A DNA stretch of 36,243 nucleotides from a virus. Under the pieces are notes generated by a model, which worked only from the letters and a program-made list of their open reading frames with translations, had not been told where the DNA came from and searched no databases. The position numbers were made by a program, and so were the translations under genes. Shown here in pieces: positions 1-36,243 of the stretch (its first letter is position 1; each line of letters begins with the position of its first letter). The stretch spans positions 1 through 36,243 of the IMG/VR virus record IMGVR_UViG_3300034198_022535. One strand, 5' to 3'.

Positions 1-87
1 ACACGGAGCCTTCGCCGCCGAGCGAGGCGATGGCGCGGACGTCGCGGGCCATCGGGTTCGCCGCGACGTCGGTCGGAACTCGCCCGT
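1..87. repeat. Terminal direct repeat, left copy (assembly overlap of a circular genome)
   Basis: These 87 bases are identical to the last 87 bases of the window. A gene reads in one frame through the join when one copy is removed, so the repeat is best explained as the overlap left when a circular or circularly permuted genome is linearised by an assembler. A true 87 bp terminal repeat in the packaged DNA is possible but less likely, because it would split a coding region. Confidence 0.95.
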
Positions 88-1216
88 AGACCGCGCCCTT
101 GGGTTGCGTGGCCGCAGGCGTCGACGTCAGGTCGCCGTCGAAGTTGCCCGTCGGTTCGTAGACGCCGTCTTCGGCGATGATGAGATCGCTGCCGTCGACG
201 GTCTTGAGCACGCCGCGGACCTTGAACGCGGCGCCAGAGTCGGGGCGCTTCCACCAGCTGCGCACCTGGTCACCGAGGTCCGCCATCGACAACGCCGACC
301 GTAGCGCCACGCCGGGGCCGTCGTTGAGGCCGAATATGGCGGCTTCGCGCCAGTCGTCGGAGACGATGCGCGGGCCGTACAGCCGCGGGATGGCCGAGTC
401 GGAGAGCGTCTCTTCGTCGTTGTTCTCCACATCGACGAGGCGGTAGCCCTTGCGGGTGAGCGCGAAGACGCGGCCGTTGACCGTGCAGCTCGAACTGAAC
501 GTGTACGTCTCGCTGTGGTTCAGAATCTCCCACGCAGTGCCGTTGCTGCCGACGATGCCGACCGCGCCCGCGCTGGCGTCGAGGCCGTAGACGCCGCGCT
601 GTGTGAGAACGACGAGCTTGCCGCCTGCGCCCTCGTGAAGGCCGTAAACGGGCGCAGGGCGTTGGTTCTGGTTCTGCGCCACAAAGGTGCGGAGGTCGCC
701 GCCAGTCGCGGCCACGGGGTCGCTGAAGTAGAGCGACGGGCCATCAGCGAGAACGGCGCGGTTGCCGAACGTGGTGACGATGCCGCGCGGGATGTCGAGC
801 GCCGTCGTGCTCGGGTTGTCCGACGGCTGCTTGATGGCGAGAATGATCGACGAGCCGACGAGACCCCACAGCGTCGGGAAGTCCGGCGACGCGATGAGAA
901 TCTGCCCCTCGACGACGGCGTGAGTGATGACGCGCGGCACGACGTTCACGCCGAGCGAGAGCGCTTGGAAAATCTGCCAGTCCTCGTCGTAGATGCGCAG
1001 CCGCAGGTCGCGTGGCGTCGACGTCGACGACGTCGCATCAAAGACGTACGACCAGCATTCGCCAGTGAACGGGTTTAAGACGCTGAAGCCGCCGACGAAG
1101 ATGCGCGAGCCGTCGGGAGACTGCACGCGACGAAGGCCCGGACGCACGGCGAGCTCGCCGCTTGGCAGCGGCCACAGGTTCGCCTTGCTAAGCCCGTCGA
1201 CGTCGATTGCGGTCAT
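1..1216 (-). CDS. Beta-propeller-like tail/DNA-stabilisation protein, N-terminal part (gene continues at 36156)
   Basis: Reading from an ATG at 1216 leftward to base 1 and on from 36156 to 35891 gives one uninterrupted ORF of 1482 bases, 493 residues. The start overlaps the preceding gene's stop (ATGA). The sequence has repeated hydrophobic-Gly blades such as a GGFSVLNPFTGE stretch and a LYFSDP motif. Such blades are typical of propeller-type proteins that close the tail or hold packaged DNA in short-tailed phages (P22 gp10-like). That assignment rests on motif style and gene order only. No signal peptide or membrane segment is visible. The window edge splits the gene artificially; it is not truncated. 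Confidence 0.6.
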   Translation of the reverse strand, partial: MTAIDVDGLSKANLWPLPSGELAVRPGLRRVQSPDGSRIFVGGFSVLNPFTGECWSYVFDATSSTSTPRDLRLRIYDEDWQIFQALSLGVNVVPRVITHAVVEGQILIASPDFPTLWGLVGSSIILAIKQPSDNPSTTALDIPRGIVTTFGNRAVLADGPSLYFSDPVAATGGDLRTFVAQNQNQRPAPVYGLHEGAGGKLVVLTQRGVYGLDASAGAVGIVGSNGTAWEILNHSETYTFSSSCTVNGRVFALTRKGYRLVDVENNDEETLSDSAIPRLYGPRIVSDDWREAAIFGLNDGPGVALRSALSMADLGDQVRSWWKRPDSGAAFKVRGVLKTVDGSDLIIAEDGVYEPTGNFDGDLTSTPAATQPKGAVYGRVPTDVAANPMARDVRAIASLGGEGSV

Positions 1217-2691
1217 TCCCAGTAGCCAATCGGTGTGATAGATCCGCGCAGCGTGCCGGTAGCGGCGTTGCCGATCAGGCTCATGATGATGTGGAGATAC
1301 GTCCCGGGGGGCACCACCTGCGGCGCGTCACCGAAGTCGACTTGGAAGCCCGGTGCCGTCGTGCCCGCGGGTGCCAGCGCGAGGAAGCCCTGCGACCCAA
1401 GAAAGATGCGCTTCGGGCTGACCGTCGTCGGCGGGCCCACTGCGTCAGCGGTCGCCAACGTGGCCGCGCTTGAGCCAAAGCCCGCGATCCATTCGACCTG
1501 CGTGTACGTCGCGCCGAGCACCGCAGAGACCACCGTCTCACCCACGCGGATTCCGCGGATGACGAGGTCCTTGCCGGGGACAGCGACGGTGCCCGCGGGG
1601 TTCAGGTAGCTGAAGATCGGGTAGTGAACGTCGGCGACGGTGGCGAGGCCCGATGTGCCGGCGGGCAACGGCGATGGCGAGATCCATTTGCCGCCAAGGT
1701 TGTTGGTAGCGGGCGCGGTGTTCGCGGTGAACGTCGGCGCGGCAAGCGCGGTGATGAGCGCGTTGCTCGTCTGCGCCACCGCCGTGCCGAGCTGCGTCTG
1801 AATCGCTGAGCCGCCGTTACCAGTGATGGCAGCGGGCCACGATCGCGTTGAGGCAGCGTCTGCCAGTTGGATGCTGCAGAACCCAATCTCGATGCGTCGA
1901 CCCGCTGATGCGACGCCAGAATTGGTCACGCGGAACTGCAACGGCAACGCGCTCGACTGCGTCGGTGCGCCTTGGCTCGTCGGCGTCGCGATGCGCAGCG
2001 TGAGGATGTCGTTGATCCAGAACTCGCAATCGCCCGTCGAGATGATGATCACGTACTTGCTGACGTCGGTGGCGCTGTAGCTGCCGCCTGCGCGGCCGGG
2101 GACCGACGTCGTCGTGATGTTCGACGCCGTCTCAGCGCCGTTGAAGTTCACGACGCCTTGAAGCTGTCCACCCGCAAGACGACGAAAGAACACGCCGTCG
2201 AGCGGGGTAGCCGTACCAGTGAGCAGGCCGAGACCCCATTCGCTGCTGGAGAGCGTCGACGTCTGGTTCGCCTCGCGCAACTGCATCTCGACGACAGTGG
2301 AGAACGTGCCGAAGAGCGGGAACGACTTCTTCGTCGACAGGTTGATCGTGTTGCCCGACGCCGTGGCACTGGCGCTGTTGAGCACGCCGAAGCCGCCCGA
2401 CTGCGCGTAGGTCATCGTCGTCGCGACCTGAACGAAACCGGGATCGAGGATGGTGCCGGCGAATGACTTGTTGAGCCACATCGTGTCGACGCCAACACGC
2501 AAGCGGTAGTCGTCGGAGACCTCAAGCGCGCGCACATCACGCGTGCCGGTCACCGAGCCAGAGTCAACCTCAGACGACGCCTGCGCGAAACCCGCCTGCG
2601 TCTCGGTCTGCGGCGTGCGGACCTGTACGTTGAAGTTGGCGTCGACGTTCGCCTTGCCTGCGGTGCTGCTGCCTGTGCTGATTGCGGCCAT
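1213..2691 (-). CDS. Virion structural protein (tail/appendage-like), 492 aa
   Basis: The ATG at 2691 was chosen over an in-frame upstream start because it follows the previous stop by two bases and has GAGGGA as a ribosome binding site. The N-terminal quarter contains FNVQVRTPQTETQAGF and VSDDYRLRVGVDT, a style of sequence I associate with structural proteins of uncultured short-tailed phages. The rest is Ser/Thr/Gly-rich beta sequence without membrane segments. It precedes and overlaps the propeller-like gene (ATGA). The likely role is a tail or adhesin component; no enzymatic motif is visible. The exact function is unknown. Confidence 0.6.
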   Translation of the reverse strand: MAAISTGSSTAGKANVDANFNVQVRTPQTETQAGFAQASSEVDSGSVTGTRDVRALEVSDDYRLRVGVDTMWLNKSFAGTILDPGFVQVATTMTYAQSGGFGVLNSASATASGNTINLSTKKSFPLFGTFSTVVEMQLREANQTSTLSSSEWGLGLLTGTATPLDGVFFRRLAGGQLQGVVNFNGAETASNITTTSVPGRAGGSYSATDVSKYVIIISTGDCEFWINDILTLRIATPTSQGAPTQSSALPLQFRVTNSGVASAGRRIEIGFCSIQLADAASTRSWPAAITGNGGSAIQTQLGTAVAQTSNALITALAAPTFTANTAPATNNLGGKWISPSPLPAGTSGLATVADVHYPIFSYLNPAGTVAVPGKDLVIRGIRVGETVVSAVLGATYTQVEWIAGFGSSAATLATADAVGPPTTVSPKRIFLGSQGFLALAPAGTTAPGFQVDFGDAPQVVPPGTYLHIIMSLIGNAATGTLRGSITPIGYWE

Positions 2692-2693
2692 GG

Positions 2694-3200
2694 TCAATCC
2701 CTCGTGTACTTGATGGTGAATGCGCCGTCGGCATCGCCGGTCGGGCACACAACGAAGACGGTGAAGCCGACGCCCACAGTCACGGTGTCGACCTGCGCGT
2801 GTACCGGCGACAACTCGAACTCGTCGGCGTCACGCCCTGCGGCCTTGGCCACGCTGACGACGATGTCGCTGCCTGCGCCCACGCCAGCGTCGACGATGGT
2901 GAGCGTCTTGCTGTAGTCGTTGACGACGAACGTGACGTCAGCGCGGCCGTAGGTGCCACCACCACCTGACGGCGTCTGCCACGTCGCGTGCGTCGCATCG
3001 GTCGCCGTCAGCACCTGTCCCGCGCTCGGGGGTGCCGCGCTGCCGACGTCGACGTCAGCGCCTGTCGTGCCGAGGAAGTCCGCCGTCGACCCTGCGCCGA
3101 CAGCAGCCCACGCGCCGCCGTTCGCTGACGCGGTGTCACGAACGAACACCTGCCCGGTGGTGCCTGTCGTCTCAAGAGTCTGGATGATGACGCGGGTCAT
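2694..3200 (-). CDS. Small tail-fibre-like protein, 168 aa
   Basis: The product has the segment PSAGQVLTATDATHATWQTP. This asx-Gly-Gln-Val-Leu-Thr type repeat is common in phage fibre and appendage proteins, where it sits between trimeric beta segments. A Gly-run linker (SGGGGTYG) follows, then a compact beta-rich C-terminal domain of about 80 residues. The start ATG overlaps the stop of the beta-helix gene (ATGA), so the two may be translationally coupled. Assignment to the fibre or tail is inference from this motif and the neighbours. Confidence 0.55.
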   Translation of the reverse strand: MTRVIIQTLETTGTTGQVFVRDTASANGGAWAAVGAGSTADFLGTTGADVDVGSAAPPSAGQVLTATDATHATWQTPSGGGGTYGRADVTFVVNDYSKTLTIVDAGVGAGSDIVVSVAKAAGRDADEFELSPVHAQVDTVTVGVGFTVFVVCPTGDADGAFTIKYTRD

Positions 3201-4060
3201 GTGTTCAGACCCACGGCGTCAGTCGCCGCGAACGTGATGGTGCCGCATTCGGTGTTGCCGAGGATGCTATTGAGCCCCGTGCTCAGCGACGTGTTGATAG
3301 TGCCGCTGTTCAGCGTGTTACCGTTGATCGACGACGTGCCGCCGTTGGCGCCCATGTGGATGGCGTCGCCGCCGCCCGTCGTGAAGATGTTGTTGCCGCT
3401 GATGCTCCATTGCGTGCCGTCGAGGTCGATGGCGTGCGCGCCCGCGGGCAGGATGCCGACAAAGCCATTGTCGCGAATGAAGCCACGGCCACGCCCGCCC
3501 ACTTCGTCGACGATGAACGCATGGGCGACGACGAGGTTGTTCTCATAGTGCCCGAACTCGCCCGCATCAAAGTTCGCGGTGTCGAACACGATGGCGCGGT
3601 TGAAGTAGATGCCGCCCGCGACGTCGGAGACGATGCGGAGGCCGCGCAGGGTCGGGTACGATCCGCGGATGACGAAGCAGTCGATCCCATCGACGAGCGG
3701 CGTGATTTGCACCTGTCCGTTCGACTCGATCGTGACGCCGGGGAGTGAGCCGTCGATGATGATGGGCGCGTGAAGCTGAATCGGCGCCGTGATGACGATG
3801 CGGCGACCGTACGAGGCCGCAAGCTGCGCGTCACTCGTCACGTCGCGCGGAGTGAGCGCCGCGACAAGCTCGTCTTCGGTGCGAACCTCAAAGAAGCCGC
3901 TGGACGCGCTCTGGTTCTGAAGCGTGGCCCGCTTGAGGTTGCGGTCGCGGAAGATGCTTGTGACCACTTCACCCTCCGCGGTTTCGTCGACCTCGTCGAC
4001 TGGCAAAGGCCCGCAGGCGGCACACGAAAGAACAACGATGGTGAGCGCGTGGTTGGTCAT
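3197..4060 (-). CDS. Right-handed beta-helix (pectate-lyase-like) protein with lipoprotein-like N-terminus, 287 aa
   Basis: Residues from about 80 onward show short repeats rich in Ile/Val/Asn/Gly (for example ITAPIQLHAPIIIDGS, VTIESNGQVQI, WSISGNNIFTTGGGDAI), the pattern of parallel beta-helix proteins such as tailspikes and pectate lyases. No catalytic residues can be named with certainty. The first 18 residues (MTNHALTIVVLSCAACGP) form a short hydrophobic stretch with Cys at 13 and 16, like a lipoprotein signal, although the n-region lacks Lys/Arg. The ribosome binding site is weak (GGGCGC). It lies between the adaptor and fibre-like genes, so a tailspike or host-surface role is plausible. 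Confidence 0.6.
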   Translation of the reverse strand: MTNHALTIVVLSCAACGPLPVDEVDETAEGEVVTSIFRDRNLKRATLQNQSASSGFFEVRTEDELVAALTPRDVTSDAQLAASYGRRIVITAPIQLHAPIIIDGSLPGVTIESNGQVQITPLVDGIDCFVIRGSYPTLRGLRIVSDVAGGIYFNRAIVFDTANFDAGEFGHYENNLVVAHAFIVDEVGGRGRGFIRDNGFVGILPAGAHAIDLDGTQWSISGNNIFTTGGGDAIHMGANGGTSSINGNTLNSGTINTSLSTGLNSILGNTECGTITFAATDAVGLNT

Positions 4061-4072
4061 GCGCCCAGCGTA

Positions 4073-4771
4073 TCACTGACCCCAGCCTCCGAATCCCTGA
4101 CCGCGCGCGCGCACCAGCTGCAGCGTCGGCGCCGTCGGTGACGTCGTGTAGACGTAGCTCAGCATCGCCCACAGCTGCGGCGCGTTGCGCGGCAGCGAGA
4201 GCGGGTACGCCTTCGGCGTGTTGATGCGGTTCAGCACGTTCTGGCGCGCCTGCGCCTCAAGGTTCGCCAACATCGGGCGCTGGTCGTTGTCTTTGATGCC
4301 GAGCAAGAGCGCGGCTTTCATGCAAATCCACATGTCGAACTCAGGCCACGAGGCCGCAGCCGTCGCGCCGTTGCCCACCAGGGGATGAGTCGTCGTCGTC
4401 GAGAGCGCGAAGTCTCGGACGTACACGATCGACAACGTGTAGACGCTCTGCGCGAGCATGTATCGGTCGGCCCGCAAAGCCGCTGGGATGGCCGTGAACG
4501 TCGTGTTGGTGCCCGACCCGAACGAACCCTGCACGCCGCGGATGTCGAGCAACGGGGCCACTGTGGAGAGCGAGGCGAGGCCCGTCGATGAGGTCGTGAA
4601 CGACGCTTCTTCGTTGAATGCCGAGCCGCCCGCACTCACATAGGCGGAGACGCAAGCAGACAGAGCCGTCGCAAGACCGGCGTCGATCTGCGTCGTGCTC
4701 CATCGGATGTTATTGGGGTCGTCGAGAAACTGAGAGACGTTGCCACGGGCGTCAGCGACGGTTTGGGCCAT
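4073..4771 (-). CDS. Head-tail adaptor/connector-like protein, 232 aa
   Basis: The N-terminus (VADARGNVSQFLDDPNNIRW, then a helical Ala-rich stretch) resembles phage adaptor proteins that dock under the portal, with an initial helix-turn-helix-rich domain. The gene lies two genes after the major capsid gene, a usual place for a connector. The start at 4771 has GAGGGACG upstream and overlaps the previous gene by 20 bases. Two long hydrophobic-aromatic helices (around residues 100-160) fit a ring-forming helical protein. The specific family is not certain. The protein ends in the Gly-rich segment GQGFGGWGQ. Confidence 0.55.
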   Translation of the reverse strand: MAQTVADARGNVSQFLDDPNNIRWSTTQIDAGLATALSACVSAYVSAGGSAFNEEASFTTSSTGLASLSTVAPLLDIRGVQGSFGSGTNTTFTAIPAALRADRYMLAQSVYTLSIVYVRDFALSTTTTHPLVGNGATAAASWPEFDMWICMKAALLLGIKDNDQRPMLANLEAQARQNVLNRINTPKAYPLSLPRNAPQLWAMLSYVYTTSPTAPTLQLVRARGQGFGGWGQ

Positions 4772-5162
4772 GGACGTCCCTCACTGCTTCCCAGAACGTG
4801 TCGATACCCGTCTGACGGACGACGTGAGTCAACTCTTTGGCGCGCTGTGCACGACGGTCGGCGAGGTCCGCCGCGTCCTTCTCTTCTTTACGCTTGTGCG
4901 CGGCCATCCACGACTTCGACAGGTTGTGCTGGTTTCGCATCTTGCGCGAACGCCAGATGTTCGACAGCGGATGGTCCATGTCGACGTCGCGAAACGGCTC
5001 CCATTGCTCGACGAGAACGTTGGCACCCTTGCCTTCGGCCAGCATGAGCTCGCGTTGAGCGACATGGCAGACGCCACGGCGGAAAACAGGGCGAAGACCA
5101 TGGCGCGCGCCATCCCGCTGCACTTGGCGAGCAATTTCAGCGGGGGAGACTTCACGCTTCAT
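4752..5162 (-). CDS. Uncharacterised basic protein between capsid and adaptor, 136 aa
   Basis: I do not recognise a family. The protein is rich in Arg/Lys/Glu and mostly helical by composition, with a charged central stretch (HKRKEEKDAADLADRRAQRA) that could be a coiled coil. A good ribosome binding site (AGGAG, nine bases before the ATG) supports the start. It lies between the major capsid and adaptor genes, so a minor virion or assembly role is possible but not shown. Confidence 0.55.
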   Translation of the reverse strand: MKREVSPAEIARQVQRDGARHGLRPVFRRGVCHVAQRELMLAEGKGANVLVEQWEPFRDVDMDHPLSNIWRSRKMRNQHNLSKSWMAAHKRKEEKDAADLADRRAQRAKELTHVVRQTGIDTFWEAVRDVHGPNRR

Positions 5163-5181
5163 GGTCTTCGCTCCTGTCAGA

Positions 5182-6429
5182 TCAGAACGCGGCGTTCAAG
5201 TTGGTGAACATGCCGTGAGCGTTGCGGCGCGGGACGCGGAGGTTGAAGCCCATCGAAAGGAACAACTTCCACGAGAAGTTGACCTGCGAGAGCTGCAGCG
5301 ATTCACGCGACCAGCCGCCGTTCTTGCCGCCGTCGACCTGGGGCTGAGGCTCCCAGAAGACGTGCATCTTGGTGACGTGCTCTTTGGTGTTGAGGAACAT
5401 CGCCGACTTGGGTTTGGCGCTGTTGCTCTGGACGACGGTGCAGCCGTCGAACTTCATGTTCGGGCCGTAGTTGTCGAGCGTGTCGCCGGGGGCGAATCGA
5501 AGCGTCGGGTTCTGCGACTCGTAGATCTTCTGGACCTGGTACGGGTGCGCGAGGATCACGTCGGGCGACTGCGAGCACTGCGCGAAGATGCGCTGGATCA
5601 TGCGCTTGCCGGCCGCATTGCCCCACGCCGTGGTCGTGGAGTCGAGCGTGCCCGCGGGCTGGTCGCTGACAGCGAGGTTGCTATAGAGCGCGACCGAGCT
5701 GTTCATGATGTCGCGAATGTTGACGTTGCGGACCGAGCCAGCAGGCGTCGCACCACCGGCCGAGGCCGCGAGGTAGATGAGGTCGCCAGCGACGAGGTTC
5801 GCCGTCAGCGAGGTGATGACGATCGATCCGGTGCCGTCGCCGTCATCGACGAGCGCGCCGGTCACAGCGTTCAGCTGCTTGACGGTCGTGCCGTTGCTGG
5901 CGTAGATGTCGACGAGACCGCCGCCGGTGCGGAAGCCCGAGATGTCGTCGATCTCGACGACGACGTTGGAACCGATGGCCTCGGTGAGTTCGACGGCGGC
6001 AAGCGAGTGGTCGATGACCGCGCGCTCGCTGGTGCGGCCGAGCTGGCGCGCAGCCTTGCCCATGGCCTCCATATAGAGGTCGATGCCGTTGCCGCCGCGA
6101 GCGACCTGCAGGATGCCCGCGGGGAACTCGAGGTCGCCGGTGATGATGCTGAAGCCGTAGTTGCCCGACGCGTACGTCAGCTGGACTGCGGCGTTGCGGG
6201 TGGCGCCGTCGACCTGGTAGGCGACGTTAGTCATGCCGCTGTTGTCGATCTGCACGCGGCCGACCTCTTCGGGCCGGACCATCTTGGCGAAGACCTTGGT
6301 GGGGTTCTTCTTGCCGCCTTCGGGCATCTTCCAATCGACGATGGTGGTCTCATTGTCGATCTGGTCGATGAGGTCGTCACGGCCATCTTCGGCCAGCAGG
6401 TTCGTCAGTGCGGAATACGAGAACGCCAT
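5182..6429 (-). CDS. Major capsid protein, 415 aa
   Basis: The length, the position straight after an Ala/Pro-rich scaffold-like gene and the near-consensus ribosome binding site (AGGAG) fit a highly expressed major capsid protein. The product begins MAFSYSALTNLLAED and has capsid-like stretches: a long segment with ATRNAAVQLTYASGNYGFSI, a Gly/Asp-rich beta insert near residues 170-230 (possible extra surface domain), and VILAHPYQVQKIYESQ near the C-terminal third, like major capsid proteins of short-tailed phages. The HK97 fold is assumed, not shown. No signal or membrane segment is present. Confidence 0.8.
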   Translation of the reverse strand: MAFSYSALTNLLAEDGRDDLIDQIDNETTIVDWKMPEGGKKNPTKVFAKMVRPEEVGRVQIDNSGMTNVAYQVDGATRNAAVQLTYASGNYGFSIITGDLEFPAGILQVARGGNGIDLYMEAMGKAARQLGRTSERAVIDHSLAAVELTEAIGSNVVVEIDDISGFRTGGGLVDIYASNGTTVKQLNAVTGALVDDGDGTGSIVITSLTANLVAGDLIYLAASAGGATPAGSVRNVNIRDIMNSSVALYSNLAVSDQPAGTLDSTTTAWGNAAGKRMIQRIFAQCSQSPDVILAHPYQVQKIYESQNPTLRFAPGDTLDNYGPNMKFDGCTVVQSNSAKPKSAMFLNTKEHVTKMHVFWEPQPQVDGGKNGGWSRESLQLSQVNFSWKLFLSMGFNLRVPRRNAHGMFTNLNAAF

Positions 6430-6454
6430 GGGTCAATCTCCTGAGTGGGTGGGG

Positions 6455-7432
6455 TCAGACGTCGAACCCACTCGACTGGAGTCGAGCGAGCTTGCCCGCG
6501 TAGCTGCGGTCCTTGGGCATTTGCGTGCCTGCCGGAATGGTGCGCGTCACCGGCGTCGGTGCCGTGCTGTTCGCCTGTCGTTGCGCGAGCAACTGCAGGT
6601 CCTTGGCGCGCTTGATCGCTCCAGCGACGTCGGCGGGGCGCTTCATCGCGAGGTCAGCGGCAACGAACTGCGCGACCTCCTCAAATGGCACGCCCGCCGT
6701 CTTCGCCTGCGTGCGCATGTCGTCGACGAAGACCTTGGCTTCATCGTTCGCACGCGCTTGCGCGAACTCTTTCTGTTGCGTCTGCGACGCCTCGTCACGC
6801 ATGCGCTGCACTTCAGCCATGCGCTGCGCCGACTGTTCGCCGACGCGGTAGTTGATCAAGTCGAGGTCGCGCTGGTCGACCGGGACCTGATGCTGATCGA
6901 GCAACGAGCGCAGAAGCTTGTTCTCCTCGTGGAGACGCAGGTTCTGCTGGACCGCCTTTGGGCCCGCCTCGTGCCACTTCGCCAGCTCGCCCTCGTACTG
7001 CGAGACCTTGGCCGTGAGCTCGCCGTGAGCCTTGCGGGCAGGCTCGGGCCACGCCTTCGGGTCGCTCAGGTCGGCGGGGGCCTCTTGCTTCTCTGCCTCG
7101 GGCTGCGCCTTGCTCTGGTCGGCTTCAGCCGCCTTCGGGGCGTCGGCTTTGGCGTCGCCGACAGCGGCGTCGTCGGGCTGCGCCGGGGTGGCGCGGCTTT
7201 CGTCGGGGAACGCCTCGCGCATGATGCGCTGTTTCGCGGGCGTGTTGCTGCGAACGAAACGCCCACGTTCACCGCGGGCGCGCTCCGCCGACGAGCGGGC
7301 CTCGGAAGCCGGAGCCTCCGAGGTGGCCGCTGGCGTCGACGATTGCGGAGCAGAGGCAGGAGCAGAAGGCGCCGGAGCAGCCGCAGGCGCTGCAGCCGGA
7401 GCCATCGACGGGGCTGCCATGGGCGCGCTCAC
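6455..7432 (-). CDS. Scaffolding protein, 325 aa
   Basis: The first ~50 residues are almost entirely Ala/Pro/Ser, residues ~85-130 are Ala/Glu/Lys-rich and disordered, and residues ~140-240 are a charged coiled coil (QYEGELAKWHEAGPKAVQQN, then RLHEENKLLRSLLDQ). A basic C-terminal region follows. This layout and the position directly before the major capsid gene are typical of scaffolding proteins that guide procapsid assembly and then leave. The GTG start at 7432 overlaps the previous stop by four bases (GTGA). No protease gene is seen nearby, so the scaffold may exit uncleaved or be processed by a host enzyme. Confidence 0.75.
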   Translation of the reverse strand: MSAPMAAPSMAPAAAPAAAPAPSAPASAPQSSTPAATSEAPASEARSSAERARGERGRFVRSNTPAKQRIMREAFPDESRATPAQPDDAAVGDAKADAPKAAEADQSKAQPEAEKQEAPADLSDPKAWPEPARKAHGELTAKVSQYEGELAKWHEAGPKAVQQNLRLHEENKLLRSLLDQHQVPVDQRDLDLINYRVGEQSAQRMAEVQRMRDEASQTQQKEFAQARANDEAKVFVDDMRTQAKTAGVPFEEVAQFVAADLAMKRPADVAGAIKRAKDLQLLAQRQANSTAPTPVTRTIPAGTQMPKDRSYAGKLARLQSSGFDV

Positions 7433-8097
7433 GCGTACACCCCGTTGTTACCGTAGCCGGTGCCATCGTCCTTGTTCACCGACGCGAAGTAGTGAATCTC
7501 GAACGTGTCGTTGGCCGCGGTGATGGTGCCGCCGTGGTTGATCGAACTGTTGGCGACATCCACCGTCGTCGACGAGATGGCGATGGCCGTGGCTTCGGTA
7601 CCGCTCACAATCTTGTAGATGCCGACCACGCTGTTCACGCGGTCGATCGGGTGCGGGAGGCCGATGCCGTCGCCGGAGATGCCGCAGGTGAGAGCATCAC
7701 CCGCCGCAGCACCGGTGACCGTGTTCGGCACGACGCTCGTCACCTGATCGAACACCTGCGTGCACGTGCCGGTGGTGGCCGCGCCGCTCGTGCAGGTCAC
7801 GGTGACCGTTTCCGAGATGGCCTTGCCGAAGCGGTTGCCAAAGAACGTGACGGTGACGGAGAGACCGCCGCCGCCGCCCGAAGCATCGGTCAGCACGAGC
7901 GTCGGCTTACGCGGAACGCGGAGCTTGAGCCCCGAGGCCGTGGCCGCGAGGGTGAGCGGCGTGCCGACGGTGACCGCCGACGACGGATCGACAGATGCGA
8001 CGAAAAAGTTGACCGTGGTCGCACGCGGGTTCGGCATGACGACGGTTTTGAAGAGGAGCTCGGACTTCGGCTCAACCTGACGAGCATTGATGGCCAT
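7429..8097 (-). CDS. Putative capsid decoration/structural protein, 222 aa
   Basis: The product begins MAINARQVEPKSELLFKTVV and continues as Val/Thr/Gly-rich beta sequence with a Gly run (SGGGGGLS, around residues 73-80). There is no membrane segment or enzyme motif. The ATG follows the previous stop by three bases, with a GAGG ribosome binding site. It sits just before the scaffold, next to another beta-rich protein of similar style, so a head decoration or minor capsid role is likely. I do not recognise a named family. Confidence 0.5.
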   Translation of the reverse strand: MAINARQVEPKSELLFKTVVMPNPRATTVNFFVASVDPSSAVTVGTPLTLAATASGLKLRVPRKPTLVLTDASGGGGGLSVTVTFFGNRFGKAISETVTVTCTSGAATTGTCTQVFDQVTSVVPNTVTGAAAGDALTCGISGDGIGLPHPIDRVNSVVGIYKIVSGTEATAIAISSTTVDVANSSINHGGTITAANDTFEIHYFASVNKDDGTGYGNNGVYA

Positions 8098-8100
8098 GGT

Positions 8101-8616
8101 TCAGACCTCTTCGATGCGCAGGAAACCCTGCTTTGCGCCAAAGTTGCCGGTCGAGGCGATGACTTTGAGCGAGATGATGTCGCCGATGACGAGGCTGGTG
8201 AGGAGGACGCTGGCGCTCACCATGACGGGTGCGCCGGTGAGCTGGGTGACGACGCATTTGCCCTTGGAGGCAGTGCCTGCGCCGGCCGAGAGCGAGCCCT
8301 TGTAGATCTCGGTCGTGATGACCTGCGTGGTCACGACGGTGATGCCGCTCAGCGAGTAGGTGACGCGGTAGTTGCCCGCCTTCGGAATGACGATGGCGCC
8401 GGTGGTCGCCGTGACCGAGCCGGTCGTGGCCGAGAAGAGCCCGCCGATGAGACCCGCGGTCCAGCCGTTGGCCGCGTCAGCGACGACGGTGGCGGTGGTG
8501 GGGGTGGTCAGCACGACGCCGGTGGCGTTGTCGAGCTGGAGCTCAGCCATGTTCTGCTGCACCGCGTAGCCATCGGGTGCGACCTTGGAATCAGAAGAGC
8601 GGATGATGTCGACCAC
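8101..8616 (-). CDS. Putative head-fibre/decoration protein, 171 aa
   Basis: A GTG start at 8616 has a strong GGAGG site six bases upstream. After a short variable N-terminus (MVDIIRSSDSKVAPDG) the protein resembles the jelly-roll/C1q-like domains of phage head fibres, with alternating beta segments such as IVIPKAGNYRVTYSLSG and LLTSLVIGDIISLKVI. This is the first gene after the repeated TTGACATAATC element and the lysis cassette, and so the first gene of the capsid block. The assignment is from sequence style; no catalytic residues are seen. Confidence 0.5.
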   Translation of the reverse strand: MVDIIRSSDSKVAPDGYAVQQNMAELQLDNATGVVLTTPTTATVVADAANGWTAGLIGGLFSATTGSVTATTGAIVIPKAGNYRVTYSLSGITVVTTQVITTEIYKGSLSAGAGTASKGKCVVTQLTGAPVMVSASVLLTSLVIGDIISLKVIASTGNFGAKQGFLRIEEV

Positions 8617-8667
8617 GAAGAACCTCCGGAAGATGTTGCGGGCAGCGTTGGAATGCTGGCCGCTGTG

Positions 8668-8685
8668 CTGGATTATGTCAACTCA
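8668..8685 (-). promoter_or_regulatory. Repeated leftward element, copy C
   Basis: On the minus strand this reads TGAGTTGACATAATCCAG. The 18 bases are identical to copy A (15787-15804), and 14 of them to copy B (13167-13180). It includes the stop codon of the C39-peptidase gene and precedes the head-fibre-like gene by about 50 bases. It contains a perfect TTGACA, but no TATAAT-like hexamer lies 17 bases further on. The function is unknown: possible late promoter, operator or RNA processing site. Confidence 0.5.
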
Positions 8686-9231
8686 GACGGGTTTCTTGTC
8701 TCTGCGGCTCAAGACCCGCAGGCCCTTCACGACGTAGCGGCGTCCGTCTTTCCACCCGCTGGGGCCGTCGAGGGTGACGGTGGAGATGCGACACTCAGCG
8801 CCTGTCGCCGGGTCGCTGCAGACGACCTGAGACGGCTCAAGGCGTTGCGCGAGGACCCAGTGGTCTGCCTCGGGGTCACCCTTGGCCTTGGCGCTGTCGT
8901 GGTCGACGTGGAGCAGTACCTTGCCGCCCGCGCTCAGCGCTTGGATGACGATGGCGCGCAGCTTCACGGCGTCGCCGTCGATCCGCGGCCCGCACAGCAT
9001 GTGGTTGGCTTCGGCCAGCTTCTCGATGATGGCCGCGCTGCCGACGAATGCACCGGCATCGACACCGCGCATGTTGGCGATGCGCGGGTCTGCCGTGATG
9101 GCCCCGTCGACGAGTGCAAGCGCCGCTTGTTGGATGCAGCAGACGAGGCACCCGACAGCGCCGAACGTGCTCGAGCCGATGCCCACCGGCGAATGCGACC
9201 ACGCCGGGTCACCTTGGCGGATGATGCTCAC
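8683..9231 (-). CDS. C39-like cysteine peptidase, candidate endolysin, 182 aa
   Basis: The N-terminal stretch RQGDPAWSHSPVGIGSSTFG followed by AVGCLVCCIQQ matches the substrate-groove and nucleophile region of C39-like (papain-fold) peptidases, with Cys28 as the likely nucleophile. His124 (ADHWVLAQ) and Asp140 (CSDPATG) are placed as the partner residues. It follows a holin-like gene by a GTGA overlap, so it probably cuts peptidoglycan cross-bridges as the lysis enzyme. Cytoplasmic synthesis with holin-mediated access is implied, since no signal peptide is seen. A virion-associated peptidase is the alternative. Confidence 0.6.
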   Translation of the reverse strand: MSIIRQGDPAWSHSPVGIGSSTFGAVGCLVCCIQQAALALVDGAITADPRIANMRGVDAGAFVGSAAIIEKLAEANHMLCGPRIDGDAVKLRAIVIQALSAGGKVLLHVDHDSAKAKGDPEADHWVLAQRLEPSQVVCSDPATGAECRISTVTLDGPSGWKDGRRYVVKGLRVLSRRDKKPV

Positions 9232-9467
9232 TTCGGCAGCCCGCTCACCTTGCCATCCTTGGCGAAGATGAGGCCGGCACCGCCGACGAAAGGCCCGATC
9301 TCGCGGGCGAAGTCGCGAACGGGCAGAGGCACACCAGGTGTGAAGGCGAGCACGCCGACGATGATCGACGTGATGCCGCCGCATGTCGTGCGCCACGAGC
9401 GGCCGAAGATCTTGGACATCGTCTGGTCGAGCCAGCCGTCGGGCGAGGGGGCGGGTGCGTCGGTCAT
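9228..9467 (-). CDS. Holin-like membrane protein, 79 aa
   Basis: Two hydrophobic segments (about residues 29-48, TCGGITSIIVGVLAFTPGV, and 57-69, IGPFVGGAGLIFA) are followed by a short polar tail AKDGKVSG that I recognise from many small phage holins. Size and topology fit a class II or III holin that forms holes in the inner membrane at the time of lysis. The ATG overlaps the upstream stop (ATGA), and the downstream C39-like peptidase starts within its stop (GTGA), forming a tight three-gene lysis cassette. Confidence 0.65.
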   Translation of the reverse strand: MTDAPAPSPDGWLDQTMSKIFGRSWRTTCGGITSIIVGVLAFTPGVPLPVRDFAREIGPFVGGAGLIFAKDGKVSGLPK

Positions 9468-9835
9468 TTGTTCTTCTCCTTGTTCAGTGCATCGATGTGA
9501 TTGACGGTGCTTCTGATTGCGTCTTCGAGCGACGCGAATCCGCGGTCCACCTTGGCGGTCAGGTTGGCGACGCTCTCGATGGTGGCGAGCTTGCTGGTCT
9601 GCGCCTCGAGGTTGGTCACGCGGCCGGTGAGCTCGACGTGTGCAGCTCGCGCCGGCCCGTTGAACTCTTTGAGTGCGGCGCTGTGCTCGTCGAGCTCTTT
9701 GGCGTGCTGCGCCTGCTTCGTCTCGACGACGAAGAAGAGACGAGCGGCACCGAGCACGCTGACGAGCAACGCCGCACCTGCGCCGACGACGGACAGGATC
9801 ACACCGATGACGGTGCTCAGTTGGTCAACGCTCAT
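9464..9835 (-). CDS. Membrane-anchored coiled-coil protein of the lysis cassette, 123 aa
   Basis: One transmembrane helix at residues ~8-37 (VIGVILSVVGAGAALLVSVL) is followed by an ~80-residue coiled coil rich in Lys/Glu/Ala/Leu, ending in NKEKNK. The real start is ATG 9835; a longer frame upstream is spurious shadow coding. Sitting directly before the holin, it could be an inner-membrane spanin-like or holin-modulating protein. No outer-membrane spanin lipoprotein is evident next to it, so this remains open. Confidence 0.5.
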   Translation of the reverse strand: MSVDQLSTVIGVILSVVGAGAALLVSVLGAARLFFVVETKQAQHAKELDEHSAALKEFNGPARAAHVELTGRVTNLEAQTSKLATIESVANLTAKVDRGFASLEDAIRSTVNHIDALNKEKNK

Positions 9836-9854
9836 GGTTCGTCCTCGTGGTGCA

Positions 9855-10568
9855 TCAGAATCCGTACCGACTGGCGACGTAAGACCTGAAGCCCGCACGC
9901 TCTGCCGTCGTCGCCGTCGCTGCCATGATGACCAACTCGGCGACGCCGATGTTGGCGGGCGCCGTCGATGTCTGCCGCGAGCCGAGCGTGATGCCGCCGG
10001 GGGCAGCGGCGCCAGCGTTGCCGGTGATGGGTGCGCTGTCGGTGAGCTGAATTTCTGACGATGCGCCGTTCCAGACCTCGGTGATGAGCCCAAACGTGTT
10101 GACCGCGAGCGTGTTCGCGCCGGTGAGCGAACCGCCGCCGAACATGCGCAAATTCGGCGTCGTCGTGAATTGCTGCAAGAGCATCGAGTCGGCCGTCGTG
10201 ATGCCATCGTGAAGGTCTCTCGTCGACGTCCACGTCACCTGTCGAAAGACCATGAAGATGGTGAACGGCTGCGCGAGCGTGAACGCCGCCGTCATGTTGT
10301 CGTTGCTGCCGTCGAACGTGATGCACGGAAGCCCGTTGATGGCCGACGCCGTGACGACGGGTTGCGACGCACCAACCGCCTGCACGAGGTGGTTCAGGTT
10401 GCCACTCTGGTCATTCCACTGGCTGACGCCGGTGACGATGGTCGTGCCCGTGTCGCTCTTGTACCAAGCGCGCAGGTTGGTCAGCGTCGCAGGGTTGATG
10501 GGCGCCGTGCTGTTGCGCTTGGCAGACGGCTCCCATCCAAAGTTCGGTGCCCACGGAGGACGGAACAT
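9855..10568 (-). CDS. LamG/concanavalin-like beta-sandwich virion protein, 237 aa
   Basis: The motif LRAWYKSDTGTTIVTGVSQW and then NDQSGNLNHLVQ is characteristic of LamG-like jelly-roll domains in phage structural proteins. Such domains bind glycans or decorate virions. The remaining 150 residues are beta-rich with aromatic and Gly positions typical of the fold. The ATG at 10568 follows the previous stop by one base. It lies between a small beta protein downstream of the portal and the lysis cassette, so a surface decoration or cell-contact role is likely. No catalytic residues are visible. Confidence 0.65.
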   Translation of the reverse strand: MFRPPWAPNFGWEPSAKRNSTAPINPATLTNLRAWYKSDTGTTIVTGVSQWNDQSGNLNHLVQAVGASQPVVTASAINGLPCITFDGSNDNMTAAFTLAQPFTIFMVFRQVTWTSTRDLHDGITTADSMLLQQFTTTPNLRMFGGGSLTGANTLAVNTFGLITEVWNGASSEIQLTDSAPITGNAGAAAPGGITLGSRQTSTAPANIGVAELVIMAATATTAERAGFRSYVASRYGF

Positions 10569-10569
10569 G

Positions 10570-10953
10570 TCAGCGGCTCACGACGAGAAACGCCGTCGCG
10601 CTGTACGACGTGGCGGCAGCGCTCGCGACGACGTAGAGGTCGACGTTTGTCGGGATGGCGAACGTCTCTGACCCAAGCGGCGGAATCGCACTGGCGCCCG
10701 TTGTGGCGTTGTAGTCGGCGGTGATGCTCGGGGCGCTGGCGCCAGTAGCGACGAGAGACCACGCGATAGTTGCACCCGCGCTGCCGTTCACGAGCTTCAC
10801 GCGGAATGCGCTGTTGCCGCTCGACGAGAGACCCGTGGGCAGCGTCGGCATCGTGACCTTGACCGGCGTGGTGCTGAGCGCCGTCGACGATGTGAAGGTG
10901 GGCAGGCCCTCAAGAGGTCCGAAACCTGCGCGCTCTGTGGTCGAGATGGTCAT
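10570..10953 (-). CDS. Small beta-rich virion protein, 127 aa
   Basis: The protein is Ser/Thr/Ala/Pro-rich with regular alternating hydrophobic residues and no charged coiled coil, consistent with an all-beta decoration or appendage protein. It has no Cys and no membrane helix. The ATG overlaps the portal stop (ATGA). The N-terminal TTERAGFGP stretch loosely echoes the TAERAGFRS near the C-terminus of the LamG-like neighbour. Function unknown; placement suggests a virion component. Confidence 0.45.
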   Translation of the reverse strand: MTISTTERAGFGPLEGLPTFTSSTALSTTPVKVTMPTLPTGLSSSGNSAFRVKLVNGSAGATIAWSLVATGASAPSITADYNATTGASAIPPLGSETFAIPTNVDLYVVASAAATSYSATAFLVVSR

Positions 10954-12791
10954 GGGACGACTCCGGGTTTGGGTTGCTCGGGTGCAGTGACGCCGCCTTG
11001 AGGCATCGCGGCCATCTGTTGCGCGCCAATCTGGCGATACGACGACAGCAGCGACATCAGGCCAGCGAGACGGTCAGATCCCGCGGTCGCGTTCTGCTCA
11101 TAGACGCCAAGGATGACGTCGACGGCGATGGCAGGGTCAACGTTCGGGTCAGCCTGCACGCCGAAGCCTTGCAGTGCTTGCGTTGCCTGCTGCGCCACGA
11201 TCGAGCGAGAGAGCCGCTGTATCGAGGTCTCAGCTTGGCCCGTCTTCCGAATCTCTTTCGCGTTGTCGACCGTCTCAAGGCCGTTGGCTGCGTCTTGTTC
11301 GACTGCTGCCGCCGTCGCCGTCTTGCTGAGGTCGGTGCCGCTAGCAGGCTCGAGGTAGACATCGGTCGCGAGGTCGGAGCCGACGAAGCTGACGATCTCC
11401 GGCAATCCTGCGTCGCCGATGATCTTCAGCATGCGTGGGACCTTGATGTACTGCTGAGCCAGCGAGAGCATCTGGCGATAGAGGCACATCAACGCGTGAT
11501 CTCGAGCGGCGATGGTCGGCGCGAACTTCTGCGCGTCGAGCTCGGAGATGTAGGCCAGCATTCGGGCGTTCTTCGACTGTGAGTAGTCGCTGCCGACGAC
11601 GGCTTCGTTGATGCCGAAGACGACGGAGATCATGCGCTCGAGCTCTTCGATCTGCGTCCACAGAATCGCGGGCACGGGGCCCGGCTCGATGATGCGAACG
11701 GCCGCAATTTTCTCTTGGTCGTTCTCCTTGATCTTCTGGCCCTCGCCATCCCACGAGTCGATGATGGCATCGGGCCCGATGACCTTGAGCCACTCGGCGG
11801 AGAACGCTGTGCGCTTCGCGAGAGCTGCGTGCAGACGGTTGAGCGCCTGTTGGAGGGGAACGGCGTCGTCGAGGTGTGTGCCGCCGTGCGGGCTGTCGGG
11901 GCGGTCGTTGCACTTCCAAACGATGATCGGGAGTTCGTTGTGCCGGAACGGGAAGTCGCCGCTCTCGACGACGTGGCCGGCGACGTGGATCGAGTAGTGG
12001 CCGCGCGGGATTCGCGTCGTGCGCTTGTTGTAGAGGTAGACGCACTCCACCAGGTCGCGCGTCTCGCCCCAGATGGAGATGGCCGGCGATGCTGACGGGG
12101 GCGTAGTGATGCCCGCCTTCATCAGCATCTCGCGGGCGACCTCTTTCGTCAGCCAGCGACGGACGTAGCAGTAGTCCGATTGCTCGATGTCCTCGCTGCC
12201 GTCGCTGCCCCAGTCGAACACCGCAAGCGGCTCGACGGTGATGTCACCGAGCGGCATCCCATCGCTGCCGATGGGGCCCTTGGTCGTGTCCCAGTACGCC
12301 CAGAAGGCCACACACGACTGCGCCGCACACGTCCACGCTGCGCGCGAGATCATGCGCCGGTGGTCGTTCTGCTGGCGCCATGCCGAAATGAGCTTGTTCG
12401 AAACGTCGGCGCTGACGACGTCGCCGTTGCTCGACTCGCCACCCCACGCCTTCACGCTCGGGTCTTTCGACGTGACGCGCGATTGCCACGTCAGGTGCAG
12501 ATTCCGCAGGATGTTGCGGTTGATGCGCGGGAGAAACGCGGGCCATTCGTCGACGACGAACTCTGAGCGCTGAAAGTTCCAGCCGCCCCACTGATGACCG
12601 TTGATGAACCGCTCATTCATCGTCGCGCGCTGCCACGCCGGGCGCTCGTAGGGCGCAAAGGTCTGCTTCGCGTCCATGAGCAGGCCACGCGCCGTCAACT
12701 TGTCTTGCTCGACGGGTTTGCCATCGGCGTCGACGAACTGCGCGACGTCAATGTCTGCGTCTTTGAGCGCGTCGTCGGTGAGGTCAGACAT
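10950..12791 (-). CDS. Portal protein, 613 aa
   Basis: This large protein lies two genes after the terminase large subunit, as portals usually do. The N-terminal part has YERPAWQRATMNERFINGHQ, then FLPRINRNILRNLHLTWQSR and a central EDIEQSDYCYVRRW motif, which I recognise from short-tailed-phage portals. The later half has an Ala/Gln-rich helical tail (~500-613) ending in Pro/Gln-rich sequence, a possible barrel or flexible extension. The portal forms the dodecameric channel for DNA packaging and ejection. The start overlaps the previous stop (TGATG). Confidence 0.85.
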   Translation of the reverse strand: MSDLTDDALKDADIDVAQFVDADGKPVEQDKLTARGLLMDAKQTFAPYERPAWQRATMNERFINGHQWGGWNFQRSEFVVDEWPAFLPRINRNILRNLHLTWQSRVTSKDPSVKAWGGESSNGDVVSADVSNKLISAWRQQNDHRRMISRAAWTCAAQSCVAFWAYWDTTKGPIGSDGMPLGDITVEPLAVFDWGSDGSEDIEQSDYCYVRRWLTKEVAREMLMKAGITTPPSASPAISIWGETRDLVECVYLYNKRTTRIPRGHYSIHVAGHVVESGDFPFRHNELPIIVWKCNDRPDSPHGGTHLDDAVPLQQALNRLHAALAKRTAFSAEWLKVIGPDAIIDSWDGEGQKIKENDQEKIAAVRIIEPGPVPAILWTQIEELERMISVVFGINEAVVGSDYSQSKNARMLAYISELDAQKFAPTIAARDHALMCLYRQMLSLAQQYIKVPRMLKIIGDAGLPEIVSFVGSDLATDVYLEPASGTDLSKTATAAAVEQDAANGLETVDNAKEIRKTGQAETSIQRLSRSIVAQQATQALQGFGVQADPNVDPAIAVDVILGVYEQNATAGSDRLAGLMSLLSSYRQIGAQQMAAMPQGGVTAPEQPKPGVVP

Positions 12792-13156
12792 CAGCGACGA
12801 CCGCCCATGACCGACATCAGGGCTTGAATCTTCGCCTGCCTCTTCATGTCGGCGTCTTCGTAGGGCTTGGTCTGCGAGTCAGCCGCGCTCGAGAGCAGCG
12901 ACCCGCCGAGCTGGCCAGCCATGCCACCGATAGTGCCCCCGATGGCCGTGCCGGCGCCTGGAACGACGCTGCCGATGCCTGCGCCGATAAGCGAGCCGGC
13001 CGCGGGAGCAAGTCCGCCCAGAAGCCGCAGGATGTCGGCGTTGCCCGATGCCTGTTTGCCGCCAGCCACCTCCTGCGCGGAGGGGCCTGCGACCTTGCCG
13101 ATGCCGGAATAGCCCTTGAAGGCGTCTTGGTATCTGCTCATGGCGGCAAGGGTCAC
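12791..13156 (-). CDS. Gly-rich hydrophobic small protein between terminase and portal, 121 aa
   Basis: The centre (residues ~45-85) is a long Gly/Ala-rich hydrophobic stretch (GSLIGAGIGSVVPGAGTAIG, then GTIGGMAGQLGG), like glycine-zipper membrane segments seen in ejection or pore-type proteins. The N- and C-terminal ends are polar and basic. The GTG at 13156 has GGCGGGGG upstream; an internal ATG at 13141 lacks a clear ribosome binding site. A virion membrane-active protein is plausible, but nothing decides it. Confidence 0.5.
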   Translation of the reverse strand: MTLAAMSRYQDAFKGYSGIGKVAGPSAQEVAGGKQASGNADILRLLGGLAPAAGSLIGAGIGSVVPGAGTAIGGTIGGMAGQLGGSLLSSAADSQTKPYEDADMKRQAKIQALMSVMGGRR

Positions 13157-13166
13157 GCCCCCGCCT

Positions 13167-13180
13167 GATTATGTCAACTC
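13167..13180 (-). promoter_or_regulatory. Repeated leftward element, copy B
   Basis: The minus strand reads GAGTTGACATAATC, identical over 14 bases to copies A and C. The terminase stop codon TGA lies inside the element, which ends 11 bases before the GTG of the next gene. If TTGACA were a -35 box, transcription would begin inside that gene, which argues against a simple -35 role here. Confidence 0.5.
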
Positions 13181-14721
13181 CAGCCCCCGCCCTTGGGACG
13201 CTGAAGAGCCCGAATCATGGCCCGACCGTCGATGGCCTGCTCTTTTGGAACGAAGACCTGCGGCGCCCGGTACGGGTTCTTGCGGCAACGACGCACCGCG
13301 TGGCCGTAGGCGACGAGGCCGTCTTTGCGCCCCTTCCACTCGCCGGTGACCGGGTCACGGTGGAGCTCGTCGCACTCGACTGCGAGCTGTGACGGGCCAG
13401 CGAGAACGCCAGCCTCTGCCGCCTCCTTCGCCCGCAGGAGCACGTCGTACATGATCGAGCGCCCCTCGGCGCCGCTCAGGTGCACGTCGACGACGGAGAG
13501 ACCAAGTTCCCGCGCGTACTGGAGCGGGCCCGCGCCGATGCCGTTCGTCTCGATGTCGAGGTCGGGCCGCGTTGGTGCCGGCGTCGGCAGGATGTTCGGT
13601 GCCGGCGACGGATGGTGCATCGTGTAGAGGTCGTTTGCCGTGCGCAGTGCTCGAGCAAGCGTCGTCGTGAGAATCGTGTTGTCGTGCAGCATGGCGCACA
13701 GCGTCTCATCGCGCTTGTCGACAACGGCGATCACGCTGGCGTCTCGCCCGCCGCCTTTGGATACGTCGACGGCAATCGCAATCTGGCCGCTGGTCTCGGC
13801 GAGCTCGCGGTAGATGAGCAGGCTGTGACCCTCGCAGTCGACGACGCGTTTGGGCGTCAGCGTCTCGGTCGGCCGCTTCACCCACAATCCCGCCGCGCTG
13901 CTGAAGAGGTGCCCTTCGGTCTGCGGAAACTCGCGTTGCAGCGTGTGCATATCGCCGCCGCACAGGTTGGGCAGAGCGTCACGCAACCACCAGGCTGCGG
14001 CTCGGCGGTCGGTGAATCCCTCGCCTTGGCACCACGCCCATTGCTCGTCTGTGATGAGCCCCGGGTCTCGTCGGTAGTCGTGGTGATCTTCGACGCTGAA
14101 GAACACGCGGTGAAAGCGGTTCAACGGGTCACGCCACAGTGAGCGGGTGGCGATGCCGTTGGGGCCCGTGACGTCGATCGTGGTCTCGATGATGACCTGA
14201 GACGTCATCGACATCGACGGCAACAACGCGCCTAGCGTCGTGTCGTTCAGGAAGAACGGCAGCTCGGTGACGTGGATGCGCTGATAGCCGCCACCTCGGC
14301 CAGCGTTCTTGCCGCTGCCGGTGTGGAACTCCATGACCGAGCCGCGCGGAAATAGGATGCGCTCGCTGTTGATGTCGCAGCCGGCGAACAACTCGAACAG
14401 TTGGTCGATCACCGACATCGCAAAGGCGACACGCTCTTTGCTTTTCTCGTCGGTGTCGACGAACAAGCCGCAGCGCACGCGGTTGCCGTTGGCGTCGTTG
14501 ACGAGACACCAAAGCATGTCGTCGAGCTCGACCGCAGTCGTTGCGCCGACGCGTCGAGGCTTGGCAGCGAACACCCAGTCATGCGCCGCACACGCGCCCC
14601 ATATGGCGCGTTGCTCTTCATGCGGGAACCATGGCGACGTCTCGGCCGTCATGTGGTTCACGATCTTCACCTGCCGCGCGACGGCGTCGATCGCGTCGAC
14701 AGGCAAACGAAGCAGCGCCAT
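13174..14721 (-). CDS. terL: Terminase large subunit (packaging ATPase-nuclease), 515 aa
   Basis: The N-terminal ATPase has an atypical P-loop KPRRVGATT (residues 54-62), in which the basic residues precede the Gly as in several terminases. TELPF (152-156) is the Walker B-like segment with the catalytic Glu. The C-terminal RNase H-like nuclease starts at IAIAVDVSKGGGRDAS (Asp319) and has DIETNGIGAG further on. Length is usual for the family. It converts ATP hydrolysis into DNA translocation through the portal and cuts the concatemer. It follows the small subunit by three bases. The circular assembly fits headful packaging, but this is not proven. Confidence 0.9.
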   Translation of the reverse strand: MALLRLPVDAIDAVARQVKIVNHMTAETSPWFPHEEQRAIWGACAAHDWVFAAKPRRVGATTAVELDDMLWCLVNDANGNRVRCGLFVDTDEKSKERVAFAMSVIDQLFELFAGCDINSERILFPRGSVMEFHTGSGKNAGRGGGYQRIHVTELPFFLNDTTLGALLPSMSMTSQVIIETTIDVTGPNGIATRSLWRDPLNRFHRVFFSVEDHHDYRRDPGLITDEQWAWCQGEGFTDRRAAAWWLRDALPNLCGGDMHTLQREFPQTEGHLFSSAAGLWVKRPTETLTPKRVVDCEGHSLLIYRELAETSGQIAIAVDVSKGGGRDASVIAVVDKRDETLCAMLHDNTILTTTLARALRTANDLYTMHHPSPAPNILPTPAPTRPDLDIETNGIGAGPLQYARELGLSVVDVHLSGAEGRSIMYDVLLRAKEAAEAGVLAGPSQLAVECDELHRDPVTGEWKGRKDGLVAYGHAVRRCRKNPYRAPQVFVPKEQAIDGRAMIRALQRPKGGGWS

Positions 14722-14724
14722 GGG

Positions 14725-15126
14725 TCAGGTCTCGTCGGGCTGCTTCGGCGGCCGAGCGAGAGCCACGAGCGCGCGCAGCAACGGGCTGTCCTCTGGCGCG
14801 TCGACCTCGACGATATCCTTGATCTTTCCGTAGTGCCGCTCCACCATCTTGTTGCTCGCGGCCTCGCGGATGTTGGCCGGAGCGTCGCGTGCCATCTCTT
14901 TGCGGGCCAGCAGTTCCTCTTTCGAGTCGTCGTCGAGTTCGACAACGCGACCAGTGCCCGCGGCCACAAGCATCGCCAGCGCCGAAGGTGCCGCGTCTTT
15001 GAACCAGTCGGGCAGCACGGCACGACCACCGGGGTTGCCGCTCTCGCCCTTCTTCCACCTGGTCGGGCTGTTGTTGGCGCGCTGAGGCACCGACGTCTTG
15101 GGTGGTTTGCGGATGCGCTTGGTCAC
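14725..15126 (-). CDS. terS: Terminase small subunit-like protein (DUF5681 type), 133 aa
   Basis: The N-terminus contains RWKKGESGNPGGRA, the hallmark of DUF5681 proteins, which commonly sit directly before the terminase large subunit as the small subunit. The middle is helical with an acidic run (ELDDDSKEELL), and the C-terminus is Leu/Arg/Pro-rich. It would recognise phage DNA and load the large subunit. The GTG start at 15126 overlaps the stop of a small Cys protein (GTGA), and the gene is followed after three bases by terL. Confidence 0.75.
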   Translation of the reverse strand: MTKRIRKPPKTSVPQRANNSPTRWKKGESGNPGGRAVLPDWFKDAAPSALAMLVAAGTGRVVELDDDSKEELLARKEMARDAPANIREAASNKMVERHYGKIKDIVEVDAPEDSPLLRALVALARPPKQPDET

Positions 15127-15293
15127 TTCTTCACCTCGTTTTGGTCGATCGTATCAGGGTCGCCGTCGTCGAGCACGGGCGCCTTGGGTTTGTCGACGAG
15201 GGACGCGTAGTAGTGCCACTGCGCACGGGGCAAGCTGCAGACGAAGCAATCGGGTCGATCGCACAGCTTGAGCTCGACATCCGAGTCCGTCAC
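15123..15293 (-). CDS. Small Cys-containing protein, 56 aa
   Basis: GTG at 15293 begins a 57-codon frame that overlaps both neighbours in GTGA fashion. The product has CDRPDCFVC, three Cys in a spacing that could hold a metal, followed by an aromatic stretch QWHYYA and an acidic tail. No family is recognised. It belongs to a run of small proteins between the RusA resolvase and terminase genes. Confidence 0.5.
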   Translation of the reverse strand: MTDSDVELKLCDRPDCFVCSLPRAQWHYYASLVDKPKAPVLDDGDPDTIDQNEVKK

Positions 15294-15400
15294 ATCATCA
15301 CCTCGTCTTCATCGACGACGACGGACCCGAGGGCGAACGCACCCGCGAGGCCGGCGACCGAGAAACACAGCAGCGCGAACAGACCGGAGAGGATGAGCAT
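15290..15400 (-). CDS. Small single-span membrane protein, 36 aa
   Basis: ATG at 15400 overlaps the previous stop by one base (TGATG), and the TGA stop overlaps the next GTG. The 36-residue product is hydrophobic from residue 2 to 30 (LILSGLFALLCFSVAGLAGA) and ends in an acidic tail VDEDEVMM, giving an inside-anchored topology. Coupled placement supports real expression. Its role is unknown. Confidence 0.5.
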   Translation of the reverse strand: MLILSGLFALLCFSVAGLAGAFALGSVVVDEDEVMM

Positions 15401-15747
15401 CACATCACCCCCACAATGTTGTCCATGTGTTCAGCCAGCTTCTTCAGGCGCTCGGCATCGTTGACGGCCTTCTTCGCACGTCGTCGGGCCATCGACTGCC
15501 GAGCGTGCTCGTTGTGGCACTCGCGGCACTCTTGGTACTTGCCACGCGTCAGCACGTTTGCGCCGACGACGCGGTGACCTCTTGGACACAGGTCGCCAAC
15601 ACGGACCGCCGTGTGTCGCTTGCGACCCTCGCACGGGTGATCGGCTCGCTCGTCGTCGAGCGTCATGCAGCGCTCGCCAGCAGCGGCGCCACACTCTTCG
15701 CACTTCGCCATCTGGATCCAGCGGTAGACAGGCGTCGTCGGGGTCAT
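15400..15747 (-). CDS. Two-knuckle zinc-binding protein, HNH-associated style, 115 aa
   Basis: Two metal clusters are visible. The first is C16, C19, C27, H37/C39 (CEECG, then ERC and HPCEG). The second is C54-P-R-G-H58 with C74 and C77 (CPRGH, ECRECHNEHA). The second resembles the zinc ribbon that often begins phage HNH nucleases, but the catalytic HNH residues themselves are absent. A basic helix (SMARRRAKKA) follows. The ATG has GAAAGG as a ribosome binding site. DNA binding near the packaging genes is plausible; nuclease activity is not supported. Confidence 0.55.
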   Translation of the reverse strand: MTPTTPVYRWIQMAKCEECGAAAGERCMTLDDERADHPCEGRKRHTAVRVGDLCPRGHRVVGANVLTRGKYQECRECHNEHARQSMARRRAKKAVNDAERLKKLAEHMDNIVGVM

Positions 15748-15786
15748 GCGTGAAAGCCTTTCAGTTCGTTGCTCACTGGTTCACCT

Positions 15787-15804
15787 CTGGATTATGTCAA
15801 CTCA
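15787..15804 (-). promoter_or_regulatory. Repeated leftward element, copy A
   Basis: The minus strand reads TGAGTTGACATAATCCAG, identical over 18 bases to copy C. It lies in an 86-base gap after the rusA stop and 40 bases before the zinc-protein start. No TATAAT-like sequence follows at 17 bases, so standard promoter function is unclear. Confidence 0.5.
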
Positions 15805-15833
15805 AACCTGCTGTGACGCCATCTTCCCACTGG

Positions 15834-16259
15834 TCAGATCTGCCACACCTTGACCTCGGTGCGCCCCGTCGTGCCCCAGATCTTCCGAACAGTCACCTCA
15901 GCGATCTGGGCGTCGTCGTGCCATACCAGTCCGTTCAGGGCGTCGCACACCAGCTTCAGCAGATTGTCAAGATCTGGTTTCTGGTGGTGCGGCTTTCCGG
16001 GCGCCTGGTGCGGCTTTGGCTTGGTCGGCTTGGCCGGCGAGCTCATGGGCGCCAGCACCAGCACCAGATCGAGCTTGAGCGGCCCTGCAAGCGGCAGCAG
16101 GTGTTCCGACCCACGGAGCGCCGCAGAAGCGCCCAGAACGAATCCTGCTTCGCCCTGTCGGGTCTTCTCTGGCGTGAACGCCCTGCCGCCGACAAACCGA
16201 GGCCGGCCCTTCGGCACCGGGTTCCCTTCCACGCAAAAGCTGACGATCGGGTCAGTCAT
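15834..16259 (-). CDS. rusA: RusA-family Holliday junction resolvase, 141 aa
   Basis: The N-terminal VEGNPVPKGRPRF segment and the central KPDLDN (residues 94-99, Asp96 and Asp98) with WHDDAQI (Asp115/116) are the hallmarks of RusA. The Asp residues coordinate Mg2+ for symmetric cleavage of four-way junctions. Length is normal. The start MTDPIVSF was chosen because its ATG overlaps the upstream stop (ATGA); a longer frame from 16352 is shadow. It probably resolves recombination or replication intermediates before packaging. Confidence 0.88.
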   Translation of the reverse strand: MTDPIVSFCVEGNPVPKGRPRFVGGRAFTPEKTRQGEAGFVLGASAALRGSEHLLPLAGPLKLDLVLVLAPMSSPAKPTKPKPHQAPGKPHHQKPDLDNLLKLVCDALNGLVWHDDAQIAEVTVRKIWGTTGRTEVKVWQI

Positions 16260-16450
16260 TTGCACGCCCGCTGTTCCGCGTCGTTCCGCTGCGCTCGGAA
16301 CACCAGCGCCATGGACGTCGACACAACCGCCACGACGATGGCGACGATGCACGTCAAAAGAACACGGTCGGCGAAGTTCCGCGCTTCGCGCTCCGCCTGG
16401 TGCGCTCTGGCGACGTCAAGCGCGTTCAGTGTCCTCGTGTAGATGTTCAC
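16256..16450 (-). CDS. Small membrane protein, 64 aa
   Basis: GTG at 16450 overlaps the previous stop (GTGA). The first 28 residues are polar and helical, then one clear transmembrane span lies at residues ~30-51 (VLLTCIVAIVVAVVSTSMAL). A short basic tail with RAQRNDAEQRACK follows. Function unknown; it is coupled with an HTH-like gene upstream and rusA downstream. Confidence 0.5.
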   Translation of the reverse strand: MNIYTRTLNALDVARAHQAEREARNFADRVLLTCIVAIVVAVVSTSMALVFRAQRNDAEQRACK

Positions 16451-16713
16451 GCGTCACCTCGGCCAAGCGTCTCCAGAAACGCCACGTCGATGGGGTGAGC
16501 GTAGACGGCGCGGATGCGATCCCGCAGCGCCGGCAGCTTCGACGACTGCTGCTTTCGCTTTTTGCGGGGCGGACCTGGCTGCGTCAGTCCTCGGCGGCGA
16601 CGCTCAATGCTCACACACATGCGTGAGCAACCGAGTCGATCGCCGACCTCACGCAGGCTGCCGTTGAGCAGCTCTTCATCGGTCACCTTGATCCAGTTCA
16701 TGTATTTGGCCAT
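16447..16713 (-). CDS. Small HTH-like DNA-binding protein heading the late block, 88 aa
   Basis: The chosen ATG at 16713 has AGGGCGG immediately upstream; an in-frame GTG at 16788 gives 113 residues but a poor ribosome binding site. Residues LREVGDRLGCSRMCVSIERR resemble a helix-turn-helix, followed by a basic linker PPRKKRKQQSSK. It is the first gene after the palindrome-rich gap at 16.79-16.95 kb, so it may regulate the late genes. A role in packaging or replication initiation is the alternative. Confidence 0.5.
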   Translation of the reverse strand: MAKYMNWIKVTDEELLNGSLREVGDRLGCSRMCVSIERRRRGLTQPGPPRKKRKQQSSKLPALRDRIRAVYAHPIDVAFLETLGRGDA

Positions 16714-16790
16714 CCGCCCTGCATATCGCACTAAATCTGCGTCCGTCAATCTGAATCGTATCGCGTGCCATGTGTGCCTGAATCTCACAT

Positions 16791-16808
16791 CATCCGCTCA
16801 AGCGGATG
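16791..16808. promoter_or_regulatory. Near-perfect 18 bp palindrome, candidate operator
   Basis: CATCCGCT-CA-AGCGGATG is an inverted repeat with 8-base arms and a 2-base centre. It lies 78-95 bases upstream of the HTH-like gene start and within the gap that separates the primase and late genes. Such a symmetric site is typical of a dimeric repressor, but no binding protein is shown. Confidence 0.5.
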
Positions 16809-16851
16809 GCATGCTCACTGCACTACGGTTGCGAATTCTGCGCTCGAAGCG

Positions 16852-16895
16852 GGTAAACGGTCGGGCCCTCTAAAGAGGAGGGCCCTCCTTTTACC
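16852..16895. terminator. GC-rich inverted repeat, candidate (bidirectional) terminator
   Basis: An inner stem GGGCCCTC/GAGGGCCC (16863-16870 and 16878-16885) has a 7-base loop. It is framed by outer arms GGTAAA (16852-16857) and TTTACC (16890-16895). On the plus strand the inner stem is followed by TCCTTTTACC. It lies between the primase stop (16946) and the late genes, so it may attenuate transcription from the primase. The T run is short, so strength is uncertain. Confidence 0.45.
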
Positions 16896-16920
16896 TTGCG
16901 CCCTCGCCTGCCCCCCGTAG

Positions 16921-16934
16921 CTTTTCCGGAAAAG
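16921..16934. promoter_or_regulatory. Perfect 14 bp palindrome next to the primase stop
   Basis: CTTTTCCGGAAAAG is a perfect inverted repeat 12 bases downstream of the primase stop codon. A CCGGAAAA core also occurs upstream of the second early promoter (near 25246) and, on the minus strand, within the HTH gene (near 19180). It could be a protein-binding site; it is too AT-rich for a stable terminator hairpin. Confidence 0.35.
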
Positions 16935-16945
16935 TTACCTGCTTT

Positions 16946-18952
16946 TCAGCTTTTACCCAGACCGACCGTCAGTGCTGAAGCGTGCTCGGGATCGGCCACC
17001 ACCCACCCGTGCTCGTGCGGTTCAAGGTATCCAGACTCCAACAACCGACCGACCATGCCGTTTTTGAACGCGGGTTTTGCGTACTGCTCGGCCGTCTTCG
17101 GGGTCTTGCCGCCCCCATCGTCGCGCGACAGCCACTCCACCAAGGCGCTCCTGCTGACGTAGGGCGCGCCGTCGCGTACTTCCGCCCCGCTGGCCCACCA
17201 CGCCCGCTCAAAGAGCCCACGGTGCCCCTCGAGGCCCTTGTCGGCCTTGCTCACCTTGGCGGGTGCTTGTTCGGGCACCATGACGGCGCTGGTGACCGCG
17301 TTGCCGTCCTCGTCGACCCACCCCGGAATCTCGACCTTCAACAGGGCGCAGTGCACGTCCGGGAGCATCTCGGCGTCTTTGGACTTCTTCTGCGCCAGCG
17401 TGATGACGCTGTCGTCACCCGGTGCCCGAGATGCCGAGAGCTCCATGTCGAGCGCCCCGCGCCATGCCGATGAACCTCGGGCGCGCCCCTTGTTGTCCTC
17501 GTTGTTGCCGGTGTGGTGCACCAGCAGCACCGAGCACCCAAACGCCCCCATGAGCTCGGCGCACGAATCCAGCATCGACCGTGTGTCCTGAGCGCTGTTC
17601 TCGTCACCAGACAAGAACCGGTGCAACGTGTCGACGACGATGAGCGACGGGCGCACGCCCCACGCCGTGATGGCGTCGACGGCTTTTCGCAATCCCGCTT
17701 GCTGGTCGAGGTCACAACCCGACTCGCTGACCAACATGCGAGATGGTGATGCATCGTGATGCGCCATCCACGCCGCAATGCGGCCGCGCAAACCATGGTG
17801 ACCCTCGCCGGCAAGGTAGACGACGTCGCCGGCCTTGACCCGCACGCCTCGCCACTCCGGCACGCCCGACGCAATCCGACAGCACCAGTCGAGCACGGCG
17901 AACGTCTTGCCGTGGCCCGAGGGGCCGTGAATCATCATGCAGGCGTTCGCTTGCAACCAGCCTTTGACGAGCCAGCTCAACGGCGCCGGCTGGGCGGCAA
18001 AGTCCGTTGCCCGCACCAGCCACGACTTCGACGGATGCCCGCTGGGCGTCAGCAACGCCGCCAGGTCGCGCCCTGCGGCTCGATAGTCGTTGGCGTCACC
18101 CAACAGCGGGGGCATCACGTAGCGCCCGCCATGCTTCGCTGTGGCCTGTTCGGCATGGCGGAGCCCGTGCCCGCCCTTGTCGTTGTCGGCCACAACCACG
18201 AGCTCGGCCTTCTCGCCCAGCAGCGCCCGCACATGCCCGGTCACCGGCTCCAGATTCGACGCGCCGTAGGCCACCACGGTCGGCTTGCCCGTGACCTCGT
18301 GGATGGTTGCCGCCGTGGCGAAGCCCTCGGCAAGGTACGTCGTGTCGTCGGCAGAAAGCGCCCCCAGCACCCAGAAGGCCCCGCGCGTCGACGTGCCGGC
18401 GTGAAAAAGCTTGCCGCCGTCGTCGTCGATATACTGCAGCGACGTGAGGTTGCCGTCGACGTCAAACAACGGCGCCATCAAGCGCCCGTCGCCGGTGATT
18501 CGGACGCCGTTGGGTTTCACGCCCTTGCGCACCAAATAGGGCTGATCGTCGGCCGCTGGTTCCGCGTGTTCCCAAATCTCCTCGATGACGTCGGCGGCGA
18601 CCTCTTGCCGGCGCTTCTGTTCGGCGTCTCGAGCCGCATGCATCTCCATGACCCATCGCTCGTATTCGGCCTCTTCGGCAGCCGTCATCTGCTTCGCGCC
18701 CGTGGCCCGCCAACGCTGCTCGACGCCCGCTTTCCAGCAGCCAAAGTAGCCCGCGGGCACGCCGTCGCCATGCGCGACGTAGTAACCGTTCTTCGCGCCC
18801 CGCTTGCCGTCGGAGGCGAACCTTCTCAGCTTGCCGTCGAACACGAGCTGCGCAGGCGGCACGAGCCCCGCGGCGCGCATCGCGTCTCTCAACTGCTGGT
18901 CTGGCGAGTCGTGTTCGTCGGCGCCCGTCAGCGTTTCCCCGAGCCGGGTCAT
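16946..18952 (-). CDS. TOPRIM primase-RecA-fold helicase (RepA/AAA_25-like), 668 aa
   Basis: The N-terminal half has a zinc-less primase-like region, then a TOPRIM core with Glu209 (LAEGFATA) and VVVADNDKGGHG (Asp256, Asp258). The C-terminal half is a RecA-fold helicase with a P-loop GPSGHGKT (343-350), Walker B LIVVDTLHRF (Asp441) and SVLLVHHTGNNED as the sensor segment. This matches phage and plasmid proteins that open the DNA and prime replication. The ATG overlaps the HTH gene stop (ATGA). It is the only replication initiation protein I see, and no polymerase is encoded, so host replication enzymes must be recruited. Confidence 0.8.
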   Translation of the reverse strand: MTRLGETLTGADEHDSPDQQLRDAMRAAGLVPPAQLVFDGKLRRFASDGKRGAKNGYYVAHGDGVPAGYFGCWKAGVEQRWRATGAKQMTAAEEAEYERWVMEMHAARDAEQKRRQEVAADVIEEIWEHAEPAADDQPYLVRKGVKPNGVRITGDGRLMAPLFDVDGNLTSLQYIDDDGGKLFHAGTSTRGAFWVLGALSADDTTYLAEGFATAATIHEVTGKPTVVAYGASNLEPVTGHVRALLGEKAELVVVADNDKGGHGLRHAEQATAKHGGRYVMPPLLGDANDYRAAGRDLAALLTPSGHPSKSWLVRATDFAAQPAPLSWLVKGWLQANACMMIHGPSGHGKTFAVLDWCCRIASGVPEWRGVRVKAGDVVYLAGEGHHGLRGRIAAWMAHHDASPSRMLVSESGCDLDQQAGLRKAVDAITAWGVRPSLIVVDTLHRFLSGDENSAQDTRSMLDSCAELMGAFGCSVLLVHHTGNNEDNKGRARGSSAWRGALDMELSASRAPGDDSVITLAQKKSKDAEMLPDVHCALLKVEIPGWVDEDGNAVTSAVMVPEQAPAKVSKADKGLEGHRGLFERAWWASGAEVRDGAPYVSRSALVEWLSRDDGGGKTPKTAEQYAKPAFKNGMVGRLLESGYLEPHEHGWVVADPEHASALTVGLGKS

Positions 18953-19200
18953 TCCTCCACCGAGCCGCTCGAGACATCCTCGCCGGCCGCATGCGCTCTG
19001 AGGAAGCGCGAGACCTTCAGCAGCGTCGACGAGCTCGGGTCACCCTCCGCATGCGCCAGCCGGTAAATGGAGTCGACGTGCACGCCCGCACCGACGGCGA
19101 CGGCTTTGAGATTCATCGGCTCCAGCCTTCGGCGGATCTCCGCAAGCGGAAGCGATGATTCGTGGTCGAGAGATTTTTTTCCGGTTTTTTTCTGGTTCAT
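18949..19200 (-). CDS. Small Cro/CI-like HTH regulator, 83 aa
   Basis: After a Lys-rich start (MNQKKTGKK) the region AVAVGAGVHVDSIYRLAHAE matches the two helices of an XRE-type helix-turn-helix, followed by TLLKVSRFLRAH, the usual closing helix. The ATG at 19200 lies right at the -35 of the rightward early promoter, so bound protein near its own start could shut that promoter. No good ribosome binding site is visible before the ATG, so translation may be weak or leaderless. It could regulate replication timing; it lacks the extra domain of a full repressor. Confidence 0.6.
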   Translation of the reverse strand: MNQKKTGKKSLDHESSLPLAEIRRRLEPMNLKAVAVGAGVHVDSIYRLAHAEGDPSSSTLLKVSRFLRAHAAGEDVSSGSVEE

Positions 19201-19202
19201 GC

Positions 19203-19231
19203 TTGACAGCCTAGCGTGCGTTCCGTAGAAA
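19203..19231 (+). promoter_or_regulatory. Rightward early promoter P1 (TTGACA-17-TAGAAA)
   Basis: TTGACA at 19203-19208 and TAGAAA at 19226-19231 are separated by 17 bases, which fits sigma70. It lies in the divergent gap, 53 bases before the first rightward gene. Upstream bases CATGC, shared with P2, include the start codon of the leftward HTH gene. Confidence 0.7.
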
Positions 19232-19283
19232 ACAAGCACGACGCGAACGGAATCACCCGACCGCGCCCACGAAGAGAGACGAC

Positions 19284-19508
19284 ATGCCCTACCTTGCTCC
19301 TGAGTCCGTCCGTTGCGACTGCTGCGGCGCCGACATCGGCTGCGGCGAACACGACGCCGGCTGCGCCAACGAGCCGACCGACCTCGAGGCCATCGAAGCG
19401 CTCGCTGACCTTTGGTGGTCTGGCCGTGAAGACGAGGCCGGCGCCGCCGACGACAACGCCCGCATCAACGCTCTGGCCGCGCGCCATGGCGCCCAAGGTG
19501 GTGTCTGA
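19284..19508 (+). CDS. Small Cys-rich (zinc-binding-like) protein, 74 aa
   Basis: The ATG follows a GAGAGA site. Cys at 11, 13, 14, 20 and 27 plus His23 form a compact metal cluster (RCDCCGADIGCGEHDAGC), followed by an acidic helix ending in GAQGGV. This is the first gene after P1, so it is an immediate-early protein. The function is unknown. The stop overlaps the next ATG (TGATG). Confidence 0.55.
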   Translation: MPYLAPESVRCDCCGADIGCGEHDAGCANEPTDLEAIEALADLWWSGREDEAGAADDNARINALAARHGAQGGV

Positions 19509-20188
19509 TGGCGATTTCGCTCAAACGCACGGGGTCGATCGTCGGCGCCACCAAGATCCTGGTGCACGGCACCAGCGGCGCCGGCAAGACGAAGTTGATC
19601 GGCACCCTGCCGCGCCCCGTCGTCATTTCTGCCGAACGCGGCCTTGCGTCTCTGCGTGATGAAGACGTTTTCGCCATCGAGGTCGCCACACTCGCCGACG
19701 TGCACGAGGCTTACTCGTGGCTCACGTCGTCGGACGAAGCCCGCGACTTCGACAGCGTCGCAATCGACTCGATCAGCGAGGTCGCCGAGGTCGTGCTTGC
19801 CGCAGAGAAGCGCGTCGCCAAGGACCCGCGGCAAGCCTACGGCGCGATGCAGGACCAGATGTCGGAGCTTATCCGCGCGTTTCGCGACGTGCCGCGGCAC
19901 GTCTACATGATCGCGAAGACGGAGAAGGCCACCGACGAGATGGGGCGCATCCTCTACTCGCCGTCGATGCCCGGCAACAAAGCGGGACAGGCGCTCCCCT
20001 ACTTCTTCGATGAGGTCTTCGCATTGCGCGCGGAGAAAGACTCCGAGGGTGTCACGCAACGAATGCTGATGACCGACACCGATGGCCTGTGGACAGCGAA
20101 AGACCGCAGCGGGCGTCTGTCGTCGTGGGAGTCGCCCGACTTGGGCGCCATCATCACCAAGATCGAAGCCAAAAAGGAGACGACGTGA
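19508..20188 (+). CDS. Sak4-like RecA-fold ATPase (AAA_24), single-strand annealing/recombination, 226 aa
   Basis: A P-loop GTSGAGKT (21-28) and a Walker B-like SVAIDSISE (residues ~83-91) define a compact AAA_24 RecA-like core. I recognise this family as the phage Sak4 proteins, which anneal ssDNA in cooperation with a phage ssDNA-binding protein. Length is typical. The gene opens the recombination set and is followed, after one small gene, by the DUF669 protein that probably partners it. A role in replication or repair is expected; the exact activity is inferred. Confidence 0.75.
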   Translation: MAISLKRTGSIVGATKILVHGTSGAGKTKLIGTLPRPVVISAERGLASLRDEDVFAIEVATLADVHEAYSWLTSSDEARDFDSVAIDSISEVAEVVLAAEKRVAKDPRQAYGAMQDQMSELIRAFRDVPRHVYMIAKTEKATDEMGRILYSPSMPGNKAGQALPYFFDEVFALRAEKDSEGVTQRMLMTDTDGLWTAKDRSGRLSSWESPDLGAIITKIEAKKETT

Positions 20189-20586
20189 ACGCCGATCAAC
20201 TCAGCCGCCTCGTGCACAAATGGGAAGACGCCAAAGAGCGCGAGCGCGCCGCCGTCGAAGAACGCCGCATCTATGAGGATGCGATCGTCAAGCTCCTCGA
20301 GGTGCCCGAAGCGCTCGACGGCGTCCGCAACGTCGACGTCGGCGACGAGGTCACTCTGAAGATCACGGGCCGGCTGGAGCGCAAGGTCGACGCCGACGCC
20401 GTCCGGGCCATCGCCGACGAGCTCGGACTCGAAGACCACGTCACGAAGTTGTTCCGCTGGAAGCCTGAAATCAACGTCGCTGTCTGGAAGGCGACTGACT
20501 CCGCCATCACCGCCCCGTTCAATGCCGCCGTCACGACCAAACCCGGCAGACCTTCGTTTGCCCTGACCACCAAGAAAGAGAAGTGA
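20185..20586 (+). CDS. Helical protein between Sak4-like and ssDNA-binding genes, 133 aa
   Basis: GTG at 20185 overlaps the previous stop (GTGA) and has a strong AAGGAG site. The first 40 residues form a charged helix (HKWEDAKERERAAVEERRIY), then a small alpha-beta part with ALDGVRNVDVGDEVTLKITG and a longer helix. No family is named with confidence. Such proteins often lie beside phage recombination genes, so an accessory role is likely. Confidence 0.55.
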   Translation: MNADQLSRLVHKWEDAKERERAAVEERRIYEDAIVKLLEVPEALDGVRNVDVGDEVTLKITGRLERKVDADAVRAIADELGLEDHVTKLFRWKPEINVAVWKATDSAITAPFNAAVTTKPGRPSFALTTKKEK

Positions 20587-20593
20587 GAAGACC

Positions 20594-21094
20594 ATGGCCA
20601 AGCTCAACGAAACGATCGACGTCGCCGATATCCCCGTCTCTGACCGTAACTTTGACCCGTTGCCGCCCGGATGGTACCGCGTCACCATCACCGAGGCCGA
20701 CCTGAAGGCGACGTCGAAGTCGACGGCGTCGTCACCCGCCACCATGATCAAGGTGCGATATGACGTCGTGGGACCGACGCATCAAGGCCGCGTGGTCTTT
20801 GGAAATTTCAACAACCGCAACTCAAACCCCGAGGCTGAGCGAATCGGGCGCCGGCAGTTCGGCGAACTCATGCGCGCCATTGGCCTCGCCAAGTGCGACG
20901 ACACTGACCAGCTCGTTGGCAAGTCCTGTGACATCAAGCTGACCGTCAAGCCCGCGGGCAACGGCTACGACGCTGGCAACGACGTCAAGGCGTGGCGCGC
21001 CGTCGACGGTGGTCAGATGCCGGCGCCGACGAAGCCGGGTGGTGCTGCGGCTCCGAAGTCGAGCGGTGCCGCGCCGCCGTGGGCGAAGAAGTAG
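20594..21094 (+). CDS. DUF669-type ssDNA-binding protein, 166 aa
   Basis: The segment FDPLPPGWYRVTITEADLK and the following VRYDVVGPTHQGRVVFGNF match DUF669, a phage family that binds ssDNA and works with Sak4-like proteins. The C-terminus is Ala/Pro/Gly-rich (TKPGGAAAPKSSG) and ends PPWAKK, like the flexible tails of SSB proteins but without their acidic tip. It follows the charged helical gene by seven bases. It probably protects single strands during replication and recombination. Confidence 0.75.
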   Translation: MAKLNETIDVADIPVSDRNFDPLPPGWYRVTITEADLKATSKSTASSPATMIKVRYDVVGPTHQGRVVFGNFNNRNSNPEAERIGRRQFGELMRAIGLAKCDDTDQLVGKSCDIKLTVKPAGNGYDAGNDVKAWRAVDGGQMPAPTKPGGAAAPKSSGAAPPWAKK

Positions 21095-21180
21095 AGCTCG
21101 ACGAAACACCAGTCGACGAACGCCACGCATGCTCGGGCCCCTGCGCCGGGCCTCTGCCGTTGAAAGAGGTGACGACGTGA
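21079..21180 (+). CDS. Possible small protein, 33 aa
   Basis: A GTG at 21079 opens a short frame overlapping the end of the DUF669 gene. It ends in a TGA that overlaps the next gene's GTG (GTGA). The product has two Cys (HACSGPCAGPLPL). It has no clear ribosome binding site and no known relative. The coupled overlap is the main argument for it being real. Confidence 0.3.
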   Translation: MGEEVELDETPVDERHACSGPCAGPLPLKEVTT

Positions 21181-22022
21181 CCGCAATCCCTCCGCAGACG
21201 CACACCACGGTGTCGTTGATCGACGCGCACCACGAGCGCACGCCAGACCCGCCACGCCCGCACATGGGCGTGAGCAACCTCGGACACTCCTGTGACCGCT
21301 GGCTGTGGCTGTCGTTCCGCTGGGCCGTTCGTGAGCAGCTCAGCGGGCGCATGCGGCGCCTGTTCCGTCGAGGTCTCAACGAAGAGGCCACCGTCTTGGC
21401 GGACCTGCGCGCCATCGGGTGCGTCATCCGCGAGACGCCGGGTGGGCAACTGCGCGTCGACTTCGGCAGTCACGTCTCAGGCTCCCTCGACGGCGTGATC
21501 GAGAGCGGTGTGCCCGAGGCGCCAAAGACTCCGCACGTCTTGGAGGTCAAGACGATGTCAAAGAAGAACTTTGACTTGCTGGAGAAGCATGGACTGAAAG
21601 AGGCGAACAAAAAACACTTTGTGCAGATGCAGTGCTACATGCACGGCACGGGGCTGGATCGCGCGCTCTACATCGCCGTCTGCAAAGACGACGACCGCAT
21701 GTACGCCGAACGCGTGCCCTACGAAGCCGACGTCGCTGAGAAGGCCATCGCCCGCGGCAAGCGTCTGGCCATCCAAGATGAGCAACCCCCGCCGTTGTCG
21801 ACGGATGCCACCTGGTACGAGTGCAAGATATGCGCGGCGCATAGCTGGTGCCACAACGGCGTTGGCATCACTGAGAAAAACTGCCGCATCTGCGCATACT
21901 CGACGGCACTGCCTGACTCCACATGGCGATGCGAGAAGCACAACGCCGATGGAATCCCGCTCGATTTCCAGCGTCGAGGATGCGCGGACTTTGACATTCA
22001 TGACCACCTGTTGCCCTTCTGA
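21177..22022 (+). CDS. Cas4/RecB-like PD-(D/E)XK exonuclease with Cys cluster, 281 aa
   Basis: GTG 21177 was chosen for its AGAGGTG site and coupled position. The nuclease motifs are in order: GSLDGVI (Asp105), LEVKTM (Glu123-Lys125) and QMQCY (Gln150 to Tyr154). A Cys39 in LGHSCDRWLWL precedes the core, and at least seven Cys follow (C216, C219, C225, C236, C239, C252, C269). These could hold a metal or iron-sulfur cluster as in Cas4/AddB. It probably resects DNA for the Sak4-like annealing system; CRISPR adaptation is not implied because no Cas1 or Cas2 gene is present. Confidence 0.75.
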   Translation: MTAIPPQTHTTVSLIDAHHERTPDPPRPHMGVSNLGHSCDRWLWLSFRWAVREQLSGRMRRLFRRGLNEEATVLADLRAIGCVIRETPGGQLRVDFGSHVSGSLDGVIESGVPEAPKTPHVLEVKTMSKKNFDLLEKHGLKEANKKHFVQMQCYMHGTGLDRALYIAVCKDDDRMYAERVPYEADVAEKAIARGKRLAIQDEQPPPLSTDATWYECKICAAHSWCHNGVGITEKNCRICAYSTALPDSTWRCEKHNADGIPLDFQRRGCADFDIHDHLLPF

Positions 22023-22029
22023 GGAGAAG

Positions 22030-22092
22030 ATGAAGATGAACAATATTTTGCAAGTTTCAACCGTTCGCGCTGCTCGCGGAGGTCGCCGATGA
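22030..22092 (+). CDS. Possible 20 aa leader peptide
   Basis: An ATG five bases after a strong GAGGAG site encodes 20 residues (MKMNNILQVSTVRAARGGRR) and ends in a TGA overlapping the next gene's ATG (ATGA). The AT-rich start is unlike its neighbours. It may serve to couple translation into the Lar-like gene rather than make a working protein. Confidence 0.4.
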   Translation: MKMNNILQVSTVRAARGGRR

Positions 22093-22649
22093 GCGACCTC
22101 AAGCCGTGTCCCTTTTGTGATGGCGTCGCCGTCGTCGACGTCTCCACTGACGCGATCTTCAACCTGCGCTGCACCTCGTGCGCCGCTGAAGGCCCGTGGG
22201 CGAAGTCCAAGGCCGCTGCGGTCGGCTCGTGGAACCGTCGCACCGCCGAAGCCCGCGCCGAGAAGGCTGAGGCTGCGCTGGCCGAGGCGCGCGAGAGCGC
22301 CGACAGCTATCGCGCCGAGGCGCTCCGACTCGTCGACGAGGGTGACACCGAAAAGAAGCGCGCCGACTACTTCGAGGGCGAGGTCGACGCCGTCGAGGCC
22401 ATCCTCGTCGCTGCCGGCATCACCGACGCCGACGAGACGAAGTTCACCAACAAAGTGCACGCGCTCGTCGAGCAACGTGACGCCGAGAAGGCCCGCGCCG
22501 AGAAGGCCGAGCTGCTGTCGTCTCTTGAGGCCGTGCTCGCCGTCTGGCTGCGCGACGCCGCCGACGGCGACGGCATCCTCGAGACCGACGCGCCCGCCCT
22601 CGCCGCTGCTCGCGCCGCCATCGCCAAGGCGAAAGGCGGTGCCGCTTGA
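22089..22649 (+). CDS. Lar-like zinc protein fused to a coiled coil, 186 aa
   Basis: Residues 1-55 match restriction-alleviation (Lar) proteins: LKPCPFCDG (C7, C10), RCTSCAAEGPWA (C28, C31) and AAVGSWNRR. The known E. coli family modulates type I restriction. The remaining ~130 residues are a long charged coiled coil rich in Ala/Glu/Arg, absent from short Lar proteins. Anti-restriction is plausible, but this zinc ribbon is also common in phage proteins of no known role. Confidence 0.6.
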   Translation: MSDLKPCPFCDGVAVVDVSTDAIFNLRCTSCAAEGPWAKSKAAAVGSWNRRTAEARAEKAEAALAEARESADSYRAEALRLVDEGDTEKKRADYFEGEVDAVEAILVAAGITDADETKFTNKVHALVEQRDAEKARAEKAELLSSLEAVLAVWLRDAADGDGILETDAPALAAARAAIAKAKGGAA

Positions 22650-22744
22650 GACCCGCCATCGACTACGACGTCCTCGGCACCATCCTCGCGACGTCGACGC
22701 TCCGCTCGCTGCTCGCTCGCTTCTTCGGAGGCCGCGATGGCTGA
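22646..22744 (+). CDS. Possible small protein, 32 aa
   Basis: A TTG start overlaps the Lar-like stop (TTGA), and the frame ends 8 bases into the next gene. The product is basic and hydrophobic (ILATSTLRSLLARFFGG). AAAGGCGG lies about 10 bases upstream. Support is limited to this coupling. Confidence 0.3.
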   Translation: MRPAIDYDVLGTILATSTLRSLLARFFGGRDG

Positions 22745-23609
22745 GCCCTACCTCCGCATCCCCCTCAGCGAAGCCGAAGCCCACCGCGCCGAGCTCGCGC
22801 TGACACGCACGCAGCGAGATTTCGCATGGGGCACCCTCGACGAGGCCCGCGCCATCATCGCCCTCGCTGCCGCCGACGACACTGGCATCCCGTTGCGGCA
22901 GAGCGTCGTGCACGAAGGCTTCGATCCCGTCGAGCCAATCGACGTCGTCGCCACCGTCAAGGCGCTCGTCGCCGAGGTGCTCGACCTCTCGCGCAAGCTC
23001 GACGACGCCTACTACCGCACGGCGACGCTGAAGATCGAACGCGACGAAGCCGACATCGCGTGGCGTGACCAGGTGAAGGAGACGACGAAGTTCGCCGACC
23101 TCTACCGCGGCACCGCCGAGAGCAAGGCTGCCGGCGAGGCGTACAAGGCGCGCAACGAAGAGCGCTGCGCCTGCGGCCACATCCGCCTCGAACACATCGG
23201 CGTGCGGTGCATGATTCTGGGCTGCGGCTGCCGCGACCTCGACGGCATCGTCGCCGACGAAGCCCGCGCGAGCATCGCCATCGACGAGGGCGAAGACGCC
23301 GTCTCGACCGTGACGGACTTCGACGACCTCCCGAAGCACCGGGAGGCACCGCCACCGACGAAGAAGCCTGCGCCGGCCGCGAAGCCCGCCGACACCCGCG
23401 CGCACGTCGCGACCCGGCGTGATGCGCACGGCCGCCGCTTCTGGGACGGCCAGACGTGGGTCGCCAACCTCGATGGCGCCATCGGCTTCACACTCGACAG
23501 CTGGGCGACGACGCGCAAACCGCGGGGCAGCCGCTTGGTTGCTCGTGACGACGTGCCCGCGCTCCTCGCTGAAGACGCTGCCAAGGACGCGAAGAAGGAT
23601 CCGCCGTGA
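22737..23609 (+). CDS. Uncharacterised coiled-coil protein with zinc knuckle, 290 aa
   Basis: Residues 1-140 are mostly helical and charged. A Cys/His cluster lies at C144, C146, H148, H153, C158, C163 and C165 (CACGHIRLEH, then CMILGCGC), a zinc-knuckle style known from phage proteins of unknown function. A disordered Pro/Ala/Lys-rich linker at ~205-225 precedes a short beta-rich C-terminus (RFWDGQTWVANLDGAIGF). It sits just before the SF2 helicase gene and overlaps it. No function is assigned. Confidence 0.5.
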   Translation: MAEPYLRIPLSEAEAHRAELALTRTQRDFAWGTLDEARAIIALAAADDTGIPLRQSVVHEGFDPVEPIDVVATVKALVAEVLDLSRKLDDAYYRTATLKIERDEADIAWRDQVKETTKFADLYRGTAESKAAGEAYKARNEERCACGHIRLEHIGVRCMILGCGCRDLDGIVADEARASIAIDEGEDAVSTVTDFDDLPKHREAPPPTKKPAPAAKPADTRAHVATRRDAHGRRFWDGQTWVANLDGAIGFTLDSWATTRKPRGSRLVARDDVPALLAEDAAKDAKKDPP

Positions 23610-25225
23610 TGTTGCGAGATTATCAGCAACGCTCGATTGACCAGCTCTATAGCTGCATGTCGACGAAGGACGGCAACCCCTGTCTGGTGTTGCCGACTGG
23701 CGCGGGCAAGTCTCACGTCGTGGCAGCGTTGTGCAAAGACGCGTTGACGCAGTGGCCAGAAACACGCGTTTTGATGCTGACGCACGTCGGAGAGCTTATC
23801 GCCCAGAACGCCGAAAAGATGCGCCAGCATTGGCCCGGTGCACCGATGGGCATCTGTTCAGCGTCGCTCGGGCGCAAGCGTCTCGGCGAGCCCATCACGT
23901 TCGCCGGCATCCAGACGGTGCGGACGAAAGCGGACCGCATCGGGCACGTCGACCTCGTCATCATCGACGAATGCCACCTCGTGTCGCACAAAGACGAGGG
24001 CGGGTATCGCAAACTGATCGGCGAGCTCACGGCCATCAACCCGGCGTTGCGCGTGGTCGGCCTGACGGCGACGCCGTGGCGTCTCGGGCACGGCGTCATC
24101 ACAGAGAAGCCGGGGATCTTTGACCACCTGGTGGAGCCGGTGACGATCGAGGAGTTGCTCTTCAAGAAACACCTTGCGCCACTGCGCTCCAAGGTGACGG
24201 CGCTGCGCTACGACACCAGCGACGTGGGCACCGCACGCGGCGATTTCAAAGAGGCCGAGCTCGCCGCCGCAGTCGACACCGACCCGCAGAACCTCGCCGT
24301 CGTCGACGAGGTCATTGCGCAAGCTGGCGCCCGCAAAGCGTGGCTTTTCTTCTGCTCCGGCGTCGAGCACGCACGGCACATCGCCGAGGTGCTGACGTTG
24401 CGTGGCGTGCCGGCAGCATGCGTCACCGGCGACACGCCGAAGGCGGAGCGCAAAGACATCCTCGCGCGCTTCAAGGCCGGCGAGCTGCGCGCCGTCACCA
24501 ACGCCAACGTGCTGACGACGGGCTTCGATTACCCCGACATCGACCTGATCGCCATGCTGCGGCCCACCAAGAGCCCCGTGCTGTACGTGCAGATGGCCGG
24601 GCGTGGTCTGCGCCCGAAGAGCCACACCGACCACTGTCTCGTGCTCGACTTCGCTGGCGTCGTCGAGACGCATGGCCCGATCACGCGCGTCGAGCCACCG
24701 AAGAAGAAGGGCAAAGGCGAGGCGCCGACGAAGGTCTGCAAGCAATGCAAAGAGATTTGCCACGCATCGGTGAAGCAGTGCCCGGTGTGCGGCTACGTGT
24801 TCGAGGCCGCTGTCGTCGAGAAAGACCTCTCGCTCCGAAACGCCGACATTATGGGCGACGACCCCGACGACGCGCTTGAGATGGCCGTGAAGGAATGGGT
24901 CTGGCGCAAGCACACGGCAGCGACGTCGGGCAAGGAGATGCTCGCCGTCACCTACTACGGCGCTGACCTGATGGCGCCCGCCGTGACCGAGTACCTGACG
25001 GTTACACACGACGGCTACGCCGGTGAGCGAGCCTGGCGCACGGTGGACAGGATCGCCGACAACTGCCGCGCGAGCGGGCACGTCTTCGAAGACGGCTGGC
25101 TTGCGGCGTCGTTGCCCGATGTCGCGGCCTCGCTGACGCAGGCGCCCCCGCCGAAGATCGTGAAATACATCCGCGAGGGAAAGTTTTTCCGCGTGATGGC
25201 GCGTGACTGGAACAAACCCCCGTAG
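23606..25225 (+). CDS. SF2 DEAD/DEAH helicase with zinc ribbon (RAD25/SSL2-like), 539 aa
   Basis: The helicase motifs are clear: I TGAGKS (31-36), II DECH (121-124), III TATPWR (154-159) and VI QMAGRGLRP (329-337). A CxxC...CxxC zinc ribbon at residues 378-395 follows (KVCKQCKE, CPVCGY). The order and the DECH motif resemble DEAD/DEAH-type helicases found beside phage recombination genes. It could unwind or remodel DNA during replication or repair. The frame starts at GTG 23606 or the adjacent ATG 23609, both coupled to the previous stop (TGATG). The last 150 residues have no clear match. Confidence 0.8.
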   Translation: MMLRDYQQRSIDQLYSCMSTKDGNPCLVLPTGAGKSHVVAALCKDALTQWPETRVLMLTHVGELIAQNAEKMRQHWPGAPMGICSASLGRKRLGEPITFAGIQTVRTKADRIGHVDLVIIDECHLVSHKDEGGYRKLIGELTAINPALRVVGLTATPWRLGHGVITEKPGIFDHLVEPVTIEELLFKKHLAPLRSKVTALRYDTSDVGTARGDFKEAELAAAVDTDPQNLAVVDEVIAQAGARKAWLFFCSGVEHARHIAEVLTLRGVPAACVTGDTPKAERKDILARFKAGELRAVTNANVLTTGFDYPDIDLIAMLRPTKSPVLYVQMAGRGLRPKSHTDHCLVLDFAGVVETHGPITRVEPPKKKGKGEAPTKVCKQCKEICHASVKQCPVCGYVFEAAVVEKDLSLRNADIMGDDPDDALEMAVKEWVWRKHTAATSGKEMLAVTYYGADLMAPAVTEYLTVTHDGYAGERAWRTVDRIADNCRASGHVFEDGWLAASLPDVAASLTQAPPPKIVKYIREGKFFRVMARDWNKPP

Positions 25226-25268
25226 ATCCAGCCTCTTGCGTGGATCCGGAAAAAACACGCTTGCATGC

Positions 25269-25297
25269 TTGACATTATCGGCAAGCGTCCGTAGAAT
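25269..25297 (+). promoter_or_regulatory. Rightward early promoter P2 (TTGACA-17-TAGAAT)
   Basis: TTGACA at 25269-25274 and TAGAAT at 25292-25297 have a 17-base spacer. CATGC before and CCGTAGAA around the -10 are shared with P1. The 117-base intergenic gap also contains CCGGAAAAAA upstream and the hairpin leader downstream. Confidence 0.75.
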
Positions 25298-25304
25298 CTG
25301 ACCA

Positions 25305-25342
25305 CACCCTGCGGCCGAGGCCGCAAAACGAAGGAACGACAG
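25305..25342 (+). promoter_or_regulatory. Hairpin 5' leader, copy 1
   Basis: The run CACCCTGCGGCCGAGGCC followed by GCAAAACGAAGGAACGACAG precedes the ATG at 25343. The stem TGCGGCC/GGCCGCA (25310-25316 and 25319-25325) is immediately followed by AAAAC and an AAGGA ribosome binding site. The same arrangement recurs at 25699. Confidence 0.55.
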
Positions 25343-25603
25343 ATGAAGAAAATCCACACCCTCGCCGACGTCGCTGCTGCTTTTGGTCGCGACAACGTCG
25401 TCGCGATGCAGGCCGAAGTCGAAGCCATCATCGCGACGCCGCACACGGCTGCCTCGCTCTTTGCGGCGCTTAAGCCGATTTTCGCCGCGCGTGTGGCAGC
25501 AGACCGTGCCGCGCGCGCCTCCGTCGAGGTCGATGGCGCTCTCACGATCGCGCCATCGGGTCGCGGACGCATCACTGACGCAGAAATCTCCGGTGACGCA
25601 TGA
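25343..25603 (+). CDS. Uncharacterised small protein after P2, 86 aa
   Basis: The protein is Ala-rich with a helical first two thirds (ASLFAALKPIFAARVAADRA) and a short beta end. AAGGAA lies eight bases before the ATG, within the duplicated leader, so expression should be high and early. No family recognised; it is the first gene of the second rightward segment. Confidence 0.5.
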   Translation: MKKIHTLADVAAAFGRDNVVAMQAEVEAIIATPHTAASLFAALKPIFAARVAADRAARASVEVDGALTIAPSGRGRITDAEISGDA

Positions 25604-25666
25604 GCCGCAAAACGAACGCCCCGACGACGCGCGCTGTCGCCCGCGCAGCCCCAACCTGAACGCATC

Positions 25667-25686
25667 GCCGGGCAAGCCCCGGCTTT
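25667..25686 (+). terminator. Weak terminator or attenuator hairpin
   Basis: A 6-base GC stem (GCCGGG/CCCGGC, 25667-25672 and 25678-25683) with a CAAGC loop and only TTT behind it lies in the 132-base gap between the 86-residue and 104-residue genes. The short U run makes strong termination doubtful; partial attenuation is possible. The gap also holds a 19-codon frame starting at 25600 that I do not consider convincing. Confidence 0.35.
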
Positions 25687-25698
25687 GCGCGTCAGAAG

Positions 25699-25735
25699 CA
25701 CCCTGCGGCCTCGGTCGCAAAACAAAGGAACGACA
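25699..25735 (+). promoter_or_regulatory. Hairpin 5' leader, copy 2
   Basis: This repeats copy 1 with 33 of 37 bases identical. The stem keeps pairing (TGCGGCC with GGTCGCA, one G-U), with the loop bases changed from GA to TC. An AAAGGA ribosome binding site and then the ATG at 25736 follow. No separate promoter is seen, so it is probably a 5'-leader or internal RNA element. Confidence 0.55.
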
Positions 25736-26050
25736 ATGGCCACTGTTGCAGCCATCAAAGCATTCGCAAAAAAGCACGGGGCATCGTTCGACGCCGACGG
25801 CGACGTCAAGCGGTCGGCGAGCCTTGGGCACGCGCTCTACCTCGACGCACCGAGTGGCAAGGTATGGCGTGAGAACGGCTGCCACGTCTCTTGCGCGCTG
25901 CATGGCAACGGCGCCCACGGCGCACTCACTGGCGCGGACCTCGACAAGACGCTTGTTGACGTCAAGACCATTATCGACCTCGGAGCCGATGACTGCGACG
26001 ACGACAACTGCGACGTATGCCACCCCGCCGACGGCATGGAGTCCGTATGA
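25736..26050 (+). CDS. Uncharacterised protein with Cys/Asp-rich tail, 104 aa
   Basis: ATG 25736 follows leader copy 2; an upstream in-frame start is less well placed. The protein has a mixed alpha-beta first half (AIKAFAKKHGASFDADGDVK) and a Cys/His/Asp-rich end (DDCDDDNCDVCHPADG). It could bind a metal, but no family is recognised. The stop overlaps the next ATG (ATGA). Confidence 0.5.
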   Translation: MATVAAIKAFAKKHGASFDADGDVKRSASLGHALYLDAPSGKVWRENGCHVSCALHGNGAHGALTGADLDKTLVDVKTIIDLGADDCDDDNCDVCHPADGMESV

Positions 26051-26229
26051 CTGTCATGACTAGAACATGGGCTATGCCTTCGCGATGGACTTTTGAGATT
26101 GAGCCGATCGATGAGTTTACCGCCGACGTCGACAACGTCGCCAACGACATGCACGAAGAAAACGTCGACGCTGTCGCGACCGACTTTGATGCTCTTTGGA
26201 TGAAGGCCAACGAAGGAAGTGGATCGTGA
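26047..26229 (+). CDS. Small acidic protein, 60 aa
   Basis: The start MTVMTRTWAMPSRW is chosen for its ATGA overlap with the previous gene. The rest is acidic (DVDNVANDMHEENVD). No motif or family is recognised. It is coupled to the next gene by GTGA. Confidence 0.45.
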   Translation: MTVMTRTWAMPSRWTFEIEPIDEFTADVDNVANDMHEENVDAVATDFDALWMKANEGSGS

Positions 26230-26480
26230 ACGCTCACGACGACGACGGCCTCGACGGCCTCGTGGCGCGCCTGCAAGCAAAGTTGCAGGCCGCAACCGGC
26301 ATCAAGAGCGACGATCTCCTCGGCATGGTCGACATGCTGGTGATCGACGCGAGGCTGGCGCGCAAAGAGCGCGACGCCGCGTCGACCCGCACCACTTCCG
26401 ATAGCAATCCGGCTGTCGGCTCGCCCCCGAGCGCAGGTGACGGGGCGAGTCTTTTTTCTACATCTGATGGTGAAACATGA
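26226..26480 (+). CDS. Small helical protein with a terminator in its 3' end, 84 aa
   Basis: GTG 26226 begins a product with a helical first 55 residues (LVARLQAKLQAATGIKSDDL) and a Ser/Gly/Pro-rich tail of about 25 residues. An intrinsic terminator lies at 26418-26457, inside the coding frame and before its stop, so transcripts ending there would lack a stop codon. Its stop also overlaps the next gene's ATG (ATGA). Function unknown. Confidence 0.45.
   Translation: MNAHDDDGLDGLVARLQAKLQAATGIKSDDLLGMVDMLVIDARLARKERDAASTRTTSDSNPAVGSPPSAGDGASLFSTSDGET
26418..26457 (+). terminator. Strong intrinsic terminator, rightward
   Basis: A 10-base stem (GGCTCGCCCC with GGGGCGAGTC, one G-U) spans 26418-26427 and 26442-26451 with a 14-base loop, followed by six T. 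It lies upstream of the SNF2-like and methyltransferase genes, dividing the early arm into two segments. Confidence 0.75.
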
Positions 26481-27859
26481 ATTACGCAGAATTTGTCGCG
26501 ACAAAGAGCGCGTGGACTGCGTTCCCTGGAATCGACGACGCCGTCATCGGCGGTCACCTGTTCCCGCATCAACGCGACCTTGTGCGATGGTCCCTTCGCA
26601 AGGGACGCGCTGCCATCTTCGCCGATACCGGCCTCGGCAAGACTGCGATGCAGATCGAATGGGCCAAGCATGTCTCGGCGCGAGGTCGCGTGCTGATTCT
26701 TGCGCCGCTCGCTGTTGCGCCGCAGACTGTCGTCGAAGCGAAGCGATTCGGCGTCGACATCGCATACCGCCAGACCGACGCCGACGACCGTATCACGATC
26801 ACCAACTATGAGCGGCTGAGCGCGTTCAACCCCGCCGACTTCGCAGGCATCGTGCTCGACGAAAGCTCAATCCTGAAGTCTTTCGACGGCAAGACGCGGA
26901 ATCTCATCATCGAGGGATTTGCGTCGACGCCCTTTCGTCTTGCCGCGACTGCGACGCCAGCGCCAAACGACTTCACCGAGCTCGGCAACCACTCGGAGTT
27001 TCTCGGCGTGAAGACTCGGACGGAGATGCTCGCAGAGTACTTCGTCCACGACGGCGGCGACACGTCGGAGTGGCGACTCAAAGGCCATGCACAGAAAGCG
27101 TTCTGGCGATGGCTTGCAACGTGGGGTGCGGTTGTGCGCAAGCCAAGCGACCTCGGCTACGACGACGGCGCCTACGCACTTCCGCCGCTGCGGTTCCATG
27201 AACACGTCATTCCCGTCGACCACACGACGGCGCACGCGGCCGGGATGTTGTTTGCGACGAACGCCATCAGTCTGCAAGACCAGCGCAACACGCGGCGTGC
27301 GACGGTCAGCAAGCGAGTCGAGGTCGCGGCATCCATCGCATCACAACCGGGCCCGTGTCTGATTTGGTGTGAGCTCAATGACGAGAGCAAAGCGCTACAC
27401 GATGCCATCGCCGACAGCGTCGAGGTCAAAGGTGCTGACAGCGTTGAGGAGAAGATGCGATCGCTGTCGTCGTTCTCAGCTGGATCGTCGCGAGTGATGG
27501 TCACGAAACCAAGCATCGCCGGGTTCGGGCTCAACTGGCAGCACTGCAACCGCGTTGTGTTCGTCGGCGCGTCTCACTCCTACGAGCAAACGTACCAGGC
27601 GATTCGTCGGTGCTGGCGTTTCGGGCAAACCAAGCCCGTCGACGTGCACATCATCCGCGCCGAGACTGAGCAGCTCGTGATCGACAACTACCGACGCAAA
27701 GAGGCCGACGCCGCGAGACTTGGTGCCGAGATGGCCGCGCAAGTTCTCGACTCAGTCCGCGCCGAAGTGCAGGGCGTCAGCGCCCGCGAGTGGAACCCGT
27801 ACGACGCCAACAAAGACCAGATCATCCCGTCGTGGATGCAGCCGGAGAACCAACAGTGA
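26477..27859 (+). CDS. SNF2-like SF2 helicase/translocase, 460 aa
   Basis: Motif I is TGLGKT (51-56), motif II DESS (128-131), motif III TATP (158-161), and motif VI AIRRCWRFGQ (~375-384) is typical of SNF2-type proteins. These move along double-stranded DNA. It overlaps the previous gene (ATGA) and is coupled to the methyltransferase downstream (GTGA), so the pair may act together. Expression requires reading through the terminator at 26.45 kb. No nuclease domain is seen, so it is not a restriction enzyme on its own. Confidence 0.75.
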   Translation: MNYAEFVATKSAWTAFPGIDDAVIGGHLFPHQRDLVRWSLRKGRAAIFADTGLGKTAMQIEWAKHVSARGRVLILAPLAVAPQTVVEAKRFGVDIAYRQTDADDRITITNYERLSAFNPADFAGIVLDESSILKSFDGKTRNLIIEGFASTPFRLAATATPAPNDFTELGNHSEFLGVKTRTEMLAEYFVHDGGDTSEWRLKGHAQKAFWRWLATWGAVVRKPSDLGYDDGAYALPPLRFHEHVIPVDHTTAHAAGMLFATNAISLQDQRNTRRATVSKRVEVAASIASQPGPCLIWCELNDESKALHDAIADSVEVKGADSVEEKMRSLSSFSAGSSRVMVTKPSIAGFGLNWQHCNRVVFVGASHSYEQTYQAIRRCWRFGQTKPVDVHIIRAETEQLVIDNYRRKEADAARLGAEMAAQVLDSVRAEVQGVSAREWNPYDANKDQIIPSWMQPENQQ

Positions 27860-28749
27860 AAGTCATCGACCAGCACGTCACCGACCGATTCGCCATCTAC
27901 CACACGGACTGCATCGAAGGATTGCGGGGCCAGCCCGATGAGTCGGTGCACTACTCGATCTTCTCGCCGCCGTTTGCGTCGCTCTACACATACAGCGCCA
28001 GCCCGCGCGACATGGGTAACTGTGCGTCGCACGAGGAGTTCTTTGAACAGTTCCGATTCTTGATTCCCGAACTCTATCGGGTGCTCAAGCCGGGCCGGCT
28101 GCTTTCGTTCCATTGCATGGATCTGCCGACGTCGAAGACGCGCGACGGCGTCATCGGCCTCACGGACTTCCGCGGGCAGTTGCTGCGCGCGTTCTCCGAG
28201 GTCGGATTCATCTACCACAGCGCCGTCTGCATCTGGAAAGACCCGGTGACCGCGATGCAGCGAACGAAAGCGCTCGGACTGCTCCACAAGCAAGTGAAGA
28301 AGGACTCGGCGATGTCACGCCAAGGCATCCCCGACTTCCTCATCACGATGCGCAAGCCGGGGGCGAACCCCGAGCCGGTGACGCATACGGGCACCGGTGA
28401 CGACATGCCCGTGCAGATGTGGCAGCAGTACGCATCGCCGGTGTGGATGGACATCGACCCGTCAGACACGCTGCAATTCCGCAGCGCGCGCGAAGACGAC
28501 GACGAACGCCACATCTGCCCGTTGCAACTGGAGGTCATCCGTCGTGGGGTGAAGCTGTGGAGCAACCCCGGCGATGTCGTGCTCTCGCCTTTCGCGGGCA
28601 TCGCGAGCGAGGGCGTGGTCTCGCTTGAGATGGGCCGTCGGTTCGTCGGGCACGAGCTGAAGAAGAGCTACTTTGAGCAGGCGCGCCGCAACCTCATCGA
28701 GGCGAGCGAGACGACGACGAAACAACCCTCACTGTTTGGTGCAGCATGA
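27856..28749 (+). CDS. DNA methyltransferase, N4-C or N6-A type, beta-class order, 297 aa
   Basis: The catalytic motif IV is SPPF (37-40), and the AdoMet-binding motif I SPFAGIASEG (244-253) follows it, giving the beta-class order. SPP[Y/F] is more common among N4-cytosine enzymes, but N6-adenine activity cannot be excluded. The enzyme would transfer a methyl group from S-adenosylmethionine to phage DNA, possibly shielding it from restriction. No partner endonuclease is visible. GTG start coupled to the helicase stop. Confidence 0.8.
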   Translation: MKVIDQHVTDRFAIYHTDCIEGLRGQPDESVHYSIFSPPFASLYTYSASPRDMGNCASHEEFFEQFRFLIPELYRVLKPGRLLSFHCMDLPTSKTRDGVIGLTDFRGQLLRAFSEVGFIYHSAVCIWKDPVTAMQRTKALGLLHKQVKKDSAMSRQGIPDFLITMRKPGANPEPVTHTGTGDDMPVQMWQQYASPVWMDIDPSDTLQFRSAREDDDERHICPLQLEVIRRGVKLWSNPGDVVLSPFAGIASEGVVSLEMGRRFVGHELKKSYFEQARRNLIEASETTTKQPSLFGAA

Positions 28750-28844
28750 TCAAAACGTTCATCGCCTACGACGCCGATGACGACAACAACCTCATCAACG
28801 AACGCATCCGCCTCGACCTTGCACCGACGAAGGAGACCGCATGA
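28746..28844 (+). CDS. Small acidic protein, 32 aa
   Basis: ATG overlaps the methyltransferase stop (ATGA), and the frame ends at TGA 28844, overlapping the next ATG. The product is MIKTFIAYDADDDNNLINER followed by 12 more residues. No family; the coupling supports expression. Confidence 0.45.
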   Translation: MIKTFIAYDADDDNNLINERIRLDLAPTKETA

Positions 28845-29113
28845 CCACTGAAGAGAAATGGACCCCGCGAGTTGGTGACCGCGTGCGCACGATTGCGAAC
28901 GGATGCGGTGTCGTTGTTGATCTCGCGTCGTGGGACAGTGCGCCAAAATTCTTTAGCCGAGTCGTCATTGATGGGATGCGCGTCCCCCAGACGTTCGCCA
29001 CGTGGTCGCTGGTGCCCGACACCCCGCGCCCCATCGCCTACGTGAAGCAGACGCGCCCCGATGTGCCCTACGACCTCCGCACGCCGTACCAGCAGCGGGG
29101 GTGGGCGCTGTGA
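28841..29113 (+). CDS. Uncharacterised beta-barrel-like protein, 90 aa
   Basis: The ATG has a GGAG site inside the preceding gene. The first 35 residues (PRVGDRVRTIANGCGVVVDL) look like an SH3/KOW-type beta barrel, followed by RVPQTFATWSLVPD. No family is recognised with confidence. The stop is coupled to the next gene (GTGA). Confidence 0.5.
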   Translation: MTTEEKWTPRVGDRVRTIANGCGVVVDLASWDSAPKFFSRVVIDGMRVPQTFATWSLVPDTPRPIAYVKQTRPDVPYDLRTPYQQRGWAL

Positions 29114-29367
29114 GCACCAACTACGACCGCAAGCAACTGGCCGCGCTGCAAGCCGTCACCCGCGCCGTCGACGACCTCGCCGCTGCCGGACACGAGGCCG
29201 CTGTCGAGCATCTTGCGGCGCTCGACTTCTGCCGGGATGAGCTCGGCGCAATCGAGCACGCATGCCGAATCGCGATGCCTGACGCGACCGCTGTCGGAGC
29301 TCGGGCGCTGGTGGCCGAACTCCTCGAGCGGCTGAGCGCCGCACAGAAAGCGACGGTGACGCCGTGA
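29110..29367 (+). CDS. Uncharacterised helical protein, 85 aa
   Basis: GTG 29110 is coupled to the previous stop. The protein is almost entirely helical and Ala-rich (LAAAGHEAAVEHLAALDFCR). It has no metal cluster or enzyme motif. Its stop overlaps the next GTG. Confidence 0.5.
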   Translation: MSTNYDRKQLAALQAVTRAVDDLAAAGHEAAVEHLAALDFCRDELGAIEHACRIAMPDATAVGARALVAELLERLSAAQKATVTP

Positions 29368-29783
29368 GCTTCCTCCTCGACTGCCTCGCCATCGTGGAAC
29401 CAGGCTACGAGGCCCCGCGCGCTCAGGTGACGTTCGAGGCTTCACAGCCCCGCGTGGCCGTCGCTCACAACCTGTGCAAGACGTGCGGCGTCGACGAGAA
29501 GCGCACGGGGCGCAGCGAGTGCGAAGAGTGCATTGCTGCCAGCGAGAGCGGCGCCAAGGAGCGCGAGAACCGCCGTCGGGCTTGCAGGGAGGCGCACCAG
29601 CGCCGTGTCGAGCACCGTGCGTCGATGGCGAAGCCGCAACGCGGCGCCCCGATGACGGCCTACGCTCGCCGCGAGGATGCGTTGATGGATGCCGCTGTCG
29701 CCCGATGGCGTGAGACGAAGTCGAAGACGTGCGCGTGCGGGCGAGCGTTGCCGTGCTCGAGGAGGATGTGCCGCGATGGCTGA
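29364..29783 (+). CDS. Cys-rich zinc-binding-like protein, 139 aa
   Basis: A first cluster lies at C38, C41, C53 and C56 (LCKTCGVDEKRTG, CEECIA) and a second near the C-terminus (CACGRALPCSRRMC). Between them is a basic helix rich in Arg and His. This layout is common in phage DNA- or RNA-binding proteins. No catalytic motif is evident, and the function is unknown. Confidence 0.5.
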   Translation: MSFLLDCLAIVEPGYEAPRAQVTFEASQPRVAVAHNLCKTCGVDEKRTGRSECEECIAASESGAKERENRRRACREAHQRRVEHRASMAKPQRGAPMTAYARREDALMDAAVARWRETKSKTCACGRALPCSRRMCRDG

Positions 29784-29883
29784 CGACGTCTGCCGCTTCG
29801 TCGACTGCGTCGCCGCGGGCATCCTCGTCGGGTGGGCCGTCGGGCACGCGGTGTTGATGCTGGGGCGTTGGTGGGAGCGATGA
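29776..29883 (+). CDS. Small membrane protein, 35 aa
   Basis: ATG 29776 overlaps the previous frame, and its TGA overlaps the next gene (ATGA). The product has one hydrophobic segment (CVAAGILVGWAVGHAVLMLG) and a short basic-aromatic end (RWWER). It is too short for homology assignment. Membrane insertion is inferred. Confidence 0.45.
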   Translation: MADDVCRFVDCVAAGILVGWAVGHAVLMLGRWWER

Positions 29884-30092
29884 TGCTGCAACTCAACCCC
29901 ATGGTGCCCGTCTACTCGCTCGCTCACTCCATGGAGGGATTCGCGTTCATGGTGATCGACTACTCGCAGGAGCATGACCTGCTGTTCGTCGTCGCGCTCG
30001 ACAACGGCGAGATCTGGACCATCAAAAACAAAGACGTCAGGTTTTGTAAGAACCTGACGCTTGATCGTGACCCGATGAAGAAGGCGCCCTAG
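29880..30092 (+). CDS. Uncharacterised protein ending the early arm, 70 aa
   Basis: The product (MMLQLNPMVPVYSLAHSMEG...) is mixed alpha-beta with alternating hydrophobics (HDLLFVVALDNGEIWTIK) and a basic end. The 3' end contains the leftward terminator stem. The stop TAG shares its bases with the converging gene's stop: CTAG at 30089-30092 serves both strands. Function unknown. Confidence 0.5.
   Translation: MMLQLNPMVPVYSLAHSMEGFAFMVIDYSQEHDLLFVVALDNGEIWTIKNKDVRFCKNLTLDRDPMKKAP
30024..30059 (-). terminator. Leftward intrinsic terminator inside the converging early gene
   Basis: On the minus strand a 9-base stem (CGTCAGGTT with AACCTGACG, 30059-30051 and 30043-30035) is followed by TCTTTGTTTTT. 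It lies 30 bases after the last leftward stop codon and would end the long late transcript. On the plus strand it lacks a U tract. Confidence 0.65.
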
Positions 30093-30517
30093 GCGTCGAC
30101 GACAGCCGCAGCCGCCTCGCGACGAGAGGTCAGAAGCGCCGCGAGCTCGTCGGCATTGATGCCGCCGACGAGGTCCTCGTAGTGGACGAACTGGTAGGGC
30201 GAGCCCTTCGCCTGCTTGTTGCCGTTGATCGTCTCGCCGCTGATGGACGTGTTGAGCACGATGTCGCCTTTTGCAAGCTTGCCTTCGGGCACCTCGGGGC
30301 CGACGTCGCAGACCTCGAACGCGACGGCCTCCATGATCGACAGCCGCGACATGCCGTCATCATCAAGGGTCATGCCGGCGACGCTGGAAAGCGCGTGCTC
30401 CTCCCAGATGGCGCGCACCAGGACACGCTTGCCGAGAGCGCGGAACAGGCCCAACTCTGCGGCGTGCTCGAGCACCGGAACCGTGATGCCGTGGCCGACT
30501 TTCGCTTTTGCCTTCAC
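30089..30517 (-). CDS. GroES-like co-chaperonin, 142 aa
   Basis: The alignment to GroES by eye is good at the key places: RVLVRAIWEE (bacterial RVIVKR), AGMTLDDDG at the mobile-loop site, FEVCDVGPEVPEGKLAKGDI like the VGxG...VGDxV core, and YQFVHYEDLVGGI like the closing strand. The N-terminal 28 residues are extra. It may replace or modify host GroES during capsid folding, as T4 gp31 does. The mobile loop has MTL where GroES has IVL. Start overlaps the previous stop (ATGA), and it is the last gene of the late arm. Confidence 0.65.
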   Translation of the reverse strand: MKAKAKVGHGITVPVLEHAAELGLFRALGKRVLVRAIWEEHALSSVAGMTLDDDGMSRLSIMEAVAFEVCDVGPEVPEGKLAKGDIVLNTSISGETINGNKQAKGSPYQFVHYEDLVGGINADELAALLTSRREAAAAVVDA

Positions 30518-30819
30518 TTCTTCTTCTCCTTGTTGACGGGTGACTCGACGACGAAGAGCGCACGCGGGGATGCGTCGGCCTTCAGCTGGGGGCGATCGAG
30601 GTGGGCGCTGTCGAGCCAGCCAACGCGCGGGTCGCGCAGCTCGTGAAAGGCGCGCTCGTATTCGACGGGCGTCATGCGCAGCGATTCGCCGAGGATGCGC
30701 ACGTTGTGCGTCGCAGGCTCGGGCGTGTGTGGATGGGTGGCGAGGAAGAGCGCCAGCACCTTCGCATCACCGGAGACCGGCGTTGCGAGGAAGGCGCGCC
30801 ATGCGTCGGGGTTTGTCAT
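30514..30819 (-). CDS. Winged-helix-like DNA-binding protein, 101 aa
   Basis: The region KVLALFLATHPHT, then ILGESLRMTPVEYERAFHEL and RDPRVGWLD, looks like a winged helix-turn-helix. The C-terminus ends in a Lys-rich tail (PVNKEKKK). It lies between the last ejection-type gene and the GroES-like gene, with 38 bases before it. A role in late regulation is plausible but unproven. Confidence 0.5.
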   Translation of the reverse strand: MTNPDAWRAFLATPVSGDAKVLALFLATHPHTPEPATHNVRILGESLRMTPVEYERAFHELRDPRVGWLDSAHLDRPQLKADASPRALFVVESPVNKEKKK

Positions 30820-30857
30820 TCCCTCACGCTAAGCGCGCCACGAGCCGACGGCAACCG

Positions 30858-32339
30858 TCATCGCTTGCGAGGCCCCCATGACGGACCCTGGAACGGCGCC
30901 GCCGCACGATTGCGCCCTGTCGGTGTCGCGATGGGCGCAGGGCCGGGCGATGCAGGGTCGAAGCCGACAGCGGCGCGCTGACGACCGACAGCACCGGCAG
31001 TGCCCGCGTTCATCTTGGCCATCATGCCGTACGTCATCGCGAGGCTCTTCTGCTTGTCGCCGCCCGTCTGCTCCATGAAGTAGGCGAAGATGTCGGGGTC
31101 GGGCGCGAGCGACGGCGCGCCAGCAGCGTTGGCCATCGACGGGGGACGCGTGCCCCAATCCTGCGCGACCTCGCTGCGCATCGATGCAAGCGGGTCATTG
31201 TCGATGTTGGCCATCTGCTGGTTGACGTCGTCGACGACAGACGCAACCGGAGTCGCAGCAGGTGGGGCGACTGTCGGCGCTTCAGCGGCAACGGGCGCCG
31301 CCGATGTGCCGCCGCGGTCGATGGCATCCATCGTGCTCATGAGGTCGTCGACGAGTCCCGTTGCCGGTGGCGGCTGCAGCTTCAGTCCGCTGCTGGTCGA
31401 CGATGTTTCTGGCGGTGTCCACGGCACTCCCTCATAGGGGCTGGGCACGTCAATGACGGCACCTGCCTCGTCGGCAGACATGACCGGCGGTGTTGCGCCA
31501 GCCTTGAAGAGTGCACGGCCTTTCTTGATGAGTCCGCCGACAACAGGGGCTTCGTCGAGAACTTCGCCCGGATTCGCGACGATGTTTTTGCCGCCGCGGA
31601 TCATCTGCTGCGCGCCGCTTTTGACTGCGGGCCAGCCTTCTTTAACGGCGTTGACGGCGTTGGGGATACCGGCGGCCATGGCGCCGACGCCACCGCCGAA
31701 AAGCGCCGACAGCATCGCCGCCGTGTCGTCTTCGGTGTTCGACATGCCGTAGCCGGTGACGATGCCTGCGGGCACAGCTGTCTTGGCACGAGCGGCGAAC
31801 GTGTTGCCGCGACCGATGGGAAGCGCTGCGCCGCCGACCATGCCGGTCAACGCGCCTTGGTCGTACGCAAGCGGGTTCGCCTGGTACGCCTTCTCCTCTT
31901 TCGCGCGCTGGTCTTCTCGGGCCACACGCGCTGCCTCGGCGGGGTCCTCTTGGAACGACGGGTCAACGCCGCTCGTGAGATTGCCAAACGCGGTACCGGC
32001 TCGAGCTCCGAGGCCGGCAACGTCGTCGGTGAATCCACCGGTGAGGAACTTGCTTGCGCCAGCGCGGAACGACGGATCGAGGAGAGCCCCGCCCGCCATC
32101 CACTTCGCAGCCTTGAGTGGCGCCGTGACGATGCCGGGCAAGCCATCGTCCTGCGACTGCTCCGCGGCAGGTTCGCCCGTCTCGGGGTGTCCTGCGGCGT
32201 CGGCGCCGGTGTCTGCGTGGGCGACAGGGGCGGGAGCAACAGGAGGAACGACTTTGGCGCCCTTGCCCTTGAAGTAGGCGACTTTGTCGGCGGGAACGCG
32301 CTTCCGCTTCCCGTTCATCTCCATGATCACGTCAGCCAT
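30858..32339 (-). CDS. Internal virion/DNA-ejection-type protein, 493 aa
   Basis: The ATG at 32339 has AGAGGTG upstream; the longer frame from 32369 is less likely. It begins MADVIMEMNGKRKRVPADKV, then has an Ala/Pro linker and hydrophobic Gly-rich segments around residues 200-240 (AMLSALFGGGVGAMAAGIPN), typical of ejected membrane-penetrating proteins. The last third is Pro/Ala-rich and disordered. It follows the two other ejection-type genes. It probably enters the host with the DNA. Confidence 0.6.
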   Translation of the reverse strand: MADVIMEMNGKRKRVPADKVAYFKGKGAKVVPPVAPAPVAHADTGADAAGHPETGEPAAEQSQDDGLPGIVTAPLKAAKWMAGGALLDPSFRAGASKFLTGGFTDDVAGLGARAGTAFGNLTSGVDPSFQEDPAEAARVAREDQRAKEEKAYQANPLAYDQGALTGMVGGAALPIGRGNTFAARAKTAVPAGIVTGYGMSNTEDDTAAMLSALFGGGVGAMAAGIPNAVNAVKEGWPAVKSGAQQMIRGGKNIVANPGEVLDEAPVVGGLIKKGRALFKAGATPPVMSADEAGAVIDVPSPYEGVPWTPPETSSTSSGLKLQPPPATGLVDDLMSTMDAIDRGGTSAAPVAAEAPTVAPPAATPVASVVDDVNQQMANIDNDPLASMRSEVAQDWGTRPPSMANAAGAPSLAPDPDIFAYFMEQTGGDKQKSLAMTYGMMAKMNAGTAGAVGRQRAAVGFDPASPGPAPIATPTGRNRAAAPFQGPSWGPRKR

Positions 32340-32343
32340 GTCG

Positions 32344-33480
32344 TCACCTCTCGTCAGGGAGCGCGTCAAACTCTGCGTCAGCGGGCGCGGTGCTCTCGTC
32401 GAGGATGCCGCGCGTGTCCTTCTTCATCGCCTTGAAGACCTTTTGTTTGGTCGTCAGCTTGTTCTTAAGCTGGCGCTCAACGCTCTCGAGCTTGGCGATG
32501 AATTCTTCGTCGTCGTCGGCCGCAGTCGGCACGTTCTCCAGCAGGCTCTTGCGCTCTTCAACGCCGACGGTCGCGCCTGAGATTGATTTGATGTAGTCGG
32601 CGAGGTTTGCGCCCGCCGTGGCCTTGAAGTCGACCATCCGCGGGTCAGCGATGCCGGCTTTGCTGCGGAACCAAGATACCAGCGATGAGATCGGGCCGGT
32701 GTCGACGGGTGCGCCGCCGTCCTTGCCAGTTTTCATGCTGCGGAGGTTCTCGAGCGCGCCCAACGCGGTCTGAAGCTCAACCAGACTCTCTGTCTCGCCC
32801 GCTGTCAGCTTCGATCCGCCGTCGGTGCCGCCCGCTCGTGACGCTGCGGCGACGCCTTCCATGGCCTTGTTGTGGCGCTCGGACTCCTTCTGGCGTGCCC
32901 ATCCGAGGCCCGTGGCGCTCTTCTTCGCCTTGGCGTCGGATGCGGCCCTGTCGGCCTCCTCGCGCGCCTTCTTCACGGCGTTGGCGACAACGGTGTCATC
33001 GGCGAACGACGCGGCGTCAGGGTCGGCCATGGCCCACTCGCGCAAACCTTCCTCAGTGGCGCCGCCGCGAGCCCGCTCCATGAGGCCCGCTTCGCCACGC
33101 TTGCGCGCCGCCGCTGCCGCTTCGGTGCTCGACTTGCTCTCTTTGGCCTTGCGCTCGGCTTCCGCCTTGGCGCGCTCTTCCTCGATCTTCTTCGTCGTGG
33201 CCTCAAGCAATGCCGGAGCCGCCGCCTGCTTGGCATTGAACGCCTTGGCCTCGCGTGCCGCCTTCTCCGCTGCACGCTTCTGTTCCGCCGCCTTGTATTC
33301 GGCATCCAGCTTGGCCTTTTCGGCGTCGCGAGCGTCTTTGACGTCGAGGCGTGACTGGGCTTTCGACTCTTTGTCGATGCGCTCGATGTCGTCGAGCATG
33401 GCGTCAGCGGGATTCCACTGCTGCCGGAAGTTGGCGCCCTTCTGTTCGCGGTCGCGCTTGATGCGGTCGGTGTAAGACAT
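32344..33480 (-). CDS. Coiled-coil internal virion/ejection-type protein, 378 aa
   Basis: ATG 33480 overlaps the previous stop (TGATG). Residues ~40-190 form a long Lys/Glu/Ala coiled coil, and the C-terminal part has LADYIKSISGATVGVEERKS, a motif I associate with ejection proteins of short-tailed phages. The protein has no signal peptide. It is one of three consecutive candidates, so an ejection apparatus is likely. Confidence 0.6.
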   Translation of the reverse strand: MSYTDRIKRDREQKGANFRQQWNPADAMLDDIERIDKESKAQSRLDVKDARDAEKAKLDAEYKAAEQKRAAEKAAREAKAFNAKQAAAPALLEATTKKIEEERAKAEAERKAKESKSSTEAAAAARKRGEAGLMERARGGATEEGLREWAMADPDAASFADDTVVANAVKKAREEADRAASDAKAKKSATGLGWARQKESERHNKAMEGVAAASRAGGTDGGSKLTAGETESLVELQTALGALENLRSMKTGKDGGAPVDTGPISSLVSWFRSKAGIADPRMVDFKATAGANLADYIKSISGATVGVEERKSLLENVPTAADDDEEFIAKLESVERQLKNKLTTKQKVFKAMKKDTRGILDESTAPADAEFDALPDER

Positions 33481-34478
33481 CAGTTGTTCCACGGGGCCCA
33501 TGTGCCCCAAGTGAGAGGATCAAGCGGGTCAAACTTGTTGCGGATGACGCCATCTTCGCCGACAACGTCCTTTTTCCGGCTCGCATCATACGCCTGTTTG
33601 TCGAGCTGGTTGATGACGCCGTTGCCGTCCATGTCGGGGACGTGAAGGCCGAGCGGGTCGGGCGGGTTGCTCGGGTCGTTGGTCGGAGGACCTTCGGCGC
33701 CGATGGCGCTGTTGAGCGTGTCGAGCATGGCCTTGTTGAAGAACTCTTCTTCGGCCTGCTTCCGCTTGTCGATGTCGGTGCCAATCGCGCGGTTGGCGTT
33801 GTCCTTGGCGCGCTGGTCTTCGGTGCGGCGCAACCCAAGAACATCATCGAGCGCCTGCTGTCGGGCCGTGCGCTGTGTGTCGGCCTCCATCGACGCCAAG
33901 GCGCCGCTTGAACCAAAGCCACTGCGCCCCATCGATGCACGCTGCCCGACGAGCTGCTGCCCGATGGCGTCGCCCATCTGCTGGCGGATAAGGTCTTCTT
34001 CGGCCTTGGTATCGACCTTACCCGCGCCCTGCACCTCGGACATAAGCAGGTCAGCCACAGCCTGGTCGAATGCGTCGCTGCTGGTGTCGGCCGGCTTGGC
34101 CGCAGGCGGAGGCAAGTTGCTGCCGACGGTGGCCGCAAGGTTGGCGTCGGGGATGACCATCGGGGCGGTCGTGCCCGAGACGTTCGGCGGGGGCGGAGTC
34201 GTCGGCGTGATCGTCGGCGCCGCGATGGGCGGAGGCGTCGGCTGCTGCACGGGCGGGGGCGTCGTCGTGCCCACCGGCGACGGGGGCGGAACGATGTCGG
34301 GTTGCACGCCAGCGTTCGCCGCATTCGTCGACGGCGGGGCGGGCACCGGGCCAGACTTCGGGGGCGACGGAGGCGCCACGGCAGCCGGCGACGAGATGGC
34401 CTGTTGCTCCTTCGCCAGCGTCTGGCCGGCGAGGGTCGGCAGTTTGGCCACTTTCTTTTTGGCGACGACAGAAACCAT
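33480..34478 (-). CDS. Pro-rich internal virion protein with EF-hand-like loop, 332 aa
   Basis: Residues 30-110 are extremely Pro-rich with Gly/Thr (TTTPPPVQQPTPPP). The middle is helical with many Gln/Arg (RQQMGDAIGQQLVGQRASM). Near the end DMDGNGVINQLD (residues 282-293) fits a Ca2+-binding EF-hand or dockerin-type loop with D, D, N, N and D at the ligand positions. Ejection-type virion function is inferred from its neighbours. It starts three bases after the previous stop. Confidence 0.55.
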   Translation of the reverse strand: MVSVVAKKKVAKLPTLAGQTLAKEQQAISSPAAVAPPSPPKSGPVPAPPSTNAANAGVQPDIVPPPSPVGTTTPPPVQQPTPPPIAAPTITPTTPPPPNVSGTTAPMVIPDANLAATVGSNLPPPAAKPADTSSDAFDQAVADLLMSEVQGAGKVDTKAEEDLIRQQMGDAIGQQLVGQRASMGRSGFGSSGALASMEADTQRTARQQALDDVLGLRRTEDQRAKDNANRAIGTDIDKRKQAEEEFFNKAMLDTLNSAIGAEGPPTNDPSNPPDPLGLHVPDMDGNGVINQLDKQAYDASRKKDVVGEDGVIRNKFDPLDPLTWGTWAPWNN

Positions 34479-34481
34479 GGT

Positions 34482-35399
34482 TCAACTCCACCAGACGAAG
34501 AAATAGGCAAGCTCGACGGTGCCAGCGACGCCGGTGAGCGTAGCAGTGAAGTCCGACGCTGTCGTCAGCGGGTCGTCACTGGTCGACGTGACCGTGCCCG
34601 TGGCCGCAACGATGTTGGTCGTGTTGGTGCCGGTCAGCGTTGCCGCCGAGAGCGAGCCGCCCGTGGTCACGGCATCCGCGATGGTGGCGACGATGTAGCC
34701 GCGCCATGCAAGGCCCGTCATGCCCGCGCCGCTCGGGAGATTCCATGTCTGCGACGTCGAGAAGGAGCGCGCGACGAAGCAGGCGCACCGCAAGTCTTTG
34801 TCGTTGGTGGCGTCGTTGGTCACCGCGGTCGCCAGCGCCGTCAGTTGCGTATCCAGCACGCTGCCCGCCGTCGACGACGACGAATCCACGAACGTCGGTG
34901 AGTAGCCGGCATGGTTCGGCGATGCGCCTTGCACGCCTCGGTCTGCGCGGCAGTGAATGACGAGCCACGCGCGGGTCAACGTCGACGCCGAAGCGCCAGA
35001 GAGGACGAAGTCGACGCCACCGTTGGGCACAGCGATGGGCGTCGTCGACACCGCGTAGGCTTCTGTCGTCGCGCCCGCCGTCGTGAGCGTGATGCTCGAC
35101 CACGTCGTCGTGGCCTGCGACAACGTCCACACAACTGCGGCGGCTGAGTAGACGTAGAGCTCAACGCGAACGATCTCGACGGGGTTGTTTGCGGTCGGGC
35201 GATCGAATCGAATCGTGCGCTGCGCTGCCGTCATCACGTCGGTGATGCCATCAAGCGGCACGACGATGGGCGGGCAGTAGGTGTAGCGCTTCTCGAGGTT
35301 GCGGTTGACGTCGTCGGCGCTGCGGCGGAGGTTGCCGTTGACGAGGTCGTCGGAGACGATGGCGCCAGTGCGAAAGGTGTAGGGCGTCAGGGCCTTCAT
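34482..35399 (-). CDS. Beta-rich virion protein, 305 aa
   Basis: The N-terminal third has SADDVNRNLEKRYTYCPPI, and the rest is Thr/Ser/Ala/Val-rich beta sequence with few charged residues. This fits a tail or head-surface protein. ATG overlaps the previous stop (ATGA). Two Cys (CACF) lie near the centre, and the protein ends in LAYFFVWWS. No family is recognised; position between the propeller gene and ejection genes suggests a virion component. Confidence 0.5.
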   Translation of the reverse strand: MKALTPYTFRTGAIVSDDLVNGNLRRSADDVNRNLEKRYTYCPPIVVPLDGITDVMTAAQRTIRFDRPTANNPVEIVRVELYVYSAAAVVWTLSQATTTWSSITLTTAGATTEAYAVSTTPIAVPNGGVDFVLSGASASTLTRAWLVIHCRADRGVQGASPNHAGYSPTFVDSSSSTAGSVLDTQLTALATAVTNDATNDKDLRCACFVARSFSTSQTWNLPSGAGMTGLAWRGYIVATIADAVTTGGSLSAATLTGTNTTNIVAATGTVTSTSDDPLTTASDFTATLTGVAGTVELAYFFVWWS

Positions 35400-35887
35400 G
35401 CGATCCGCCGAATCGTTCGCACGAGCAACATCGCCCGCGCCTCGTCGATGGTGCCCGTATCGCGCGAGAGCTTCAGGCGATAGGGGACGCCCTTCAGCAA
35501 CCGCACGCGAGTCCCGGTCACGGTGCGGAAGTCCGCCGACGCCTGCACGACGGTGCTCGCGCCCGTCGTGACGCTCACGGTGATCGACTGGTCGACAAGA
35601 AACGTCGTGTCACCGTTGGCGACGACGACAGAGGCCGTCACCACCTGCCCCGCCGTCACGTCGGTCGCGTAGACACGCAGAACGCGCACTTCGTAGTCGT
35701 CTTCCGGGATGAAGTCGACGAAGTCTTTGACGTCGGTGCCGGTGCCCGCGAGCAAGAGGCTCTTGTGATGGATGGCGAGGTCGATTTGCCCCGCGACCGC
35801 TTGCGAGGTGATGGCCGCGCGTGCGTCGTCGAAGTTGGCGTTGAGCGTCGCCGCCGTAACGGTGCTGGTGAACGGTACGAGCGCCAT
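35396..35887 (-). CDS. Beta-rich virion protein, 163 aa
   Basis: The protein begins MALVPFTSTVTAATLNANFD, a phrase I associate with phage fibre- and tail-associated proteins, and continues as beta sequence (TAGQVVTASVVVANGDTTFL). It follows the propeller gene by three bases and overlaps the next (ATGA). No enzyme motif; a minor tail or head component is likely. Confidence 0.5.
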   Translation of the reverse strand: MALVPFTSTVTAATLNANFDDARAAITSQAVAGQIDLAIHHKSLLLAGTGTDVKDFVDFIPEDDYEVRVLRVYATDVTAGQVVTASVVVANGDTTFLVDQSITVSVTTGASTVVQASADFRTVTGTRVRLLKGVPYRLKLSRDTGTIDEARAMLLVRTIRRIA

Positions 35888-35890
35888 CGA

Positions 35891-36243
35891 TCAGCCCTGT
35901 CCTCTCTCGCCGGGGCGATCTTTCGCCGACAGCGACCCGACAAGCTCGATCTTGCCGCCGATGCGGGTCTCACAGAAGTCAAAAGCGACCTCGATGCCCA
36001 TGTCGTGGCTGTCGAGCGCGTGTTGTGTGCGAATCGCGGCCATTGGCGCCGGCTCGTAGATGCGAGCGTCGCCCCACGACGAGGTTCCGATGACGAGAGC
36101 TCGAGCATCGACGGGCGGGGTCACCGACTGCGCCGCTTGCCCGCGGATCGAGACGTACACGGAGCCTTCGCCGCCGAGCGAGGCGATGGCGCGGACGTCG
36201 CGGGCCATCGGGTTCGCCGCGACGTCGGTCGGAACTCGCCCGT
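35891..36243 (-). CDS. Beta-propeller-like tail/DNA-stabilisation protein, C-terminal part
   Basis: This is the 3' portion of the gene that starts at 1216. Counting only unique bases, 36156-35891 supplies the last 266 bases. The C-terminus carries the segment IRGQAAQSVTPPVDARALVI and ends at a TGA whose complement lies at 35891-35893. An ATG inside this part, at 36208, opens an ORF, but it is an internal Met of the larger gene. Three bases separate the stop from the next gene downstream. The function is as for the N-terminal part and is inferred. Confidence 0.6.
   Translation of the reverse strand, partial: GRVPTDVAANPMARDVRAIASLGGEGSVYVSIRGQAAQSVTPPVDARALVIGTSSWGDARIYEPAPMAAIRTQHALDSHDMGIEVAFDFCETRIGGKIELVGSLSAKDRPGERGQG
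36157..36243. repeat. Terminal direct repeat, right copy
   Basis: Exact second copy of bases 1-87. Removing it leaves a 36,156-base circle. See the left copy for interpretation. Confidence 0.95.

Follow-up and report, generated by a model that had tools for sequence, protein, structure and literature searches.

A short element repeated three times among the late genes of a metagenomic phage genome, and its reading as probable internal late promoters

The window analysed here, a contig of 36,243 bases, carries one 14-base sequence, GAGTTGACATAATC, in three exact copies on the minus strand (A, 8671-8684; B, 13167-13180; C, 15790-15803), and we consider it probable, at about 0.62, that all three act as internal late promoters used by the host's RNA polymerase carrying the main sigma factor. 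The triple repeat is real and beyond chance. Since related phages have TTGACR followed by an xAxxxT hexamer at the same boundaries as A and B, the TTGACA within the element is most likely a -35 box, and these two copies most likely promoters internal to the late genes, each with a weak -10 box. For copy C a promoter role is plausible, although its -10 is not evident.

The repeated element and its genome

The contig has an 87-base direct terminal repeat, and the genome is therefore most likely complete, at ~36,156 bases, with a GC content of 65%. The plus strand carries early and replication genes between about 19,284 and 30,092; late genes are on the minus strand, starting near 19,200 and continuing to lower positions past the contig ends to 30,089; a terminator-like hairpin of 10 pairs (30034-30060) lies where the two arms meet. 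The P22-type portal (PF16510) and the terminase suggest a P22-like podovirus. Many phages, including Salicola, Idiomarina and Alteromonas phages, share its replication module (primase, Sak4, SSB, Cas4-type exonuclease and helicase), and comparison of the late proteins with the loci carrying this module gave just two weak matches, in one locus each. A search for a T7-type RNA polymerase (PF00940) returned nothing in the window, as it did in the control genomes of the same search. The features around the three copies are as follows.

8671-8684, minus strand: copy A of the 14-mer (18-base form, 8668-8685), with TTGACA (-35) at 8681-8676
8653-8658, minus strand: CAGCAT, putative -10 of promoter A, 17 bases past TTGACA
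8101-8616, minus strand: first gene past A, GTG start, CGGAGG ribosome site at 8628-8623
7429-8097, 6455-7432 and 5182-6429, minus strand: next genes past A, in this order, in the capsid region and annotated by position
8683-9396, minus strand: C39-like peptidase gene, upstream of A, homologous in relatives L242 and L243
13167-13180, minus strand: copy B of the 14-mer, with TTGACA (-35) at 13177-13172
13149-13154, minus strand: GACCCT, putative -10 of promoter B, 17 bases past TTGACA and 7 before the ATG at 13141
12791-13141, minus strand: small gene past B, ATG start without Shine-Dalgarno, predicted to be leaderless or nearly so
10950-12791, minus strand: portal gene, after the small gene past B
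13174-14721, minus strand: terL
15790-15803, minus strand: copy C of the 14-mer (18-base form, 15787-15804)
15744-15776, minus strand: ten-codon ORF, GTG to TGA, directly past copy C, read from the sequence
15400-15747, minus strand: gene past C, weak HNH-endonuclease match
15123-15293, then 14725-15126 (DUF5681-like, in the terS position), then terL, minus strand: following genes past C
15834-16352, minus strand: rusA, upstream of C, true start uncertain within the ORF

The original prediction was borne out as to the element itself: the copies follow the peptidase gene, terL and rusA respectively, TTGACA is exact in all three, and the upstream stop codon touches the element at A (TGA 8683-8685, overlapping the first two bases of the 14-mer) and at B (the terL TGA, 13174-13176, inside the copy). 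The outer copies A and C, said to have 18 bases in common, are indeed identical over TGAGTTGACATAATCCAG (18/18), and in a wider frame 20 of 21 bases agree. The real start of the peptidase gene may fall inside its ORF; no family match was found for this gene, and 'C39-like' is the label under which it was first described.

Under Markov models of order 1-4, only 0.6-4 x 10^-5 exact copies of GAGTTGACATAATC are expected, and none of 150 genomes simulated at order 5 had an equally unlikely 14-mer present three times. Just one other 14-mer occurs three times in the genome; it is GC-rich, and its expectation is a hundred-fold higher. No further copy of GAGTTGACATAATC with up to 3 mismatches occurs in the window (0.96 expected at that tolerance). 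A same-strand gene start lies less than 60 nt downstream of all three copies, as in 4% of random placements when gene starts are those chosen in this analysis; the distance from the end of the element to the start codon is 25 to 54 bases.

When IMG/VR was scanned for exact GAGTTGACATAATC, the matches listed were mostly in unrelated contigs, against which tblastn with the window proteins gave a few early-gene matches only. The clearest was L035, where GAGTTGACATAATC resembles the -35 of a normal promoter. The 18-mer was also found in three contigs, and was rejected as a signal from relatives: all three represent one AT-rich stretch unrelated to the window. No weight was given either to TTGACATAA(T), found past the primase in seven replication-module relatives, where it belongs to a DnaA-box-rich, origin-like region of one clade (L198, about 12560-12830; also L147, L168, L181, L190, L192 and L201). 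In this region TTATCCACA boxes are numerous and TTGACATAAT is conserved (TTGACATAAA in L147). Two other replication-module relatives have TTGACA-N17-CATAAT promoters downstream of the primase, two in L143 and one in L139, followed by similar sequence.

Promoter-like sequence at the same boundaries in related phages

Single-sequence searches with the portal, terL, capsid and rusA found no close relatives. A loose portal alignment that included three distant portals brought in L242, L243 and L244, whose portals are 62%, 61% and 66% identical to that of the window and in which terL is followed, as in the window, by the small gene, portal, ..., peptidase, ... and capsid, L244 ending inside the portal. 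A second scan added one contig, L283, which also ends inside the portal gene. For the purposes of comparison these amount to two independent lineages beside the window, L242 and L244 being alike at site B.

The motif had been proposed as something to look for at the same gene boundaries in related phages; none of the late-module relatives found contains the 14-mer, but TTGACR is present at both A and B. The terL boundary reads TTGACA-N17-GACCCT-N7-ATG in the window, TTGACG-N17-CATGAT-N7-ATG in L242 and L244, and TTGACG-N17-CATGCT-N7-ATG in L243. The peptidase boundary reads TTGACA-N17-CAGCAT in the window and TTGACA-N18-TAGCCT in L242 and L243. A late-strand search for TTGACR followed 17 or 18 bases on by NANNNT found, along the window's late arm (19200 to 1), B and A alone (0.67 expected); it found only the terL and peptidase boundaries in L242 and L243 (0.25 and 0.93 expected) and only the terL boundary in L244 (0.10 expected). 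Across the whole records of the four relatives there were 18 matches, versus 1 for a reversed control. Because some of these precede early genes (TTGACG-N17-TATGCT and similar), the pattern looks like a general promoter type of these phages.

These comparisons bear on two objections that had been raised to a -35 role for TTGACA. The first, that no -10 box lies 17 bases on, does not stand at A (CAGCAT) or B (GACCCT), whose hexamers match TATAAT at 3 and 2 of 6 positions respectively. It does stand at C, where an xAxxxT hexamer is absent 16-19 bases past TTGACA. The second, that copy B is too close to its gene for a normal -35, loses its force, as the distance is the same in relatives: the B hexamer begins 13 bases before the ATG in the window, L242, L243 and L244, its first base never being T, and no Shine-Dalgarno is visible before the gene start in any of the four. 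Leaderless genes of high-GC bacteria are marked by TAnnnT ~12 bases upstream of the start, the middle bases being uninformative (PMC3160421), and the pattern at site B appears close to theirs. Since the geometry to the ATG at B (TTGACR-N17-xAxxxT-N7-ATG) is identical in the window, L242, L243 and L244, it would imply a nearly leaderless transcript.

At the packaging side, L244 has TTGACT-N18-TAGAAA-N7-ATG before terS, at the start of the late block, and L242 has TTGCAA-N18-TATAGT-N6-ATG. By place, this promoter-like sequence is the counterpart of C, though the genes between C and terL differ. The ten-codon ORF directly past copy C may encode a leader peptide; its stop codon overlaps the next gene's ATG (15747). 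L283 has another, near-palindromic element, TGCATTATAGTGCA, at boundary B (6952-6965), and the same 14 bases lie before terS in L242 (7489-7502); they contain TATAGT, and TATAAT on the other strand, and are perhaps an operator on a promoter. A separate sequence, ATYGTGTGAACCGTGAMAG, occurs twice in L243 (5650-5668 and 7445-7463), once just before the putative terS start.

If the three copies are promoters of this type, with TTGACA as the -35 and, at A and B, a weak, GC-tolerant -10 (xAxxxT) 17 bases on, transcription would start at ~8646, 13142 and 15765, about 35 bases past the first T of TTGACA. From promoter A the capsid block would be read on a transcript with a leader, the ribosome site lying ahead of the GTG, and promoter B would yield a leaderless or nearly leaderless transcript from the ATG ahead of the portal gene. 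Copy C would serve the start of the packaging block, where relatives are likewise promoter-like before terS. We infer these starts and the sigma dependence, as we do any regulator. A promoter, an operator and an RNA processing site had all been suggested for the element: the relatives favour a promoter at A and B, the description 'phage-specific' fits the flanking bases, and nothing favours RNA processing.

Flanking bases, candidate regulator and alternative readings

A -35 alone leaves the identity of the bases around TTGACA unexplained. The flanks GAG...TAATC are common to the window copies and not to the relatives, and five or six of the six bases past TTGACA agree between window copies. 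The six bases past the -35 agree fully between the two late promoters of L242 (6/6, GCGTCC), which has its own form, TTGACRGCGTCC, at both; the two of L243 agree at 3/6, and 0-3 agree between phages. This suggests a phage-specific part in two of the three phages, perhaps contacted by a regulator. A tentative extension, which we hold to be possible though not probable, is that GAG...TAATC forms the binding site of a phage late regulator, placed on a perfect -35 and a weak -10, such that regulator and site change together and the phage-specific code drifts at fixed positions. Contact of such a regulator with the flanks would let the three promoters fire as a set. The agreement of the flanks could instead come from gene conversion or from common descent of the promoters. 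The features that bear on this question are as follows.

16447-16788, minus strand: small helix-turn-helix protein; its HTH_23 and sigma-region-4-type matches are weak, and each falls below the cut-off
19203-19231, plus strand: early promoter P1, TTGACA-N17-TAGAAA
25269-25297, plus strand: early promoter P2, TTGACA-N17-TAGAAT, beginning with TTGACATTATC, one base off the late element

The helix-turn-helix protein is a candidate for the late regulator. Its PF04545 match (13.6 bits, under the cut-off) is the best sigma-region-4 match, and the structure model of the protein was too poor for use. Because P2 starts with TTGACATTATC, only one base different, the putative regulator might act there too. 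P1 (19197-19231) and P2 (25263-25297) have in common CATGCTTGACA, the 17-base spacing and CCGTAGAA around the -10. A 37-base leader with a ribosome site (CACCCTGCGGCC...AAGGAACGACA) occurs before two consecutive early genes on the plus strand (25305-25341 and 25699-25735, 89% identical), and a strong 9-pair hairpin, with a T-rich tail on the plus strand only, lies between the primase and the helix-turn-helix gene (16863-16885).

The conserved bases can also be read as an extended -10 promoter, in which TGACATAAT provides TGn and CATAAT, no -35 is needed and transcription would start 6-7 bases on (about 8665, 13161 and 15784), perhaps through a sigma factor that the phage encodes or modifies. 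This would account for the conserved TAAT and cover every copy, even C. Matches to TGNYATAAT in the window are confined to the three copies (0.13 expected), a count that is not independent of the repeat, and CATAAT lies 17 bases past TTGACA, like a -10, in the replication-module relatives L139 and L143. However, relatives keep TTGACR and not TGACATAAT at the same boundaries, and we lowered this reading for that reason to an unlikely one. It also leaves the fixed spacing to the ATG at B unexplained, early promoter P2 uses TTGACATTATC as a clear -35, and no sigma factor gene was found in the window, where the best sigma-region-4 match is under the cut-off.

Somewhat more doubtful still, by analogy with stoperators, is an operator at which a phage protein bound to GAGTTGACATAATC, and to the similar TTGACATTATC of P2, would block or pause transcription. 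The element is asymmetric, has one orientation to transcription, lies in short gaps, overlaps stop codons and is conserved over 14-21 bases; it is similar to the -35 region of P2, and an XRE-type protein is encoded at 18949-19239. Yet there are three copies only, compared with more than twenty in L5 (PMC9283540), no tyrosine integrase was found in the window and hence no sign of lysogeny, and relatives show promoter-like sequence, with no shared operator, at the boundaries. A recombination or module-boundary sequence, kept by phage exchange with no role in expression, is very improbable: copy C does lie at the junction of the replication module (L130-L209 group) and the packaging module (L242-L244 group), but the block around A and B is collinear in relatives, which are without the sequence.

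On the preferred reading as internal late promoters, at least two, and probably three, of these would mark off the packaging, portal-to-lysis and capsid blocks. The result is a first, predicted map of transcription, with a predicted leaderless late transcript, for a group of phages that only metagenomes have so far revealed. The promoters also provide a small, clean case of phages that keep promoter positions while the recognition sequence around them differs; should a regulator read the flanks, this example could help in studying the evolution of regulator and site pairs.

Comparison with known systems

The late promoters of phages 7-11 and phiEco32 have similar genome positions and different sequences (PMC8948821). 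As in such phiEco32-like phages, a short conserved element is repeated here ahead of late blocks, with positions kept and sequences differing; those phages have a phage sigma factor and promoters mapped by experiment, whereas the window has what appears to be a -35 of host type and no sigma gene was found in it. The stoperators of Cluster A mycobacteriophages are asymmetric 13-base sites in >20 copies with a known repressor (PMC9283540, PMC6550527), and resemble the present element in their asymmetry, single orientation to transcription and location in short intergenic spaces. Here, by contrast, there are three copies instead of many, and no known binding protein. The start-associated sequences of Cluster K phages, typically 3-7 bases from the start codon and thought to be translational (PMC3203893), are likewise short asymmetric repeats just upstream of gene starts, but 25 to 54 bases separate the end of the element described here from the start codon. 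With high-GC sigma-70 promoters, leaderless ones included (PMC3160421), the element shares TTGACA, a 17-18 base spacing, a degenerate -10 and, at B, the short distance to the start; it differs from ordinary sigma-70 promoters in that its 14-base identity reaches well past the -35 and that C is without a -10. The internal late promoters proposed here would be a sensible and fairly ordinary form of gene control in a phage.
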